Positions 1 through 64,000 of a stretch of 64,000 bases of DNA are shown here, in pieces; position 1 is the first letter of the stretch; each line of letters begins with the position of its first letter. The stretch covers positions 744,001 to 808,000 of the forward strand of contig NZ_LZRP01000001.1 of the NCBI RefSeq assembly GCF_001678665.1. Reading direction: 5' to 3'. The notes beneath the pieces are model-generated. The model worked only from the letters and a program-made list of their open reading frames with translations, was not told where the DNA came from and searched no databases. The position numbers and the translations under genes were made by a program. This DNA comes from Erythrobacter sp. QSSC1-22B. GTDB lineage: Bacteria > Pseudomonadota > Alphaproteobacteria > Sphingomonadales > Sphingomonadaceae.

Positions 1-14
1 TAGCGATGCGAAGC

Positions 15-515
15 TTAATGTGAAGTGGATGAAGGATCGGTGGGCGTCACGGGCTCACGCTTCAGTTCGACGAGGATTTTCTTGAGCACATCGAGCTGCG
101 GATCGGTGGGCACTTCGGGGTTCTTGGAGCTGTCCTCGGTTTCCGCCTGCTTGCGCTGCATTTCCTCGGTCACGCGGTTGACGCTGCGGACCAGCAGGAA
201 CAGCGCCATGGCCACGATCAGGAAATTGATCATCGCGGTTATCAGCGCGCCGTATCCGATCATCGCGACGCCCGCTTCCTTGAGCTGCTCGTAATTGTCG
301 AGCGCGCCTTCGTACCCCTCGGGCACCTCGCCCAGCAGCAGGAACCAGTTGGAAAAGTCGATATCGCCGAAGATCCAGCCGATCAGGGGCATCAGCACCC
401 CTTGGGTCAATTGAGTGATGATCCCACTGAAGGCTGCCCCAATGACCACGCCGACCGCAAGATCGATCACATTGCCACGCGCGATGAATTTCTTGAACTC
501 GGTTCCCAGTTTCAT
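15..515 (-). CDS. mscL: Large-conductance mechanosensitive channel MscL
   Basis: Inner-membrane channel that opens under hypo-osmotic shock to release solutes. The 166-residue product starts MKLGTEFKKFIARGN, the conserved MscL N-terminal helix, and runs into TM1 (about residues 14-40). A periplasmic loop, TM2 (about 85-110) and a charged C-terminal helix (QLDVLKKILVELKRE) follow. The stretch after TM2 is somewhat longer and richer in Pro/Ser/Thr than in short MscL proteins. The ATG at 515 is preferred to an in-frame ATG at 563 because the family N-terminus begins there and GGAAGAG lies just upstream. The gene stands alone and is divergent from lemA. Confidence 0.95.
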   Translation of the reverse strand: MKLGTEFKKFIARGNVIDLAVGVVIGAAFSGIITQLTQGVLMPLIGWIFGDIDFSNWFLLLGEVPEGYEGALDNYEQLKEAGVAMIGYGALITAMINFLIVAMALFLLVRSVNRVTEEMQRKQAETEDSSKNPEVPTDPQLDVLKKILVELKREPVTPTDPSSTSH

Positions 516-608
516 GGCGTCTCTTCCCGCAGTTGGCATATCGTTCCGCAGTCGCCCTGCCACGGACCAGAATCGGCCTCAAGCCCTGCCTATTCATGAC
601 GGCTTGGC

Positions 609-636
609 TTGAAAGAAATCGGGACCGTGCTATCTA
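609..636 (+). promoter_or_regulatory. Candidate sigma-70-type promoter of the lemA operon
   Basis: TTGAAA (609-614) and TATCTA (631-636) are separated by 16 bases and lie about 30 bases before the lemA ATG. The ribosome-binding site GAGGGG follows at about 655-660. This is the best -35/-10 pair in the mscL-lemA gap, called by eye only. Confidence 0.4.
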
Positions 637-667
637 GCTAAGACAGTTTTACACCGAGGGGTACGTC

Positions 668-1309
668 ATGAATCGCATCGCAGCCATTCGCACCGCAACC
701 AAGGCCATCGGCATCGCCGCAATGGCGCTGACGCTGTCCGCATGCGGGATCAATTCGGTGCCCGCCGCCGAAGAGAACGCCAAGGCCAAATGGGCCGATG
801 TCGAAGCGCAGTTCCAGCGCCGCGCAAATCTCATCCCCAATCTCCAGCAGGTCGTGCTGTCCTCCGCCGAGGAGGAGCGCGAGACGTTGCAGGGCGTAAT
901 CGAGGCGCGCGCTTCGGCGACCCGCCCAGAGATCCAGATCGATGGCGACGATCTCAGCAATCCGGAAGCGATGCAGCAATACCAGCAGGCCCAGAGCCAG
1001 CTCGGCGGCGCGCTGTCGCGGCTGCTGGTATCGGTCGAGCGCTATCCCGAACTGCGCAGCCAGGAGAATTTCGGCCGGCTGATGGTCCAGCTCGAGGGCG
1101 CGGAAAACCGCATCTCGACCTCGATCCGCGACTACAACGAGGCGGTTCGCCAGTACAACACCACCATCCGCACCTTCCCCGACACGATCGGTGCCAACAT
1201 CATCCACGGTGCCGAGCCGATGGTGCCCTATGAGGCCGCGACCGAAGGCGCCGAGGTAGCGCCCGAACTCGACATGGGTCGCAGCGACTCTGCACCCGCT
1301 GCCAATTGA
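668..1309 (+). CDS. lemA: LemA family lipoprotein
   Basis: Envelope protein of the LemA family, whose biochemical role is poorly defined. The 213-residue product has a lipoprotein signal with lipobox LSAC (Cys at residue 26). The characteristic LemA helical domain follows, including WADVEAQFQRRANLIPNL and a later SVERYPELRSQENF segment. The Cys is followed by Gly, so there is no +2 Asp inner-membrane retention signal. It is the first gene of a unit with two TPM-domain genes, a neighbourhood seen in many bacteria. GAGGGG lies 7 bases before the ATG. The start codon is secure because the signal peptide begins there. Confidence 0.93.
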   Translation: MNRIAAIRTATKAIGIAAMALTLSACGINSVPAAEENAKAKWADVEAQFQRRANLIPNLQQVVLSSAEEERETLQGVIEARASATRPEIQIDGDDLSNPEAMQQYQQAQSQLGGALSRLLVSVERYPELRSQENFGRLMVQLEGAENRISTSIRDYNEAVRQYNTTIRTFPDTIGANIIHGAEPMVPYEAATEGAEVAPELDMGRSDSAPAAN

Positions 1310-1329
1310 GCGGGGCTGACATCGCCCGA

Positions 1330-2169
1330 ATGACCCATCCGATCGGATTGCTCCGCCAGCTGTTCATGCTGGTGGCCGGGCTCGTGTTGATAGCCGTGCT
1401 CGCGCCTGTCGCCCATGCACAGGATTTCCCCGAGCGCGGGACCGCGCCCGTCGTCGATGCCGCGAACATCATCGACGACGCCACCGAAGCGCAGCTCACC
1501 CAGCAATTGAGCGAATTCGAGCAGCGCAACCAGCGCCAGTTCGTCATCGTCACGCTCCCCGATCTGCAGGGCTACGACATCGCCGATTACGGCTATCGCC
1601 TCGGGCGTGAATGGGGGATCGGCGATGCCGAACGCGACGACGGGGTGCTGCTGATCGTCGCACCCAACGAGCGGCTGATGCGGATCGAGGTCGGCTACGG
1701 CCTCGAAGGCACCCTGCCCGACGGGCTGGCGTTCGAATATGTCGAGGAAATGAAGGACTATTTCCGCGATGGCCAGTTCTCCGCCGGGATTGCGCAGGGC
1801 GCGCAGCGGATCATCACCCAGCTCGAACTGCCGCCCGAAGAGGCAGCGGCGATCGCCCAGCAGGCGACTCAGGAGCGCGCCGGCGACGGCGGATTCCCGG
1901 TCGGGGCGCTGATCTGGCTGGCAGTCATTTTCTTCTTTTTCGTTGTGCCGATGCTGGGTGGCGGCGGCAAGCGGCGCTATCGCCGCGGTGGTGCCGGGGG
2001 CGACATCGCGCGCAACATCATCCTGTGGGAAGTCGGCAAGGCGGTCGCCAGCGGCCTGGCCAACAGCGGCGGCAGTGGAGGCGGCTTCGGCGGAGGCGGC
2101 GGCGGGTTCGGCGGCTTCTCCGGCGGCGGCGGCAGTTTCGGGGGCGGTGGCGCCTCGGGGGGGTGGTAG
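1330..2169 (+). CDS. TPM-domain (YgcG-type) envelope protein with Gly-rich tail
   Basis: Probable inner-membrane-anchored protein with a periplasmic TPM domain. The 279-residue product has a cleavable signal ending near AHAQ, and a TPM domain at about residues 30-165 with the family pattern VVDAANIIDD, EFEQRNQRQFVIVTLP and MRIEVGYGLEGTLPDG. A transmembrane helix lies near 180-200, followed by a basic stretch and a Gly/Ser/Phe-rich C-terminus. That C-terminus is typical of YgcG-like proteins. A TTG at 1306, overlapping the lemA stop, is an alternative start; ATG 1330 is preferred because the signal peptide begins there. The next gene starts immediately after its stop. In TPM proteins the domain has been linked to phosphatase activity and photosystem II repair; no substrate can be inferred here. 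Confidence 0.88.
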   Translation: MTHPIGLLRQLFMLVAGLVLIAVLAPVAHAQDFPERGTAPVVDAANIIDDATEAQLTQQLSEFEQRNQRQFVIVTLPDLQGYDIADYGYRLGREWGIGDAERDDGVLLIVAPNERLMRIEVGYGLEGTLPDGLAFEYVEEMKDYFRDGQFSAGIAQGAQRIITQLELPPEEAAAIAQQATQERAGDGGFPVGALIWLAVIFFFFVVPMLGGGGKRRYRRGGAGGDIARNIILWEVGKAVASGLANSGGSGGGFGGGGGGFGGFSGGGGSFGGGGASGGW

Positions 2170-2844
2170 ATGGCCTATCTGACCGACGACCAGCACGCCA
2201 TCGTGAGCGATGCGGTTGCCAAAGCCGAAGCCACCACCAGCGGCGAAATCGTGACCGTGCTCGCCGATCGCTCGGACGGCTATGACGACATCGTGTTGAT
2301 GTGGGCCGCAGGCATCGCCTTTTCGGCGATGAGCCTGTTCGCTTTCCTGCCGCAGCCCTTCCTCGATCTGTGGGATTCGCTGATCGGCGGCTGGACGCAT
2401 GAATGGACCACCGGCGAACTCGCCACCATGACGATCATGCTCGGGCTGATCGCCCTCCTCCTTTCCTGGTTCCTGCTTTCGCTGGAGGCGATCAAGTTCC
2501 GGATCGTACCCGGTCCGGTCAAGACCGCGCGCGTTCATGCGCGGGCAATCGCCTATTTCAAGGTCGGTGCCGAGCGCCGTACCCACGGGCGTACCGGGGT
2601 GCTGATCTTCCTGTCGATGCAGGAGCACCGCGCCGAGATCGTCGCCGACCGGCCGATAGCCGAGCAGGTTTCCGCCGATGTCTGGGGCGAGGCGATGGCC
2701 GACATGCTCGCCGACATCGGGCGCGGCTGCGTGGCCGAGGGGATGGCAGCCGGGGTCCGCGATGTCGGGCAGGTGCTCGCCGAGCATTTCCCCCGCACCG
2801 GCGAGCCGGTCAACGAACTGCCCGACCGCCTGATCGAGGTTTGA
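2170..2844 (+). CDS. Second TPM-domain membrane protein
   Basis: The 224-residue product begins with half of a TPM domain (LTDDQHAIVSDAVAKAEATTSGEIVTVL). Two transmembrane helices follow (about 40-65 and 83-108), then the remaining TPM segment (HGRTGVLIFLSMQEHRAEIVADRPI). Two membrane helices inserted inside the TPM fold are typical of the shorter partner in LemA-TPM-TPM operons. It begins directly after the previous stop codon, so translation is probably coupled. Function unknown; the pairing suggests a complex with the upstream TPM protein. Confidence 0.85.
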   Translation: MAYLTDDQHAIVSDAVAKAEATTSGEIVTVLADRSDGYDDIVLMWAAGIAFSAMSLFAFLPQPFLDLWDSLIGGWTHEWTTGELATMTIMLGLIALLLSWFLLSLEAIKFRIVPGPVKTARVHARAIAYFKVGAERRTHGRTGVLIFLSMQEHRAEIVADRPIAEQVSADVWGEAMADMLADIGRGCVAEGMAAGVRDVGQVLAEHFPRTGEPVNELPDRLIEV

Positions 2845-2868
2845 TACCCTCGGATATTTTCCAGCGCT

Positions 2869-2968
2869 TCGTCATTGCGAGCGGCGAAGCCGCGCGGCAA
2901 TCCAGAGCGGCAATGCAGAGACGGCCAGAAGTGGCCTCTGGATTGCTTCGCTACACTCGCAATGACGA
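2869..2968. repeat. REP-like palindromic element, complete (two facing arms)
   Basis: The left arm at 2870-2907 begins CGTCATTGCGAG and ends GCGGCAATCCAGAG. The right arm ends at 2967 with its reverse complement (TCGCAATGACG) and carries GGATTGC. Between the arms are small hairpins (GCGGC-GAA-GCCGC and GGCCA-GAAG-TGGCC). The 38-base arm recurs at 51017-51054. It fills the gap between the TPM gene and the Nudix gene, and could act as a transcript-stabilising or terminating structure. Confidence 0.8.
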
Positions 2969-2983
2969 ATTGAGATCGGACAC

Positions 2984-3529
2984 ATGACCGCAGATCGCGA
3001 CGCTCCCGAAGAGATCGTCTGGCAGGGCAAATATGTCGTCGCCAAGACCCGGGGGCGCTGGGAATACGTTGGCCGTGCGCGCAATATCCGCGCCGCGGTG
3101 ATCCTCGCAACGATCGGCGATGACGTGATCCTAATCGAGCAGTATCGCGTGCCGCTGGGACGCAATTGCATCGAACTGCCCGCCGGGCTGATCGGCGACG
3201 AGGATGGCGCGGAAGACGAGGACGATCTCGTCGCCGCGGGCCGCGAACTCGAGGAGGAGACCGGCTATCGAGCCGGGAGGCTCGAGGATTGCGGAACCTA
3301 TTATTCCTCGCCGGGAATGGTCAGCGAAAGCTTTACCCTCGTCCGCGCGACACAGCTCGAGCGGGTCGGCGAAGGCGGCGGGACCGAGAGCGAGGACATC
3401 ACTGTCCACCGGATTCCCCGCACAGAGCTCAAGCGATTTCTCGATGGCAAACGCGGCGAAGGTTGCGGCATCGACGTCCGACTGCTCATGCTGCTGGGAC
3501 AGGACATCATTTCGGGAGAGAGACAATGA
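2984..3529 (+). CDS. Nudix hydrolase, ADP-ribose pyrophosphatase-like
   Basis: Probable hydrolase of ADP-ribose or a related nucleoside diphosphate derivative. The 181-residue product contains IEQYRVPLGRNCIELPAGLIGDE, typical of NudF-type enzymes. The Nudix helix GRELEEETGY has the metal-binding Glu residues in REXXEEXG form. The usual G-X5-E spacing before it is stretched by an acidic insert (GDEDGAEDEDD). The stop overlaps the ATG of the SDR gene by four bases (ATGA), implying co-translation. The substrate cannot be fixed from sequence. Confidence 0.9.
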   Translation: MTADRDAPEEIVWQGKYVVAKTRGRWEYVGRARNIRAAVILATIGDDVILIEQYRVPLGRNCIELPAGLIGDEDGAEDEDDLVAAGRELEEETGYRAGRLEDCGTYYSSPGMVSESFTLVRATQLERVGEGGGTESEDITVHRIPRTELKRFLDGKRGEGCGIDVRLLMLLGQDIISGERQ

Positions 3530-4320
3530 CCACGACCAGGGGCAATCGCTGCGCGGGCAAGCTCGCGCTGGTGACCGGTGCGGCGCAGGGCCTCGGCCGC
3601 GCGCATGCGATGCGGCTGGCCGAAGAAGGCGCGCGGGTGCTGTGCACCGATGTCAACGGCGAGGGAGCGCTGGAAACCGCCACGTTGATCGACGCGCAAC
3701 TGGGCGCAGGTACGGCTTTTGCCATCGCCCATGACGTTACCGACCCGCTGGCATGGGAAGCCGCGGTTCAATCGGCGCGCGACAATCTGGGTGGGCTCAA
3801 TGTGCTGGTCAACAACGCCGGGATCGGTGTGGGCGGCAATATCGAGGCTTGCGATTTCGACGACTGGAAGCGTTGCTTCTCGGTCAATGTCGATTCGATC
3901 TTCCATGGCTGCCAGAAGGCCCTGCCGCTGATGCGCGACCATGCGCCGGGATCGATCGTCAATATTTCCAGCATCGCCGGGCTCATCGCCAGCGACACGA
4001 TGCCGGCCTACAATGCGTCCAAGGCGGCGGTGTGGATGCTGTCCAAATCGATCGCGCTGCATTGCGCCAAGAACCGGATGAACATCCGCTGCAATTCGGT
4101 CCATCCGACCTTCGTCGACACCCCGATCCTCGATGGGACCGCGCGCCAGCACAATCTCGAGAAAGGCGTGCTGCTTGAAAAGCTGGCCCGCCAAATCCCG
4201 CTCAAGGTCGTCGGCGAACCCAATGATATCGCGAATGCGGTGGTCTATCTCGCCAGCGACGAGAGCAAGTTCATGACCGGCGCGGAGATCAAGCTCGACG
4301 GCGGCATCTCGGCCATGTGA
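3526..4320 (+). CDS. Short-chain dehydrogenase/reductase (SDR, classical)
   Basis: NAD(P)-dependent oxidoreductase of 264 residues. It has the cofactor motif TGAAQGLG (about residues 17-24), NNAG (about 95-98), the active-site Ser in NISS, and YNASK as the catalytic Tyr/Lys. The C-terminal segment DGGISAM ends the fold as in classical SDRs. The acidic residue in CTDVN after the second strand suggests NAD rather than NADP preference. It resembles 3-beta/17-beta-hydroxysteroid or cyclopentanol dehydrogenases, but the substrate is not assignable. GGAGAGAG precedes the ATG at 3526, which overlaps the Nudix stop. A longer frame reading upstream to 3166 is an artefact overlapping the Nudix gene. 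Confidence 0.93.
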   Translation: MTTTRGNRCAGKLALVTGAAQGLGRAHAMRLAEEGARVLCTDVNGEGALETATLIDAQLGAGTAFAIAHDVTDPLAWEAAVQSARDNLGGLNVLVNNAGIGVGGNIEACDFDDWKRCFSVNVDSIFHGCQKALPLMRDHAPGSIVNISSIAGLIASDTMPAYNASKAAVWMLSKSIALHCAKNRMNIRCNSVHPTFVDTPILDGTARQHNLEKGVLLEKLARQIPLKVVGEPNDIANAVVYLASDESKFMTGAEIKLDGGISAM

Positions 4321-4352
4321 ACTGGTGAGGGTGAATTGGTTGCGTGACATGC

Positions 4353-4380
4353 GAGAGGCGCGGATCGCTCCGCGCCTCTC
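4353..4380. terminator. Strong hairpin between convergent genes
   Basis: Perfect 12-bp stem: GAGAGGCGCGGA (4353-4364) pairs with TCCGCGCCTCTC (4369-4380) around a TCGC loop. It lies between the SDR stop and the oppositely oriented PspC gene, whose stop codon it overlaps by two bases. Neither side has a convincing U-tract, so it may act as a 3'-end stabiliser as much as an intrinsic terminator. Confidence 0.65.
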
Positions 4381-4594
4381 AATCCGCGATCAGCCCGATC
4401 GCGAGGTAGATCAGGAGCGGGCTGCCGAAGCCGACCAGCGTGGCGATCACGAAGCCTGCCCGCACCAGCGTGGCGTCGATCCCGAAGTAATTGGCAATCC
4501 CGGCGCAGACCCCCATCAGCTTGCCGCGCTCGCGATCGAGACGGAAGCTCTTGGACGGTGGGCCGCCCGGGTCGGAGTGGCGCAGATCGCTCAT
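4379..4594 (-). CDS. PspC-domain membrane protein
   Basis: The 71-residue product is almost entirely a PspC domain: a basic lead (SFRLDRERGKLMGVCAG), an amphipathic segment (IANYFGIDATLVR) and one transmembrane helix (about residues 45-68). In the phage-shock response PspC senses inner-membrane damage with PspB and PspA. No PspA or PspB is encoded next to this gene. The ATG overlaps the stop of the upstream 37-residue peptide gene (ATGA), so it is probably translated from the same transcript under the sigma-54 promoter at 4918-4934. Confidence 0.9.
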   Translation of the reverse strand: MSDLRHSDPGGPPSKSFRLDRERGKLMGVCAGIANYFGIDATLVRAGFVIATLVGFGSPLLIYLAIGLIAD

Positions 4595-4704
4595 GCGATC
4601 AGACCACCGGGCGATGCGGGGACGATGGCCATGGCCAGGAATATCCCCGAGAGTGCGAGCGAGAAGCCGGCGGCGAAGAGCTTGTTGCTATCGAAATTTA
4701 ACAT
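4591..4704 (-). CDS. 37-residue single-helix membrane peptide (second copy)
   Basis: Short gene with a clear ribosome-binding site (GGAAGGAC) before its ATG and a four-base overlap with the PspC start. The peptide begins MLNFDSNKLF, has one hydrophobic helix (about residues 9-30) and ends AIVPASPGGLIA. It matches the upstream peptide at 19 of 37 positions, including all of AIVPASP, so the two are paralogues made by tandem duplication. No named family is recognised. Position and membrane character suggest it works with the PspC protein. Confidence 0.8.
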   Translation of the reverse strand: MLNFDSNKLFAAGFSLALSGIFLAMAIVPASPGGLIA

Positions 4705-4747
4705 GATGTCCTTCCAGTTTGGATGAGAGTTGAGCGCCAAGCGCAGA

Positions 4748-4861
4748 TCAGACGATGAAGCCGGTCGGGCTGGCGGGGACGATCGCGGCGGCCATGACGA
4801 TGGCCGAGATGGCGAGAGCGGCGACGGCGGCGAAGGCGTTGTTGATGGTGCTGAAAGACAT
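4748..4861 (-). CDS. 37-residue single-helix membrane peptide (first copy)
   Basis: First gene of the sigma-54-type operon. The product begins MSFSTINNAF, has a single Ala-rich hydrophobic helix (about residues 9-28) and ends AIVPASPTGFIV. AAAGGATC precedes the ATG at 4861. It has exactly the same length as its downstream paralogue, with a 43-base gap between them. A frame extending upstream to 5125 is rejected because it would span the promoter. Function unknown; a role in inner-membrane stress is inferred from the linked PspC gene. Confidence 0.78.
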   Translation of the reverse strand: MSFSTINNAFAAVAALAISAIVMAAAIVPASPTGFIV

Positions 4862-4917
4862 GGTGTTGATCCTTTTATTTCCCTGAACCCCGGCCCTTCC
4901 GGGGACACCAGGTAGTT

Positions 4918-4934
4918 TGCAACCCCCGTGCCAA
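4918..4934 (-). promoter_or_regulatory. Sigma-54 (RpoN) promoter, exact consensus match
   Basis: On the minus strand the sequence reads TTGGCACGGGGGTTGCA. This matches the sigma-54 consensus TGGCACG-N4-TTGC at every fixed position, with correct spacing between the -24 GG and -12 GC. Transcription would begin near 4906 and give a leader of about 45 bases before the first 37-residue peptide gene. Classical psp operons are sigma-54 dependent, which fits the PspC gene at the end of this unit. Confidence 0.85.
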
Positions 4935-4942
4935 ACTGAAGG

Positions 4943-4962
4943 AATGGCCGAATTCAGCCATT
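4943..4962. promoter_or_regulatory. Dyad immediately upstream of the sigma-54 promoter
   Basis: AATGGCCGAATTCAGCCATT is a near-perfect 20-base palindrome (arms AATGGC/GCCATT, core GAATTC). It is centred about 46 bases upstream of the predicted start of transcription. It could bind an activator, a repressor or a bending protein; nothing in the window identifies the protein. Confidence 0.45.
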
Positions 4963-5006
4963 GTGAAGCCGCCCACACCTGAACCGACCGTTCATCGATC
5001 CGAAAG

Positions 5007-5025
5007 GTTGGCGTATTTTCCCAAC
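5007..5025. promoter_or_regulatory. Candidate enhancer dyad for the sigma-54 operon
   Basis: GTTGG and CCAAC are separated by nine bases and centred about 110 bases upstream of the predicted sigma-54 start. That is the distance at which PspF-type enhancer-binding proteins usually sit. The site also lies within the recF upstream region. The assignment rests on position only. Confidence 0.35.
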
Positions 5026-5087
5026 TGTTCGATTTGACGTTTCGCGCTGGCCTCGCTCCGAGGGCACGGCTAACGCTCGACACGCTC

Positions 5088-6167
5088 ATGGCGCTCGACC
5101 GCATCTCGCTTTCCGACTTCCGCAATCATGCCCAAACCACGCTCGAAGGCACCGCGCGGATGAACCTGCTCGTCGGCGCCAATGGCGCGGGCAAGACCAA
5201 TGTGCTCGAAGCGCTGTCGCTGCTTTCGCCCGGTCGCGGGATGCGCCGCGCCGCGCTGGTCGACATGGTCCGCGGCGGGGCTACGGATGGCTTCGCGGTC
5301 GGGGCGAGCCTGGTCGGAGCCGATGAGCCGGTGCGGTTGGGCACCTACACTCAGGGCGCGCACCCCGGGCGGCGCAAAGTCAGGGTCAACAGCGCCGAAA
5401 GCTCTGCAGTCGCGCTGGGCGAATGGCTTGCGATCGGCTGGCTGACCCCGGCGATGGACGGGCTGTTCACCGGCGCCGCGCAGGATCGGCGGCGCTATCT
5501 CGACCGGCTGGCGCTGGCGATCGACCCCATCCACGCGCGCCACGCCGGACGCTACGAAGCCGCCCTGCGCGAGCGCAACCGCCTGCTCTCCGACGACCGC
5601 GAGCCTGACCCAAGCTGGCTCGACGCGATCGAAGCGCAACTCGCAGAGCACGGCACCGCGCTGGGCGAAGGGCGCGCAGCGCTGATCGACGCGCTGATGG
5701 CGGAGATCGTGGCGCAGCCCGAAGCTCCCTTCCCGCGCCCCGCGTTGAGCTATGCTCCGGGTGGACCGCTCGGCTACGAAGGCCTGTCGCAGGCGCTCCA
5801 CGACAACCGCCGCCGCGACCGCGCCGCGCAGCGCACGCTCGACGGGCCGCATCGCGACGATCTCGACGTGCTCTATGCCGCGCGGCGGATGCCCGCGGCG
5901 CAATGCTCGACCGGCGAGCAGAAGGCGTTGCTGCTGGCGATAACTATAGCGCACGCCGCGCTTTCGGCGAAGGGGCGCGCCTCGCTGCTGCTGCTCGACG
6001 AGGTCGCCGCGCATCTCGATCCCGACCGGCGAGCGGCGCTGTTCGAGCGGCTGCGCGCGGGCGGCGCGCAGGTTTGGATCACCGGGACCGAACTCGCCCC
6101 ATTCGAAACGATCGCCAGTGAGGCTGCGGTCTGGAATGTCGCCGATGGGGCTGTGCAGCGCCGCTAG
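5088..6167 (+). CDS. recF: DNA replication and repair protein RecF
   Basis: SMC-like ATPase that loads RecA at single-strand gaps together with RecO and RecR. The 359-residue product begins MALDRISLSDFRNH, the RecF signature start. It has Walker A GANGAGKT at residues 30-37, an ABC-type signature CSTGEQKALLLAI, and Walker B SLLLLDEVAAHLD near the C-terminus. The ATG at 5088 is preferred over an upstream in-frame codon at 5034 by family length and N-terminus. It is not next to dnaA/dnaN/gyrB, as is common in alphaproteobacteria. No strong ribosome-binding site is seen. Confidence 0.95.
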   Translation: MALDRISLSDFRNHAQTTLEGTARMNLLVGANGAGKTNVLEALSLLSPGRGMRRAALVDMVRGGATDGFAVGASLVGADEPVRLGTYTQGAHPGRRKVRVNSAESSAVALGEWLAIGWLTPAMDGLFTGAAQDRRRYLDRLALAIDPIHARHAGRYEAALRERNRLLSDDREPDPSWLDAIEAQLAEHGTALGEGRAALIDALMAEIVAQPEAPFPRPALSYAPGGPLGYEGLSQALHDNRRRDRAAQRTLDGPHRDDLDVLYAARRMPAAQCSTGEQKALLLAITIAHAALSAKGRASLLLLDEVAAHLDPDRRAALFERLRAGGAQVWITGTELAPFETIASEAAVWNVADGAVQRR

Positions 6168-6179
6168 GCTGGCACACGC

Positions 6180-6881
6180 TTACTCCGCCTGGGGAAGCGC
6201 TCCCCGCACATCGTCCAGCGTGTCGGCAACCAGCGCCTCGATCCCCGGCGCGGTCGGGTGGATCCGGTCGGACTGGAACAGCGAGGGATCCTGATAGATG
6301 CTCTCGAGCCAGAACGGCACCAGCTGCGCTTCGTATTCCTGTGCGAGCTCGCCATAAAGCGAATCGAAACTCTGCTGGAATTCGGGCCCGTAATTGGGCG
6401 GCGCGCGCATCCCCATGATCACCACCGGGATATCGCGGGTGCGCAATTCGCCGAGCATCGCCTCGAAATTGGCGCGGGTCTCTTCTGGTGAAAGCCCGCG
6501 GATGAGATCATTGCCGCCCAGTTCGAGCAGAACCAGATCGGGCGGGGTCTCCAGACCATCGAGCGTGAACGCCAGCCGCTGGCGCCCGGCGGCGCTGGTG
6601 TCACCCGAGACCCCGGCATCTATGACCCGGGCGTTCACGCCCTCGCCACGCAGCGCGGCCTCGAGCCGCTCCGGATAACCTTCCGCTTCCGCCAGCCCGT
6701 AGCCCGCGAACAGGCTGTTGCCGAAAGCGAGGATACGTCTCTCCTCGCCGCTCACGGCTACTTCTGGCGCAGGTGCTTCGACGCTCGTTTCTTCGGCGGC
6801 AGCGGGCACCTCTCCCGCTTCGCCAGAGCAGGCAGCAAGCGCCAGCGCGGCGCAGCCGATAGACCAGTTACCTATATGCAT
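6180..6881 (-). CDS. tesA: TesA-like GDSL/SGNH esterase, lipoprotein
   Basis: Envelope arylesterase/lysophospholipase of the SGNH superfamily. The 233-residue product starts at ATG 6881 with a lipoprotein signal (lipobox LAAC, Cys 18) and a Pro/Ala/Glu linker. The catalytic blocks follow: FGNSLFAGYG (nucleophile Ser), DAGVSGDTS (Gly), GGNDLIRG (Asn) and DRIHPTAPG (Asp/His). Block I reads GNSL instead of GDSL, so the usual Asp is Asn while the Ser is kept. GGAAGC precedes the start. It is divergent from an ABC ATPase/permease pair, exactly as tesA is from ybbA-ybbP in E. coli. Confidence 0.9.
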   Translation of the reverse strand: MHIGNWSIGCAALALAACSGEAGEVPAAAEETSVEAPAPEVAVSGEERRILAFGNSLFAGYGLAEAEGYPERLEAALRGEGVNARVIDAGVSGDTSAAGRQRLAFTLDGLETPPDLVLLELGGNDLIRGLSPEETRANFEAMLGELRTRDIPVVIMGMRAPPNYGPEFQQSFDSLYGELAQEYEAQLVPFWLESIYQDPSLFQSDRIHPTAPGIEALVADTLDDVRGALPQAE

Positions 6882-6928
6882 CGTCGAGCTTCCTTGTGTG
6901 CCCCCCTTCCCTATGCCATCCCAGCATC

Positions 6929-7633
6929 GTGACAAACCCTTCTCCGACGATCCTCGCCCAGAACCTCACCCTGACGCTCGGCACCGAACAGGCGCCGGTC
7001 GAAATCCTGCGCGGGATCGACCTGCGGATCGAGACTGGCGAAACTGTCGCGCTGCTCGGCCCCTCGGGCTCGGGCAAAAGCTCGCTGATGGCGGTGCTGT
7101 CGGGCCTCGAACGCGCCAGCGGCGGCACGCTCAGCGTCGCGGGCGAGAATTTCGCCGCGCTGAGCGAGGATGGCCTTGCCCACGCCCGCCGCGGGCGGAT
7201 CGGGATCGTGCTCCAGGCCTTCCACCTGCTGCCGACGATGACCGCGCTCGAGAACGTCGCGACCCCGATGGAACTGGCCGGCGAGAGCGATGCCCAACTC
7301 CGCGCTCGCGCCGAGCTCGAAGCGGTCGGTCTCGGTCACCGGATCGACCATTACCCGCAGCAATTGTCCGGCGGCGAACAGCAGCGCGTCGCTATCGCGC
7401 GCGCCACCGCAGCGCGCCCCGCGCTGATCTTCGCCGACGAACCAACTGGCAATCTGGACGCCGCGACCGGTCACGAGATCGTCGACCTGCTGTTCGCGCG
7501 CCGCGCCGAGACCGGCGCAACGCTGCTCGTGATCACCCACGATCCCGAACTGGCCGAGAAATGCGCGCGGGTGATCACCCTCGCCGATGGGCTCATCGCC
7601 ACCGATACCCGCGGATCGACGACGCCCGCATGA
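6929..7633 (+). CDS. ABC transporter ATP-binding protein (YbbA/LolD type)
   Basis: ATPase of 234 residues that pairs with the following permease. It carries Walker [11 protein letters not shown]-loop [11 protein letters not shown], signature [14 protein letters not shown], Walker [14 protein letters not shown] and an H-loop in VITHDP. A GTG at 6929 is preferred; another GTG at 6896 is possible but would extend into the promoter region shared with tesA. The stop overlaps the permease start (ATGA). MacB/LolD-type ATPases drive extraction or mechanical work on lipids and lipoproteins rather than classical uptake. Confidence 0.92.
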
Positions 7634-10137
7634 GTTGGGCGACCGCATGGCGGATTGCGCGGCGCGATCTCAACGCGCGCTTTCGCGGCTTGCGGCTGCT
7701 GTTGGTGTGCCTGTTCCTTGGCACCGGTGCGCTCACCGCGATCGGCTCGCTGACCGCCGCGATCGAGCAGGAGATATCCTCGAGCGGGCAGGAATTGCTC
7801 GGCGGCGATCTCGAGATCGAATTGTGGCAGCGCGGGCTGGAGGACGAGGAAAGCGCGGCGCTGGCCGAATATGGCGAGCTGTCGCGCGGCTTCCGCATGC
7901 AGGCGATGGCGCGCGCCGGCGAACAGGCGGTTCCGATCGGCTTGAAGGCTATTGATGAGGCCTATCCGCTATACGGCGAACTGACGCTGCAGGACGGGCG
8001 CTCAGTGGGTGCGCCCGAAGCCGATGAAGTCTGGCTCGGCCAGGGCGCGGCCGACCGGCTCGGCATCGCGACGGGCGACGCGGTCGCCATCGGGACGCAG
8101 ACGCTCACGGTCGGCGGCATCATCGCCAACGAACCCGACAAGCTCAGCGAGGGCTTCCAGCTCGGCCCCACCGTGATCGCGGCCGAGGATCTGCCGGTCC
8201 GCGCCGGTCTGATCGCACCGGGCTCGATGTATCAGACCAAGACCCGCGTCGCCTTTGCCGGAGCGCAGGACGCCGAGGAAGTCCGCGACACGCTGGAGGA
8301 CCGCTTCCCCGAAGCAGGGTTCGATTTCCGCACCGCCGACCGCGCCTCTCCGGGCGCCGACCGCTTCGTCAACCGCATGAGCGAATTCCTCACTCTCGTC
8401 GGCCTCGCAGCGCTGGTGATTGCCGGGATCGGGATCGGCGGCGGCGTGACCTCGTATCTCGATGCCCGGCGTCAGGGCATCGCGACGCTGAAGATCCTCG
8501 GCGCGAGCAGTGGCGATATCGCGCGCATCTATGCGCTGCAGATCTTTGCTGCGGCGGTGGTCGGCAGCCTCGCCGGCATTCTGGTTGGGATTGCGGTCAC
8601 TCCAGTGCTGGCGCTGGCGCTGCAGGGCCTGCTCCCGGTCGACAGCGGGCTGGTGATCGACCCCGGCGCCATCCTGCTGGCGCTGGCCTATGGCCTTCTG
8701 GTCGCGCTGATCTTCGCGGCCCCGCCGCTGATGCGCGCGCGGCGCTTCCCCGCGATGGCACTGATGCGCGCGCGTGTCTCGCCGCTCGGCGGCGACCGCA
8801 AGGCGCTGGGCATCGTCGCGGCGGGCCTCGTCGCAATCGTCGCGCTGGCGCTGCTGACCGCCAGCCGCCCCGAACTCTCGGCGATGTTCCTCGCCGGTGC
8901 TGCGGTGGCGCTCGGGCTGCTGGCGCTGCTGGCGATGGGGATCCGCCGCCTCGCCGCCGCGCTGCCGCGTCCCTCCGGCCCGATCGCGCGCAACGCGCTT
9001 GCCAATCTTCATCGCCCGGGATCGAGCACCACCGCGCTGGTGACCGCGCTTGGCTTCGGTCTCGGCGCTTTCGTGCTGCTCGCCGCCGTGCAATCGGCGA
9101 TTGACGGCAATATTGAGCGGCGCGTGCCCGAGCAGGCGCCCGACTACTTCGTGCTCGATATCCCGCGCGACCGGGTGAGCGATTTCGAGCAACTGGTTTG
9201 GGCCGAGGACGAGCAGGCCGTGATCCGCGCCGTTCCCGCGCTACGCGGAGCGGTGCTGGCCTTCGGGCCCGAGGGCAAGATGACCCGTACCGCTGAGCTC
9301 GAGGACGTCCCCGACGGCGCCTGGGCGCTACGCGGCGAGCGTGGGCTGACCTATGCGGACGAGATTCCCGACAGCAACACCATCGTCGCGGGCCAATGGT
9401 GGGGCCCGTCCTATAACGGCGAGCCGCTGGTCTCGGTGGACGAGGAACTCGCCGAAGCGGCCGGACTCCAGATCGGCGACATGATCACGTTCGGTGTTCT
9501 TGGCGTGGAACGAACTGCACGGATCGCCAATCTTCGCCAGATCGAGTGGGAGAGCCTTGGCTTCAACTATGTCTTCGTGCTCAGCCCCAACGCTATTCAG
9601 GATGCGCCGCACAATCTCGCCGCCACCATCGAGCTGACCGCGGGGACCCCGACCGGACCGCTGCTGCAGGCGCTGGTGCGCGAATTTCCATCGAGCTCGG
9701 TGATCGAGGTCGGTAACGTGCTGCAACAGGCGCGCACGCTACTCGAACAGGTCGGGCTGGCGACTCTCGCCGCAGCAGGCGTGGCAGTGCTGGCCGGGCT
9801 GGCCGTGCTTCTGGGCGCAATTGCCGCCGCGCGCGCCCAGCGCACCTACGACACCGTGATCCTGCGCGTGCTGGGTGCCGATCGTCGTCAGATCCTGACG
9901 ATGCAACTGGTCGAATACCTCCTGTTGGCGGGCGCGCTGGCGCTGGTGGCGCTGGGGCTCGGAAGTCTCACCGCCTGGCTGGTGGTCACCCAGCTGTTCG
10001 AATTCGACTGGCTGCCCGACTGGGGCACGGTGCTTGCGGTGCTGGGGCTTGGGATCGCGGTGGTGCTGTTGTTCGCGGTCCTTGGGTCGCTGCCGTTGCT
10101 GCGTGCCAAGCCCGCGCAGGCGCTGCGCACCTTGTAA
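7630..10137 (+). CDS. FtsX-like ABC permease (YbbP type)
   Basis: Large inner-membrane permease of 835 residues. It has an N-terminal helix (about 22-45), a large periplasmic domain, three helices around 245-350, a second cluster of helices near 385-450, another soluble domain and a final three-helix FtsX block. This ten-helix, two-FtsX-domain layout matches YbbP rather than the four-helix LolC/MacB type. The ATG at 7630 overlaps the ATPase stop. The linked TesA-like lipoprotein suggests a role in lysophospholipid or fatty-acyl handling at the inner membrane, as proposed for YbbAP-TesA. Confidence 0.92.
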   Translation: MSWATAWRIARRDLNARFRGLRLLLVCLFLGTGALTAIGSLTAAIEQEISSSGQELLGGDLEIELWQRGLEDEESAALAEYGELSRGFRMQAMARAGEQAVPIGLKAIDEAYPLYGELTLQDGRSVGAPEADEVWLGQGAADRLGIATGDAVAIGTQTLTVGGIIANEPDKLSEGFQLGPTVIAAEDLPVRAGLIAPGSMYQTKTRVAFAGAQDAEEVRDTLEDRFPEAGFDFRTADRASPGADRFVNRMSEFLTLVGLAALVIAGIGIGGGVTSYLDARRQGIATLKILGASSGDIARIYALQIFAAAVVGSLAGILVGIAVTPVLALALQGLLPVDSGLVIDPGAILLALAYGLLVALIFAAPPLMRARRFPAMALMRARVSPLGGDRKALGIVAAGLVAIVALALLTASRPELSAMFLAGAAVALGLLALLAMGIRRLAAALPRPSGPIARNALANLHRPGSSTTALVTALGFGLGAFVLLAAVQSAIDGNIERRVPEQAPDYFVLDIPRDRVSDFEQLVWAEDEQAVIRAVPALRGAVLAFGPEGKMTRTAELEDVPDGAWALRGERGLTYADEIPDSNTIVAGQWWGPSYNGEPLVSVDEELAEAAGLQIGDMITFGVLGVERTARIANLRQIEWESLGFNYVFVLSPNAIQDAPHNLAATIELTAGTPTGPLLQALVREFPSSSVIEVGNVLQQARTLLEQVGLATLAAAGVAVLAGLAVLLGAIAAARAQRTYDTVILRVLGADRRQILTMQLVEYLLLAGALALVALGLGSLTAWLVVTQLFEFDWLPDWGTVLAVLGLGIAVVLLFAVLGSLPLLRAKPAQALRTL

Positions 10138-10224
10138 CAGGCATCGAGCCAGGGCGCGGGATACCACCTCCCGTCGGGACGCTCCGCTCTACCTGCCCCC
10201 CTCTACCCGTACTGCAGACAAGAA

Positions 10225-10248
10225 AAAGGGGGCCGCGAAGCCCCCTTT
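10225..10248 (-). terminator. Intrinsic terminator of the first TonB receptor gene
   Basis: A 9-bp stem (AAAGGGGGC at 10225-10233 with GCCCCCTTT at 10240-10248) encloses CGCGAA. On the minus strand the stem runs directly into TTTTTCTTG, a good U-tract, 24 bases after the receptor stop. On the plus strand it is followed by CCCTTTT and may also stop readthrough from the permease. Confidence 0.85.
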
Positions 10249-10271
10249 CCCTTTTGTCGATAGCTTGTCGC

Positions 10272-12914
10272 TTAGAAGCGGAAGCGGCCGGTCACACCGT
10301 AGGTGCGCGGTGCATTGGGGTAGCCCGAAACCGTACCGGCCTGCGCCACGCCATCGAACACTGCGGTGAGGTAGCGTTCGTTGGTAAGGTTGCGGACATA
10401 GCCCGACAGCTCGAAACCATTGTCCATCACGAAGGCCAGCGATGCGTTGACCTGATTGACCTCGCGGCGGAACTGACGCGCCACCGCAATGCCGGCCGCG
10501 GTCGAACCGAAACCGGTGAGCCCATTGACGATCTGCGTGTTGCTCTCGTGGTAGAAATCCACGCGACCGATCAGCAGATTGCCGCTGGCGCCGAACTCAT
10601 GCGTATAAGTGCCCGAGGTGGCGATCGTGAATTCCGGGATATCGGCCGGGCGCTGGCCCGTAAGATCACCCAGCGTGGAATTCGTGAAGCTGTCGTAAGT
10701 CGGGTCGAGGTAGGTCAATGCGAACGTAAACACGAGCGGATCGGTCGGTGACACGGTCGCATCGAATTCGAAGCCCTTGGTCGACTGCTCTTCCGCATTG
10801 GCCAGCGCGAAGCCGGTGCCGGTGAAGACGTTCGACTGGAAGTTCTCCAGCGTCTGGTCGAACAGAGCGAGGTTGAACCCGACCCGGTCGAACTGAGCCT
10901 TCAAGCCGATCTCATAGACCTTGGCCTTCTCCGGCAGAGCGAAGCGCGTGCCGGTACCGAGGTTGGGCACCGCCAGCCCGGCATCGCGGATCGGCGAGGA
11001 CGGAGCCAGGATCGTGCTGCCGAACGGGCCAGGCGTGAAATCGCTCGGGAACGGACGGCTGTCGCGCGACAGATTGACCGAGCTCGCCTTGAAGCCCGTG
11101 GCATAGGTGAAATAGGCGTTGATGTTGTCGCTCACGTCATAGGCGGCACGAAGCGTGTAGCTCCAGTCGTCGTCGCGGGTCTGGCCCGGTTCCACCGAAT
11201 TGGGCACGTTTAGGAACGGCGGCAGGAACTGCAGGGGACGCAGCGCCAGCAACGGGTTCGTTGCCGGATTGATTGCGGCGGCCGAGATGGCCCCGAACGC
11301 GCCCGGCTGGGCGGCGGCGAATTGACCGATGACCGTCGGGGTTACCTGGCTCGGAGCAATCCCCAGAGCACCGGCAATCTGGCCGACGATCAGGGCATCC
11401 ACGAGGTTGGTGTTGGCCAGCGGATCGAGCGATTCCTGCTGAAGCGCGAAGTCCTTCTTGTCGTCGGTGTAGTTGAAGCCGCCGGTCAGCGTCAGGCGAT
11501 CGGTGACTTCGAGATCGACGGTGCCGAAGATCGAGTAGCTCTCGTTCTCGAGCGTGAAGAACTCACGCGTGCTGGGGCCCTCGGCAAAGATCGAGCCGCT
11601 CGCGAAGCCCAGACCCGCTTCGACACCGGCCAGCGTCCCGGGACGACCGCGACCGGCCAGCAGGTCGAAGAACGGGCGCGCGTCCGGCCCATTGGTCAGA
11701 CCGCTGTTCTGGGTGACGTCTTCCTTGAAGTAGAAGCCACCGAGCAGGAAGTTGAGCGGGCCGTCGAAATCCGAGGTGACCCGAAATTCCTGCGTAAAGG
11801 TGTCGATCGCCTGGTCGCGGAATTCGGCGACTACGTCGGCGCTGGAGAAATCGACGTCCTGCTGGCTGAAGCTGCGCAGTTCGCGATAGGCGGTGATCGA
11901 GGTCAGCGAGATCGCGCCGATTTCGTAATCCGCCTGCAGAGAACCGCCGTAGCTCTCGATCTCGTTGACCGGCAACTGGTTGAGATAGGTGCGGTCGGAG
12001 AACACGTCCTCGCGCTCGATCTGACCGCCGACGGCGAAGATCAGCGGAACGGTCGGGCCGGCGATGAGATTGCCGGCGAAGCAGCACAGCTCGTCGATCT
12101 TGGAGTAATCGCCGATGGCGCGGATGCGCAGCGGGCCGCTGTTGTCGAACAGCAACTGACCGCGCACCGAGTAACGGTCGCGCTCGTTGATCTTCTCATC
12201 GAGATTGACGACATCGACATAGCCGTCGCGCTTGTTGAGGTTGGCGTCGAGCGAGAAGGCGACGCTGTCGGTCAGCGGACCGGTGATGTCGCCCTTGAGC
12301 ACGATGTTGTCGTAATTGCCGTAGGTCGCCGAAACCGAGCCACCGAAGTTGAACTGCGGCTCGCGGGTGATGACCGAGATCACGCCGGCGCTGGCGTTCT
12401 TGCCGAACAGCGTCGACTGCGGCCCGCGCAGGACTTCGATGCGCTGGACGTTGGCGATATCGTTGATCTGTGCCGCCGAGCGCGAACGGAAGACGTTGTC
12501 GATGAACACGCCGACCGAGGGTTCGACACCGGCGTTGTTGGCGCCATTGCCGAAGCCGCGGATGATGAAGGTGGTGTTGGCCGAGCTCTGCAGCTGGCTC
12601 ACACGCAGCGAGGGCGAAACGGTCTGCAGGTCCTGCAGATCGCGGATTTCGGCGCGCTCGAGCGTTTCGCCGGTGGTCACGCTGACCGAAACGGGAACTT
12701 CCTGCAGCGTCTGTTCGCGCTTGGTTGCGGTAACGACGATGACATTGGGATTCGTCGTCGGGGCGACCTCGGCAGTGCCGTCGGTCATCTCGGCGTCGTT
12801 GTCCTGCGTGCGGACCGGATCGTTCTCGATCACGTCCTGAGCGAACACGCTGGCTGGGGTCAAGGCAAAGGCAGCGGCGCCTACAAGCAGGCGCGCGGAA
12901 ACGGAAATGTGCAT
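10272..12914 (-). CDS. TonB-dependent outer-membrane receptor
   Basis: Outer-membrane active-transport receptor of 880 residues. The signal peptide (MHISVSARLLVGAAAFALTP) ends near VFAQ. A short linker leads to the TonB-box-like VIVVTATKREQTLQEVPVSV, then the plug with RIEVLRGPQSTLFGKNASAG. A 22-strand barrel follows, ending in aromatic YGVTGRFRF as needed for Bam insertion. The ATG at 12914 follows AGAGGA; a longer frame to 13037 is not supported. The substrate is unknown. Receptors of this subtype in sphingomonads are often assigned to siderophores or complex organics. No linked sigma/anti-sigma pair is present. Confidence 0.93.
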   Translation of the reverse strand: MHISVSARLLVGAAAFALTPASVFAQDVIENDPVRTQDNDAEMTDGTAEVAPTTNPNVIVVTATKREQTLQEVPVSVSVTTGETLERAEIRDLQDLQTVSPSLRVSQLQSSANTTFIIRGFGNGANNAGVEPSVGVFIDNVFRSRSAAQINDIANVQRIEVLRGPQSTLFGKNASAGVISVITREPQFNFGGSVSATYGNYDNIVLKGDITGPLTDSVAFSLDANLNKRDGYVDVVNLDEKINERDRYSVRGQLLFDNSGPLRIRAIGDYSKIDELCCFAGNLIAGPTVPLIFAVGGQIEREDVFSDRTYLNQLPVNEIESYGGSLQADYEIGAISLTSITAYRELRSFSQQDVDFSSADVVAEFRDQAIDTFTQEFRVTSDFDGPLNFLLGGFYFKEDVTQNSGLTNGPDARPFFDLLAGRGRPGTLAGVEAGLGFASGSIFAEGPSTREFFTLENESYSIFGTVDLEVTDRLTLTGGFNYTDDKKDFALQQESLDPLANTNLVDALIVGQIAGALGIAPSQVTPTVIGQFAAAQPGAFGAISAAAINPATNPLLALRPLQFLPPFLNVPNSVEPGQTRDDDWSYTLRAAYDVSDNINAYFTYATGFKASSVNLSRDSRPFPSDFTPGPFGSTILAPSSPIRDAGLAVPNLGTGTRFALPEKAKVYEIGLKAQFDRVGFNLALFDQTLENFQSNVFTGTGFALANAEEQSTKGFEFDATVSPTDPLVFTFALTYLDPTYDSFTNSTLGDLTGQRPADIPEFTIATSGTYTHEFGASGNLLIGRVDFYHESNTQIVNGLTGFGSTAAGIAVARQFRREVNQVNASLAFVMDNGFELSGYVRNLTNERYLTAVFDGVAQAGTVSGYPNAPRTYGVTGRFRF

Positions 12915-13035
12915 GAAAGGTCCTCTTTGTGCGGGTTCGTCTCTGGGCGAACCCCAACGTTGTGCGAACGCGACGCGCGTCTCTCCCGGCGTCTCGAGGG
13001 GTCCCTTAGGGGCAGGTTCCCCGTCGCTCAACGCC

Positions 13036-13080
13036 AATGTTGCGTCGTTCGTCGAATTGTTGCCCGATTGTTGCAGTCAA
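13036..13080 (-). promoter_or_regulatory. Putative receptor promoter with repeated ATTGTTGC elements
   Basis: Reading the minus strand, TTGACT (13080-13075) could be a -35 box for the TonB receptor. Just downstream of it are two direct copies of GCAACAAT 11 bases apart (plus-strand 13056-13063 and 13067-13074). A third, near-identical copy lies at 13036-13043. One helical turn between two copies suggests an operator rather than chance. No clear -10 box was identified. Confidence 0.35.
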
Positions 13081-13199
13081 TTCACACCGGGGGGTCTCGC
13101 TCTTCTTTCGCGCCCTGCACGCTTGCCGTTCCAAAGCACCTGCGGTAGGGGCGCGCGACCCAATCACCCCGACACTCTCCCCACGAAAGCACCCGCCTC

Positions 13200-15026
13200 A
13201 TGTCCCGCGATCTGCGTAATATCGCCATCATCGCCCACGTCGACCATGGCAAGACCACGCTCGTCGACCAACTCTTCCGCCAGTCCGGCACCTTCCGCGA
13301 GAACCAGCGCGTCGAAGAACGCGCGATGGATTCGGGCGATCTGGAAAAGGAGCGGGGCATCACGATCCTCGCCAAATGCACCAGCGTCGAGTGGGGCCAT
13401 GACGACACCAACACCCGCATCAACATCGTCGACACCCCTGGCCACGCCGACTTCGGCGCCGAGGTGGAGCGCATCCTGTCGATGGTCGACGGGGTGATCC
13501 TGCTGGTCGATGCCGCCGAAGGGCCGATGCCGCAGACCAAATTCGTCACCGGCAAGGCGCTGGCGCTCGGTCTCAAGCCGATCGTTGTCGTCAACAAGAT
13601 CGACCGTCCCGACGGCCGCCATGCCGAAGTGCTCGACGAGGTGTTCGAACTCTTCCTCACGCTCGACGCCAATGACGAGCAGCTCGATTTCCCCGTGCTC
13701 TATGCCAGCGGCCGCGACGGCTACGCCAGCTCCGACCCCGAGGCGCGCTCGGGCACGCTCGATCCGCTGTTCGAGCAGGTCGTTGCGCATGTCCCCTCGC
13801 CCGGTCTCGACCCCGACGGCCCGTTCAGCTTCCTCGCGACGCTGCTCGACCGCGACAATTTCATGGGCCGCGTGCTCACCGGCCGGATCCAGTCCGGCAC
13901 CGTCCGCGTCAACGACCCGATCCACGCGATCGATGTCGAGGGCAAGGTCGTCGAAGTCGGCCGCGCCACCAAGCTAATGAGCTTCGACGGGCTTGATCGC
14001 GTTCCGGTCGAGACCGCGGTGGCGGGCGATATCATCGCTCTGGCCGGTCTGGAGAAGGCGACCGTGTCCAACACCGTCGCCGATCCTGCCGTCAAGGAAC
14101 CGATCCCCGCGCAGCCGATCGATCCGCCGACGCTGGCGATGCGCTTCAGCGTCAACGACAGCCCGCTGGCCGGCCGCGAAGGCTCCAAGGTCACCAGCCG
14201 GATGATCCGCGACCGCCTGCTGCGCGAAGCCGAAACCAATGTCGCGATCCGCGTCACCGAAGCCGCCGACAAGGACAGCTTCGAAGTCGCGGGCCGCGGC
14301 GAATTGCAGCTCGGCGTGCTCATCGAGACGATGCGCCGCGAAGGCTTCGAGCTGGGCATCAGCCGCCCGCGCGTCCTGTTCCAGGAAGAGGACGGCAAGC
14401 GGCTCGAGCCTTATGAAACCGTGGTCATCGATGTCGATGACGAGCATTCGGGTACCGTCGTCGAGAAGATGCAGCGCCGCAAGGCCGAGCTGACCGAGAT
14501 GCGCCCCAGCGGCAGCGGCAAGACCCGCATCACCTTCTCGGCGCCCAGCCGCGGGCTGATCGGCTATCATGGCGAATTCCTGTCCGACACGCGCGGCACC
14601 GGGATCATGAACCGCTTGTTCGAGAAGTACGGCCCCTACAAGGGTGCGGTCGGCGGTCGCCAGAACGGCGTGTTGCTGTCCAATTCTTCCGGCGAGGCCA
14701 CCGCCTATGCGCTGTTCGCGCTCGAGGAGCGCGGCGAATTGTTCATCGGCGCGGGCGAGAAGATCTACGAGGGCATCATCATCGGCGAGAACGCCAAGCC
14801 CGAGGATCTCGAGGTCAATCCGCTCAAGTCCAAGCAGCTGACCAACTTCCGCTCGACCGGCAAGGATGACGCGATCCGCCTCACCCCGCCGCGCGCGATG
14901 ACGCTGGAACAGGCGATCGCCTATATCGACGACGACGAAATGGTCGAGGTGACCCCGCAGACGATCCGCCTGCGCAAGGCGATCCTCGATCCGAACGAGC
15001 GCAAGAAAGCCAAGCGCAAGGGCTGA
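13200..15026 (+). CDS. typA: Ribosome-associated GTPase TypA/BipA
   Basis: Translational GTPase of 608 residues that binds the 70S ribosome and is needed for growth under stress and cold. The G domain starts [14 protein letters not shown] (G1), then ERGITI (G2), DTPGHADFG (G3) and NKID (G4). An EF-Tu-like beta-barrel, EF-G-like domains III and V ([28 protein letters not shown]) and the BipA-specific C-terminal domain follow. Length and order match the family. No evident Shine-Dalgarno sequence precedes the ATG at 13200. The 285-base gap before it holds the divergent promoter region shared with the TonB receptor. Confidence 0.97.
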
Positions 15027-15033
15027 TGCCCGT

Positions 15034-15807
15034 TCAGGCCTTGAGCGCCTGCTCGCCCAGCACCAGCGCCGAGTAAACCAGCGTGCCGCCGGCGAAGGGG
15101 AGGAAATAGCTTTTCCTCTCCTCGGGCAGCTCTTCCTTGAGCACCACCAGCACGATCGCGCCCGCGACAAAGGCGAACAGCCCGCCGATGGCGATTTGCG
15201 GTACGGAGACCTGCGTTCCGAGGGCCCATCCCCCCAGGGTCGCCGCGCAAAGAGCCCAGCGCCCCTGGCTGTCGTAGAGTTCGGGATGGTCGCCCCGCGT
15301 GCCGAAATCGGCCGTTATAAAATGCAGCATCATGGCGAAGAAATACAGCGCGAGCCCAAGGAGGCTCGCATCCTCGCGGTGGTTGAGCAAATAACCGATG
15401 ACGAAAATCAACAGGCTGCTGGCGACGATATGCAGCCAGAACACGCTGCTTTCGGGTCGCTTGCCCGCACACCCGTCGTCGCGTTCATCACGGCTGCGTT
15501 TCAATGCCCGCTCGGTCCCGTAGAAAATCGCCAGCCCGAGCATGGCCACCCCATACACCGCACTTTCGGCCATCACCTCGCCCAGTCCGGTCGCCCGGCG
15601 GAACGTGCCTGCATGCGCGCCGAGTTCAGGCAGCATGTGGAGAAAGACATAGGCTACCGCCACGCCGCCGGAGAAGCTGAGCCAACGGCTACGCGGGTCG
15701 CGGTCGAGGAACCGAAGCCGGCCCACGAACAGATGCACAAGGCAGAATGCCGCGGCCATGAGGCCGGAAAACAGCGTCAGCGAGGGAGTCAATTGCGCCC
15801 CCGACAC
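15034..15807 (-). CDS. Polytopic membrane protein, distantly ZIP-like
   Basis: The 257-residue product has about eight hydrophobic segments. Two resemble ZIP metal transporters: SGGVAVAYVFLHMLPEL (an HMLPE motif in a membrane helix) and the C-terminal AGAIVLVVLKEELPEERKS. A His-containing helix (MMLHFITADF) lies between them. The assignment is tentative, because a typical ZIP helix IV HxxxE metal site is not obvious. The start is uncertain: GTG at 15807 lacks a good ribosome-binding site. It is the downstream neighbour of the second TonB receptor on the same strand, so co-expression is possible, and it converges tail-to-tail with typA. Confidence 0.7.
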   Translation of the reverse strand: MSGAQLTPSLTLFSGLMAAAFCLVHLFVGRLRFLDRDPRSRWLSFSGGVAVAYVFLHMLPELGAHAGTFRRATGLGEVMAESAVYGVAMLGLAIFYGTERALKRSRDERDDGCAGKRPESSVFWLHIVASSLLIFVIGYLLNHREDASLLGLALYFFAMMLHFITADFGTRGDHPELYDSQGRWALCAATLGGWALGTQVSVPQIAIGGLFAFVAGAIVLVVLKEELPEERKSYFLPFAGGTLVYSALVLGEQALKA

Positions 15808-15905
15808 TGGTAAATCGAACCATTGCAGCGCTTCATCATGGCCCGATGGATAGACGCCGCCCTCCCGCTTGGCGAGGGGCGGCGCCTGTCATGCTGCGGG
15901 TTAGA

Positions 15906-18248
15906 CTAGATCCGGCCGGTAATCTGGATCCCGTAGAAGCGCGGTTCGGCGGGAATGAAGGTCGGCACGTTGAATGCGCCACCGGTATTGCCGGCGTCGA
16001 GAAGGTATTCCTCATCGGCAGCGTTGCGGATGAAAGCCGCGATTTCGAGGCGTTCGTCGGCAAAGCTCACCCCGGCACGGGCGTTCAGCAGCGTGACCGG
16101 TCCCTGCGAGATCAGAGGATCGTTGGGCACCTGAAAGAAGATGCGGCTGCGATAGGTAATCGACGGCGTCGCGAAGAAGCGCATCCCATTGCCAAGCGGC
16201 GCATCGATGGTGAAGCCCGCGGCGGCCTGCCATTCGGGCTGGAGCCGGAACCGTGCACCCGAGAATTGCGGGGCAAAATCATTGCCTTCGTCGATCCCGC
16301 CATCGATATAGCCGACATTGCCGAACAGGCTGAGCCAGTCGGTCGGATCGACGGCCAATTCCGCCTCGACCCCGAGATTGCTTGCGGTGCCGGCGCTCTC
16401 GGTCAACGAACTGCCGTCATCCTGCAACACGCTGACCTGAAAGCCGTCGTACTTCTGATAATAGACGCCGAGCGATCCCGAGACGATGCCAGAACCGAAC
16501 TTGAGACCACCTTCATAGTTCCAGACGGTTTCCTCGGGGACGACCTGCAGGTTCGGCACCACCACTCCGGCGACCCGCCGGGCGCTCAACTGGACGACGG
16601 GCGAACGCCGCCCCTTCGACACGGTCGCAAAGACGTTGAGATCGTCGTTGAGACGATAGAGGATGTTGAAACGGGGCAAGACCGCAGAGAAGCTGCCATC
16701 CGCGGTAAACAGCTCGCCTCGGGTGTCGATCTGGCCGGGGATCAGCGGCGCACCGGTGATAACCGAATTGGGGACATCGGTCATATAGCCCGACCGGCGT
16801 TCCTCGATCAGCAACCTTGCACCGGCGGTCAGTTCGAGCCGGTCGGTGGGGATCCAGGTCACATCGGCAAACACCGAATAGCTGTCGTTCTTGCCCTGGT
16901 TCTCGAAGGTCGAGGTGTAAGGAATGGCGGTTGCCGCGCCGCCGGTCACCAGACCCGTGACCACGCTCGCGGGCACGCTGCCATCGGGGCCGACGCAGGG
17001 GACACCCGCGATCAGCGGGTTGGGGGAGGCCACCGTGGTGAGGCACTGAAGGAAGGTGCCTTCTTCGGTCGAAAAGGGCACGTTCTGGAGATTGTCTTCG
17101 GTGAAGAAATTCCAGCCGAACGAGGCGCGCCACGCAGGATCGACATAGGAGAAGCGGCCTTCATGGCTGAACTGCCAGCCCTTGGCGATTTCCGCGAACT
17201 CGAGGAACGGTGCGGGGCCGCCATCGGCATCGAAGACCTCGGCGCTGTCGAATTCGCGGTATCCGTTCACCGTCGTGAAGGTCCAGCTGTCGGCGAAACC
17301 GTATTCGGCGGTGAGATTGAGATCGTAAATTTCCCGGTCGAGGCCGAGCTGGCTGTTGCCCAGCGCCGCTTCGGAATAGGGCGACCCGCCGAGGAAGGCA
17401 TCGCCGTAGAAATCGGGCGGGCCTGCAGGCGTCGGGAAAGTGCCCGAGATGAACGGCGTGCCGCCGTTGCGCTGGCGGTCGAAGGTGCCGATCAGATCGA
17501 CTGTCAGATCGCTGGTCGGAGCGTAGCGCAGCGAGGCGCGAACGCCGAGATTGTCCTGCGAGTAGAGCTCCTCTTCCTGATTGGGAGCAAGATTTTCGAC
17601 ATAGCCGTCGCGGGTGCGCCATTCGAATGCGACCCGGCCCGAAAGCACGTCGGAGCCGGCGTTGACATAGCCCGACAGCAGCGTCTGGTCGAAATTGCCG
17701 TAGCCACCGGTCAGTTCGGCGGAGAAACCTTCGCGCGGACGGGCGGAAACCAGGCTGATCGCGCCGACCGCAGAGGCGGTGCCGAACAGGGTCGCCTGCG
17801 GACCCTTGATCACTTCGACGCGATCAAGGTCGTAGATCGCCTGATACGAGCCGCGCGAACGCGAGATATCGACGCCGTTGTAATAGAGCGTGACGCGCGG
17901 CCCCTGCTGCGAAGACCCCGAATCCGAAGTGATCCCGCGAATGACGATGCCGGGGTTGTTGGCGCTCTGCTCCTGGATGTTGAGGCCGGGGATGTAGTTG
18001 GACAATTCGTCGAGATCGGTGACACCCAGTTCGCTGATGCGGTCGCCGCTGAGCGCCGAGATGGTGATCGGAACATCGACCGCGCGCTGCTCGATCTTTT
18101 GCGCGGTGACGATGATCTCGTTGCCGCGGACGGGTTCTTCCGCGCCCGGGACCTCGGGCTGGGCCGCAGCTTGCGCAAAGGCCGGCGCGAAGGGGACAAG
18201 CGCGGTGGTCGCGGCGAGCAGGGTGAGAGCGGAGCGTCTGGGAAGCAT
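15906..18248 (-). CDS. TonB-dependent outer-membrane receptor (second)
   Basis: Receptor of 780 residues. The signal peptide (MLPRRSALTLLAATTALVPF) ends at AFAQ. A TonB-box region EIIVTAQKIEQRAVDVPITI leads to a plug with RVEVIKGPQATLFGTASAVG and a barrel ending FYGIQITGRI. The ATG at 18248 begins the signal peptide; the frame is open to 18311 without support. It differs clearly from the receptor at 10272-12914, so the two are not recent duplicates. putP and the gamma-glutamyltransferase gene diverge from it, hinting at amino-acid or peptide-type nutrients, but the ligand is not evident. Confidence 0.92.
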   Translation of the reverse strand: MLPRRSALTLLAATTALVPFAPAFAQAAAQPEVPGAEEPVRGNEIIVTAQKIEQRAVDVPITISALSGDRISELGVTDLDELSNYIPGLNIQEQSANNPGIVIRGITSDSGSSQQGPRVTLYYNGVDISRSRGSYQAIYDLDRVEVIKGPQATLFGTASAVGAISLVSARPREGFSAELTGGYGNFDQTLLSGYVNAGSDVLSGRVAFEWRTRDGYVENLAPNQEEELYSQDNLGVRASLRYAPTSDLTVDLIGTFDRQRNGGTPFISGTFPTPAGPPDFYGDAFLGGSPYSEAALGNSQLGLDREIYDLNLTAEYGFADSWTFTTVNGYREFDSAEVFDADGGPAPFLEFAEIAKGWQFSHEGRFSYVDPAWRASFGWNFFTEDNLQNVPFSTEEGTFLQCLTTVASPNPLIAGVPCVGPDGSVPASVVTGLVTGGAATAIPYTSTFENQGKNDSYSVFADVTWIPTDRLELTAGARLLIEERRSGYMTDVPNSVITGAPLIPGQIDTRGELFTADGSFSAVLPRFNILYRLNDDLNVFATVSKGRRSPVVQLSARRVAGVVVPNLQVVPEETVWNYEGGLKFGSGIVSGSLGVYYQKYDGFQVSVLQDDGSSLTESAGTASNLGVEAELAVDPTDWLSLFGNVGYIDGGIDEGNDFAPQFSGARFRLQPEWQAAAGFTIDAPLGNGMRFFATPSITYRSRIFFQVPNDPLISQGPVTLLNARAGVSFADERLEIAAFIRNAADEEYLLDAGNTGGAFNVPTFIPAEPRFYGIQITGRI

Positions 18249-18586
18249 TATAAATGAGCCTTTTCGAAGGAGCGTTGCCGCGCCTCTGGGCCGCTCCGAT
18301 GACATGGCCACGACACTTATGTTGCGGTGCGGTGAAATAGGGGCGGGCCAGGAAATATCCCGCCGCGCCGGACCTTCCGGACGCTACGGCAGAGGGGTTT
18401 TTGCTGCGCTGCGGCGGCGATGAAAATTCTTCCGCTCACGATTTCGGGTGGGCCGGCATTGAGGCGGCATTGTAGCTGTCATCGCTCTGCTACCGCCACG
18501 GCTCCGGGAAAACGCCGCGCCTCTCGGAGTACGCCTTCGCGCAGTGCGAGTGGCAATTGTCCGCCGCCTTTGTTAATCGCCCGGTC
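18249..18586. other. 338-base divergent intergenic region (TonB receptor / putP)
   Basis: No coding signal is recognised here. It must hold the divergent promoters of the TonB receptor and putP. A small inverted repeat, CCGGA-CCT-TCCGG, lies near 18367-18381. No convincing -35/-10 pair, riboswitch fold or terminator was identified by eye. Confidence 0.5.
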
Positions 18587-20071
18587 ATGCAAACCGGAAC
18601 CCTGATCACCCTCGCCCTTTATTTCATCCTGATGATCGGGATCGGACTGTTCGCCTGGAAGCGTTCGACCGACACGAGCGAGGGCTATCTGCTCGCCGGG
18701 CGCAATCTGTCTCCGGGGGTGGCGGCGCTCTCTGCCGGGGCGTCCGATATGTCGGGCTGGCTGTTGCTTGGCCTGCCCGGCGCCCTGTTTACTGCCGGGC
18801 TGGTCGAGGCCTGGATCGGCATCGGTCTGTTTCTCGGTGCAGTAGCCAACTGGTACATCGTCGCGCCGCGGCTACGCCAGCAGACCGAGGAACTGGGCAA
18901 TGCGCTGACCATTCCGCAATTCCTTGCCAATCGCTTCCCCGACAAGGCGGTAATCCTGCGGGTGATCAGCGCGATCGTCATCGTCGCCTTCTTCACCGTC
19001 TATACGGCGGCCGGGCTGGTGGGCGGCGGCAAGCTGTTCGAGACCGCTTTCGCCGAATTGCTGCCCGCGATGGGCATGAGCGATTACATGCTGGGGATCT
19101 GGATCACCGCCGGAGTGGTCCTGGCCTACACCATGGTCGGCGGCTTTCTCGCGGTCAGCCTGACCGATTTCGTCCAGGGCTGCATCATGGTCGTCGCGCT
19201 GGTGCTGATGCCGCTGGTGGTGATGTTCGGCGATGGTGGCAGCGGCGGCGCTTCGCTCGCCGAGGTGCCGGTGGAAGGCTTCCTCAGCCTCACCGAAGGC
19301 CTGACGCTGCTGGGCTTCATCAGCGCGGTGACCTGGGGACTGGGCTATTTTGGCCAACCGCATATTATCGTGCGCTTCATGGCGGTGCGCAGCGTCGAGG
19401 AGGTCCCCGCCGCGCGCAATATCGGACTGATCTGGATGGCCGTGGCGCTGGCCGGATCGCTTGGCGTCGGGCTGGCGGGGCGTGCCTACGCCAACCGCAA
19501 CGGTCTGGTGATCGAGGACCCCGAGACGATCTTCATCGTCCTGTCCCAACTGCTGTTTCACCCGCTGGTGACAGGGTTCCTGCTCGCCGCGCTGCTCGCC
19601 GCGATCATGAGCACCATCAGCTCGCAATTGCTGGTCTCTTCCAGCTCGCTGACCGAGGATTTCTACCGCCTGTTCCTGCGCAAACACGCGGGCGAGCGCG
19701 AAGCGGTCAATGTTGGCCGGATCTGCGTCGCGCTGGTGGCGATTGCAGCCATCGTCATCGCCGCCGATCCCGAAAGCCAAGTGCTGGGACTGGTCGCCAA
19801 CGCCTGGGCCGGGTTCGGCGCGGCCTTCGGCCCGCTGATCCTGCTGGCGCTGACCTGGGACCGGATGACCGGCGCGGGCGCGGTGGCCGGGCTGGTGGTC
19901 GGTGCGGGTGTCGTCGCGCTGTGGATCGCGCTCGGCCTCAACGCCGACTTCATCGGCGGCCAGGGGCTCTACGAGATCGTCCCCGGCTTCATCGCCAGCG
20001 CGCTCGCAATCGTGCTTGTTAGCAAGGCGACGCAGCCGCAGGGTGCCGCCGAAGGTCTGGAGAGAGCATGA
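18587..20071 (+). CDS. putP: Sodium/proline symporter PutP
   Basis: Inner-membrane sodium:solute symporter (SSS family) of 494 residues with about 13 transmembrane helices. The start MQTGTLITLALYFILMIGIG, the GYLLAGRNLSP segment, the SAGASDMSGWLLLGLPG stretch and STISSQLLVSSSSLTEDFY are characteristic of PutP-type proline transporters. The last two contain the conserved Na+ and substrate residues. ATG 18587 is preferred to TTG 18557. Its TGA overlaps the gamma-glutamyltransferase ATG by four bases. Uptake of proline or another amino acid released in the periplasm would fit the neighbour. Confidence 0.93.
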   Translation: MQTGTLITLALYFILMIGIGLFAWKRSTDTSEGYLLAGRNLSPGVAALSAGASDMSGWLLLGLPGALFTAGLVEAWIGIGLFLGAVANWYIVAPRLRQQTEELGNALTIPQFLANRFPDKAVILRVISAIVIVAFFTVYTAAGLVGGGKLFETAFAELLPAMGMSDYMLGIWITAGVVLAYTMVGGFLAVSLTDFVQGCIMVVALVLMPLVVMFGDGGSGGASLAEVPVEGFLSLTEGLTLLGFISAVTWGLGYFGQPHIIVRFMAVRSVEEVPAARNIGLIWMAVALAGSLGVGLAGRAYANRNGLVIEDPETIFIVLSQLLFHPLVTGFLLAALLAAIMSTISSQLLVSSSSLTEDFYRLFLRKHAGEREAVNVGRICVALVAIAAIVIAADPESQVLGLVANAWAGFGAAFGPLILLALTWDRMTGAGAVAGLVVGAGVVALWIALGLNADFIGGQGLYEIVPGFIASALAIVLVSKATQPQGAAEGLERA

Positions 20072-21867
20072 TGAAAACACCGACGCTGCTGGCCGGCATC
20101 GCCGCCCTCGCCCTGACCGCCAGTGGCGGACAGGCGCAGGACACGCAGGGCGCCCGCCCGATCGAGCAACAGATCGGTGCGGGCGGCCGACCGGTCGGCG
20201 CGAACTGGTCGCGCAGCCCGGTGATTGCCGAACACGGCATGGCCGCGACCGCGCATCCATTGGCGACGCAGGTCGCGCTCGACATCCTCAAGGCGGGTGG
20301 CAGCGCGGTCGATGCGGCGATCGCCGCCAATGCCGCGCTGGGATTGATGGAGCCGACCGGCAACGGCATCGGCGGAGATCTGTTCGCGATCATCTACGAC
20401 CCCAAGACCGACCGGCTGTATGGCATCAACGGTTCGGGACGCTCGCCCATGGGGCAGACGCTCGATCAATTGCTCGCCAAGCTCGACGGGGCGGAGGCGC
20501 TGCCCCCGTTGGGGCCGCTGCCGGTCACCATTCCCGGCACCGTCGACGCCTGGTTCACCATGCACGAACGCTTCGGGAAGCTGGCGATGAGCGATGTGCT
20601 CGCCCCCACGGTGCGCTATGCCCGCGAAGGCCATCCAGTTGCGCCGGTGATCGCGATGTATCTGGAACGCAGCCTGCGCTCCTTCGAGGCGCGGCAGGAG
20701 ACCATGCCGTTCGATTTCGCCAATGCGCGCGCAACCTGGTTCGCCGATGGCACCGCACCCGATGCGGGCGAAATCTTTCGCAACCCCGATCTTGCCGCGA
20801 CGCTCGAGACCATCGGCCGCGACGGGCGCGATGCCTTTTATGAAGGCGCGCTGGCGCGGGTGATGGTCGATTACCTGCAGGCGCAGGGCTCGGCCTACAC
20901 GCTGGCGGATTTCGCCGCGCATGACAGCGAATGGGTCAATCCGGCCTGCGCGCTCTATCGCAACGGCTACGAATTGTGCGAGCTGCCGCCCAACAGCCAA
21001 GGTTTTGCGGCGTTGCAGATGGTCAACATCCTCAAGCATGTCGACCTCGCGCAATGGGAGCGCGGCAGCCCCGAGGTGATCCACTACATCACCGAGGCCA
21101 AGCGGCTCGCCTACGCCGATGTCGCGCGCTTCTACGCCGATCCCGACTTCGCCGCGCTCCCCGCCGAGCTGCTGACCGAGGAATACGGGCGCGAGCGGTT
21201 CGCGCTGATCGATCCGGCGCGCGCTACCCCCGAGTTCGGCCCCGGCGAACCCAAGCTCGAGGGCGAAGGCGACACGACCTACCTGACCGTGGCCGACAGC
21301 GACGGGATGATGGTCAGCCTGATCCAGTCCAATTACCGCGGCATGGGCGGCGGGCTTACCCCCGATGGGCTGGGCTTCATGTTCCAGGATCGCGGCGAAT
21401 TGTTCAGTCTCGATCCCGCGCACCCCAATGCCTATGAACCGGGCAAGCGCCCCTTCCAGACGATCATCCCCGCCTTCGTGAAGAAGGATGGCAAGCCATG
21501 GATGACGCTGGGGCTGATGGGCGGCGGGATGCAGCCGCAGGGCCATGTCCAGGTGCTGATCAACCTGGTCGATTACGGCATGAACCTGCAGGAAGCCGGC
21601 GATGCCGCGCGGATCAATCACGATGGCGGTCGCCAGCCCACCGAGGCACTGGCCGGACCTTCCGCCGATCCGCTCGGCACGCTGTTCGCCGAACCGGGCC
21701 TTCCCGCCGCCACCATCGAGCGGCTGCGCGCGATGGGCCACAGGATCGAAGTGGTAGATAATGGCATAATGTTCGGCGGCTATCAGGCGATCGTGCGCGA
21801 TCCCGAAACCGGCGTCCTCACCGGCGCAACCGAAATGCGCAAGGACGGGCAGGCGAGCGGTTACTGA
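20068..21867 (+). CDS. ggt: Gamma-glutamyltransferase, periplasmic
   Basis: N-terminal nucleophile hydrolase that cleaves gamma-glutamyl bonds such as glutathione. The 599-residue precursor has a signal peptide ending near GGQAQ and a large-subunit region with AATAHPLATQVALDILKAGG and SAVDAAIAANAALGLMEP. The maturation point is the Thr before TYLTVADSDG, where autoprocessing gives the catalytic Thr. NYRGMGGGLTPDGLGFMFQDRG and GLMGGGMQPQGHVQVL are small-subunit features. The ATG overlaps the putP stop and follows GGAGAG. Coupling to putP suggests that amino acids freed in the periplasm are re-imported. Confidence 0.94.
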   Translation: MMKTPTLLAGIAALALTASGGQAQDTQGARPIEQQIGAGGRPVGANWSRSPVIAEHGMAATAHPLATQVALDILKAGGSAVDAAIAANAALGLMEPTGNGIGGDLFAIIYDPKTDRLYGINGSGRSPMGQTLDQLLAKLDGAEALPPLGPLPVTIPGTVDAWFTMHERFGKLAMSDVLAPTVRYAREGHPVAPVIAMYLERSLRSFEARQETMPFDFANARATWFADGTAPDAGEIFRNPDLAATLETIGRDGRDAFYEGALARVMVDYLQAQGSAYTLADFAAHDSEWVNPACALYRNGYELCELPPNSQGFAALQMVNILKHVDLAQWERGSPEVIHYITEAKRLAYADVARFYADPDFAALPAELLTEEYGRERFALIDPARATPEFGPGEPKLEGEGDTTYLTVADSDGMMVSLIQSNYRGMGGGLTPDGLGFMFQDRGELFSLDPAHPNAYEPGKRPFQTIIPAFVKKDGKPWMTLGLMGGGMQPQGHVQVLINLVDYGMNLQEAGDAARINHDGGRQPTEALAGPSADPLGTLFAEPGLPAATIERLRAMGHRIEVVDNGIMFGGYQAIVRDPETGVLTGATEMRKDGQASGY

Positions 21868-21878
21868 GGAGCGAAGCG

Positions 21879-22253
21879 ATGGCCAAGGTGACCGGACTGG
21901 GCGGGGTCTTCTACGTGGTGAAGGATCCGGAGGCGACCCGGCGCTGGTATCGCGAAGTGCTCGGGCTCGATGGCGAATACGGGCCGCAGCTGATGTGGTC
22001 CGAAGAAACCAAGGATCAGCCCTATTCGCTCGTCAGCCATTTCAAGGATGACGACTATATCAAGCCGGGCATCGGCGGCTTCATGATCAATCTGCGCGTC
22101 GACGATTGCGATGGCATGGTCGCGCAGCTTGAGGCCAAAGGCGTCGAAGTGCTCGGCAGCACCGACGAGGGTTATGGCAAGTTCGCCTGGCTGCTCGATC
22201 CCGATGGCGTCAAGATCGAATTGTGGGAGCAATGCGCGGTTCCGGACGCCTAA
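21879..22253 (+). CDS. VOC (glyoxalase/bleomycin-resistance fold) protein
   Basis: The 124-residue product is a single VOC domain. It has FYVVKDPEATRRWYREVLGL at the start, a middle segment NLRVDDCDGMVAQLEAKGVEV, and the C-terminal metal-ligand strand KFAWLLDPDGVKIELWE with the conserved Glu. It is 11 bases downstream of ggt with GAGGAG before its ATG, so it is probably in the same transcript. Proteins of this size are mostly dimeric metalloenzymes or binding proteins. Glutathione-related chemistry is possible given ggt, but unproven. Confidence 0.9.
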   Translation: MAKVTGLGGVFYVVKDPEATRRWYREVLGLDGEYGPQLMWSEETKDQPYSLVSHFKDDDYIKPGIGGFMINLRVDDCDGMVAQLEAKGVEVLGSTDEGYGKFAWLLDPDGVKIELWEQCAVPDA

Positions 22254-22314
22254 AGGGCACCCGAACCGGTTTGCCTTAGGGCACCGTTAAGCATGACCGC
22301 GCTAGGGAGCGGGC

Positions 22315-22980
22315 ATGCGGCTATTCTTCTGGTTCTTCGCGATGATCGCTCTTGGCGGCTGTTCTGCAGTCCCGCAATCGCGCGAACCCGACCGGCCCGG
22401 AGCGCGCACTCCGGCGAGCACTGCGGTGACGATCGGGCCCGAGGGCGCGCAATGCCTCACCGAACTGTCGCGTACCGGATCGCTCTATTCTCCCCTGCCC
22501 GATCGCTACGACGGTGCCGGCTGCCAGGTTTCGAACAGTGTGAGGCTCGACCGGCTGCGCGGCGACAATGCCGAATTCATGCTGTCCAACCTCGGTCCGG
22601 TAGCCTGTCCGCTGGCGAGCGCGTTTGCCGGTTGGGCCCGCTTCGGTGTCGATCGTGCCGCGCGCCAGCTCCTTGGTAGCCCGCTCGTGAAGATCGAGAC
22701 GATGGGCAGCTATTCCTGCCGCAATGTTGCGGGGACGGGTCGCCTTTCCGCCCACGCCCGTGCGGAAGCGATCGATATCGGCGCCTTCGTGCTGGCCGAC
22801 GGCAGGCGGATCAGCGTGATCGATGGCTGGTCGTCTCGCGATCGTGACGAGGGGGCGTTTCTGCGAATCGTCCATGAGAGCGCCTGCAAGCGGTTCGGAA
22901 CGGTGCTGGGCCCCGACTACAACGCCGCGCATCGCGACCATCTGCATGTCGAACTGGGAAGCGGCAGCTTCTGCCGCTGA
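22315..22980 (+). CDS. Extensin-like lipoprotein (M15-type peptidase fold)
   Basis: Envelope lipoprotein of 221 residues with lipobox LGGC (Cys 16). The C-terminal domain is of the bacterial extensin-like type: MGSYSCRNVAG, RLSAHARAEAIDIGAF and HRDHLHVELG. This arrangement of His and Asp residues (SxHxxAxAID and HxDHxH) matches zinc D-Ala-D-Ala carboxypeptidase-like folds. A role in peptidoglycan trimming is therefore plausible. It stands 61 bases after the VOC gene and is convergent with anbu. Confidence 0.88.
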   Translation: MRLFFWFFAMIALGGCSAVPQSREPDRPGARTPASTAVTIGPEGAQCLTELSRTGSLYSPLPDRYDGAGCQVSNSVRLDRLRGDNAEFMLSNLGPVACPLASAFAGWARFGVDRAARQLLGSPLVKIETMGSYSCRNVAGTGRLSAHARAEAIDIGAFVLADGRRISVIDGWSSRDRDEGAFLRIVHESACKRFGTVLGPDYNAAHRDHLHVELGSGSFCR

Positions 22981-22996
22981 CCGCAATCAAGACGGA

Positions 22997-23752
22997 CTAG
23001 TCGTCTTCGTGATCGCTGAAGAAGCTGTAATCGGGCAGCGAATGAAACGCGGTCCGCAGCGCATCGCCCCAGTTCGATGAAATCGCCTGAAAATAGGGAT
23101 CGTCATGCGCGATGCGGCGCTCGTGGGTCACTTCGAACTGGTCGCGTTCGATCACCATCAGATCGAGCGGCAGACCGACCGAAAGGTTGGCCTTGAGCGT
23201 GGAATCGAACGACACCGTCAACAGCTTGACCGCATCCTCCATACTCATCGAACGATCATAGGCGCGCAGGATAATCGGGCGGCCGTATTTGGTTTCGCCG
23301 ATCTGGAAGAAGGGGGTGTCGGCGCTGGCCTCGATGAAATTGCCCTCGGGATAGACCATGAACAATCGCGGCTCCATCCCGGCGATCTGGCCGGCGACGA
23401 TGATCGAAGCGGTGAAGCGGCCCTTGCCGCGCTCGCCATTGGTGCGCTGGCGCTCGGCGATGGTGTTGCGCACCAGCTTGCCGATCTCGCTGGCGACCTG
23501 AAACATGGTCGGGGATTGCAGCAGCACATTGTCGCGCTGGTCGGGCTCCTTGGTGCGCTCTTCGAGCTGGCTGACAACCGCCTGGGTGGTGGCGAGATTG
23601 CCCGCGGTCATGACCGTGATGATCCGGTCGCCCGGAACTTGCCAGTGGAACATCTTGCGAAACACGGAAATATTGTCGACCCCCGAATTGGTGCGGGTGT
23701 CGCTCATCAGGACGAGACCCTTCTCGACGATCATTCCCACGCAATATGTCAT
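22997..23752 (-). CDS. anbu: Anbu, bacterial proteasome-like protease
   Basis: Ntn-hydrolase of the Anbu (ancestral beta subunit) family, distinct from HslV and the 20S proteasome. The 251-residue product starts MTYCVGMIVEKGLVLMSDTR, with the nucleophile Thr expected directly after Met and the conserved SDTRTN Asp. It also has the proteasome-like GRPIILRAYDRSMSMEDAVKLL and SVGLPLDL stretches. In structural work Anbu forms open helical assemblies, and its substrate is unknown. GGGAGAA precedes the ATG at 23752. It is the last gene of a four-gene cluster with transglutaminase-like, alpha-E and ATP-grasp genes, the hallmark Anbu neighbourhood. Confidence 0.93.
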   Translation of the reverse strand: MTYCVGMIVEKGLVLMSDTRTNSGVDNISVFRKMFHWQVPGDRIITVMTAGNLATTQAVVSQLEERTKEPDQRDNVLLQSPTMFQVASEIGKLVRNTIAERQRTNGERGKGRFTASIIVAGQIAGMEPRLFMVYPEGNFIEASADTPFFQIGETKYGRPIILRAYDRSMSMEDAVKLLTVSFDSTLKANLSVGLPLDLMVIERDQFEVTHERRIAHDDPYFQAISSNWGDALRTAFHSLPDYSFFSDHEDD

Positions 23753-23766
23753 GCATTCTCCCTGTA

Positions 23767-23820
23767 GTTGAACCCGGCGATATCGTTAAACCTGGCGCTA
23801 TTGTTGAACCTGGCGCTGGG
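23767..23820. repeat. Three 18-bp tandem repeats at the 3' end of the transglutaminase gene
   Basis: Units at 23767-23784, 23785-23802 and 23803-23820 share the plus-strand pattern GTTGAACC(C/T)GGCG(A/C)T with a few substitutions. The innermost unit encodes the last residues of the transglutaminase. The stop codon falls in the second unit, and the outer units fill the gap before anbu. Unit length is a multiple of three, so contraction or expansion would shift the gap without changing frame. Confidence 0.8.
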
Positions 23821-24613
23821 CCACCGCGACCTCGACCTGCAGTTCCTGCGAGGCGTTGCCAAAGGTGATGCCGGTGATCGGCGCGGCATCGCGGTAATCG
23901 CGCCCGGTGGCAACCCGGACATAGCGCTGGTCGGGGCTGATACCGTTGGAAATATCGAAGCCGACCCAGCCCAGACCCTCGACGAAAGCTTCGGCCCAAG
24001 CATGGGTGGCATCCTGATCGACGCGGTCGTCCATCATCAGATAGCCGCTGACGTAGCGTGCGGGGATATCCAGAGCGCGGGCGGCGCCGATGAAAATCTG
24101 TGAATGGTCCTGGCACACGCCATGACCTTCGCAGAGCGATTGTTCGGCGGGCGTGTTCACATCGGTGGTGCCGATCTCGTAACTCACCGCATCGATGATC
24201 TGCGCCGATAGGGTGTGGAGCATGTCGAGCGGTTGCTGCTCTTCCGCGCGGACGCTCTCGACCAATGCCTTCATCTTGGGGCCGGGCTTGGTTCGCGGGG
24301 TCTGGCCGCGGAAGCTCCACAGCGGCAGATGGCCGGCGTGATGACCGATCACCCCGGCATGGTCCGAGGTATCTACTTCGCCGCTGCAGGTCACCGTGAC
24401 CTCGCGCGCGCCGCCGTCCACTGCAACCAGCGTCACCCGGTTGTGATGCTGGTCGTCATAGGTCAGTTCCTCGTGGGCATTTTCGAATTCCATGCTCCAG
24501 TTGAGGATTTCCTGCCCCTGCGTGGCCTTGGGCGTGAGCCGCAGCCGCTGCAGCGCATGGACGACCGGTTCGGAGAAACGGTAACGGGTGGTGTGACGGA
24601 TATCGAGACGCAT
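23798..24613 (-). CDS. Transglutaminase-like cysteine protease of the Anbu cluster
   Basis: The 271-residue product begins MRLDIRHTTRYRFSEPV, the typical N-terminal beta domain of bacterial transglutaminase-like proteins. The catalytic core follows: Cys in GHGVCQDHSQIFIGAARAL, His in DATHAWAEAFVEGLGW and Asp in FDISNG. Such enzymes cleave or transfer isopeptide or amide bonds. The ATG at 24613 shares its A with the alpha-E stop (TGATG), so translation is coupled. A much longer open frame upstream is a shadow of the alpha-E gene. Its partners suggest action on a peptide made by the ATP-grasp protein. Confidence 0.92.
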   Translation of the reverse strand: MRLDIRHTTRYRFSEPVVHALQRLRLTPKATQGQEILNWSMEFENAHEELTYDDQHHNRVTLVAVDGGAREVTVTCSGEVDTSDHAGVIGHHAGHLPLWSFRGQTPRTKPGPKMKALVESVRAEEQQPLDMLHTLSAQIIDAVSYEIGTTDVNTPAEQSLCEGHGVCQDHSQIFIGAARALDIPARYVSGYLMMDDRVDQDATHAWAEAFVEGLGWVGFDISNGISPDQRYVRVATGRDYRDAAPITGITFGNASQELQVEVAVAQRQVQQ

Positions 24614-25557
24614 CAGGCAAGGAACCTGTAATCTTGGCCGATCGCCTGCGCGATCGACGAGTTGGCGGCGGTGAAGTCGGTCAGGAATTTGTGCAACCCC
24701 TTGTCGAAGACGTCTTCGATCGAGAGGCCCGAGAGCCGCATATCGGATTCGCGCATAAGTTCGTTGCTGGTGCCTTCGATGCCGTGGATGCGCGCCAGCG
24801 CGGCAAGGTTTTCGCGCAGCGCGGCGTGCGAATAGGCGAGACTGCGCGGGAAGCGTTCGTCGAGCACGAGGAAATTCACGATCCCGCGCGCATCGATCTG
24901 CCCGGCGTTGAGCCAGCGATAGGCACTGTCGCCCGAGACCGAGCGCAGCACCATGTCCCACTGTCCGGTATCCATGCTCGAACCGACATAGGAGAGCGAG
25001 GGCAGCAGCAGGTAGTATTTGATATCCATGATGCGGGCGATGTTGTCGGCCCGCTCGATGAAGGTCCCGGCCCAGGCAAAGTGGAAGCCTTCCTCGCGCA
25101 GCATCGAACCCAGCACCGCGCCGTGCGCCAGCGTGCCTGCGCGCCGAACCGCGGTGAGAACCTCGCCAACGCGCTGTTCGCCGACCGGGCGCGCAAGCAT
25201 GTCCTTGATCTGCAGCCAGCTGTCGTTGACCGCTTCCCAGACTTCGCTGGTGATGGCGCTGCGCGCTTCGCGGGCATTTGAGCGGATTTGCTGGAAGGTG
25301 TTGAGGACGCTGGCGGAATTGTCCTTGTCGCGCAGCATGTAATTCCAGGCCTGCATGCCGGTATAGGTGGCGTGTTTGGCTTCGTAGCCGCGCCGATGGC
25401 CGGCGGTCTCGATGACCGAACGCCACTCCTCCTCGGCGCTGACCGAATCGCGCGTGAGCGCCATGCGCAAGCCAGCGTCGAGCAGGCGCGCAGTGTTCTC
25501 GGCCCGCTCGAGATAGCGGAACATCCAGAATAGCGAATTGGCGGTTCTTCCCAGCAT
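24613..25557 (-). CDS. Alpha-E domain protein (DUF403 type)
   Basis: All-helical protein of 314 residues. It begins MLGRTANSLFWMFRYLERAENTARLLD, the diagnostic alpha-E opening with conserved Arg and Glu residues. A second copy-like region HFAWAGTFIERADNIARIMDIKYY and a C-terminal DFTAANSSIAQAIGQDY complete it. The ATG at 25557 shares a base with the ATP-grasp stop; an upstream TTG at 25575 is less likely. Alpha-E proteins always accompany circularly permuted ATP-grasp ligases, and their exact role is unknown. Confidence 0.93.
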   Translation of the reverse strand: MLGRTANSLFWMFRYLERAENTARLLDAGLRMALTRDSVSAEEEWRSVIETAGHRRGYEAKHATYTGMQAWNYMLRDKDNSASVLNTFQQIRSNAREARSAITSEVWEAVNDSWLQIKDMLARPVGEQRVGEVLTAVRRAGTLAHGAVLGSMLREEGFHFAWAGTFIERADNIARIMDIKYYLLLPSLSYVGSSMDTGQWDMVLRSVSGDSAYRWLNAGQIDARGIVNFLVLDERFPRSLAYSHAALRENLAALARIHGIEGTSNELMRESDMRLSGLSIEDVFDKGLHKFLTDFTAANSSIAQAIGQDYRFLA

Positions 25558-26981
25558 CAGTCTTTCAACACCCAAGTATCCTTGGTGCCCCCGCCCTGGC
25601 TCGAATTGACCACCAGCGAGCCCTGCTTCATCGCCACGCGGGTCAGCCCGCCCGGGGTGATGTCCACCTTGTCGGGCGAGACCAGCACGAACGGGCGCAG
25701 ATCGAGGTGACGCGGTGCGAGGCCGCGGTTGGTGAAAATCGGACAGGTCGACAGCGCCAGCGTCGGCTGCGCGATATAGCCTTCGGGATGGGCGCGCAGC
25801 TTGGCGGCGAAATCGCTCAGCTCGCGCTTGCTGGCGGCGGGGCCGATCAGCATGCCGTAGCCACCCGAACCGTGGACTTCCTTGACCACCAGCTCGGACA
25901 GATTGTCGAGCACATAGGCGAGGCTGTCGGGGTCCGAACAGCGCCAGGTCTGAACGTTGGGCAGGAGTGGTTTCTCGCCGGTATAGAATTCGACGATCTC
26001 GGGCATGAAGGAATAGATCGCCTTGTCGTCGCAGACCCCGGTGCCCGGCGCATTGGCGATGGTAACCCGGCCGGCGCGATAGACATCCATGATCCCCGGC
26101 ACGCCCAGCACGCTGTCGGGGCTGAAACTCAGCGGATCGAGGTATTCGTCATCGACCCGACGATAGATCACATCGATCGGCTTGTAGCCCCAAGTGGTGC
26201 GCATCGCGACGCGCCCATCGACGACCCGAAGGTCCCGGCCCTCGACCAGTTCGGCACCCATCTGCTCGGCAAGGAAGGCGTGCTCGAAATAGGCGGAATT
26301 GAAGATACCCGGCGTGAGCACCGCAACCACCGGCCTGCCTTCGGCGCAATCGGGCGCGCAGGCGGCCAAGCTCTTGGCGAGCCGGCGCGGATAGTTGGAA
26401 ACGCTTTCGACCGGCACCCGCATGAACAGTTCGGGGAACATCGCCATCATCGTCTCGCGGTTCTCCAGCATGTAGGAGACCCCGCTCGGAGTGCGGGCGT
26501 TATCCTCGAGAACGTAGAATTCGTCGGGTCCGGTGCGGACCAGATCGATGCCGACGATGTGGGTGTAAACTCCGCCGGGAGGCGTGAAACCGACCATATC
26601 CGGCAGCCATGCGGCATTGTTGCGAAACAGATGCTCGGGCACCCGTCCGGCACGGATGATTTCCTGACGGTGGTAGAGATCGTGCATGAAGGCATTGAGC
26701 GCGGAGACGCGCTGCTCGATGCCCTTGGTCAGCTTGCGCCATTCATGCGCGGTGATGATCCGCGGGACCATGTCGAAGGGGATGAGCCGTTCCTCGGCCT
26801 CGTCCTCGCCATAGACGTTGAAGGTGATGCCGGTGCGCCGGAAGGCATTTTCGGCATCTCGGTGCTTGCGTTTCAGGAAAGATTTCTCCTGCTCGCCATA
26901 CCACTTCTGATAACCTGAATAGGCATCGCGCACGCTGCCATCCGGCTTGTGCATTTCGTCGAAAAATTCGCTTGCTGCCAT
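25557..26981 (-). CDS. Circularly permuted type-2 ATP-grasp protein
   Basis: Predicted amide/peptide ligase of 474 residues and first gene of the Anbu cluster. Signature segments are ERLIPFDMVPRIITAHEW, VGIDLVRTGPDEFYVLEDNARTPSGVSYM (ATP/Mg-binding acidic residues), IYRRVDDEYLDPL, NAPGTGVCDDKAIY and the C-terminal ELVVKEVHGSGGYGMLIGP (Gly-rich phosphate loop). GGGGAA precedes the ATG at 26981. ATP-grasp ligases form peptide bonds using acyl-phosphate intermediates. With alpha-E, transglutaminase and Anbu partners, a system that builds and degrades a peptide has been proposed. Confidence 0.94.
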   Translation of the reverse strand: MAASEFFDEMHKPDGSVRDAYSGYQKWYGEQEKSFLKRKHRDAENAFRRTGITFNVYGEDEAEERLIPFDMVPRIITAHEWRKLTKGIEQRVSALNAFMHDLYHRQEIIRAGRVPEHLFRNNAAWLPDMVGFTPPGGVYTHIVGIDLVRTGPDEFYVLEDNARTPSGVSYMLENRETMMAMFPELFMRVPVESVSNYPRRLAKSLAACAPDCAEGRPVVAVLTPGIFNSAYFEHAFLAEQMGAELVEGRDLRVVDGRVAMRTTWGYKPIDVIYRRVDDEYLDPLSFSPDSVLGVPGIMDVYRAGRVTIANAPGTGVCDDKAIYSFMPEIVEFYTGEKPLLPNVQTWRCSDPDSLAYVLDNLSELVVKEVHGSGGYGMLIGPAASKRELSDFAAKLRAHPEGYIAQPTLALSTCPIFTNRGLAPRHLDLRPFVLVSPDKVDITPGGLTRVAMKQGSLVVNSSQGGGTKDTWVLKD

Positions 26982-27058
26982 GATTCCCCAAGAATGCTAC
27001 GCCCAAGCCTTGAGTGGCCGGGGTCTAAAGCGTTCGTTCCTGTCATAGCAACAAAGAT

Positions 27059-27850
27059 TCAGAGCGCTTCGAGTTCCCCGAGCACGGTTTTAATGACTTC
27101 GGGCGAGTGCACGAAGCCCATATGCGTGCAGTGCATACCGATCGCCCGATCGCGCTCGCCGACCCTGCCCCGGGCGCAGCGCGGATGGACCACGCCATCG
27201 CGCGGGCTCCATAGCGCCACGGTTTCGACCGGCGGCTTTGTGGCAGGTTCGGCATCGAACTCGGGCTCGTCCACCCGGTGGCCGGCAATCGCCTGATAGG
27301 CGCGCCAGCCGTTGTTGGCGCGCGGGCTGCCGGAAAATGGCGAGCCCATGGTGATAATCTTGGCGACCTTGTCGGGGTGCAGCTTGGCGAGTTCGCGCGC
27401 CATCACGCCCCCCAAGCTCCAGCCGACCAGCACGATCGGCTCGCCCGCGCGCTCGAACAGTTCGAGCAGGCGATGCTCGACATCGGCGAGCCGCTTGGCG
27501 GTGGCGCCGAAATTGTATCCCACGCCCCAGCGCTTGGCGGTGTGCCCCGCCTTCTCGAGCATCCGCGCCATATAGCGCATGCGGATAGGGTGCGCGCCAA
27601 ACCCGGGCAGCAGCATCACGGTACGCGGACGCTCGCTCGGCGTGATCTCGAGCTTGCGGAACAACCGCCGGAACGGCTCGAAGACCCAGCCCAGCTCGCG
27701 CAGGAGCAACACCACGCGCGGCGAGCGCACGTCGTCCGGGTTCGGCTCGCTCGCCAGCGCCCAGCGCCGGGCAAGCTCGACCCTGCTCCAGCCGCTTGCA
27801 AGCTTCGTGTCGAGGGGGTCGGTTGCCATCATCGTGTCATAGGACGCCAT
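27059..27850 (-). CDS. Alpha/beta hydrolase (esterase/lipase-like)
   Basis: The 263-residue product has TVMLLPGFGAHPIRMRYMARML (oxyanion-hole region) and a nucleophile elbow GWSLGG. A catalytic Asp candidate is in LWSPRDGVVHP, and the His candidate is in CTHMGFVHS. It has no signal peptide, so it should be cytoplasmic. It lies on the same strand and upstream of the Anbu cluster, but is separated by 77 bases, so co-transcription is uncertain. The start at 27850 lacks a clear ribosome-binding site; Met codons at 27832 or 27829 are alternatives. Confidence 0.87.
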   Translation of the reverse strand: MASYDTMMATDPLDTKLASGWSRVELARRWALASEPNPDDVRSPRVVLLLRELGWVFEPFRRLFRKLEITPSERPRTVMLLPGFGAHPIRMRYMARMLEKAGHTAKRWGVGYNFGATAKRLADVEHRLLELFERAGEPIVLVGWSLGGVMARELAKLHPDKVAKIITMGSPFSGSPRANNGWRAYQAIAGHRVDEPEFDAEPATKPPVETVALWSPRDGVVHPRCARGRVGERDRAIGMHCTHMGFVHSPEVIKTVLGELEAL

Positions 27851-27901
27851 TTGGAATGAATGCCGGGTGACGGCGATCGGTTCCGCACCCGGCTCTCCCC
27901 G

Positions 27902-28450
27902 CTACCGGCAATCGCCAACCCGCTCATGCGTCGCCTTCATCCGCAACGTCGATTCGCCCATGCCGGTCATGTCGCCGGTCATGGTCATGTTCATCACCGA
28001 GGAGGTCGGGGTTGCGGTTCCGGTCATCGCCATCCGCATGGTGTTCGACTGCTCGCCGGTGCACGTCATCAACGCGTCGATAGCACCGCCATCGACATCG
28101 AAGCGATCGAAGGTGCAGTCGCCATCCTGCGACTGGCGCGCCATTTCCTCGTAGCCCTTGTCGACATCCTCCTGGGTCAGGCAGTATTCGTGCGATTGCC
28201 CGTCCATCATCTGGCGCAGCATGTCGCCCGAACCCTCGGGCGCGCCGGGGATATCGACTTCGAGCACTTCCATCACCGCGCGGTACTGCCCCGGCTGCGG
28301 CTGGATCGTGTCGCGCGCGCGCTCGGCCACTTCGGCCTGGCTGATCCCGCCAGCGGTCGCCTCACCCGGATCGACGCTGTCGGCTTCGGGTTCGCCGCAT
28401 CCAATCAGGGCCACGAGGGCAAGCGGCGCTGCGACGACAAACAACTTCAT
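27902..28450 (-). CDS. DUF3617-like lipoprotein
   Basis: The 182-residue product has a lipoprotein signal (MKLFVVAAPLALVALIGC, Cys 18). Family features include PGQYRAVMEVLEVDIPG, a Cys-containing YCLTQEDV and CTFDRFDVDGG segment, and Met-rich repeats (MRMAMTG, MNMTMTGDMTG). This matches DUF3617 proteins common in sphingomonads; their function is unknown. GGGAGAA precedes the ATG at 28450. The frame continues open to 28549 without a plausible start. Confidence 0.82.
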   Translation of the reverse strand: MKLFVVAAPLALVALIGCGEPEADSVDPGEATAGGISQAEVAERARDTIQPQPGQYRAVMEVLEVDIPGAPEGSGDMLRQMMDGQSHEYCLTQEDVDKGYEEMARQSQDGDCTFDRFDVDGGAIDALMTCTGEQSNTMRMAMTGTATPTSSVMNMTMTGDMTGMGESTLRMKATHERVGDCR

Positions 28451-28550
28451 GATGAAATTCTCCCTGAAACCGAGTGGCTGCCAGACAACCTGCACACCAA
28501 CGCGACGCTTGCCAAGCGCGCGTTGCTCGGCGGCGATGTCAGAGCCCATA

Positions 28551-28594
28551 GATCGGGCCCATTGATCGGGTCCGTTGATCGGCCCCGTTGATCG
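28551..28594. repeat. 13-bp tandem repeat upstream of uvrB
   Basis: Three units starting at 28551, 28564 and 28577 follow the pattern GATCGG(G/C)(C/T)CC(A/G)TT, followed by a partial GATCG. The array lies 30-70 bases before the uvrB ATG, in the likely promoter or leader region. Confidence 0.75.
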
Positions 28595-28623
28595 CTTGGC
28601 CCGGCTCCCCCATATCGGCGCGC

Positions 28624-30819
28624 ATGGCCGAACTCGTAATCCGCCGGGGACTAGACGAACCCGATACCACCGGGGACTTCGTACCCCACAAACCCGCCCG
28701 GCCCGAGAAATCGATGCCGGGACGCAAATTCGAGCTGATTTCGCAATACAGCCCCGCGGGTGACCAGCCGACCGCGATCGAGGAGCTGGTCGGCGCGGTC
28801 AACGATGGCGAGCAGACGCAGGTGCTGCTCGGCGTCACCGGCAGCGGCAAGACCTACACCATGGCGCAGGTGATCGAGCGAGTGCAGCGGCCCGCGCTGA
28901 TCCTGGCGCCCAACAAGATCCTCGCCGCGCAGCTCTATGGCGAGTTCAAGAGCTTCTTTCCCAACAATGCGGTCGAGTATTTCGTCAGCTATTACGATTA
29001 TTATCAGCCCGAAGCCTATGTGCCGCGCTCGGACACCTACATCGAGAAGGAAAGCTCGGTGAACGAGGCGATCGACCGGATGCGCCATTCGGCCACCCGC
29101 GCGCTGCTAGAGCGCGACGATGTCATCATCGTCGCCTCGGTGTCGTGCCTCTATGGCATCGGCTCGGTCGAGACCTATTCGGCGATGATCTTCGATCTCA
29201 AGAAGGGCGAGAGCGTCGACCAGCGTGAGCTGATCCGCAAACTGGTCGCGCTGCAGTACAAGCGCAATGATGTCGCCTTCGCGCGCGGCAATTTCCGGGT
29301 TCGCGGCGACAGTCTGGAAATCTACCCCTCGCATTACGAGGACATCGCCTGGCGGATCGGTTTCTTCGGCGACGAAATCGAGGACATCAGCGAGTTCGAC
29401 CCGCTGAGCGGCAAGAAGGGGGCGAGCCTCGAGAAGGTCCGCGTCTACGCCAATTCGCACTATGTAACGCCCGGTCCGACGATGAAGCAGGCCGCCGAGG
29501 CGATCCGCTTCGAATTGACCGAGCGCTTGAAGGAATTGCACGCCGAGGGCCAGCTGCTCGAGGCCCAGCGGCTCGAACAGCGGACCAACTTCGACCTCGA
29601 AATGATCGCCGCCACCGGCAGCTGCAACGGGATCGAGAACTACAGCCGCTTCCTGACCGGCCGCCTGCCCGGCGAGCCGCCGCCCACGCTGTTCGAATAT
29701 CTGCCCGAAAACGCGCTGCTGTTCGTCGATGAAAGCCACCAGACTGTGCCGCAGGTCGGCGCGATGGCCAAGGGCGATCACCGCCGCAAGATCACGCTCG
29801 CCGAATACGGCTTCCGCCTGCCATCGTGCATCGACAACCGCCCGCTGCGGTTCAACGAATGGGACGCGATGCGACCGCAGACCGTCGCGGTGTCGGCCAC
29901 GCCGGGCACATGGGAAATGGAGCAGACCGGCGGGGTGTTCGCCGAACAGGTCATCCGCCCCACCGGGCTGATCGATCCCCCGGTCGAGATCCGCCCGGTC
30001 GAGGACCAGGTTCAGGACTGCATCGACCAGTGCCTCAAGACCGCCAAACAGGGCTATCGCACGCTGGTCACCACGCTGACCAAACGGATGGCCGAGGATC
30101 TCACCGAGTTCATGCACGAACAGGGCGTGCGGGTCCGCTACATGCATTCCGACGTCGAGACGCTGGAGCGGATCGAGCTGATCCGCGACCTGCGGCTGGG
30201 AGTCTACGACGTGCTGATCGGCATCAACCTGCTGCGCGAGGGTCTGGACATTCCCGAATGCGGACTGGTGGCGATTCTCGATGCCGACAAGGAAGGTTTC
30301 CTGCGTTCGGAAACCTCGCTGATCCAGACCATCGGCCGCGCCGCGCGCAATGTCGATGGGCGGGTGATCCTCTACGCCGACCGCATCACCGGCTCGATGG
30401 AACGCGCGATCGCGGAAACTGATCGCCGCCGCGAGAGGCAGCGCGAATACAACACCGAACACGGGATCACCCCGACCACGATCAAGCGCGACATCGCCGA
30501 TATCGTCGCGCACAGCGCAGCGCAGGACGGGGTCACGGTCGACACCGGCGACCCGGCGGTCAACAATCTCGTCGGTCACAATCTGCGCGCTTATATCGAG
30601 GATCTGGAAAAGCGGATGCGCAACGCGGCGGCCAACCTCGAGTTCGAGGAGGCCGGACGGCTGCGCGACGAAATCCGGCGGCTCGAGAACGACGAACTCG
30701 GCCTGCCCGATGGTGAGAAGAAGGCGCCGCAGGTCGGCCGCTCGAACGAGGGCAAGCCCGGCACCCGCAAAATGCGCTATGGCAAGACGACCTACAAGAA
30801 GATGGGCGGAAAGCCTTAG
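28624..30819 (+). CDS. uvrB: Excinuclease ABC subunit B
   Basis: Helicase-like damage-verification subunit of nucleotide excision repair, 731 residues. It has Walker [11 protein letters not shown], the beta-hairpin region [20 protein letters not shown], helicase motif [22 protein letters not shown], and motif [13 protein letters not shown]-terminal UVR domain ([24 protein letters not shown]) contacts UvrC. The ATG at 28624 is preferred to an upstream codon at 28588, which lies in the tandem repeat. The N-terminus carries about 40 residues before the usual [14 protein letters not shown] opening, a common alphaproteobacterial extension. Confidence 0.97.
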
Positions 30820-30905
30820 GGGTTACAGGCGGTTAACCACCCTTGGCGGAACCCCCATCGCTGCGGACAGTTTCCAGCCCAGCTTCCTTGAAAGGATTTT
30901 TGCCC

Positions 30906-31442
30906 ATGCGCATCCCCATGCTCTTGATCGCTCCCCTCGCGCTTGCCGCCTGCGCCGACGACAGCGCCGCACCCAGCGATGACGCGCAAGCCATCGCGCA
31001 GACCACACCCGCACCCGGAGCGCGGAGCGACAATGAGGTCGCGGGGGTCCCCGATGCCGGAGGCAATCGCTGGTTCTACAGGCCCGACACGCAGACCGCG
31101 CTGTTCGGGTCCTCCATTTCGGACGGCATCATCTCAATGAGCTGCAATCTCTCGCTCGACGAGGATGCCGCGGTGGTTTTCCAGTGGCTCGCGGCGGCAC
31201 AGGAGGGCGTGGAACAGACCGTTACCGTCGCCTCGGGCGACGGAACAGCGAACTTCACGGTTACCGGCACCGCCAGCGCGCTTGGACCCGACGCAATCTG
31301 GAACGGCGCGATTGCTCCCGGCGATCCCGCGCTTGCCTTCCTTGCTGCGACCACCGAGCCGCTGACTTTCACCCTTGGTAGCGAGAGCGTGACCGCGCCG
31401 GCAGATGAGGCGATCGACCGCGTAGTGACGGCCTGTAGCTGA
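30906..31442 (+). CDS. Hypothetical lipoprotein
   Basis: The 178-residue product has a lipoprotein signal (MRIPMLLIAPLALAAC, Cys 16), an acidic/Pro linker and a small globular domain. The domain includes NRWFYRPDTQTALFGSSISDG and FTLGSESVTAPADEAIDRVVTAC. Cys in SMSCNLS and the C-terminal TACS could form a disulfide. GAAAGG precedes the ATG at 30906. No family is recognised with confidence. It lies 86 bases after uvrB and may share its transcript. Confidence 0.78.
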   Translation: MRIPMLLIAPLALAACADDSAAPSDDAQAIAQTTPAPGARSDNEVAGVPDAGGNRWFYRPDTQTALFGSSISDGIISMSCNLSLDEDAAVVFQWLAAAQEGVEQTVTVASGDGTANFTVTGTASALGPDAIWNGAIAPGDPALAFLAATTEPLTFTLGSESVTAPADEAIDRVVTACS

Positions 31443-31482
31443 CGGGGCTTGCCGAACCGCGGGGTGATCGCATAGCTGCGGC

Positions 31483-32094
31483 ATGCGCTTCACCCTTGTC
31501 CCCTGCCTTGCCGCCCTTCCATTGCTCGCGCTCGCGTCCTGCAAGCCGCCCGCCGCCGACGACTATGTCGCACGGGTCGGGCTGGAGGACAGATCTGGCC
31601 CTTCCGCACCGCTGCAGTCGCCCGACACCAAGGATGCGCAATGGGTCGCCAGCCGCGAACCCGGACGGATCATCTACGGCAATCCGGGCGAGCCGCCGCT
31701 GCTGGCGCTGGCTTGCGTCGAGGGTGCGGAAGGCGCGCAGATCGCCTATGAGCGGATCGTCGATGCCGATCCCGAGGCCAAGGCGATCCTCGCGCTGATC
31801 GGCAATTCGCATGTCACAAGGCTGTTCGTCGATGCCGAGAAGACCGGGGCCGACTGGCGCTGGCGCGGCGCCACCGATGCCGCCGACCCTGCGCTCGAGG
31901 CGCTCACCGGTCCGCGCCAGGTGGAAGCCACCGTGCCGGGTGCGGGCAGCGTGGTGCTCAACCCCAGCAGCCTGCCGCGCGAGCTAATCAACCGCTGCCG
32001 GGCGCAAATGCGCGACCGGGAAGCAGCGCCCGCACCGCCCGAGGCGCTGCTCAACGAGCCTGCCGAGCCAGCTCCGCCAGCAGATCCGGTGTAA
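31483..32094 (+). CDS. Hypothetical lipoprotein
   Basis: The 203-residue product has a lipoprotein signal (lipobox LASC, Cys 20) and a soluble domain with ASREPGRIIYGNPGEPPLLALAC and ELINRCRAQM. The tail is Pro/Ala rich. No family is recognised. It sits 40 bases after another lipoprotein gene, which shares the idea of a small envelope domain but not obvious sequence. Its 3' end overlaps the convergent thiol-reductase gene by 44 bases, so both stop regions are coding on both strands. Confidence 0.75.
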   Translation: MRFTLVPCLAALPLLALASCKPPAADDYVARVGLEDRSGPSAPLQSPDTKDAQWVASREPGRIIYGNPGEPPLLALACVEGAEGAQIAYERIVDADPEAKAILALIGNSHVTRLFVDAEKTGADWRWRGATDAADPALEALTGPRQVEATVPGAGSVVLNPSSLPRELINRCRAQMRDREAAPAPPEALLNEPAEPAPPADPV

Positions 32095-34072
32095 GCACCT
32101 GCGGAAGGGCCTGCGCTTCGCCCTGCGGCGGATACCACAGATAGAGCGGCACCCCGGCGGCGCCCTGATCGGTGAGGAAGCCCGCGATTTCCTCGTCGCG
32201 GCGCGTCCAGTCGCCGACCAGCGTGATCACCCCGGCGTCCTCGAAGGCCGCGCGCACCGAATCGCGCTCGATCGCGGCGCGCTCGTTGACCTTGCAGGTC
32301 ACGCACCAGTCGGCGGTAAACCAGACGAACACCGGTTGCCCGCTGGCGCGCGCCTCGGCCAGCGCGGCCTCGCTGAAGGTGCGCGGCGCGTGGATGCTGT
32401 CCGAGGCCTGTACCGGGCTCGCTTGCTGGCCGGGTAGCGAGGCCGCAAAGCCTGCGATCGTCGCCAGTGCGACCAGCACGCCCGCCACGCGAAACCTGCC
32501 AGCCCGCCGCGCGAACAGCACCGCGAGCAGCAGCACCGTACCCGCCGCCAGCCCCAGCGCCATCAGCGCGAAGCCCGTGCCTGCCATCCGCCACAGCAGC
32601 CAGACCAGCGCCAGCGCGGTGAGCGCCATCGGTAGCGCCATCCAGCAACGGAAAGTCACCATCCACGGCCCCGGTCGGGGCAGCGCGCGGCGCAGTGCGG
32701 GCACGAAACCGAGCAGCAGGAAGGGCAGCGCCAGCCCGACCCCCAGCGCCGCAAACAGCGCCAGCGCCTGCGCCACCGGCAGCAGCAGCGCCGCGCCCAT
32801 CGCCGCCGCCATGAACGGCCCGGTACAGGGCGTCGCGACGAAGGCCGCCAGCAGGCCGGTGGCAAAGCTGCTCGACCCGCCCTTCCCGCCGCGCATGACG
32901 AGGCCGGGCAGTTCGAAGGCGCCGGCGAAATTGGCGGTGATCGCCGCGGCGAGCACCAGCAGCGCCACCACCACCGCAGGCTCCTGAAGCTGGAATGCCC
33001 AGCCGATCTGCTCCCCCGCGGCGCGCAGGGCGAGCAGCACCGCGCCCAGCGCCAGACAGGCGAGCACCACCCCGAGCGTGTAGAACACCGCATCGCGCCG
33101 CGCGGCCTTCTTGTCGCCGCCCGCTTTGGCGAGCGAGAGCGCCTTGAGGCTGAGGATCGGGAAGACGCAGGGCATGATGTTGAGCAGCAGCCCGCCGAGC
33201 AGCGCGCCCAGCAGCGCCAGCCACACCGAGGGCAGCGCGTCCGCGGGTTGCGCCAACGGTGTTCCCGCTGGTGGCACCCCTCCCGGCCGGGCGGTGAAGC
33301 GCACACCCTCACCGCTTCCGAAGGACAGTATCCCCGACAGCGAGTCGGGCACTTGACCTCGATCCAGCGGAATTTCGGCAATCAGCCGGTCGCCATCGCG
33401 GAAAAACGCCTGGCGCGCGGTGTAGTCGACCAGATCGGGCTCGCCGATAAAGACATGCGGCGCGCGCAGGTCGAGCGCCGCCGGGACGGGGATCGCCACC
33501 CTCAGGAGCTCGTTCCAGATCGCGAAGCGTCCTTCGGTATCGAGCAAAGGCGCGATCGCGGCGCGCCAGCGGTCGAAACGCGGATCGCGCGCGATATTGG
33601 ACGGATCGAGCGTCAGCCGCGCCTGTTGCGGCACGCAGATGATGTCGGTGCAGGCGAGATAATCCGCCTCGACCGCAATCGCGGGCAGATCGCCGGTCCG
33701 TGCTCCCGCCGGTACCCGCACCGGCACCAGCACGGTGTAGGGACCCTCGTAGATGTGGTTCATCAGCCCCGAGATCACCAGCCGCTCGGGCACCGGATAG
33801 AGTGGCTCGCCAGCTTCCCAGCCTTCCGGCAACTGCCAGTCGAGCTCCATCCCGTAACCCGCATCGCCGGGATTGCGCCAATAGCCGTGCCATTCCTCGG
33901 CCACCGGCGTGAAGTGGAGAGCAAGCGTCCATTCCTCGCCCGCCACAGCCGGCCCGTCGGCGAACAGCTCGGCGCGGATCGAGTTTTCGCGCGGCGCTTG
34001 CGCATGGGTGGCGGACGCAAACAGCAGCGCGCAGGCCAATAGCGCCAGCAGGCTCCGCAACCCGTTCAACAT
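32051..34072 (-). CDS. dsbD: DsbD/ScsB-type thiol:disulfide interchange protein
   Basis: Inner-membrane electron conduit that carries reducing power from cytoplasmic thioredoxin to the periplasm. The 673-residue product has a signal peptide ending near THAQ and a large N-terminal ScsB-like periplasmic domain with CTDIIC. The DsbD transmembrane core follows, with Cys in NIMPCVFPILS and VATPCTGPF. The C-terminal thioredoxin domain has WCVTC. All six expected redox cysteines are present. The ATG at 34072 begins the signal peptide. The last 44 bases overlap the convergent lipoprotein gene. The gene diverges from a UbiH-family gene. Confidence 0.92.
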   Translation of the reverse strand: MLNGLRSLLALLACALLFASATHAQAPRENSIRAELFADGPAVAGEEWTLALHFTPVAEEWHGYWRNPGDAGYGMELDWQLPEGWEAGEPLYPVPERLVISGLMNHIYEGPYTVLVPVRVPAGARTGDLPAIAVEADYLACTDIICVPQQARLTLDPSNIARDPRFDRWRAAIAPLLDTEGRFAIWNELLRVAIPVPAALDLRAPHVFIGEPDLVDYTARQAFFRDGDRLIAEIPLDRGQVPDSLSGILSFGSGEGVRFTARPGGVPPAGTPLAQPADALPSVWLALLGALLGGLLLNIMPCVFPILSLKALSLAKAGGDKKAARRDAVFYTLGVVLACLALGAVLLALRAAGEQIGWAFQLQEPAVVVALLVLAAAITANFAGAFELPGLVMRGGKGGSSSFATGLLAAFVATPCTGPFMAAAMGAALLLPVAQALALFAALGVGLALPFLLLGFVPALRRALPRPGPWMVTFRCWMALPMALTALALVWLLWRMAGTGFALMALGLAAGTVLLLAVLFARRAGRFRVAGVLVALATIAGFAASLPGQQASPVQASDSIHAPRTFSEAALAEARASGQPVFVWFTADWCVTCKVNERAAIERDSVRAAFEDAGVITLVGDWTRRDEEIAGFLTDQGAAGVPLYLWYPPQGEAQALPQVLTPDLLAELARQAR

Positions 34073-34142
34073 ACTTGCCTCGATCACGCGACAGCCTCTA
34101 GGACGGGGGACTGTTCCGCGCAACGAGGTGACGACGAACGCC

Positions 34143-35375
34143 ATGGCCGACACTCCCGACACAACCGCCAGCCGCGACCTGCTGATCCTGGGCGGCGGGC
34201 TGGTGGGCATGACGCTGGCGCTGGCCGCCGCGCGCAAGGGCCTGTCCAGCCATGTCGTCGACCGCGCCGATCCGGCGGAGCTCACCGCCGAAGGCTTCGA
34301 TGGCCGCGCCTCGGCGATCAGCACCGCGAGCTGGCGCCTGTTCCGCCATATCGGGCTCGAAGACGCGCTCGAACCCTTCGGCTGCGCCATCGCCTCGATC
34401 GCGGTGACCGACCAGATGAAGCCCGGACGGATCGATTTCGCGCCCGAACCGCACGAAGGTTCGCTGGGGCGGATGTTCGCCAACCGGCAATTGCGCCTCG
34501 CATTGTTCGAGGCCGCGCGCGACGAACCGCTGATCGGCTGGCATTCGCGCGCCGAGATCGTCGACCGCGAGCGCGACGAGCATGGCGTCAGCGCGACGCT
34601 GGCCGACGGCACAAGGCTCGAGGCCAGCCTGATGGTCGCTGCCGAAGGCCGCGGCTCGCCGACGCGCGAGGGGGCCGGAATTCCCATCGCGCAATGGCAA
34701 TACGACCACCGCGCGGTGGTCGCCGGGCTGACCCACGAGAAGCCGCATGGCAATGTGGCATGGGAAGTCTTCTATCCCGCCGGTCCCTTCGCGCTGCTGC
34801 CACTGCTCGATGGTCCCGATGGCGCGCATCGCAGCGCGCTGGTGTGGACGGTGGACGAGAAGGATGCCGCGGGCACGCTCAAGCTGGGCGACCGCGCCTT
34901 CCTCGCCGAGGTCGAAAAGCGGATGGGCGGCATGTTCGGGGCGATCACCGGCGTCGGCCCGCGCGCGTCATGGCCGCTGGGTTTCCATCACACCGCCACA
35001 ATCACCGACACGCGGCTGGCGCTGATCGGCGATGCCGCGCACGGTATCCACCCGATCGCGGGGCAGGGATTGAACCTTGGCCTGCGCGATGTCGGTGCGC
35101 TGGTCGAGGTGCTCGAGGAAGGCCTGCGGCTGGGCCTCGAACCCGGCGATGCGCAATTGCTGGCGCGCTACGAGCGCTGGCGCGGGCTTGACAGCTTCAC
35201 CGTCGCGCTGGCGACCGATGGCCTGACCCGGCTGTTCGGCCTGCCCGGCAAGCCGGCCAGCGCGATGCGTCGGCTCGGGATGGCGGGCGTCCAGCGGATC
35301 CCGATGCTCAAGCGCTGGTTCATGGACGAGGCGCGCGGCATCAGCGGCGACCTGCCCGAGCTGCTGCGCGCCTGA
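34143..35375 (+). CDS. UbiH/UbiF-family FAD monooxygenase (ubiquinone biosynthesis)
   Basis: Class A flavin monooxygenase of 410 residues. It has the FAD Rossmann motif LLILGGGLVGMTLALAAARKG, a middle segment GRASAISTASWRLFRHIG, and the family signature ALIGDAAHGIHPIAGQGLNLG. This is the UbiH/UbiF/COQ6 pattern for ring hydroxylation of ubiquinone precursors. Which ring position it hydroxylates cannot be decided from sequence. The ATG at 34143 is chosen because the FAD motif follows in normal register; longer upstream frames run through the divergent dsbD start. Confidence 0.92.
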   Translation: MADTPDTTASRDLLILGGGLVGMTLALAAARKGLSSHVVDRADPAELTAEGFDGRASAISTASWRLFRHIGLEDALEPFGCAIASIAVTDQMKPGRIDFAPEPHEGSLGRMFANRQLRLALFEAARDEPLIGWHSRAEIVDRERDEHGVSATLADGTRLEASLMVAAEGRGSPTREGAGIPIAQWQYDHRAVVAGLTHEKPHGNVAWEVFYPAGPFALLPLLDGPDGAHRSALVWTVDEKDAAGTLKLGDRAFLAEVEKRMGGMFGAITGVGPRASWPLGFHHTATITDTRLALIGDAAHGIHPIAGQGLNLGLRDVGALVEVLEEGLRLGLEPGDAQLLARYERWRGLDSFTVALATDGLTRLFGLPGKPASAMRRLGMAGVQRIPMLKRWFMDEARGISGDLPELLRA

Positions 35376-35384
35376 TACGGGCGA

Positions 35385-36296
35385 TCAGCCCTCGGGCTGA
35401 CCCACCGGGCTGAGCTGTTCGATCCGGTTGCCGACCCCGTCGCGCAGCATCCGCGGTTCGAGCACCGCCGAGGTCTCGACCAGATCGAGCGCCTGCTGGG
35501 TGGCGGCGAAGCGCTGCGCATCGGCAATCCAGCCTTCGGCATTGCCGGCACCGGGAAGCTTGCTGACTTCCTCGATCGCCGCCTCGACGCGGCCGCTCTC
35601 GAGGAACAGGCGCGCGCGATCGAGACGACGCTGCGGTTGTGGCGAAGGCGTGGTTTCGCGGCGCACGACGAACAGCTGCGACAGTTCGCTGCGAACCAGA
35701 TCCCACGAAAACCCGCGGTTGGCCTCGGCCAGGCTCGGCGCGATGCCTTCCAGCCGCGCAATCAGCTGGTCGAGCGTCACCGGATCGCGCGAATTGGCGA
35801 TGATCGTGCGCACCGCATTGGGCAGTGCATCGCCAAAGCGCAGCCGCAACTGATCGGCGAGGAAGCCGAGTTCCGCCCCCTTCTCGATCGCCCGTCGCGC
35901 AGCGAAGGCGATCAGCAGCCCCTCGGCGCGCGCGGCATTGCCCGCCGCCGCCTGCGCCTGGATGTCGAGCCGCGCCAGCCGCTGCTCGGCCGCCGCGAGC
36001 CGCTGGTCGATCCCGCCCTGCTGCTCCGCCACGCGCTCGACCGCATCATTGGTCTGGCCGAGTGCAGCACTGGCGGTACGCGCTGGCGTCGGGGTGGGTT
36101 CGCCGCGCGAGCCATCGGCCGCCACCTCGGCTTGCGGCGCGGCAGCCGCGACCGCTGCGGGTTCGTCCTGATCCAGGGCCCAGCGATAGACGCCGTATCC
36201 GGCAAGCGACCCGCCAAGGATGAAGGAAGCGAGCACCGCGAGCAGCACCGGACGCATCGATGGCCGCTTGCCGCGCTGGGAAGTGAATTCGTTCAT
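35385..36296 (-). CDS. mic60: Mitofilin-like protein (alphaproteobacterial Mic60)
   Basis: Inner-membrane protein of 303 residues with one N-terminal helix (about 15-35), an Ala/Pro/Glu linker and a coiled-coil stretch (about 80-125). The C-terminal helical domain includes LRLRFGDALPNAVRTIIANS and RGFSWDLVRSELSQLFVVRRE. This topology and its position directly after hemD match alpha-Mic60, the bacterial relative of the mitochondrial cristae protein. The ATG overlaps the hemD stop (ATGA). Sequence similarity in this family is weak, so the name rests mainly on topology and synteny. Confidence 0.72.
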   Translation of the reverse strand: MNEFTSQRGKRPSMRPVLLAVLASFILGGSLAGYGVYRWALDQDEPAAVAAAAPQAEVAADGSRGEPTPTPARTASAALGQTNDAVERVAEQQGGIDQRLAAAEQRLARLDIQAQAAAGNAARAEGLLIAFAARRAIEKGAELGFLADQLRLRFGDALPNAVRTIIANSRDPVTLDQLIARLEGIAPSLAEANRGFSWDLVRSELSQLFVVRRETTPSPQPQRRLDRARLFLESGRVEAAIEEVSKLPGAGNAEGWIADAQRFAATQQALDLVETSAVLEPRMLRDGVGNRIEQLSPVGQPEG

Positions 36297-37057
36297 ATGT
36301 GCCTTTTTGCGAACCCGTCGACCGACGCGCCCCTTGCCAAGTCGCCTGCCCCGGCACAGCGGTCTGACCCGTCAGAGCCCTTGCATAGAAATTCCGCCGA
36401 TGCCAGCAGCGCGGCCTCATCGGGCGCGGGCGCGATGTGGACGGCCTGCCACCCTTCCCCCACGGGTCTGAGCAGACGCGGACCGATCAAAACCAGCGTC
36501 AGCCCCCTGCGGTCGATCGAGTGGCGGGTGCATTGGGCGGCGAACTGCCGCGCCGTCTCGCCCGAATGCAGCACGACCACGCCGCCCTCGGCCAGCCGCG
36601 CGCGCACCTCGGCCCCGATCTCCAGATCGATTGCGCGATAGACAACGCGTTCGGTAATCGAAGTCGCTCCCGGGACTGCCAGTGCAACGCGGCGCTCGCC
36701 GCACAGCCGCAGCAGCTTGGTCTTGTTGGGGGACATCCCGTCGAGCAGCGGCTGCAATCCGCCCGCTCCGACCCGCTCGACTGCAAAGCCCGCCTCGCGC
36801 GCCATCGCGGCGGTGGTCGCGCCGACGGCGAACACCGGAAGGTGTACGAGCCGGGCCAGGCCCTCGCCGCCGTGGCGAAAGGCATTGGCGCTGCCCACTA
36901 TGATTGCATCGAAACCGCGCGGATCGGGGACTGTCCATTCGACCGCTTCGATCCGGCTGAGCGGCTGGCCGAATACGCGCAGATCGCGGGTGCGCGCCAC
37001 CTGGGCGCTTGCGCCCCACCCCGGCTCGGGCCGGAAAACGAAAAGCGCAGCGCTCAC
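36293..37057 (-). CDS. hemD: Uroporphyrinogen-III synthase
   Basis: Cyclises hydroxymethylbilane to uroporphyrinogen III in tetrapyrrole synthesis. The 254-residue product shows the family's loose pattern: two Rossmann-like lobes, FDAIIVGSANAFRHGGEG, PVFAVGATTAAMAREAGF and VLIGPRLLRPVGEGW. The GTG start at 37057 overlaps the hemC TGA (GTGA). HemD sequences diverge strongly, and the call is supported by the hemC-hemD order. Its stop overlaps the mic60 start, so the three genes form one coupled unit. Confidence 0.9.
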   Translation of the reverse strand: MSAALFVFRPEPGWGASAQVARTRDLRVFGQPLSRIEAVEWTVPDPRGFDAIIVGSANAFRHGGEGLARLVHLPVFAVGATTAAMAREAGFAVERVGAGGLQPLLDGMSPNKTKLLRLCGERRVALAVPGATSITERVVYRAIDLEIGAEVRARLAEGGVVVLHSGETARQFAAQCTRHSIDRRGLTLVLIGPRLLRPVGEGWQAVHIAPAPDEAALLASAEFLCKGSDGSDRCAGAGDLARGASVDGFAKRHI

Positions 37058-38007
37058 TGGGGCCCGCTGAAGGACCCGGCGACATGCTCCGGAGCCTGGG
37101 CGAGCAGCTCGCGGGCAAGCTTGCGCGGCGGGCCGTCATCGCCCGGAAGCAGCCGTGTTTCGCCCGCGATCCGGACCGCCCCGTCCGAACTGTAGATCGC
37201 GGCGCGCAGCACGATTTCGTCGCCATCCCAATGAGTTAGTGCCGCGATCGGACTGTGGCACGACCCGCCCAGCCCGAGGAGCAGCGCCCGTTCGGCCAGA
37301 ACCTCGGCATGGCTTCGCCCGTGATCGATCGCGGCGAGCAACGCGCGCACGATGTTGTCATCGGTGCGGCACTCGATCCCGATCGCGGCCTGCGCCGGAG
37401 CCGGCATCCATTCTTCCGGATCCAGCCGCACCCCGACGGCATCCTCGCCCAGCCGGTTCAGGCCGGCGGCGGCCAGGAACGTCGCGTGGACATCGCCCGC
37501 CGCCAGCTTGGCCATCCGGGTCGCGACATTGCCGCGAAAGGTCACCACGCTGCAATCGGGCCGGGCGTTGAGCAGCTGCGCGGCGCGGCGCGGCGCGCTG
37601 GTCCCCACCACCGCCCCGGGCGGCAACGCGGCGATCGAACGCGCGCCAAGCAGCCGGTCGGCGCGATCCTCGCGCTCGAGTACCGCGGCAATATGCAGTT
37701 CGGGGGGGCGGATGGTCTCGACATCCTTGAGCGAATGGATCGCGGCATCGATCGTGCCATCGCCCAGCCAGTGGTCGAGCTCGCGCGTCCACAGCGCCTT
37801 GCCGCCGATATCGGCCAGCGGGAGATCGCGGATCTTGTCGCCGCTGGCCTGCACCGAGACCAGCTCGATCGCCTCTTCATCCCAGCCATGCGCGGCGCAC
37901 AGTCGCGCGCGCGTCTCGTGCGCCTGCGCCATCGCCAGCGGCGAACGCCGTGTGCCCAGCCGGATCGGGCGGTCGAAAAACGGAGGCGGGGTGTTGCTGT
38001 CAGGCAT
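37054..38007 (-). CDS. hemC: Porphobilinogen deaminase (hydroxymethylbilane synthase)
   Basis: Joins four porphobilinogens into hydroxymethylbilane. The 317-residue product has RLGTRRSPLAMAQA, GDKIRDLPLADIGGKALWTRELD, AIHSLKDVET, VGTSAPRRAAQLL and TFRGNVATRMAKLAAGDVHA. The dipyrromethane cofactor Cys is in LGGSCHSPIAA, which carries one extra Ser relative to the common GGCxxP form. The gene is divergent from tsaD with a 45-base gap. It is the first gene of the hemC-hemD-mic60 unit. Confidence 0.96.
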   Translation of the reverse strand: MPDSNTPPPFFDRPIRLGTRRSPLAMAQAHETRARLCAAHGWDEEAIELVSVQASGDKIRDLPLADIGGKALWTRELDHWLGDGTIDAAIHSLKDVETIRPPELHIAAVLEREDRADRLLGARSIAALPPGAVVGTSAPRRAAQLLNARPDCSVVTFRGNVATRMAKLAAGDVHATFLAAAGLNRLGEDAVGVRLDPEEWMPAPAQAAIGIECRTDDNIVRALLAAIDHGRSHAEVLAERALLLGLGGSCHSPIAALTHWDGDEIVLRAAIYSSDGAVRIAGETRLLPGDDGPPRKLARELLAQAPEHVAGSFSGPQ

Positions 38008-38052
38008 CGCGTCGCCTTGCTCTAGCGCCGCAGGGCGTTAAGGGAAAGCGGC

Positions 38053-39081
38053 ATGGGCTTGGTACTCGGGATCGAATCGAGCTGCGACGAAACCGCGGCA
38101 GCGCTGGTGACGACCGGACGCCGGATTCTCGCCCAGCGGATCGCCTCGCAGGACGAGGAGCACGCGCCCTATGGCGGCGTGGTCCCCGAGATCGCAGCGC
38201 GCGCGCACGCCGAGCGGCTGGCGCCGATCATCGCGGGCGTCTTGAAGGATGCCGGCAAGACGCTCGCCGATTGCGATGCGATCGCCGCCACCGCCGGCCC
38301 CGGGCTGATCGGCGGGGTGATGGTCGGGCTGGTCAGCGCCAAGGCGCTCGCAATGGCCAGCGACACCCCTCTGATCGCGATCAACCACCTCGAAGGCCAT
38401 GCGCTCAGCCCGCGGCTGGTCGATCCCGAACTAGGCTTTCCCTATCTGCTGCTGCTGGTTTCGGGCGGGCATTGCCAGATCCTGCGGGTCGAGGGCGTGG
38501 GCCGGTATCGCCGCCTAGCCACCACCATCGACGATGCGCTGGGCGAGGCTTTCGACAAGACCGCCAAGATCCTCGGCCTCGGCTTTCCCGGCGGCCCCGC
38601 GGTCGAACGGCTGGCTAAGCAGGGCGACCCCCGAGCCGTGCCACTGCCGCGCCCGCTGGTGAGGAGCGGCGAGCCGCATTTCTCCTTCGCCGGTCTCAAG
38701 AGCGCGGTGCTCCGCGCGCATGAAAGTAGCTTGCACACTCCGGAAGATATCGCGGCGAGCTTCCAGCAGGCGGCGCTCGACTGCGTGCTCGACCGGCTGC
38801 GGATCGCCTGCGCGGCCACGGATAAGATGCCCGCGCTGGTGGTCGCGGGCGGGGTTGCCTCGAACCAGTCGATCCGCGCCGCGCTCGAAACTTTCGCCAA
38901 GGACAATGCCATGCGCTTCGTCGCCCCGCCCCCTGCGCTCTGCACCGACAACGCCGCGATGATCGCCTGGGCGGGTTGCGAGCGCCTGGGCCAGTCCGAC
39001 CCGCTCGATTTCGTCGCCCGCCCGCGCTGGCCGCTCGACCCCTCGGCCGAACCCGCGCGCGGCGCGGGGGTGAAGGCATGA
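38053..39081 (+). CDS. tsaD: tRNA threonylcarbamoyladenosine synthase subunit TsaD
   Basis: Catalyses, with TsaB and TsaE, the final step of t6A37 formation in tRNAs reading ANN codons. The 342-residue product starts [19 protein letters not shown]. It has [14 protein letters not shown] with one metal-binding His, NHLEGH with others, [20 protein letters not shown] and a terminal [10 protein letters not shown] segment. Length and motif order are standard. The stop overlaps the gpsA ATG. Confidence 0.97.
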
Positions 39082-40064
39082 GAACCATTGGAGTCCTGGG
39101 TGCGGGCGCATGGGGCACCGCGCTGGCGCAGATGCTGGCGAGCGACGGGCGCACCGTGCTGCTGTGGGCACGCGAGACCGAGCTGGTCGAGGAAGTAAAC
39201 GCGCATCGATCCAATACGCTGTTCCTGCCGGGCGCGCAGCTTGCGCCGACGATCCGCGCGACCGGCGACCTCGCCGAGATCGCGGCGCTCGACATCGCGC
39301 TGGTGGTGACCCCGGCGCAGCACATGGGCGCGGTGCTCGGCGCGATGCCCTCGCACCCCGCCGATCTGGTGCTGTGTTCCAAGGGGATCGAGGCGGGCAG
39401 CGGCAGGCTAATGAACGATGTGGCGCGCGACGCCGCGCCGCAATCGCAGATCGCGGTGCTCTCGGGCCCGACCTTCGCGCATGAGGTGGCCGCTGGGCTG
39501 CCGACCGCGGTCACGCTGGCCTGCGGCGGCGGCGAGGCGCAGTGGGAACGGGTATCGCCCGCAATCGCGCGGCCGGCCTTCCGTCCCTATTATTCCGCGG
39601 ATGTCACCGGGGCCGAAATCGGCGGCGCGGTCAAGAACGTACTCGCCATCGCCTGCGGTGTGGTCGATGGACTGGCGCTTGGCCAGAATGCGCGGGCCGC
39701 CTTGATCGCACGCGGCTATGCCGAGATGCTGCGCTTCGGCGAGGCGCGCGGAGCGCAGGTCGAGACGCTGGCGGGCCTGTGCGGGCTGGGCGATCTGGTA
39801 CTCACCTGCTCTTCCACCTCGAGCCGCAATTTCTCGCTCGGCAAGGCGCTGGGCGAGGGCCAGAGCGCGGCGCAATTGATGGCCGATCGCAGGACCGTGG
39901 CCGAGGGCGCACACACCGCGCCGGTGCTCGACCAGCTGGCGCGCGACATGAATATCGCCATGCCGATCGTGGATGCGGTAACCCGGCTACTCGGCGGCGC
40001 CGAGGCGCGCGGCGTGGTCTCGGATCTGCTCGCCCGGCCCTTGCGCGCGGAACGCGAGGACTAG
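39078..40064 (+). CDS. gpsA: Glycerol-3-phosphate dehydrogenase [NAD(P)+]
   Basis: Reduces dihydroxyacetone phosphate to sn-glycerol-3-phosphate for phospholipid synthesis in the cytoplasm. The 328-residue product has the dinucleotide motif [47 protein letters not shown] and [16 protein letters not shown] with the catalytic Lys. [16 protein letters not shown] follows. The ATG at 39078 overlaps the tsaD stop, an arrangement common in alphaproteobacteria. A longer open frame from 38976 overlaps tsaD and is rejected. Confidence 0.96.
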
Positions 40065-40066
40065 GC

Positions 40067-41641
40067 ATGGCCCATACTCCGCCGGCTCCCCCTCCGGCCC
40101 CCGCACCGGCTCCCGCACCGGTCCCCGGGTCTGTCAGCGACGACGGCGGCGACATCGCGGCGCTCGCCAAGGGCGGACAGACCAATTTCATCGGCTTCCT
40201 GCTGCGGCTCGCAGCGCGGCTGCCGTTCCTGTTCATCGCCGGGCGGCTTTACGGTGCCGAGGCCTTGGGACGCTTCGCCTCGGCGCTGGTGGTGGTCGAA
40301 CTGGTCGCGCTGCTGTGCGCGATGGGCGAGAAGCGCGGGCTCGCCCAGCGATTGTCGGAGGGCGAGGCCCGCGAGGCCAATCTGGTGTTCGACGGCATCC
40401 TGCTGGCGGTGCTGTTTTCCACCCTCGCTGCGCTGTTTTTCTGGTTCGTGCCCGCGCCGCTGTTCCCGAGCGGTCAATACACCGAGCTCGACCGACTGAT
40501 CGTGCTCGCCATCCCCGCCTTCGCGCTGACCGAGATCGTGCTCGCGGCGCAGGCCTATCGCTACGATATCGCCACCACCGTCCGCGCCCGCGCGATCGTC
40601 GAACCTTGGACCCTCTCGATCATGGCGGGAGCGCTGTTCTTCATCCCGCAGACGCGCGAGTCGGGTCTGTCGCTCGCCTATCTGATCTCGATCTACGCGG
40701 GGCTGCTGACGGGGTTGTGGACCTTCCTGCGCACCTACGGCCTGCCGCGCGACTGGCGTCCGCACCCGGTGGCGATGACCCGGCTGACCGCGCGCGCCTT
40801 CCCGCTGGCGATCGCCGATGCGATCGAATGGGGCACGAGGCGGGTCGATATTTTCATCCTCGGCCTGTTCGCCGCGCCGGCCGCAGTCGGGGTGTATTAT
40901 GTCGCACAGCAGGTCGCCAGCCTGCCGCAGAAGCTCAAGACCAGCTTCGAGCCGATCCTCGGCCCGGTCATCACCAAGAACCTCAAGACCCAGAACTACG
41001 CAGCCATCGCGCAGCAGGTGTGCCAGGTCGGGTTCTGGATCGTCGCCGCGCAGGCCGGGATCGCGCTGGCGTTGGGCGTCCCGGGTGAGGCAGTGATGGG
41101 GCTGGTCGGACCCAATTTCGTCGGCGGCACCGGCGCACTCGGCTTCCTGCTCGCCGCCGAGGTCGTGGCGGCGACCGCGGTCGTTTCCGAAGCGGCGCTC
41201 GTCTATGTCGCTCGGGTCCGCAATCTGTCGATCTCGATTGCCACGATCGCTTTCCAGGCCGTGCTTACCGTCGCACTGATCATGCTGGTGGAAAGCTACG
41301 GCTTGGGCGAACCCTACAAGGCGGCAGCGGCGGCGGCGGCGCTGATGATCGCGCTGGGGCTGGCCAGCCTGGTCAAGGCGCTGCTGCTCGCGCGCATCCT
41401 CGGTCACCCGATCAACAACTGGCGCTGGGCGCTGGTCTGGGCCACCGCGCCCGCGGTCGCGGTCGGCTATCTGGCGACGCTGCTCCCCGAATGGGCCGAA
41501 CTCGCCTTTGGAATCCCCGCGATTCTCGCGACCTATGGCTGGGTGATCTGGCATCGCGGTTTCGGCCCCGAAGACCGCGTGCTGTTCCGCCGCAACATGG
41601 GCGGGAAGCCCGAATCGGAGGCCGATCCCGCCGCCAAATGA
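40067..41641 (+). CDS. Polysaccharide flippase-like membrane protein (Wzx/MVF superfamily)
   Basis: The 524-residue inner-membrane protein has about 12-14 transmembrane helices and starts with a Pro/Ala-rich cytoplasmic tail (PAPAPAPAP). Characteristic stretches are LRLAARLPFLFIAGRLYGAEALGRF and RRVDIFILGLFAAPAAVGVYYVAQQVASLPQKLKTSFEP. This is the pattern of O-antigen/exopolysaccharide flippases (RfbX, COG2244 type). It begins two bases after the gpsA stop. No glycosyltransferase genes are nearby, so the lipid-linked substrate is unknown. Confidence 0.85.
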   Translation: MAHTPPAPPPAPAPAPAPVPGSVSDDGGDIAALAKGGQTNFIGFLLRLAARLPFLFIAGRLYGAEALGRFASALVVVELVALLCAMGEKRGLAQRLSEGEAREANLVFDGILLAVLFSTLAALFFWFVPAPLFPSGQYTELDRLIVLAIPAFALTEIVLAAQAYRYDIATTVRARAIVEPWTLSIMAGALFFIPQTRESGLSLAYLISIYAGLLTGLWTFLRTYGLPRDWRPHPVAMTRLTARAFPLAIADAIEWGTRRVDIFILGLFAAPAAVGVYYVAQQVASLPQKLKTSFEPILGPVITKNLKTQNYAAIAQQVCQVGFWIVAAQAGIALALGVPGEAVMGLVGPNFVGGTGALGFLLAAEVVAATAVVSEAALVYVARVRNLSISIATIAFQAVLTVALIMLVESYGLGEPYKAAAAAAALMIALGLASLVKALLLARILGHPINNWRWALVWATAPAVAVGYLATLLPEWAELAFGIPAILATYGWVIWHRGFGPEDRVLFRRNMGGKPESEADPAAK

Positions 41642-41707
41642 TCCGAATTCACCGCGCATTCACGGCGCGATGCAAGGATGGTCGAACCTTTGGGGGAGGA
41701 TCACACG

Positions 41708-43420
41708 ATGAAACCGCTGCACCTAATGACCGCCTGCGCCGCCGGAGCGCTGCTTGCAGGCTGCGCCGCGTCCTCTACCAACCAGCGGATCGATCCTGTC
41801 GGTGCACCGCCGGGCGGGGAAACGGATGTACAGCGAGTGCCGCCTCCGCCCCCACCTCCTCCGCCGCCTCCTCCGCCCTCTCGGAGCATGATGGCAGCGC
41901 CTCAGGTAATGGTCACCGGGTCGCGAGTCGCGGCGGAAGCGGCAGCGCCCGAGGTTCCCGGCGAGCCGATCGAGGCCAGCTACCGCTATTTCCCGCCGAT
42001 CATCGTCCCGACCGAACAGGATCGCGAACGTTACGACGGCGAGGACGTCTCGCCGGTCAAACTGGTCGCGGCCGAACCGGTCTCGACCTTCTCGGTCGAT
42101 GTCGACACCGCCGCCTATGCCAACGCCCGCCGCTTCATCAAGGACGGGCAGATGCCTCCGGCAGCCGCGGTGCGGACCGAGGAATTCATCAACTACTTCC
42201 GCTACGATTATGATGCCCCGCGCGAACCGGCGCAGCCCTTCGCAGTCGACATGGATGTTGCCTCGAGCCCATGGAACACCAACAGCCGCCTCGTCCGGAT
42301 CGGCCTCTCGGGCTATAAAATGCCCGCGCAGGATCGCCCGCCCGCCAATCTGGTGTTCCTGCTCGATGTCTCGGGATCGATGAACAGCCGCGACAAGCTG
42401 CCGCTGGTCAAGACCGCTTTGCGCAGTCTGGTCACCCAGCTGACCCCGCAGGATCGCGTCTCGATCGTGGTCTATGCCGGCGCCGCAGGACTGGTGCTCG
42501 AGCCGACCAGCGATGCCACCGCGATCCGCAACGCGCTCGACCAGCTCGCGGCAGGCGGATCGACCGCGGGCGGCGCCGGGCTGGAACTGGCCTATCGCAT
42601 CGCCGAGGACAACCGCATCGCGGGCGGGGTTAACCGCGTCATCCTCGCCACCGATGGCGATTTCAACGTCGGCCAGACCGATCAGGACGCGCTGGTCGAT
42701 ATGATCGAGCGCAAGCGCGAGGCGGGCACCACGCTGACCGTGCTGGGCTTCGGCCGCGGCAATGTGAACGACGCGATGATGGAGCAGATCGCCGATCACG
42801 GGAACGGCAATTACGCCTATATCGACAGCGCGCTCGAGGCCCGCAAGGTGCTCGGCGAGCAGATGGGCGCGACGATCTTCACCATCGCCAAGGACGTCAA
42901 GATCCAGGTCGAGTTCAACCCCATGGTGGTCAGCCAGTACCGCCTGATCGGGTACGAGAACCGCACCTTGCGCGAACAGGATTTCGACGATGACTCCGTG
43001 GATGCCGGCGATATCGGCGCCGGCCATCAGGTCACCGCGCTCTACGAGGTGATCCCCGCAGGCACCGAGGGCTGGATCGCGCAGCGCCGCTACGAGACCC
43101 CCGCCGATTCTCGCGCGCGCGATCTGGCCGCCGAGGCGGCGCATGTGAAGCTGCGCTACAAGCTGCCCGATGGCGACACCTCGACGCTTATCGAGCACGT
43201 CCTCCCGGCATCGGCGCTAGCCCGCCCCGCCCCGCCGCGGGGCGATTTCGCCTTCGGCGCTGCGGTCGCAGGATTCGGACAGAAGCTGCGCGGCGACACG
43301 CTGCTGGGCGAGTTCTCCTATGCCGACATCGCCACCCTCGCGGGGCCTCAGCAGGATTTCTGGCGGCAGGAATTCATCCAGCTGGTCAAGGCCGCGCAGG
43401 ACCGATCCGCCAGCGAATAG
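41708..43420 (+). CDS. YfbK-type von Willebrand factor A lipoprotein
   Basis: The 570-residue product has a lipoprotein signal (lipobox LAGC, Cys about 19), a run of 13 prolines and an N-terminal YfbK-like region (PVSTFSVDVDTAAYANARRF, VRTEEFINYFRYDY). A vWA domain follows with a complete MIDAS: DVSGSMN, then a Thr in GGSTAGG and Asp in ATDGDFN. The C-terminal domain is of the DUF3520 type (KDVKIQVEFNP, YEVIPAGT). It binds a divalent metal and a partner protein in the periplasm; the partner is unknown. GGGGGAGGAT precedes ATG 41708. It heads a four-gene envelope unit. Confidence 0.92.
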   Translation: MKPLHLMTACAAGALLAGCAASSTNQRIDPVGAPPGGETDVQRVPPPPPPPPPPPPPSRSMMAAPQVMVTGSRVAAEAAAPEVPGEPIEASYRYFPPIIVPTEQDRERYDGEDVSPVKLVAAEPVSTFSVDVDTAAYANARRFIKDGQMPPAAAVRTEEFINYFRYDYDAPREPAQPFAVDMDVASSPWNTNSRLVRIGLSGYKMPAQDRPPANLVFLLDVSGSMNSRDKLPLVKTALRSLVTQLTPQDRVSIVVYAGAAGLVLEPTSDATAIRNALDQLAAGGSTAGGAGLELAYRIAEDNRIAGGVNRVILATDGDFNVGQTDQDALVDMIERKREAGTTLTVLGFGRGNVNDAMMEQIADHGNGNYAYIDSALEARKVLGEQMGATIFTIAKDVKIQVEFNPMVVSQYRLIGYENRTLREQDFDDDSVDAGDIGAGHQVTALYEVIPAGTEGWIAQRRYETPADSRARDLAAEAAHVKLRYKLPDGDTSTLIEHVLPASALARPAPPRGDFAFGAAVAGFGQKLRGDTLLGEFSYADIATLAGPQQDFWRQEFIQLVKAAQDRSASE

Positions 43421-43502
43421 GACCGGTCGAGGAATAGCGGGCGAACAGAAAAAGCCGCGCTCCACCCTTCCGCTTCGGCGTCGCGGCCCGTAGGAGTGCG
43501 CC

Positions 43503-44243
43503 ATGACCAAGCGCACGCCCATCGTCCTGATCGCCGGCGCCGCGATCGTTGCGGTGCTCGGCTATTGGGGCGGTACGCGCTATGGCGCGGCGTTTCTTGC
43601 CGCCAGCCGCCCGGTCGTGGCGCAGAGCATCGCCGGGGTCGACGGCAGCCCGGTACGGGCGCGAATGACCAATGCGGCGGGATCGCCCACCCGTCACCTG
43701 GTGCTGGAAAACGCCGAGACGCTCGACGAGGCGACCCGCGCGCGGGTGGCACGGGCGGTCGCGCAGGTATCGGGGGTCGGCGGGGTGTTCTGGGCCGATG
43801 GCAGCGCTGCAGCGCAGGCAGAAGCGCCGCAATATACCCCGCTCCATTGCCAGGAAGATGTCGAGGGCCTGCTGCGCTCGCGCACCATCCGTTTCGAAGG
43901 CGGCTCCTCGGCGCTGGTGCCCGCCAGCCAAATGCTGCTCGATGAAGTCGCCCAGGCGCTGCAGCCATGCCTCGGCTCGATCATCGCGGTCAGCGGCCAC
44001 ACCGACAATTCCGGCCCCGAGCCAGGCAATCTGGCGCTCAGCAACGAGCGCGCGGTGGCGGTGCGCGAGGCGCTGATCCGCCGCGGGATTCCGCGCGACG
44101 GCTTGCGCGCGCGCGGTTATGGTTCGCGCGAACCGGTCGCCGGGCTGGCACCCAGCGACCCCGCCAATCGCCGGATCGAATTCTCGGTGATCGCCACCGA
44201 ACCGCTCGTACCCACCCCCGTCGATACCCCGGGAGCGCGCTGA
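43503..44243 (+). CDS. OmpA-like peptidoglycan-binding membrane protein
   Basis: The 246-residue product has one N-terminal helix (about 8-32, probably uncleaved), a BON-like segment (ETLDEATRARVARAVAQVSGV) and a C-terminal OmpA domain. The OmpA domain includes IRFEGGSSALVPASQMLLDEVAQAL, SGHTDNSG and LSNERAVAVREALIRRGI, with the conserved Asp and Arg that bind diaminopimelate. A pair of Cys (HCQED and QPCLG) may form a disulfide. It follows the vWA gene by 82 bases and precedes a 44-residue peptide gene by one base. Confidence 0.88.
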   Translation: MTKRTPIVLIAGAAIVAVLGYWGGTRYGAAFLAASRPVVAQSIAGVDGSPVRARMTNAAGSPTRHLVLENAETLDEATRARVARAVAQVSGVGGVFWADGSAAAQAEAPQYTPLHCQEDVEGLLRSRTIRFEGGSSALVPASQMLLDEVAQALQPCLGSIIAVSGHTDNSGPEPGNLALSNERAVAVREALIRRGIPRDGLRARGYGSREPVAGLAPSDPANRRIEFSVIATEPLVPTPVDTPGAR

Positions 44244-44244
44244 C

Positions 44245-44379
44245 ATGCCGATCTGGTTCGAAATGATCGTGCTGATGCTGGTATCCTATGGAGCCGGCGC
44301 ATTGCTGGGGTGGATGATCTGGAATGGCGCTGCCGATCCGGACGCCGACGCCGACATGATTGAAGGAGACGACCTGTGA
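44245..44379 (+). CDS. 44-residue single-pass membrane peptide
   Basis: Short gene between the OmpA-like and HhH genes. The peptide begins MPIWFEMIVLMLVSYGAGAL, has one hydrophobic helix (about residues 4-26, with small-residue faces) and an acidic tail (DPDADADMIEGDDL). Its TGA overlaps the GTG start of the next gene, and GGGAG lies upstream of the ATG. The tight packing argues that it is real despite its size. No family is known to me; it probably partners the adjacent membrane proteins. Confidence 0.72.
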   Translation: MPIWFEMIVLMLVSYGAGALLGWMIWNGAADPDADADMIEGDDL

Positions 44380-44972
44380 TTGAGATGATCGAAGCCAATT
44401 GGCCGCTGCTGCTGGTGGCCTTCCTGATCGGGCTGGCGCTCGCCTTCTTCCTGTTCAGGACCAACCGCCGGACGCGGGTGACGGACAACACCGGCGACGT
44501 GCTCGATGAGGGCGCTTCCCCCGCCGCGCGCAACCAGACGCTGATCGATTCCGGACAGGTCGTCCCCGCCCCGCCCGAAAGCCGCGCTCCGGCACCGCAA
44601 GCATCCCCCGAGATCAAGCCCGCCGACCGCGTCCAGGCTCCGCAGCCGGTGGTTCCGCCAACGCCTGCAGGTCTCGCGGGCACCGGTGCCGCAGTGGCCT
44701 CGGCAGCAACCTCCGCAACCACTCAGGGCTCCAGCGACGATCTCACCCGGATCAAGGGGGTCGGGCCCAAGCTCGCCGCGCGGCTGGACGAACTCGGGGT
44801 GACCGGGTTCGAACAGATCGCCGCCTGGGACGAAGCCGAAATCGACCGGGTGGACGCGGAACTGGGCCGCTTCCAGGGCCGCATCCGCCGCGACAATTGG
44901 GTCGAACAGGCGCGGTTTCTCGCCAATGGCGATACCTCCGGATATGAGGGCCGCTTCGGCAAGCTCGACTGA
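44376..44972 (+). CDS. Membrane-anchored protein with NuoE-tail-like HhH domain
   Basis: The 198-residue product has one N-terminal helix (about residues 9-27), a Pro/Ala-rich linker and a C-terminal domain. That domain has DDLTRIKGVGPKLAARLDELGV, FEQIAAWDEAEIDRVDAEL and GRIRRDNWVEQARFLA. The same helix-hairpin-helix domain occurs as the C-terminal extension of alphaproteobacterial NuoE and in ribosomal-L21-like proteins. The GTG start overlaps the preceding TGA, and AAGGAGA lies upstream. What an HhH domain does tethered to the membrane here is unknown. Confidence 0.82.
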   Translation: MIEMIEANWPLLLVAFLIGLALAFFLFRTNRRTRVTDNTGDVLDEGASPAARNQTLIDSGQVVPAPPESRAPAPQASPEIKPADRVQAPQPVVPPTPAGLAGTGAAVASAATSATTQGSSDDLTRIKGVGPKLAARLDELGVTGFEQIAAWDEAEIDRVDAELGRFQGRIRRDNWVEQARFLANGDTSGYEGRFGKLD

Positions 44973-45046
44973 CGCGTATCAGCCCGAAGGCACCCGGCAC
45001 CCTTTCAAGCATTAGTTTAGAAAGGGACCGCGCCAATTCGGAAGGG

Positions 45047-45409
45047 ATGCTCGTGAAGCAGCCAACAATACTTGTCGCCGAGGACGAAACCATGATCGGC
45101 TGGGATCTTCGCGATACGGTCGAAGAAGCCGGCTATGCGGTCGAAGGCCCGTTCGTCGATATCAGCTCGGCCATGCTCTCCTACCAGAAGCAGAAACCCG
45201 ATCTCGCCATCCTCGATGTCCAGTTGAGCGACGGGAACGTCTTTCCGCTCGCCGAACAGCTGATGGCGGAAAACATCCCGGTCATTTTCCATTCGGGCAA
45301 TTACCAGCCCGACGAGGTGCACAAGCGCTTCCCCGGTTCGACCTCGCTCTCCAAGCCCTGCCCACCCGCCGATATTATCCATTCGGTCAGGCAGGCGCTT
45401 GCCGACTGA
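45047..45409 (+). CDS. Single-domain response regulator
   Basis: The 120-residue product is a stand-alone receiver domain. It has the acidic pair in LVAEDE, the phospho-acceptor Asp in [11 protein letters not shown], the Ser in FHSGNY and the Lys in SLSKPCPP. No output domain follows. GGAAGGG precedes the ATG at 45047. The gene is monocistronic, with no histidine kinase beside it, so it probably takes part in a phosphorelay with a distant kinase. Confidence 0.9.
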
Positions 45410-45510
45410 CATTGCGCCGCACTCCGCCGTACAACCCCGGAACAGCGCGCGCCCCCTTGAAGCAGCGCAACAAGCCTGCCATCGCTCCTCCCGCTACCAA
45501 AGGAGAACAC

Positions 45511-46698
45511 ATGGCCGGCATGGCGCCCTTCGCCTGGGACGACCCCTTCCAGATCGACGACCAGCTCACCGAAGAGGAACGGATGATCCGCGACGCCGCG
45601 CGCGGCTTCGCCCAGTCCGAACTGCAGCCGCGCGTGATCGAGGCTTTTTCCAAAGAGACCGACGCGCCCGAACTGTTCCCGTTGATGGGCCAGGCCGGGC
45701 TACTCGGTGCAACCATCCCCGAGGAATATGGCGGCGCCGGCGCCGGCTATGTCGCCTACGGGCTGATCGCGCGCGAGATCGAGCGGGTCGACAGCGGCTA
45801 TCGCTCGATGGCCAGCGTCCAGTCGAGCCTCGTGATGTATCCGATTCACGCCTATGGTTCCGAAGAGCAGCGCCGCAAATATCTCCCCGGCCTCGCCAGT
45901 GGCGAGCTGATCGGCTGTTTCGGACTGACCGAACCCGATGCGGGCTCGGATCCTTCCGGCATGAAGACCGTCGCGAAGAAGGACGGTGACGGCTACGTCC
46001 TCAACGGCTCGAAAACCTGGATTTCCAACTCCCCCTTCGCCGATGTCTTCGTGGTCTGGGCCAAGAGCGAAGCGCATGGCGGCGGGATCCGCGGCTTCGT
46101 GCTCGACAAAGGCACCAAGGGGCTTTCGGCGCCCAAGATCGAGGGCAAGATATCCCTGCGCGCCAGCACGACGGGCATGATAGTGATGGACGATGTGCAT
46201 GTCGGCGCCGATGCGCTGCTGCCCGATGTCCAGGGGCTCAAGGGTCCGTTCGGCTGCCTCAACCGCGCGCGCTACGGCATCAGCTGGGGCTGCATGGGTG
46301 CGGCGGAATTCTGCTTCCACGCCGCGAGGCAATACGGTCTCGACCGTCACCAGTTCGATCGCCCGCTCGCCGCGACGCAGCTGTTCCAGAAGAAATATGC
46401 CGACATGATGACCGACATCGCCATGGGGCTCCAGGCCTCGCTGCGGGTCGGGCGGCTCATGGACGAGGGCAAGTTCGCCCCGGAGATGATCTCGATCATC
46501 AAGCGGAACAATGTCGGCAAGGCGCTCGACATCGCGCGGGTCGCTCGAGACATGCATGGCGGCAACGGGATTTCCGAAGAATATCAGGTGATCCGTCACA
46601 TGGTGAACCTCGAGACGGTCAACACCTACGAAGGCACCGCCGATGTCCACGCGCTGATCCTTGGCCGCGCGGTGACCGGGATTGCGGCGTTTGGCTGA
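45511..46698 (+). CDS. gcdH: Glutaryl-CoA dehydrogenase
   Basis: FAD enzyme that oxidises and decarboxylates glutaryl-CoA to crotonyl-CoA in lysine/tryptophan/glutarate breakdown. The 395-residue product has [35 protein letters not shown] and [20 protein letters not shown]. The catalytic Glu is in [20 protein letters not shown]. This last stretch is typical of GcdH within the acyl-CoA dehydrogenases. AAAGGAG precedes ATG 45511; the longer frame from 45412 has no such support. It is 10 bases upstream of maiA, suggesting a joint catabolic transcript. Confidence 0.93.
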
Positions 46699-46708
46699 GG
46701 GGAACCGC

Positions 46709-47362
46709 ATGAAACTCCACGGCTATTACCGCAGTTCGACCAGCTACCGCCTGCGCATCGCGCTCGAGCTCAAGGGGCTGGCCTACGAGAACGTGCCCGT
46801 GAACCTGCTCCAGTCGGAGCAGAAAGGCCCCGCCTTCACCAGCCGCAACCCCTTCGGCTCGGTCCCGCTGCTCGAGGCCGATGGCCGCGACCGGGTCCAG
46901 TCGATGGCGCTGATGGAATGGCTCGACGAAGCCTATCCCGAACGCCCGCTGCTCCCCGCCGATCTCGAGCAACGCTATACCGCGCGCGAGCTTGGACTGG
47001 CCATCGCCACCGAACTCCATGCCCCGCTCAACCTGCCGGTACTCAAATACCTCAAGGACCCGCTGGGCCACGATCAGGGCGAGGTCGAGACCTGGTACCG
47101 CCACTGGCTGGCGCGCACGCTCGAGCCGGTCGAGGCGCGGCTGGCGCAGCTCGGCACCGGCGATTTCCTGTTCGACACGCCCGGCTTCTTCGAGGCGATC
47201 CTGCTCCCGCAGGTCTACAACGCGCAGCGTTTCGACTTCGATTTCAGCGACAAGGCGCACATCGTGCGGATCGAACGCGCCTGTCTCGCATTGCCACAAT
47301 TCCAGCGGGCGCATCCCGATGCCCAGCCCGACAGCCCCGAATTTAACTCCGAGAGGAACTGA
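46709..47362 (+). CDS. maiA: Maleylacetoacetate isomerase
   Basis: Glutathione-dependent zeta-class GST that isomerises maleylacetoacetate to fumarylacetoacetate in tyrosine/homogentisate degradation. The 217-residue product begins MKLHGYYRSSTSYRLRIALE, carrying the zeta signature SSTSYR with the active-site Ser. NPFGSVPLLE and the C-terminal all-helical domain follow. GAGGGGAA precedes the ATG at 46709; an earlier in-frame codon overlaps gcdH. fahA begins one base after its stop. Confidence 0.94.
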   Translation: MKLHGYYRSSTSYRLRIALELKGLAYENVPVNLLQSEQKGPAFTSRNPFGSVPLLEADGRDRVQSMALMEWLDEAYPERPLLPADLEQRYTARELGLAIATELHAPLNLPVLKYLKDPLGHDQGEVETWYRHWLARTLEPVEARLAQLGTGDFLFDTPGFFEAILLPQVYNAQRFDFDFSDKAHIVRIERACLALPQFQRAHPDAQPDSPEFNSERN

Positions 47363-47363
47363 G

Positions 47364-48374
47364 ATGAAACTCGCAACCCTGAACGACGGCACCCGCGACG
47401 GGAAACTGGTCGTCGTCTCGAAAGATCTCACCCGCTATTGCCGCGCCGACAACATCGCGCCCACGCTGCAGGCCGCGCTCGACGACTGGGCGCAATGCGC
47501 GCCCAAGCTGCAGAACCTCGCCACCGATGTCGAGCACCAGAGCGTCCCCTGCGAGCGGTTCCACGAGCGCGAGGCTCATTCGCCGCTCCCGCGCGCCTAT
47601 CAATGGGCCGATGGTTCGGCCTACATCAACCACGTCGAACTGGTCCGCAAGGCGCGCGATGCCGAGGTTCCCGACAGCTTCTACCACGATCCGCTGATGT
47701 ATCAGGGCGGCAGCGACGCATTCCTTCCTCCGCGCGCCGATATCCCGCTCGGCGATCCCGCCTGGGGCTGCGACATGGAAGGCGAGATCGCCTGTATCAC
47801 CGACGATGTGCCGATGGGCGTAAGCAAGGCGGATGCGGCGGGACACATCAAGCTGCTGATGCTGGTCAACGACGTTTCGCTGCGCGGGCTGATCCCCGAC
47901 GAGCTGGCCAAGGGCTTCGGCTTCTTCCAGTCCAAGCCCTCGAGCGCCTTCTCGCCGGTCTGCATCACCCCCGACGAGCTCGGCGACGCCTGGCAGGACA
48001 GCGTCATCCACCTGCCGCTGACCATCGATTACAATGGCGAGCCCTTCGGCCGCGCCGAGGTGGGCCAGGACGCGACCTTCACCCTCGCCGATCTGGTCGC
48101 GCATGCCGCCAAGACCCGCCCGCTCGGCGCGGGCTGCATCATCGGCTCTGGGACGGTCTCGAACAAGGACGAGGATGGCGGCCCCGGCAAGCCGGTCGCC
48201 GAGGGCGGACGCGGCTACAGCTGCATCGCCGAGATCCGCATGATCGAGACGATCTACGAAGGCGAGGCCAAGACCCGCTTTATGCGCGCGGGCGATACGG
48301 TCCGGGTCGAGATGAAAGACAAGGACGGCCACTCGATCTTCGGCGCAATCGAGCAAAAGGTGGTGGCGGCCTGA
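47364..48374 (+). CDS. fahA: Fumarylacetoacetate hydrolase family protein
   Basis: Hydrolyses fumarylacetoacetate to fumarate and acetoacetate, the last step after MaiA. The 336-residue product has an N-terminal domain (MKLATLNDGTRDGKLVVVSK). The FAH catalytic fold follows, with PLMYQGGSDAFLPPRADIP, the metal-binding Glu/Asp residues in WGCDMEGEIACITDDVP and the LVNDVSLRGL region. GAGAGGAA lies before the ATG at 47364. No hmgA is present in the window. A large frame starting at 46992 is a maiA shadow. Confidence 0.92.
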   Translation: MKLATLNDGTRDGKLVVVSKDLTRYCRADNIAPTLQAALDDWAQCAPKLQNLATDVEHQSVPCERFHEREAHSPLPRAYQWADGSAYINHVELVRKARDAEVPDSFYHDPLMYQGGSDAFLPPRADIPLGDPAWGCDMEGEIACITDDVPMGVSKADAAGHIKLLMLVNDVSLRGLIPDELAKGFGFFQSKPSSAFSPVCITPDELGDAWQDSVIHLPLTIDYNGEPFGRAEVGQDATFTLADLVAHAAKTRPLGAGCIIGSGTVSNKDEDGGPGKPVAEGGRGYSCIAEIRMIETIYEGEAKTRFMRAGDTVRVEMKDKDGHSIFGAIEQKVVAA

Positions 48375-48561
48375 GGGGAGCGGTTGGGGTGTGGCTGCCG
48401 GTCGCTCGGCGGGAGGATTGCGCGTCATCGAAAACAGATCGGGCTTCTGGTCAAACCGATCAGCCGCCGCTAACCTGCTTTTGAGTTGAGACGGGACAAA
48501 AAAATTGCGTCCACCCATCCAATGAACCTGGACAATTGAGTGGCATGTCGCTGCGCGCTTC

Positions 48562-50106
48562 CTAATCGCCCCGTTTCGCGCGTTGGGAAGCCCAAACGGT
48601 AGCAAGCGCAGCGACGGTCGCGCCGGCGGCCAATGGCACTCGGCTTCGTTTAGCGGCACGCTGGGCGAAACCAAAAAGCCGTTTCGAGGGTTTGACCGGT
48701 TCCTCCGGATCCATCAGGCGACTTTTCGCCAGCGCCATCTCCGACGGGTTCAGTTCCCCCGGCTGAAGCGTTTGCAACGTGGTTCCCTGCTTCCCTCGAA
48801 CCCGCTCGATCATCTGCACCATGCTTCCAGAGCATCGGTCCAATTCTGCTTCGATCTCTTCGATCGACTTGCCAAGATGCTCGCCCAGCAGTCTCTTCCG
48901 CAGGCTGGCTATGACGCTTTGCACAGCGGGCTGACCTTCGGTTTCCATCGCAATGTCGCATTCTGAATCGAACGTCATGGATCGGCTCGACATATTCGAG
49001 GATCCGACCCTGATGAAGCGATCATCCACTATGAGCAGCTTGGCATGAACGTAGATGTGATCGCCCATCGCATTGACCGGATGGTAGATACCAAGCCGCC
49101 CGTGCCGATCGGCAGAGCGAAGGTCGGAAACAATCAACGCGCGAGCGCTGTCCATCGCCTCGGCCTCTAGCCAGCTTTCGGCTGAGTAAGGCAGGACTAT
49201 CACAATGTCGGGACCGTCTTCCTCTTCCAACTTTTGCCTGAGCGCATCTGCAATTCGGCCTGAGGAAAGGAACTGGTTCTCGATGTAGATACTGTGCCGT
49301 GCCGATCGGATCGCTTTCTTCCAAAGCCGCTCGATCTCCCTGATCTCTCCATCGCCCTCAATAGGTTGCCAGGTGCGGGCGATGCCTAGGGTCACGTCTT
49401 CGCAGTCGGCCGAGAGCCCTGTCGGCCAGATGGTGCCCTGCCGGTCCGGAACTGGAAGATCGTGGCCAGTGGCGTTTTTCCAGCGCCACCGTGCGAGTTC
49501 CCCCAGCGCTTTGGCCGCCTCTCCCTCCACGGCCAGTGTCATATCATGCCAGGGAACCGGGGTTTCGCCATCTCTCTCGCGTCTTTCGTCGCCGCTAAGA
49601 TGATGGGATGTGTCCCACCTGCCCGAGGTCATGTCGATGCCTCCGCAGAAGGCCAGAACGTCGTCGATCACGACAATCTTCTGATGATGACACGCGCCAG
49701 CAGGATGCTTGCTGTCGAGCCGGAAATGGATCTGCGGCTTGGCCTGCATTTTCAGGAGCAGGTATGAGCCCAACTGGCGCGCGATATTGAACAGCATCGC
49801 GCCATCCCACTGGAGGATGAATATTTCCAGATCCGGACGGCTTTTGACCGCATGGTTCAAAAACTGGCGCAACTGGTCGGGTGTCCCGTCTTGTCCGGAT
49901 CCCCGTGTCAGCTTTGTTGCCAGGTCGAATTCCCACCCGATGAGGTAGACGCATCTCTCGGCGCGGAGAATCGCTTCCTTGGCCGCCGCGAAATAATCGG
50001 CCGCATCGACGATGAAGGTCGCGCGGCTTGCTCGCACCTTTCGCCAGCAGGTATCCCCCTCTACGAGGACCGGCTGGACGTCGGATCGAGGAAGAGACTC
50101 GGGCAT
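48562..50106 (-). CDS. Phospholipase D-like protein with two HKD motifs
   Basis: The 514-residue product carries both catalytic motifs: HHQKIVVIDDVLAFCGGID and HAKLLIVDDRFIRVGSSNMSSRS. These are the two His/Lys/Asp sites needed for phosphodiester transfer, typical of phospholipase D or cardiolipin synthase-like enzymes. It has no N-terminal signal; one weak hydrophobic stretch lies near the C-terminus (AAGATVAALATVW). Many related alphaproteobacterial proteins are fused to a VTT membrane domain, which is absent here. Base composition is visibly lower in GC and codon choice less biased than in neighbours, suggesting acquisition by transfer. No strong ribosome-binding site precedes ATG 50106. 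Confidence 0.9.
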   Translation of the reverse strand: MPESLPRSDVQPVLVEGDTCWRKVRASRATFIVDAADYFAAAKEAILRAERCVYLIGWEFDLATKLTRGSGQDGTPDQLRQFLNHAVKSRPDLEIFILQWDGAMLFNIARQLGSYLLLKMQAKPQIHFRLDSKHPAGACHHQKIVVIDDVLAFCGGIDMTSGRWDTSHHLSGDERRERDGETPVPWHDMTLAVEGEAAKALGELARWRWKNATGHDLPVPDRQGTIWPTGLSADCEDVTLGIARTWQPIEGDGEIREIERLWKKAIRSARHSIYIENQFLSSGRIADALRQKLEEEDGPDIVIVLPYSAESWLEAEAMDSARALIVSDLRSADRHGRLGIYHPVNAMGDHIYVHAKLLIVDDRFIRVGSSNMSSRSMTFDSECDIAMETEGQPAVQSVIASLRKRLLGEHLGKSIEEIEAELDRCSGSMVQMIERVRGKQGTTLQTLQPGELNPSEMALAKSRLMDPEEPVKPSKRLFGFAQRAAKRSRVPLAAGATVAALATVWASQRAKRGD

Positions 50107-50287
50107 CGGCCGGAAGCCTAGCAGAAGCGGTGCGGTTGATGGCAGTTCAACCGAAAATTTTTCCGCCGGTGCAAATCTTCCTTTTTCCGGCAGGAAATAT
50201 CGACGGCTGCAATTGGGTCGTGGGCCTCCAGACTGCTTTTTTGACGAACAGCAGTTCCCATATGAAGAGCCGTCACCGGTATCCCGG

Positions 50288-50848
50288 TCAGTTCACCAAC
50301 AGGGCGAGGCTGACCCTGCCGGTGCCCGAACGTATCAAGCCGATTGTCCGGGCGGCTGCAGTCGACAGGTCGATCACGCGATTGCCATGAAAAGGCCCGC
50401 GATCGTTTATTCGTACGACCACGCTCTCGCTATTGCGTGAATTCGTGACTCGCACACGGCTGCCGAGCGGCAGGGTGCGATGCGCAGCGGTCAATCGCTC
50501 GGGATCGAAAATCTCTCCGCTGGCCGTCCGGTTGCCAGCGAGTTCGTTACCGTAGAAACTGGCATCGCCGCTACCGATGGCTCTTTCGGACGGAGTCGGC
50601 TTCGGCCCGATAGGATCCGCCAGGACGCGCGGCTCCAGATCGCTTCCAGCAAGATCGCCTACAGGTCGTGCATCGACGCTTGCCACGCCCTTGCCGAGCT
50701 TGACGATATCGGGCGTGCTCCGGTCTTGATACAACACGGCAGCCAGAGCGACCGAAATAGCAGACAATGCTGCGACTCCGAAAACAAGTACCTGCCGCTG
50801 TGATCTCAACTTCAAAATAACCCGCAATCGCTCTCGCCGACTTGGCAT
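50288..50848 (-). CDS. RlpA-like septal-ring lytic transglycosylase domain protein
   Basis: The 186-residue product has an N-terminal membrane helix (about residues 19-40) and a C-terminal double-psi beta-barrel. The barrel includes GDASFYGNELAGNRTASGEIFD, TAAHRTLPLGSRVRVTN, the catalytic-type INDRGPF and RVIDLSTAAARTIGL. RlpA proteins cleave peptide-free glycan strands at the septum. There is no lipobox, so it is anchored by its helix rather than by lipid, and it lacks the SPOR domain of longer RlpA proteins. Like the adjacent phospholipase D-like gene, its composition differs from the surrounding genome. Confidence 0.88.
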   Translation of the reverse strand: MPSRRERLRVILKLRSQRQVLVFGVAALSAISVALAAVLYQDRSTPDIVKLGKGVASVDARPVGDLAGSDLEPRVLADPIGPKPTPSERAIGSGDASFYGNELAGNRTASGEIFDPERLTAAHRTLPLGSRVRVTNSRNSESVVVRINDRGPFHGNRVIDLSTAAARTIGLIRSGTGRVSLALLVN

Positions 50849-51200
50849 CGAGGCGGGAGGTGTATTCGCTTTAGCTTCCTAGTTCATAATAGCACAACGC
50901 GTGAACCACCCCCCTATGTTCCGAAAAATACGCAGGAACGGCGTCTTTTTTTCGTTATACTTTCGCAGGAGATGCCCAATAGACGGACTTAAGTGCGCAA
51001 CCCCGACTTCCGCCCTCGTCATTGCGAGAGGCGAAGCGCCGCGGCAATCCATGGCGATGACCCGCAACCCAGCCCACTGGCCTCGCAGCGACTCTTTCTC
51101 ACCGTGATCCGATCTCGGGAAAGCTCGTTGACGCAACGACCGGCGGAGGGCGATGTGTTTCATCAACCAGCTCTCCCGGATCGGCCTGCCGAAACGCAAA
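50849..51200. other. Intergenic region upstream of the RlpA-like gene, gene-free
   Basis: No coding sequence is recognised here. The left part is AT-rich for this genome (for example GGCGTCTTTTTTTCGTTATA near 50940-50960) and probably holds the rlpA-like promoter. The middle holds half of the REP-like element (51017-51054). The rest shows no clear signal until the terminator at 51201. Confidence 0.6.
51017..51054. repeat. REP-like element, single arm (second copy)
   Basis: The 38-base arm begins CGTCATTGCGAG and continues through GCGAAGC to GCGGCAATCCA. It matches the left arm at 2870-2907 except for a few changes in the hairpin loop area. The facing right arm is missing. It lies at the right border of the lower-GC segment. 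Confidence 0.75.
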
Positions 51201-51230
51201 ACGGCCGCCGGAACGCTATCCGGCGGCCGT
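51201..51230. terminator. Bidirectional intrinsic terminator
   Basis: Perfect 11-bp stem: ACGGCCGCCGG (51201-51211) pairs with CCGGCGGCCGT (51220-51230) around an 8-base loop. It is followed by CTTTTT on the plus strand and TTTTG on the minus strand. It lies 27 bases after the stop of the acyl-CoA dehydrogenase gene (minus strand), which it most probably terminates. Confidence 0.85.
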
Positions 51231-51257
51231 CTTTTTCAGGGAACGCGCACCCTGCGA

Positions 51258-52421
51258 CTACATCGAGCGGGCGATCACCATCCGCATGATCTCGTTCGAA
51301 CCGCCGAAAATCCGCGTGATGCGGCTGTCGCGATACATCCGCGCGATCGGGTAGTCGTTGATATAGCCCGAGCCGCCATGCAGCTGGAGGCATTTGTCGA
51401 CCACTTCGCTCTGCAGTTCGGTGACCCAGTATTTGGCCATGCAGGCGGTGGGCACATCGAGCTTGCCCTCGAGATGCTTGGAGATGCAGTCGTTGACGAA
51501 GACCCGTGCGGCGGTGCCTTTCGCCTTGAGGTCGGCGAGCACGAACTGGGTATTCTGGAAGTCCCACACCGTCTGGCCGAATGCCTTGCGCTCCTTGACG
51601 AATTCGACCGTCACATCGAGCGCGCGCTCGATCCCGCTGATCGCACCCATGGCGATGATCAGCCGTTCCTGCGGCAGCTCGCCCATCAGCTGGTAGAAGC
51701 CCTTGCCTTCCACACCGCCGAGCACGTTCTCGGCGGGTACGAAGACATCGTCGAAGAACAGCTCGGAGGTGTCCTGCGCATCGAGCCCGATCTTGTCGAG
51801 CTTCTTGCCGCGCTGGAAGCCCTCGGCGCCTTCGGTCTCGAACAGCAGCAGCGAAATACCCTTGGCGCGTTCCTTGGGATCGGTCTTGGCGACGACGATG
51901 ATGAAATCGGCGATCTGGCCGTTGGAGATGTAGGTTTTCGCGCCGTTGAGCCGGTAGCCATTGCCATCCTTGAGCGCGGTGGTGGTGATGCTCTGCAGAT
52001 CCGATCCGACACCCGGCTCGGTCATCGCGATCGCGCTCACCAGCTCGCCGCTGACCAGCTTCGGCAGGTAGCGCTTCTTCTGCTCCTCGGTCCCGTGGCG
52101 GACCAGATATGGCAGGATCACGGTGTTGTGCAGGCTGGCGGCGAAGCCATCGACATTGTGTTTGCCCTGCTGGTCGATGACCACCATGTCGTGGCGGAAA
52201 TCGCCGCCATGGCCGCCGTATTCCTCGGGCACCGAAACGCCGAGCAGACCGGCCTCGCCCGCCTCGTTCCAGAACTCGCGCTCGACCTGGCCATCCTCGC
52301 GCCATTTGGCGACGCGCTTTTCGGGGGCGTGCTTTTCGTAGAATTTGCCAACGGCATCGGCGAAGATCGAGATTTCCTCGTCGTCCATGAACTCGGGCGG
52401 CGGAATGTCGATTACGGGCAT
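51258..52421 (-). CDS. Acyl-CoA dehydrogenase family protein
   Basis: FAD-dependent dehydrogenase of 387 residues, probably acting on medium/long or branched acyl-CoA. It has AIAMTEPGVGSDLQSITTTA and TYISNGQIADFIIVVAKTD. The C-terminal signature is KCLQLHGGSGYINDYPIARMYRD followed by IFGGSNEIMR. At the position where short-chain enzymes and GcdH carry the catalytic Glu (YEGT), this protein has FGG. The base must therefore lie elsewhere, as in the long-chain or isovaleryl type. It is followed by the terminator at 51201 and is in the same orientation as the crotonase gene 59 bases upstream. Confidence 0.92.
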   Translation of the reverse strand: MPVIDIPPPEFMDDEEISIFADAVGKFYEKHAPEKRVAKWREDGQVEREFWNEAGEAGLLGVSVPEEYGGHGGDFRHDMVVIDQQGKHNVDGFAASLHNTVILPYLVRHGTEEQKKRYLPKLVSGELVSAIAMTEPGVGSDLQSITTTALKDGNGYRLNGAKTYISNGQIADFIIVVAKTDPKERAKGISLLLFETEGAEGFQRGKKLDKIGLDAQDTSELFFDDVFVPAENVLGGVEGKGFYQLMGELPQERLIIAMGAISGIERALDVTVEFVKERKAFGQTVWDFQNTQFVLADLKAKGTAARVFVNDCISKHLEGKLDVPTACMAKYWVTELQSEVVDKCLQLHGGSGYINDYPIARMYRDSRITRIFGGSNEIMRMVIARSM

Positions 52422-52480
52422 TGTAGCATGATCCTCTCTCAGGGGTTATTCAAAGGCAGTCGCGCGCTTGTCCCGCGCGC

Positions 52481-53242
52481 TTACTTGCCCTTCCAGTTCG
52501 GCTTGCGCTTTTCGGCGAAAGCGGCGGCGCCTTCGCGCGCATCCTCACTCATGAAGACCTTGGGCAGCAGTTTGGCCTGCTCGTCCCAGCGCTCTTCCAG
52601 GCTCCAGCCGCGCGACTGGTCGACGATCTGCTTCGAGACGCGGACCGCCAGCGGGCCATTCTCGTTGATCTTGGCTGCCAGTTCCTTGGCCGCATCGAGA
52701 GCCGAGCCCTCGACCACGCGGTTGACCAGGCCCAGTTCGTAGGCTCGGGTCGCGTCGATGAATTCACCGGTCAGCGCCAGCTCCATCGCGATCTTGGGGG
52801 GGATCAGATCGGGCAGCTTCATCAGCCCGCCTGCCGCGGCAGCGAGCCCGCGCTTGGCTTCGGGAATACCGAATTTGGCATCCTTGTTGGCGACCACCAG
52901 ATCGCAGGAAATCATCAGCTCCATGCCGCCCGCCAGCGCATAGCCCTCGACCGCGGCGATCAGCGGCTTGGACGGACCCTGCTGGGTGATGCCGCCGAAA
53001 CCGCGGCCTTCGATGCTCGGGGATTCGCCGCGCAGGAAGCCCTTGAGGTCCATCCCCGAACAGAAGGTTCCGCCCGCACCGGTGAGGATCGCGACCCGCA
53101 GGTCGTCATCCTCGTCGAGCCGGTCCATCGCCGCAGCGATGCCCTCGGCGGCGGCCTTGTTCATGGCGTTCTTGGCTTCGGGGCGGTTGATCGTGACGAT
53201 CAGAATGCCGTCTTCGACCTGGGTCAGGACTTCTTCGCTCAC
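52481..53242 (-). CDS. Enoyl-CoA hydratase/isomerase family protein (crotonase)
   Basis: The 253-residue crotonase-fold enzyme has TINRPEAKNAMN, the oxyanion-hole segment GAGGTFCSGMDLKGF and AVEGYALAGGMELMISCDLVVA. FGIPEAKRGLAAAAGG follows. Both Glu positions used by enoyl-CoA hydratases are present, so hydratase activity is plausible. GTG 53242 is preferred to ATG 53257 because GGGAG lies eight bases before it and the family N-terminus (SEEVLTQVEDGIL) begins there. It is probably co-transcribed with the downstream acyl-CoA dehydrogenase and divergent from the thiolase gene. Confidence 0.92.
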   Translation of the reverse strand: MSEEVLTQVEDGILIVTINRPEAKNAMNKAAAEGIAAAMDRLDEDDDLRVAILTGAGGTFCSGMDLKGFLRGESPSIEGRGFGGITQQGPSKPLIAAVEGYALAGGMELMISCDLVVANKDAKFGIPEAKRGLAAAAGGLMKLPDLIPPKIAMELALTGEFIDATRAYELGLVNRVVEGSALDAAKELAAKINENGPLAVRVSKQIVDQSRGWSLEERWDEQAKLLPKVFMSEDAREGAAAFAEKRKPNWKGK

Positions 53243-53356
53243 AGGCTCATCTCCCATTGCAATGTGAAACTGGTCTTGCGCCCTAGCTGCGGCAGGCTTA
53301 CGCCTACGTCAACCGGCAATCGCCGCAAAAGGCGCGACCGGAGAGGAGAACACTGC

Positions 53357-54625
53357 ATGTCCCAGGCTTATATAATCGACGCTGTCCGCACCCCGCGCGG
53401 GATCGGAAAACAGGGCAAGGGCGCGCTTGCCGACCAGCATCCGCAACACCTTGCCGCCACCGTTCTCAAGGCCATTGCCAGCCGCAACAAGCTCGATACC
53501 GCCACGGTCGACGACGTGATCTGGTCGGTCAGCACGCAGGACGGGATGCAGGGCGGCGACCTGGGCCGGATGGCCGCGCTCGACGCCGGCTACGACGTCA
53601 CCAGCTCGGGCACCACGCTCGACCGCTTCTGCGGCGGCGGAATCACCAGCGTCAGCCTCGCCGCGGCGCAGGTCATGAGCGGGATGGAAGATTGTGTGGT
53701 CGCGGGCGGCACCGAGATGATGAGCCTCACCGGCCAGCTGGCGCGCGACAAGATGGCTGCAGGCATGAAGCCGCCGATGATGGGCAGCTACAACGAGCGG
53801 CTGCAGCAATCGCACCCGCAGAGCCACCAGGGCGTGTGCGGCGATGCCATCGCCACCCAGGAAGGCTTCACCCGCGAGGAACTGGACGAGGTCGGCTATC
53901 GCAGCCAGCAACTCGCCGCGCAGGCGATCAAGGAAGGTCGTTTCGACAAGTCGTTGGTCTCGGTGGTCGACGACGAGGGCACGGTATTGCTGGACCAAGA
54001 GGAGTTCCCCCGCCCGCAGACCACGCGCGAAGGGCTGGCCGCGCTCGAACCCGCCTTCACCAAGATCGCCGATGTCCCGCTCGACCAGAACGGCACCACC
54101 TTCCGCGGTCTGATCAACCGCAAATACCCCGATCTCGAGATCGAGCACTTCCACCATGCTGGCAACAGCTCGGGCGTGGTCGATGGCGCCGCGGCGGTGC
54201 TGGTGACCAGCAAGGCCTACGCGCAGAAGCACGGTCTCAAGCCGCGCGCCCGCATCGTCGCCACCGCCAATATGGGCGATGACCCCACGCTGATGCTCAA
54301 CGCCCCGGTCCCGGCCGCGAGGAAGGTGCTCGAAAAAGCAGGGCTGACGGTGGACGACATCGACCTGTTCGAGATCAACGAGGCCTTCGCGGTGGTCGCG
54401 GCCAAATTCGTTCGCGATCTCGGGCTCGACTGGGACAAGGTCAACGTCAACGGCGGCTCGATCGCGCTGGGCCACCCGATCGGCGCGACCGGTTCGATCC
54501 TGATCGGCACCATGATCGACGAGCTGGAGCGGCAGAACAAGCGCTACGGCCTCGTCACCATGTGCGCCGCAGGCGGCATGGCCCCGGCAATCATCATCGA
54601 GCGGGTCGCGGATTTCGTCGACTGA
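53357..54625 (+). CDS. Acetyl-CoA C-acyltransferase (thiolase)
   Basis: Thiolase of 422 residues catalysing thiolytic cleavage or condensation of acyl-CoA. It has IIDAVRTPRGIGKQGKGALAD and the nucleophile Cys in TLDRFCGGGITSVSLAAAQV. FEINEAFAVVAAKF and GGSIALGHPIGATGS (active-site His) follow, then the second Cys in TMCAAGGMAPA. GGAGAGGAG precedes ATG 53357; the frame open from 53264 is not a gene start. Beta-oxidation partners (crotonase, acyl-CoA dehydrogenase) lie just upstream in the opposite orientation. Confidence 0.95.
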   Translation: MSQAYIIDAVRTPRGIGKQGKGALADQHPQHLAATVLKAIASRNKLDTATVDDVIWSVSTQDGMQGGDLGRMAALDAGYDVTSSGTTLDRFCGGGITSVSLAAAQVMSGMEDCVVAGGTEMMSLTGQLARDKMAAGMKPPMMGSYNERLQQSHPQSHQGVCGDAIATQEGFTREELDEVGYRSQQLAAQAIKEGRFDKSLVSVVDDEGTVLLDQEEFPRPQTTREGLAALEPAFTKIADVPLDQNGTTFRGLINRKYPDLEIEHFHHAGNSSGVVDGAAAVLVTSKAYAQKHGLKPRARIVATANMGDDPTLMLNAPVPAARKVLEKAGLTVDDIDLFEINEAFAVVAAKFVRDLGLDWDKVNVNGGSIALGHPIGATGSILIGTMIDELERQNKRYGLVTMCAAGGMAPAIIIERVADFVD

Positions 54626-54634
54626 TTCTCGGAT

Positions 54635-55723
54635 CTAGCGAGGAGCGGTTGGGAGTTCGGGCACCACGCCCGGCTCCCACTCCTCCCCGGCAAAGCGGAT
54701 CGGCGGGGCTATGTGGTGCGCGCCTTCGTCGGTTTCGACCAGCAGCCCGCGCTCGGCGATATGCGGCTGGTCGAGCGCTTCGCGAAAATCGAGCACCGGC
54801 GCGAAGGCGACATCCTTGTCGGCGAACCAGTCCACCCACTCGTCGCGCGATCTGCTGGCGAATGTCTCGCGCAAAAACGCGATCAACGGCTCCTGCTCGC
54901 CCGCGGGGGCATCCGCATAGGGTAGCAGGTCCTCGCGCCCCAGCGCCGCCAGCAGGACCTTGGCAAACTTGATCTCGCGCCCCCCCAGCGCGACATGGCG
55001 ACCGTCGGCGGTGCGATAGACCTGATACAATCCCGCGCCCCCGAGTGAGCGCTGGCTGGCCGAGCGCGGGCTTTCGCCACCCGCGATCGCGCTGCCCGCG
55101 GTGTGCGCGCACCATGGCAGCAGGCTGTCGAACATCGCGCAGTCGATATAGGCGCCCTCGCCGCTGCGTTCGCGCCCCAGCAGCGCCATCAGGACCGCCG
55201 AGAGCGCGGTTAGCCCCGCCGCCATATCCGAACTCGCCACCCCGGGCACCACCGGCGCGCCATCGGGCCCGTCGTTGACCGCGAGGAAGCCCGCCAGCGC
55301 CTGCACCGCCATATCGTGCGCGGGATGCTGCGCCAGCGCGCCGTCCTGCCCGAAGGCGGTGATCGAGCAATAGACGATTGCCGGGTTGAGCGCGCGCACC
55401 GCCTCGTAATCGAACCCCAGCCGCGCCATCACCCCGGGGCGGAACCCCTCGACGAAGACATCCGCCTCGCGGCACAATTCGACGAGCGCGGCCTTGCCTT
55501 CGGCACTCTTGAGATCGAGCGCGCGGCTTTCCTTGCCGCGGTTGCAATTGGCAAACCAGACCGAGTGCCCCGCCTCGAACGGCCCCTGATCGCGCGCCGG
55601 ATCGCCCGCCAGCGGTTCGATCTTGATCACCCGCGCGCCGTGATCGGCCATCATCACGGTCATCATCGGACCGGGCAGAAATTGCGTCAGATCGACGACG
55701 GTGATTCCGGACAGTCTGCCCAT
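54635..55723 (-). CDS. CaiB/BaiF family CoA-transferase or alpha-methylacyl-CoA racemase
   Basis: Family III CoA-transferase fold of 362 residues. It has GITVVDLTQFLPGPMMTVMM, GARVIKIEPLAGDPARD, NCNRGKESRALDLK and VFVEGFRPGVMARLG. The Asp in AHDMAVQALAGF lies where racemases and transferases carry their catalytic Asp. GxxHDxxxxALxG with FxPGxMxRLG favours a racemase-like member, but transferase activity is possible. The second ATG (55723) is preferred to 55729 because GAGGA lies six bases before it. It converges with the thiolase gene, leaving nine bases between the stops. Confidence 0.9.
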   Translation of the reverse strand: MGRLSGITVVDLTQFLPGPMMTVMMADHGARVIKIEPLAGDPARDQGPFEAGHSVWFANCNRGKESRALDLKSAEGKAALVELCREADVFVEGFRPGVMARLGFDYEAVRALNPAIVYCSITAFGQDGALAQHPAHDMAVQALAGFLAVNDGPDGAPVVPGVASSDMAAGLTALSAVLMALLGRERSGEGAYIDCAMFDSLLPWCAHTAGSAIAGGESPRSASQRSLGGAGLYQVYRTADGRHVALGGREIKFAKVLLAALGREDLLPYADAPAGEQEPLIAFLRETFASRSRDEWVDWFADKDVAFAPVLDFREALDQPHIAERGLLVETDEGAHHIAPPIRFAGEEWEPGVVPELPTAPR

Positions 55724-55831
55724 GTGCATTCCTCGTTTGTTTTGCTCGCAGCCCCACCCGGTTCGGCGGTCTGCATCGATTTAGCCGCCGCCCACATGGA
55801 GGAGGAATTGCGGCTGCGCCAGTTGCACGCC

Positions 55832-56428
55832 TCAGCGTTCGACAGGCAATCGGGCTTTTGCGAGCGCAAGGTCTGCGGCAGTGTCGATATCGAACAGGCT
55901 GTCGGGCGAGAGGGGCGACAAGGCATCCGCGCCATCGCTCCAGCCCTGCCCGCCCGCTCCGCGGTCGCCGCGCAAGCCGCCGAGACGCGCAAACATGGCA
56001 GCGGGAAACCCTGCCGGATTGCCCCGCCTGCCGTCGGGATAGAGTGTGAACACCGCTCCGTCGCCCTGCGCGAGACGGCGCAGATGCCCGGCTTCGACAA
56101 AAGGCATGTCGGCGAGCAGGAGGACGAGCCGCGAGCAATTCTTCGCCACTTGCGCCGCGCAACGGATCGAACTGGCCAGCCCCTCGCTCGCGCGGGCATT
56201 CACCACGGTTTGCCATGGGGCTCCGGAGAACAGGCATGCGGAATGCTCGCTTGCCACCACGAAGCGGGTCAAGAAGCCTGCACGAAGCGCGGCTTGCGCA
56301 GCGAATTCCCAAAGCGGGCGCTGATCCAGCTCGGCCGCCAGCTTGTCTCCCGTGAACCGCTCCCCGCGACCGGCAGCCAGCAATGCGACCGCGATCGACG
56401 GGTCGAGCGGGTCAGCGCAAGCCGTCAT
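55832..56428 (-). CDS. MobA/MocA-like nucleotidyltransferase (molybdenum cofactor)
   Basis: The 198-residue product has the NTP-transferase start AVALLAAGRGERFTGDKLAAEL, a variant of the GxGxRxG..K nucleotide-binding loop. LVLLLADMPFVEAGHLRRL follows, with the metal Asp. The C-terminus carries GRRGNPAGFPAAMF and DIDTAADLALAKA. This pattern fits MocA-type cytidylyltransferases that make the dinucleotide form of molybdopterin used by the XDH family. The ATG at 56428 lies 17 bases inside the xdhC-like gene, so the two are coupled. It is the last gene of the molybdo-enzyme operon. Confidence 0.88.
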   Translation of the reverse strand: MTACADPLDPSIAVALLAAGRGERFTGDKLAAELDQRPLWEFAAQAALRAGFLTRFVVASEHSACLFSGAPWQTVVNARASEGLASSIRCAAQVAKNCSRLVLLLADMPFVEAGHLRRLAQGDGAVFTLYPDGRRGNPAGFPAAMFARLGGLRGDRGAGGQGWSDGADALSPLSPDSLFDIDTAADLALAKARLPVER

Positions 56429-57251
56429 AGAGGCCGACCACCTCGGCCAGAGTCGAAAGCGCCAGCGCCTGCGGTGTCCGGCAGGCGTGGAGCAGCCCAA
56501 TCGGGCTGCGCAGCCGGGCGATATCCTCCTCCCGCGCGCCACGGGAAAGCAACGTCATCGTTCGTTGCGCGCGCGCGTTCTCGCCGCCCTGCGCGCCGAT
56601 GTAGAAGGCCTGTCCCGCCAGCGCGTCCTCGAGCAGCGCGGCCTCCCATTCGTGATCGTGGAACAGCAGGATCACGGCGGTCCAGCGGTCCGTCGGAACC
56701 AGCCCCGGCGCTTTGCCCAAGGTCAGCCGAGACTTGTCGATAGCCTCGATCTCGATGCCGGAAGCCCGCGCGAGCCGCGCGAGTGTCGCCAGTTCGGGCC
56801 CCTCGCCATAGGCGCGCAGCCGCAGTGCAGGGATGTATGCGCGGCGACGCATTTGCCCCACGTCCGGCAACTGCAGTTCGGCAGGCCGGCGCGCCTGCAG
56901 GAGCGCCAATGCCTCGCGGCAGGCACTTCTGTCGGGAGCGGGATCGAGCAATATGTCCAGCCCCCCGCCGCAAGGCAGGCGGAAGTCGATGACATCCGAG
57001 CCACGACCATAGCGCCGGACCACCGGCCCGTCGAAATCGCGGATATCCGCGGCAAGCTGGCTTTCAAGGCAGCCATCGGCGAGATCGCCGACCACCCCGC
57101 CATCGGGCAGCACCGCCAGCTGCGCACCGATCCGGCGCGAGAAGCTGCCTTCGATCCCGACGATAGTGCACAGCGCCACGCCCGGCTCGCAGGCGGCTGC
57201 AAGCGCGGCGTGATCCTGATCGAAAACCTGTGGCGAGTCCGTCCGCAGCAT
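56412..57251 (-). CDS. XdhC/PaoD-type molybdenum insertion chaperone
   Basis: Chaperone of 279 residues that protects and inserts sulfurated molybdenum cofactor into XDH-family enzymes. It has TIVGIEGSFSRRIGAQLAVLPDG, VGDLADGCLESQLAADI and FRLPCGGGLDILLDP with the conserved Cys. A C-terminal Rossmann-like domain includes FYIGAQGGENARAQRTMTLL and RLRSPIGLLHACRTPQALALS. The ATG at 57251 lies two bases after the large-subunit stop. Its position directly after the catalytic subunit, before a MocA-like gene, is the expected PaoD/XdhC location. Confidence 0.92.
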   Translation of the reverse strand: MLRTDSPQVFDQDHAALAAACEPGVALCTIVGIEGSFSRRIGAQLAVLPDGGVVGDLADGCLESQLAADIRDFDGPVVRRYGRGSDVIDFRLPCGGGLDILLDPAPDRSACREALALLQARRPAELQLPDVGQMRRRAYIPALRLRAYGEGPELATLARLARASGIEIEAIDKSRLTLGKAPGLVPTDRWTAVILLFHDHEWEAALLEDALAGQAFYIGAQGGENARAQRTMTLLSRGAREEDIARLRSPIGLLHACRTPQALALSTLAEVVGLYDGLR

Positions 57252-57253
57252 CG

Positions 57254-59446
57254 TCAATCGGGCATCGCCGCGATCACCTTGTCGGGGGTCATCGGGAAGC
57301 TGAGCACCCGCGCGCCGCAGGCGTTGTAGATCGCGTTTCCGATCGCCGCGGCGCCGCCGCACATCCCCAGCTCGCCGATCCCCTTGGCCTGGATCGGGCT
57401 GGCGGCGGGATCGCGTTCCTCGACCATGATCACCTCCAGATCGGGGACATCGCGATGGACCGGGACGTGGTATTCGGCGAGATCGCAATTGACCACATGG
57501 CCATCGACCGGATCGAAGAGCAGCGATTCGGTCAGCGCGGTGCCGATGCTCCAGACGATCCCGCCTAGGCATTGCGAGCGTGCGGTCTTGGCGTTGAGCA
57601 CCCGGCCGAAGCCGAAGGCGCCGAGCATGCGGTCGACCCGCGTCTCGCCGGTGAAGCGGTTGACCCGCACCTGCGCGAAGAAGGCGCCATAGCCCGAGGC
57701 GGTGTAGTCGTCCGCGATATCGCCGGGCTCGTAATGCCCCTCGAACGAAAGTTCTTCGCCATCGAGCAATTCGACCAGCGTTGCGCCGCCGACCACGCCG
57801 CCATCCTTGAGCTTGAGTTCGTCGGTAGATACGCCCGCCTTGCTGGCAAGCTTCGCCCGCAATTCCTCGCATGCGACGAACACCGCCGAGCCGATCGAGG
57901 ATGCGCCCCAGCTCCCGCCCGAGCCTGGCCCGCGCGGAAATTCCGTATCGCCGAGCTCGACCAGTACCTGGTCCATCGGCAGGCCGAGCATCTCGCCCGC
58001 AACCTGGCCGACGATGGAATAGGTGCCCGTGCCGATATCGGTCATGTCGGTCTCGACCAAAGCCGTGCCATCGGGTTTGAGCGTCACCCGCGCGCGCGCC
58101 TCGGCGACATTGTGCACCCGAGCCGCGCTCGCCATGCCGGTGCCGATCCACCATTCGCCGTCGCGGTGCTGGCGCGGTTGGCGCGCGCCGCTGTCCCAAC
58201 CGAAGGCCTTCGCCCCCTGCTCGAGGCATTCGGCAAGCTTGCGAGACGAATAGGGCAGCCCTTCGGAGGGGTGGCGTTCGGGAATATTGCGCAGCCGCAG
58301 TTCGACCGGATCGATCCCGACCTGCTGGGCCAGCATGTCCATCGCCGATTCGAGCGCCGGCATCCCGACCGCCTCGCCCGGCGCACGGACCGAGCCCGCC
58401 GTCATCCGGTGGATGCGCGCGACCTCAAGCTGGAGCAGGCGGTTCTCGCCGGCATAAAGGAACTCGCTCGATTGCAGCACCGGCTCGGCGAAGGTCTCGC
58501 CCGGCAATTGCGAGACGCGGGCCTCGTGTCCAAAACCGGTCAGGTGCCCGTCCTTATCGGCGGAGAGGCGCAGACGCTGCTTCGTCTCGGAACGGCGCAT
58601 GATTGTCTGGAAAACCTGCTGGCGGCTGAGCACCACGCGTACCGGGCGCTCCAGCTCCATCGCTGCGATCGAGGCGGCTACCGTCTCCTCGCTGATGCCG
58701 AGCTTGGAGCCAAAGCCACCGCCGACATAGCGCGAGATCAGCCTCACCTGTTCCTCCTGAAGGCCCAGCGCATCGGCCAGTTCGGCGATGTTGTAGTTGA
58801 GCATCTGCAGCGAGGCGTGGACGGTCAGCTTTGTCCCATCCCATTGCGCGATCGCCGCGTGCGGTTCCATCGCCGCCGAATTGTGGCCTTCGGTGGTGTA
58901 GGTCACATCGACGCTGTGCGCCGCCGCGCTCATCGCCTGCGCGAGATCGCCCTGCCGTGTGGCGCCGTCCTGAGGTTCGGCCCCGGCCGTTTCGGGATCG
59001 AGCGGGACATCGTCGAGATCGTCGGCTCGGTAGTCGAAGGTCAGATGCTTGGCCGCGTCGCGCGCCTGTTCGAAGCTCTGCGCCACCACCAATGCGATCG
59101 GCTGGCCGAAATAGCCGACCTCGCGAGCGGGCTGCTCCGGAGCTTCGCCCGCGGTGCCCTGAGCCGCGCGCGCCGTCAGCCGCTCGTCATCGATCACCGC
59201 GACCACGCCGGGCATCGACAAGACCGAGGCCTTGTCGATCGCCGTGATCTCCCCCCGGGTAAAGGGTGCGGTGACCAGCACGCCTTCGAGACAGTCGGCG
59301 ACCGGGTATTCGGCCGCATAGGGCGCGGTCCCGGTGACTTTGGCGAGCCCGTCGGGACGCGCCAGCGGCTGGCCAATGATGCCCTGCTCCATGCCGTCGA
59401 GCACATTGCGGGTATCGGGTTCGTCCTGCTTTAGATGCGCGCTCAC
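57254..59446 (-). CDS. paoC: Molybdopterin-binding subunit of a PaoC/XDH-family oxidoreductase
   Basis: Catalytic subunit of 730 residues for hydroxylation of aldehydes, purines or N-heterocycles. It has GQPLARPDGLAKVTGTAPYAAEY, GHNSAAMEPHAAIAQWDG, RLISRYVGGGFGSKLG and RAPGEAVGMPALESAMDML. The C-terminal QAKGIGELGMCGGAAAIGNAIY carries the catalytic Glu. The short length (about 730) and linkage to separate FeS and FAD subunits match the PaoABC aldehyde oxidoreductase class. The GTG start at 59446 overlaps the FAD-subunit stop (GTGA). A frame open to 59626 has no start support. Confidence 0.92.
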   Translation of the reverse strand: MSAHLKQDEPDTRNVLDGMEQGIIGQPLARPDGLAKVTGTAPYAAEYPVADCLEGVLVTAPFTRGEITAIDKASVLSMPGVVAVIDDERLTARAAQGTAGEAPEQPAREVGYFGQPIALVVAQSFEQARDAAKHLTFDYRADDLDDVPLDPETAGAEPQDGATRQGDLAQAMSAAAHSVDVTYTTEGHNSAAMEPHAAIAQWDGTKLTVHASLQMLNYNIAELADALGLQEEQVRLISRYVGGGFGSKLGISEETVAASIAAMELERPVRVVLSRQQVFQTIMRRSETKQRLRLSADKDGHLTGFGHEARVSQLPGETFAEPVLQSSEFLYAGENRLLQLEVARIHRMTAGSVRAPGEAVGMPALESAMDMLAQQVGIDPVELRLRNIPERHPSEGLPYSSRKLAECLEQGAKAFGWDSGARQPRQHRDGEWWIGTGMASAARVHNVAEARARVTLKPDGTALVETDMTDIGTGTYSIVGQVAGEMLGLPMDQVLVELGDTEFPRGPGSGGSWGASSIGSAVFVACEELRAKLASKAGVSTDELKLKDGGVVGGATLVELLDGEELSFEGHYEPGDIADDYTASGYGAFFAQVRVNRFTGETRVDRMLGAFGFGRVLNAKTARSQCLGGIVWSIGTALTESLLFDPVDGHVVNCDLAEYHVPVHRDVPDLEVIMVEERDPAASPIQAKGIGELGMCGGAAAIGNAIYNACGARVLSFPMTPDKVIAAMPD

Positions 59447-60425
59447 AGTTCCATCCCCGTCGCTTCGGCCAGCACCGCGGTCAGCGTACGCCGTGCCAGC
59501 GGTATCTTGTAGGCATTCTCGCCATAGCTCTGCGCGCCGTCGAGCAGCACATCGGCAGCCTCGTCGAACAGCTTTGCCGAGGGTTCCTTGCCCAGCAGCA
59601 GCGCGCTCAACCGCGGGTCCTGCCAAGGCTTGTGCGCCAAGCCGCCAAAGGCGAGATCGGCGCGGGTGAAGCGGCCATCCTCAAGCGCGACGATTGCAGC
59701 GACCGAGACCATGGCGAAGGCATAGGACGACCGCTCGCGGACCTTGCGGTAGAGCTGTCGTCCTGCGACCGGTGGGGGCAGGATCACCGCAGTGATGATC
59801 TCGCCATCCTCCAGCACATTGTCGCGCCACGGCGTATCGCCGGGCAGGCAATGGAAATCGCGCACCGGCACGTTGCGGGTGTGGCCCTTTGCGTCGGCGA
59901 TCTCGACAACGGCACCCAGTGCCGCCATCGCGACCGCCATGTCGCCGGGATAGGTGGCGATGCACTCGTCGCTGGTGCCGAGCACCGCGTGGAGCCGCGC
60001 GACGCCTTTCAGCGCACCGCAACCCGAGCCGGGCTCGCGCTTGTTGCAGGGCTGGTCGATGTTCGTGAAGTAATAGCACCGCGTCCGCTGGCACAGATTG
60101 CCGCCGGTGGTCGCCTTGTTGCGCAATTGCTGGCTCGCCCCGGCCAGGATCGCGCGGGCAAGCAGCGGATACTCGCGGCGCACCCGCTCGTGGACCGCGG
60201 TTGCGGTATTGGTCGCGAGCGCGCCGATCCTCAGGCCGCCATCGTCCGTATCGTCGATGCGACCGAGCGGCAGGCGGTGGATATCGACCAGCGTCTGCGG
60301 CGTTTCCACCTGCAGCTTCATCAGATCGATCAGATTGGTCCCGCCGGCGATCGCCCTGGTGCCCTCGTCGGCGCAGAGCTGCGCGGCGTGTTCGAGCCGG
60401 TCGGCGCGTTGGAAATCGAAGGGCT

Positions 60426-60429
<4 letters not shown>
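59443..60429 (-). CDS. paoB: FAD-binding subunit with extra [4Fe-4S] site (PaoB type)
   Basis: Middle subunit of 328 residues. It has a VAO/CO-dehydrogenase flavoprotein fold: [20 protein letters not shown] and [12 protein letters not shown], then [23 protein letters not shown] Cys-rich insert ([18 protein letters not shown], then GSGCGAL) supplies four cysteines. This matches the additional [4Fe-4S] cluster that distinguishes PaoB from ordinary XDH FAD subunits. The ATG at 60429 overlaps the stop of the [2Fe-2S] subunit gene. It passes electrons between molybdenum, FAD and acceptor. Confidence 0.92.
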
Positions 60430-60932
<503 letters not shown>

Positions 60933-61026
60933 TGCAAGCTCCTCCAACCGATCGAACGCACGTCACGCGCAGAAGTGTCCGCCGCCACGGCTTTTCTTGC
61001 AGACCTGGACCGGGGATCCTGCGCCG

Positions 61027-63123
61027 CTAACCCTCGCCGTCGACCGCGATGCCGTTGCGACTGGTCGCCTTGACGCGGTAAAGCGCCCGGTCCGCCGCGC
61101 GGATCAGCGCCGCCGCATCGCCGGTCTCGGATGGCGATGCTGCCGCTACCCCGAGACTGATAGTGATCACCCTGTGTTCGGGGTGGGGGTGCTCGATGCC
61201 CAAGGCCTCGATGGCGGTCCGCACTCGCTCGGCCACGATGGCGGCACCCGCGGCGTCGATCCCGGGCAAAAGCAAAGCGAACTCCTCGCCTCCCGTTCGC
61301 GCCGCGATGTCGATCTCGCGACAGGTGCCGCCGATCGCCTGAGCCACCTGTTTGAGGCATTCGTCGCCGGCAGGGTGGCCGAAGCTGTCGTTGTATTTCT
61401 TGAAATGGTCGATATCGATCGCGATCAACGCGACCGGGCTGCCCTCACGCTCAGCCCGTGCCCATTCTTTCTGGAGGCAATCGTCGAACAGTCGACGATT
61501 GGAAAGCCCGGTCAGCGGATCGGTGGTAGCCTGCTTGGCAAGCAGCGCATTGGCCTCGCCCAGCTCGGCATTGGCTTTTGCGAGACGAAAGCGCTGCATG
61601 GCATAGCCGACCCGGGTGCGAAACAGCTCCACAGCCACGATCTGGCGGCGAGCCCAAGGGCGCGAGCGCCCCCTTACGGTCTCCCGCCAGGCAGCGAAGG
61701 AATTGCGCGGCGACAGGGATTGCGCGGTCCCGGACAGTCCATCGTCCTTGCGCGGATCACCCGCCCAGTCGATCTCCTCGATTTGCTCCGGCCGCAGCCA
61801 CATCGCCAGCAGGGGACGCGAGGTCTGAAGCCTGATGGCCAATACGCCGCTGGCGTCGGTGGCCAATTCCTCCGCACCGGCGAGTTCCTCGCTCAACCGA
61901 TCGGTCGCATAGCTCTGCCGACCCTGCAGGCGTGAAGTGACAAAGGACGACAATCGGGACAATCGTTCGCCATCCGGATAGTGGCCCGCCCCGGCGATCA
62001 GTCCAGCATCGCCCACCAGCACGAAGCCACCGCAGTCGAAAAGCCGCTTCAGCTCATCGCAGGAAGTTCTGAGACGTCGCTCGGGATCGTCACTGGTAAG
62101 CGTGCTCTCGAGAATGGAATCCAGCGCGGCGGTCTGGATCGCCTCCAGCCGGACGGCCTCCGCACGTTCGAAGGCGAGGACAAAGGCCGATAGAGAGGCC
62201 CCGACGTGGCGGCAGAACAATTGCGCCTCAACCGGGACCAGCCGAGGCGCGTAATGGTGGCACACGACCAGCCCCCACAATTCGCCCTGGACCATGAGCG
62301 AGATCGACATCGAGGCGCCCAGCCCCATGTTTTTCATATATTCGATATGGATCGGCGCGACCGAACGCAGGATACAATGCGACATGTCGATCGGCGCGCC
62401 GCTGGGCGGGGGCATGATTGGCGCCGGATCATAGCCCACATCGGGGGTCATGCGGATGAAGTTGCGGCGAAAAAGCTCGCGCGCCTGACGCGGGATGTCC
62501 GACGCGGGGAAACGGTGCCCGAGATATTTCGTCGCCTGCGCGATCCGGGACTCGGCGATAACGGACCCGCTGCCGTCGTCGCGGAACCGATAGATCATCA
62601 CGCTATCGAAACCGCTGATAGCGCGCACCTGATCGACCCCGATGGCGCAGGCATCGACAAGGTTCTGACTGGCATTGATCCGGTTGAAGATCGCGCCCGC
62701 CATATCCAGCGCCGAGGCAACGCTGCCCTCGATCTCTGCTTCGAACAGCTCGACCGCGACGAAGCATCCCGTGCGATGCGCCATCATAGCCAGCGGGCGC
62801 CGGTCGTGCGCTCGTGCAAGACCGACGTAGACCGGTTCGTCGTTGAGGTTGAGCAGGCAGGAGACGATCAGATCGTCGATCGTAATCCCCAGCAGGTCTT
62901 GCGCACTCGGATTGTTGTCCGATTCGAGGCCAAGCAACCGCTCGCAATCCCCCGCCCGGTGGCGCAACAGTCCCGAGGCTGCATCGAACAACAACAGCAG
63001 GCCATGCGGCTGGATCGAACCGGGCGTGTGGATCGGTTCCACATCGCAACGGCGCGTGGCATCGTGAGCCGGGCTTTGGGAATCGGCGATTGGATCAGTG
63101 GTCATGGGAGCGGTTGCCGTCAT
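61027..63123 (-). CDS. bphP: Bacteriophytochrome-diguanylate cyclase
   Basis: Red/far-red photoreceptor fused to a c-di-GMP synthase, 698 residues. PAS: Cys 26 in RRCDVEPIHTPGSIQPHG, the biliverdin attachment site of BphPs. GAF: PASDIPRQARELFRRN and HCILRSVAPIHIEYMKNMG, with the chromophore-binding His. A PHY domain follows (about 325-510). The C-terminal GGDEF domain has DPLTGLSNRRLFDDCL and active-site GGEEF, with an RxxD inhibitory site (REID) five residues before it. It should therefore be active and product-inhibited. GGAAGGG precedes ATG 63123. No heme oxygenase gene is adjacent. Confidence 0.94.
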   Translation of the reverse strand: MTATAPMTTDPIADSQSPAHDATRRCDVEPIHTPGSIQPHGLLLLFDAASGLLRHRAGDCERLLGLESDNNPSAQDLLGITIDDLIVSCLLNLNDEPVYVGLARAHDRRPLAMMAHRTGCFVAVELFEAEIEGSVASALDMAGAIFNRINASQNLVDACAIGVDQVRAISGFDSVMIYRFRDDGSGSVIAESRIAQATKYLGHRFPASDIPRQARELFRRNFIRMTPDVGYDPAPIMPPPSGAPIDMSHCILRSVAPIHIEYMKNMGLGASMSISLMVQGELWGLVVCHHYAPRLVPVEAQLFCRHVGASLSAFVLAFERAEAVRLEAIQTAALDSILESTLTSDDPERRLRTSCDELKRLFDCGGFVLVGDAGLIAGAGHYPDGERLSRLSSFVTSRLQGRQSYATDRLSEELAGAEELATDASGVLAIRLQTSRPLLAMWLRPEQIEEIDWAGDPRKDDGLSGTAQSLSPRNSFAAWRETVRGRSRPWARRQIVAVELFRTRVGYAMQRFRLAKANAELGEANALLAKQATTDPLTGLSNRRLFDDCLQKEWARAEREGSPVALIAIDIDHFKKYNDSFGHPAGDECLKQVAQAIGGTCREIDIAARTGGEEFALLLPGIDAAGAAIVAERVRTAIEALGIEHPHPEHRVITISLGVAAASPSETGDAAALIRAADRALYRVKATSRNGIAVDGEG

Positions 63124-63336
63124 GCACCCTTCCATTGTCGAGGTCGAGGGGCGCGGATTCGGATATAACGGGCGTAAGGAATTCCATGGCCGTGGCTGTC
63201 TGAAACCGGAGATACGCGGGGCGAACGTCATACCCGGGGCTCGCACGGATTTTCGACCGCAAGCACGGATTGGCCAATACTTAGCATATATCGGGTGCAA
63301 ACACCCGCTTTTTAAACTTCAACTCCGTCGCCCGTG

Positions 63337-64000
63337 TCAGCCGGCGAAGATCGTGCGGATGACGCCGTCCAGGTCATCGTGGCTGAAGGGCTTCTCCAGC
63401 CGGGCGACGATATCCTGCTTGGCGCCCTCGGGCATCTCGGCATAGCCGCTGGCGAGGACGACGGGGAGATCGGGGCGGTCGCGGTGGATTTCGCGTGCCA
63501 GTGCCACGCCGGTCATGTTTGGCATCGCCTGATCGGTGATCACAAGATCGACATCATCGCGCTTGGACAGCATGTCGAGAGCCTGCGCGCCCGAGCCGGC
63601 CTCCTGGACCTCGTGGCCCAAATCCTCGAGCAGCGCAACGGTGCCGAACAGCACCAGCGCGTCGTCGTCGACGGCCAGGATTTTCAAGGGCTTGAACGCA
63701 TCTCCGGGCTGTTCCGCGGGAGCGGACACGATGGCCGGGCCAGCCGGTCCATCGCTCGCGACCGGCAGATACATCGCCGCCGTGGTGCCCTCGCCCGGCC
63801 GACTTTGCAATTGAAACGACCCGCCCAGCTGGCTGGTCAGCCCGTGAACCATCGACAGCCCCAGCCCGGTCCCGCTCCCGACCCCCTTGGTGGTGAAGAA
63901 CGGCTCCATCGCGCGCGCCAGGGTTTCGGCATCCATCCCGGCGCCGGTGTCCTCGACGCGGATGCGGACGTATTCGCCCGGTTCGAGCTGCGGCGATCCC
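63337..64000 (-). CDS. Hybrid sensor histidine kinase, C-terminal part (cut by window edge)
   Basis: Only the last 220 residues are in the window; the 5' part lies beyond position 64000. The visible part starts within the ATPase domain (VRIRVEDTGAGMD, PFFTTKGVGSGTGLGLSMVHG, the G1/F/G2 boxes). A linker then leads to a receiver domain with LKILAVDDDALV, the phospho-acceptor Asp in LVITDQAMPNM and Lys in RLEKPFS. Such HK-REC proteins often take a PAS/GAF sensor input. Its closeness and co-orientation to the bacteriophytochrome gene (213 bases) suggest, but do not prove, a shared light or redox signalling role. Confidence 0.88.
   Translation of the reverse strand, partial: GSPQLEPGEYVRIRVEDTGAGMDAETLARAMEPFFTTKGVGSGTGLGLSMVHGLTSQLGGSFQLQSRPGEGTTAAMYLPVASDGPAGPAIVSAPAEQPGDAFKPLKILAVDDDALVLFGTVALLEDLGHEVQEAGSGAQALDMLSKRDDVDLVITDQAMPNMTGVALAREIHRDRPDLPVVLASGYAEMPEGAKQDIVARLEKPFSHDDLDGVIRTIFAG

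Follow-up and report, generated by a model that had tools for sequence, protein, structure and literature searches.

A probable satellite PspF-sigma-54 operon encoding predicted membrane micropeptides and a minimal PspC beside recF in the Sphingomonadaceae

The window, a stretch of 64,000 nucleotides from Erythrobacter sp. QSSC1-22B, carries on its minus strand a locus that is best read, from comparison of sequences, as a second, satellite PspF-sigma-54 operon of the phage shock (Psp) regulon, fixed beside recF in the family Sphingomonadaceae; a probability of about 0.6 was assigned to this reading. From 5026 to 4379 the locus consists of an enhancer-like dyad, a palindrome, a sigma-54 box, a hairpin leader, two 37-codon open reading frames (ORFs) and a 71-codon PspC gene. 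Most PspF-type promoters examined in the family start with a membrane micropeptide, some of them without PspA or PspC, and this is the new observation made here. The predicted promoter and enhancer, their spacing, the conservation of the peptides and the order of the operon are established by comparison between genomes. An initial annotation of the same DNA had proposed a Psp-linked operon under sigma-54 and PspF-type control; comparison of promoter, enhancer and spacing supported this, and regulation of the satellite operon by PspF and sigma-54 is considered very probable.

The promoter TTGGCACGGGGGTTGCA (4918..4934, minus strand) was assigned by exact match and conservation; the string TGGCACGGGGGTTGCA, at 4933-4918, is exact, as annotated initially, and is the sole match in the window. 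Transcription is expected to start near 4907, and a stem-loop, CCCCGGAAGGGCCGGGG (4888..4904, minus strand; assigned from folding z across leaders), lies close to the predicted mRNA 5' end. Micropeptide 1 (37 aa, 4748..4861, minus strand, stop included), a single hydrophobic helix by reading of the ORF, and micropeptide 2 (37 aa, 4591..4704, minus strand, stop included) had been described as paralogous single-helix peptides followed by a 71-residue PspC. Both peptides were confirmed, with 19 of 37 residues identical in an ungapped comparison, and so was the PspC at 4594-4379. The stop codon of micropeptide 2 overlaps the start of pspC' (4379..4594, minus strand) as ATGA. The product of pspC' is a minimal PspC-domain protein of 71 aa (Pfam PF04024, 62.3 bits, cut-off 25), which falls below the NCBIfam PspC equivalog cut-offs (TIGR02978, 56.6, cut-off 104; NF007973, 35.9, cut-off 136) because it consists of the PspC domain only. 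The divergent neighbour, recF (5088..6167, plus strand), serves here as context only. It is divergent from the satellite operon in 47/49 loci of the family and 26/27 loci of the genus, and the satellite loci are therefore taken as one ancestral locus. In a public database the satellite peptide P0001 (43 aa) is labelled 'recombination protein F', apparently from the neighbouring recF. Two genes elsewhere in the window have between them, at 2870-2975, a long but imperfect inverted repeat, TCATTGCGAGCGGCGAAGC ... GCTTCGCTACACTCGCAATGA, which resembles a dispersed palindromic element.

A complete pspF-pspABC locus (L001), comprising pspF, a sigma-54 promoter, pspA, pspB and pspC, is present elsewhere in the genome. 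The initial statement that PspA and PspB are absent thus holds at the satellite locus only and fails genome-wide, and the idea that the micro-proteins take their place was abandoned. Judged as a pspABC operon, with pspA and pspB within the operon, the satellite does not qualify, the genes being in another locus. Given the psp locus elsewhere and a PspF-type enhancer here, the operon is therefore read as a satellite and not as a substitute psp operon. A PspA match was found in all 30 of the family genomes with the best PspC matches, and was close in 29; a PspC match of some kind was found in 111/119 genomes of the family and in all 41 genomes of the genus searched. Among 80 PspC loci named by organism, a promoter with an enhancer score >6 was found in 29 and not, by that scan, in 51, of which some are perhaps at a cut contig or concern the PspC of the pspA operon. 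The L001 locus resembles the satellite in promoter class, enhancer, spacing, a micropeptide as first product and a PspC downstream, and differs in having PspA and PspB. Its pspA operon opens with a small ORF for a membrane micropeptide of 50 aa, and a small hydrophobic ORF follows the box in 29/29 pspA loci read. By profile comparison this leader peptide has no detectable kinship to the satellite peptides; a common origin of satellite and pspA-leader peptides was unsupported (probability 1.5%).

Conservation of the promoter in related genomes, named at the outset as a check, was borne out: among the best 50 PspC loci of the family the box was in place in 49, and all 49 have at least one small hydrophobic ORF (one to four) between the box and PspC. 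Peptides were counted in 76 parsed loci (49 of the family and 27 of the genus), leaving out L051, where PspC lies next to pspA with no separate promoter, and L097, where no promoter was found and the contig ends near. One peptide was found in 27 loci, two in 44, three in four and four in one; these are lower bounds, because the ORF finder missed a GTG-started first peptide in L022. Across the loci of the genus and five additional ones from the first family set, pN/pS was calculated for equal-length sequence pairs that had six or more differences and a pS <0.72. It was 0.50 for peptide 1 (292 pairs), 0.43 for peptide 2 (144 pairs) and 0.36 for PspC (176 pairs), the pairs being non-independent and partly saturated. 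Changes favour synonymous sites, and both the peptides and PspC are under purifying selection.

Such selection weighs against the peptides being leader ORFs only, with translation that couples or paces pspC' and a sequence that is nearly irrelevant. The 4-base ATGA overlap of the last peptide stop with the pspC start, found in 68/76 loci, and the fast drift of the peptide sequences would suit a leader, but the aliphatic-Ala C-terminus is also found where the peptide overlaps no start codon, and seven PspF-type operons in six genomes (L153, L154, L156, L287, L288, L313 and L316) have neither PspA nor PspC in the stretch read. These were searched by tblastn with PspA, PspC' and the PspC of the psp locus, with 1.3 to 5 kb covered per locus. 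The peptides therefore cannot be only leaders for pspC', and the leader explanation is judged quite unlikely. In L154, two 36-aa peptides are followed by a ruvC-like gene on the opposite strand; in L153, two peptides are followed by a convergent crotonase-like gene; and L287 and L288, both from a single genome, carry peptide arrays that are nearly identical. Four other candidates for peptide-only operons were ruled out by tblastn, which found PspC at L283, L302 and L311 and PspA at L157.

The last residue of 117 distinct satellite peptides is Ala in 94, Val in 13, Ile in 8 and Leu in 2. Ala also ends 60/63 first peptides of the set selected by promoter pattern (described below) and 25/25 aligned pspA leaders; the alignments comprise 60/117 distinct peptides (A1) and 25/29 leaders (A2), the other four leaders also being Ala-ended by inspection. 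Since the aliphatic-Ala tail also occurs in peptides without overlap onto the next start codon, the ATGA overlap does not fully account for it. Tails of this uncharged aliphatic-Ala type look like those of substrates of tail-specific proteases, and the genome encodes a member of the Prc family (314 bits, cut-off 218.6). Of 119 distinct peptides (117 in the tail count, since three start sites were left untrimmed in the charge count), 102 have a Lys or Arg between residues 2 and 16, none has one among its final 20 residues, and 13 have an Asp or Glu there. Micropeptide 1 of the window has no Lys or Arg, and so is among the peptides lacking an N-terminal positive charge.

Their size and single hydrophobic helix would also fit stress-induced membrane depolarisers that slow growth, in the manner of small stress proteins or type I toxins, and E. 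coli YohP is reported to reduce the proton motive force while increasing PspA and PspC (PMC12719787). However, the role ascribed to the Psp response is to maintain the proton motive force (PMC3068692, in excerpt), and the helices are Ala/Ser-rich, with neither Lys nor Arg among the final 20 residues, so that depolarisation as the function of these peptides appears improbable. No model of Pfam or NCBIfam matches either peptide of the window, and their relatives are likewise without a match in Pfam. In keeping with the initial description of the module as new, no account of these peptides was found among open-licence PMC papers by title or start of abstract, and the passages retrieved with chosen terms from two recent surveys of Psp systems (PMC11237479, PMC9239133) contain none. 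A profile of the satellite peptides matched 37 genomes of the family and, marginally, three outside it, among 147 genomes of the order; matches are few because the sequences diverge so fast. With a profile of the pspA leaders, strong matches were obtained in 3/289 genomes, all in the family, and four marginal ones outside it.

The PspF-type upstream activating sequence predicted at 5003..5026 (minus strand) was identified with a 24-base enhancer matrix trained only on the pspA promoters of 29 family genomes, where all 29 training sites sit 92-94 bases before TGGCAC. When the matrix was applied to the 49 satellites, 43 had their best site at -92 to -94 and 6 at another position, and 42/49 scored above the 99% level of simple base shuffles. 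In the window, the best of about 128,000 positions was 5026-5003 on the minus strand (score 15.5; next place in the window 10.9), 93 bp before TGGCAC and thus at the pspA spacing. In two stretches of E. coli DNA, the top two of 18,912 positions were upstream of pspA (18.3) and pspG (13.2), at 103 and 70 bases from their promoters and not at 93; both promoters are reported to carry PspF enhancers in the available part of the source (PMC3709507). The inverted repeat noted at about -110 as the site of an enhancer-binding protein is identified with this PspF-type site, because the matrix ranks the window site first at the pspA spacing and finds the E. coli psp regions. Binding of PspF at 5003-5026 is inferred from these comparisons. 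No such site was found at the other sigma-54-box loci of the genome tested (L003, L004, L006 and L008). The genome encodes RpoN and PspF (462.6 bits, cut-off 443.55), as well as five further PspF-like activators, all below the PspF cut-off. One of these might drive the promoter instead, but site and -93 spacing are as at pspA promoters and the matrix recovers the psp regions of E. coli, which makes an enhancer-binding protein other than PspF very unlikely.

The 20-base dyad reported at about -46 was found at 4943-4962 (minus strand, 90% complementary) and is common in satellites and weaker at pspA. At the palindrome AATGGCNGAATTCNGCCATT near this position, satellites have a mean of 5.6/10 paired positions (median over centres 2.4) and pspA promoters 4.2 (median over centres 2.5). 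A GC-rich hairpin begins some four bases downstream of the predicted start of transcription and may stabilise the mRNA. The folding z of the leader has a mean of -2.35 in the 49 satellites (37 below -1.5) versus 0.14 in 29 pspA leaders (3 below -1.5). MAFFT and RNAalifold gave no consensus structure for the satellite 5' leaders, so the hairpin is a result of single-sequence folding; Rfam gave no RNA match at 4300-5150.

By itself the promoter string is weak evidence, because match counts are near the chance rate: shuffled windows gave 1.67 matches at <=1 mismatch against the one hit in the window, and the 3.34-Mb genome has 7 exact matches against 4 for a reversed control pattern. Among the other exact matches, one is the pspA promoter, one precedes a glnB/glnK-like gene, three share a contig and lie close to flagellar-like genes, and one falls within a TonB-receptor-like gene (apart from the pspA promoter, gene identities were read from the sequence). 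It is conservation, and not the promoter match alone, that carries weight for the locus being real, and with order, spacing and selection conserved over 76 parsed loci a chance origin of ORFs and promoter can be set aside.

Loci were also chosen independently of the peptides, by searching 196 genomes of the order for the pattern CCCAA-N72-76-TGGCAC-N6-TGC. The pattern was found in 75/113 genomes of the family versus 12/83 other genomes of the order (reversed control, 16 and 8). Of 108 family matches, 80 were analysed and 28 tallied as loci already covered; these loci come from related genomes. An enhancer score >=6 was obtained for 67/80, and in 60 of these 67 promoters the first ORF encodes a micropeptide, defined as a hydrophobic product of 25-62 aa whose ATG has a ribosome site and lies 35-105 bases downstream of the box. 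The 13 low-score matches have a peptide in 3 and none in 10, and control positions drawn at random from the opposite strand in the first 60 loci passed the peptide test in 0.4%. Among loci read earlier, 57/57 distinct pattern matches with an enhancer score >=6 passed, which is no independent test because many were found through PspC or PspA. The seven failures comprise L282 and L318, with first ORFs of 107 and 86 aa that have a signal-peptide-like start and are possible further members of the regulon; L286, with a GTG-started hydrophobic ORF of 66 aa; L300, with a 55-aa ORF just below the hydrophobicity limit; L321, where a PspC-like ORF is first; L330, where pspA is first; and L388, where the first gene was not identified. 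In L347, a locus of the family, a 162-aa ORF precedes pspA. Beyond the family, distribution refers to sampled genomes and not to an exhaustive set. There, five of eight boxed alphaproteobacterial pspF loci (L336, L344, L345, L346 and L352) have a different ORF of 46-66 aa before pspA, with a hydrophobic stretch at the extreme C-terminus in four.

In the satellite-operon reading, envelope stress would free PspF from PspA, and PspF bound at 5003-5026 would activate sigma-54 RNA polymerase at 4918-4934. The mRNA would encode two single-span inner-membrane micropeptides and, via the start-stop overlap, the minimal PspC. An N-in/C-out topology is suggested by the distribution of charge; window peptide 1 lacks the positive charge near the N-terminus. 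The peptides, inferred to be inner-membrane effectors of the Psp response, would be accessory components of the inner membrane that act through their dosage, at one to four copies, most probably by pairing as helices with PspC or by anchoring PspA; a role as PspC or PspA partners is put at somewhat less than even odds. The near-constant hydrophobic-Ala tail could let a tail-specific protease clear the peptides, a step that we regard as doubtful.

The Psp response is among the textbook systems for envelope stress, and how it works at the membrane is still a matter of debate. LiaI of Bacillus subtilis (LiaI/LiaH), a small membrane protein induced by stress, anchors a homologue of PspA; it is larger than these peptides and not known to be sigma-54 controlled, and anchoring by the satellite peptides is a proposal. 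The satellite is comparable, in arrangement, to pspG of E. coli, which makes a small membrane protein. Like the satellite, pspG is a second PspF-sigma-54 unit away from pspA, with one enhancer in the part of the description available (PMC3709507), and its upstream region scores with the family-trained matrix; it differs in having 80 codons (annotated at 4262840-4263082), with no pspC and no annotated micropeptide there. E. coli YohP is likewise a membrane protein of very small size with links to stress and to the Psp response, but in the excerpted report it is an inducer of that response (PMC12719787), whereas the satellite peptides are predicted outputs of PspF.

More broadly, the usual immediate product of PspF promoters in the Sphingomonadaceae may be a membrane micropeptide and not PspA. 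These peptides would form a fast-diverging, copy-number-amplified class that can act even where its operon has neither PspA nor PspC and whose removal goes through the hydrophobic-Ala tail at the C-terminus. They would be an arm of the phage shock response, made of peptides, that is so far undescribed. This proposal is tentative, and the odds lean against it in its full form. If it is true, most PspF promoters throughout a bacterial family give rise to unannotated membrane micropeptides, sometimes without PspA or PspC, which suggests that surveys of annotated proteins would miss members of the regulon this small. Enhancer and promoter spacing provide a simple finder for such peptides, which would offer a compact, testable handle on the output of PspF at the membrane.
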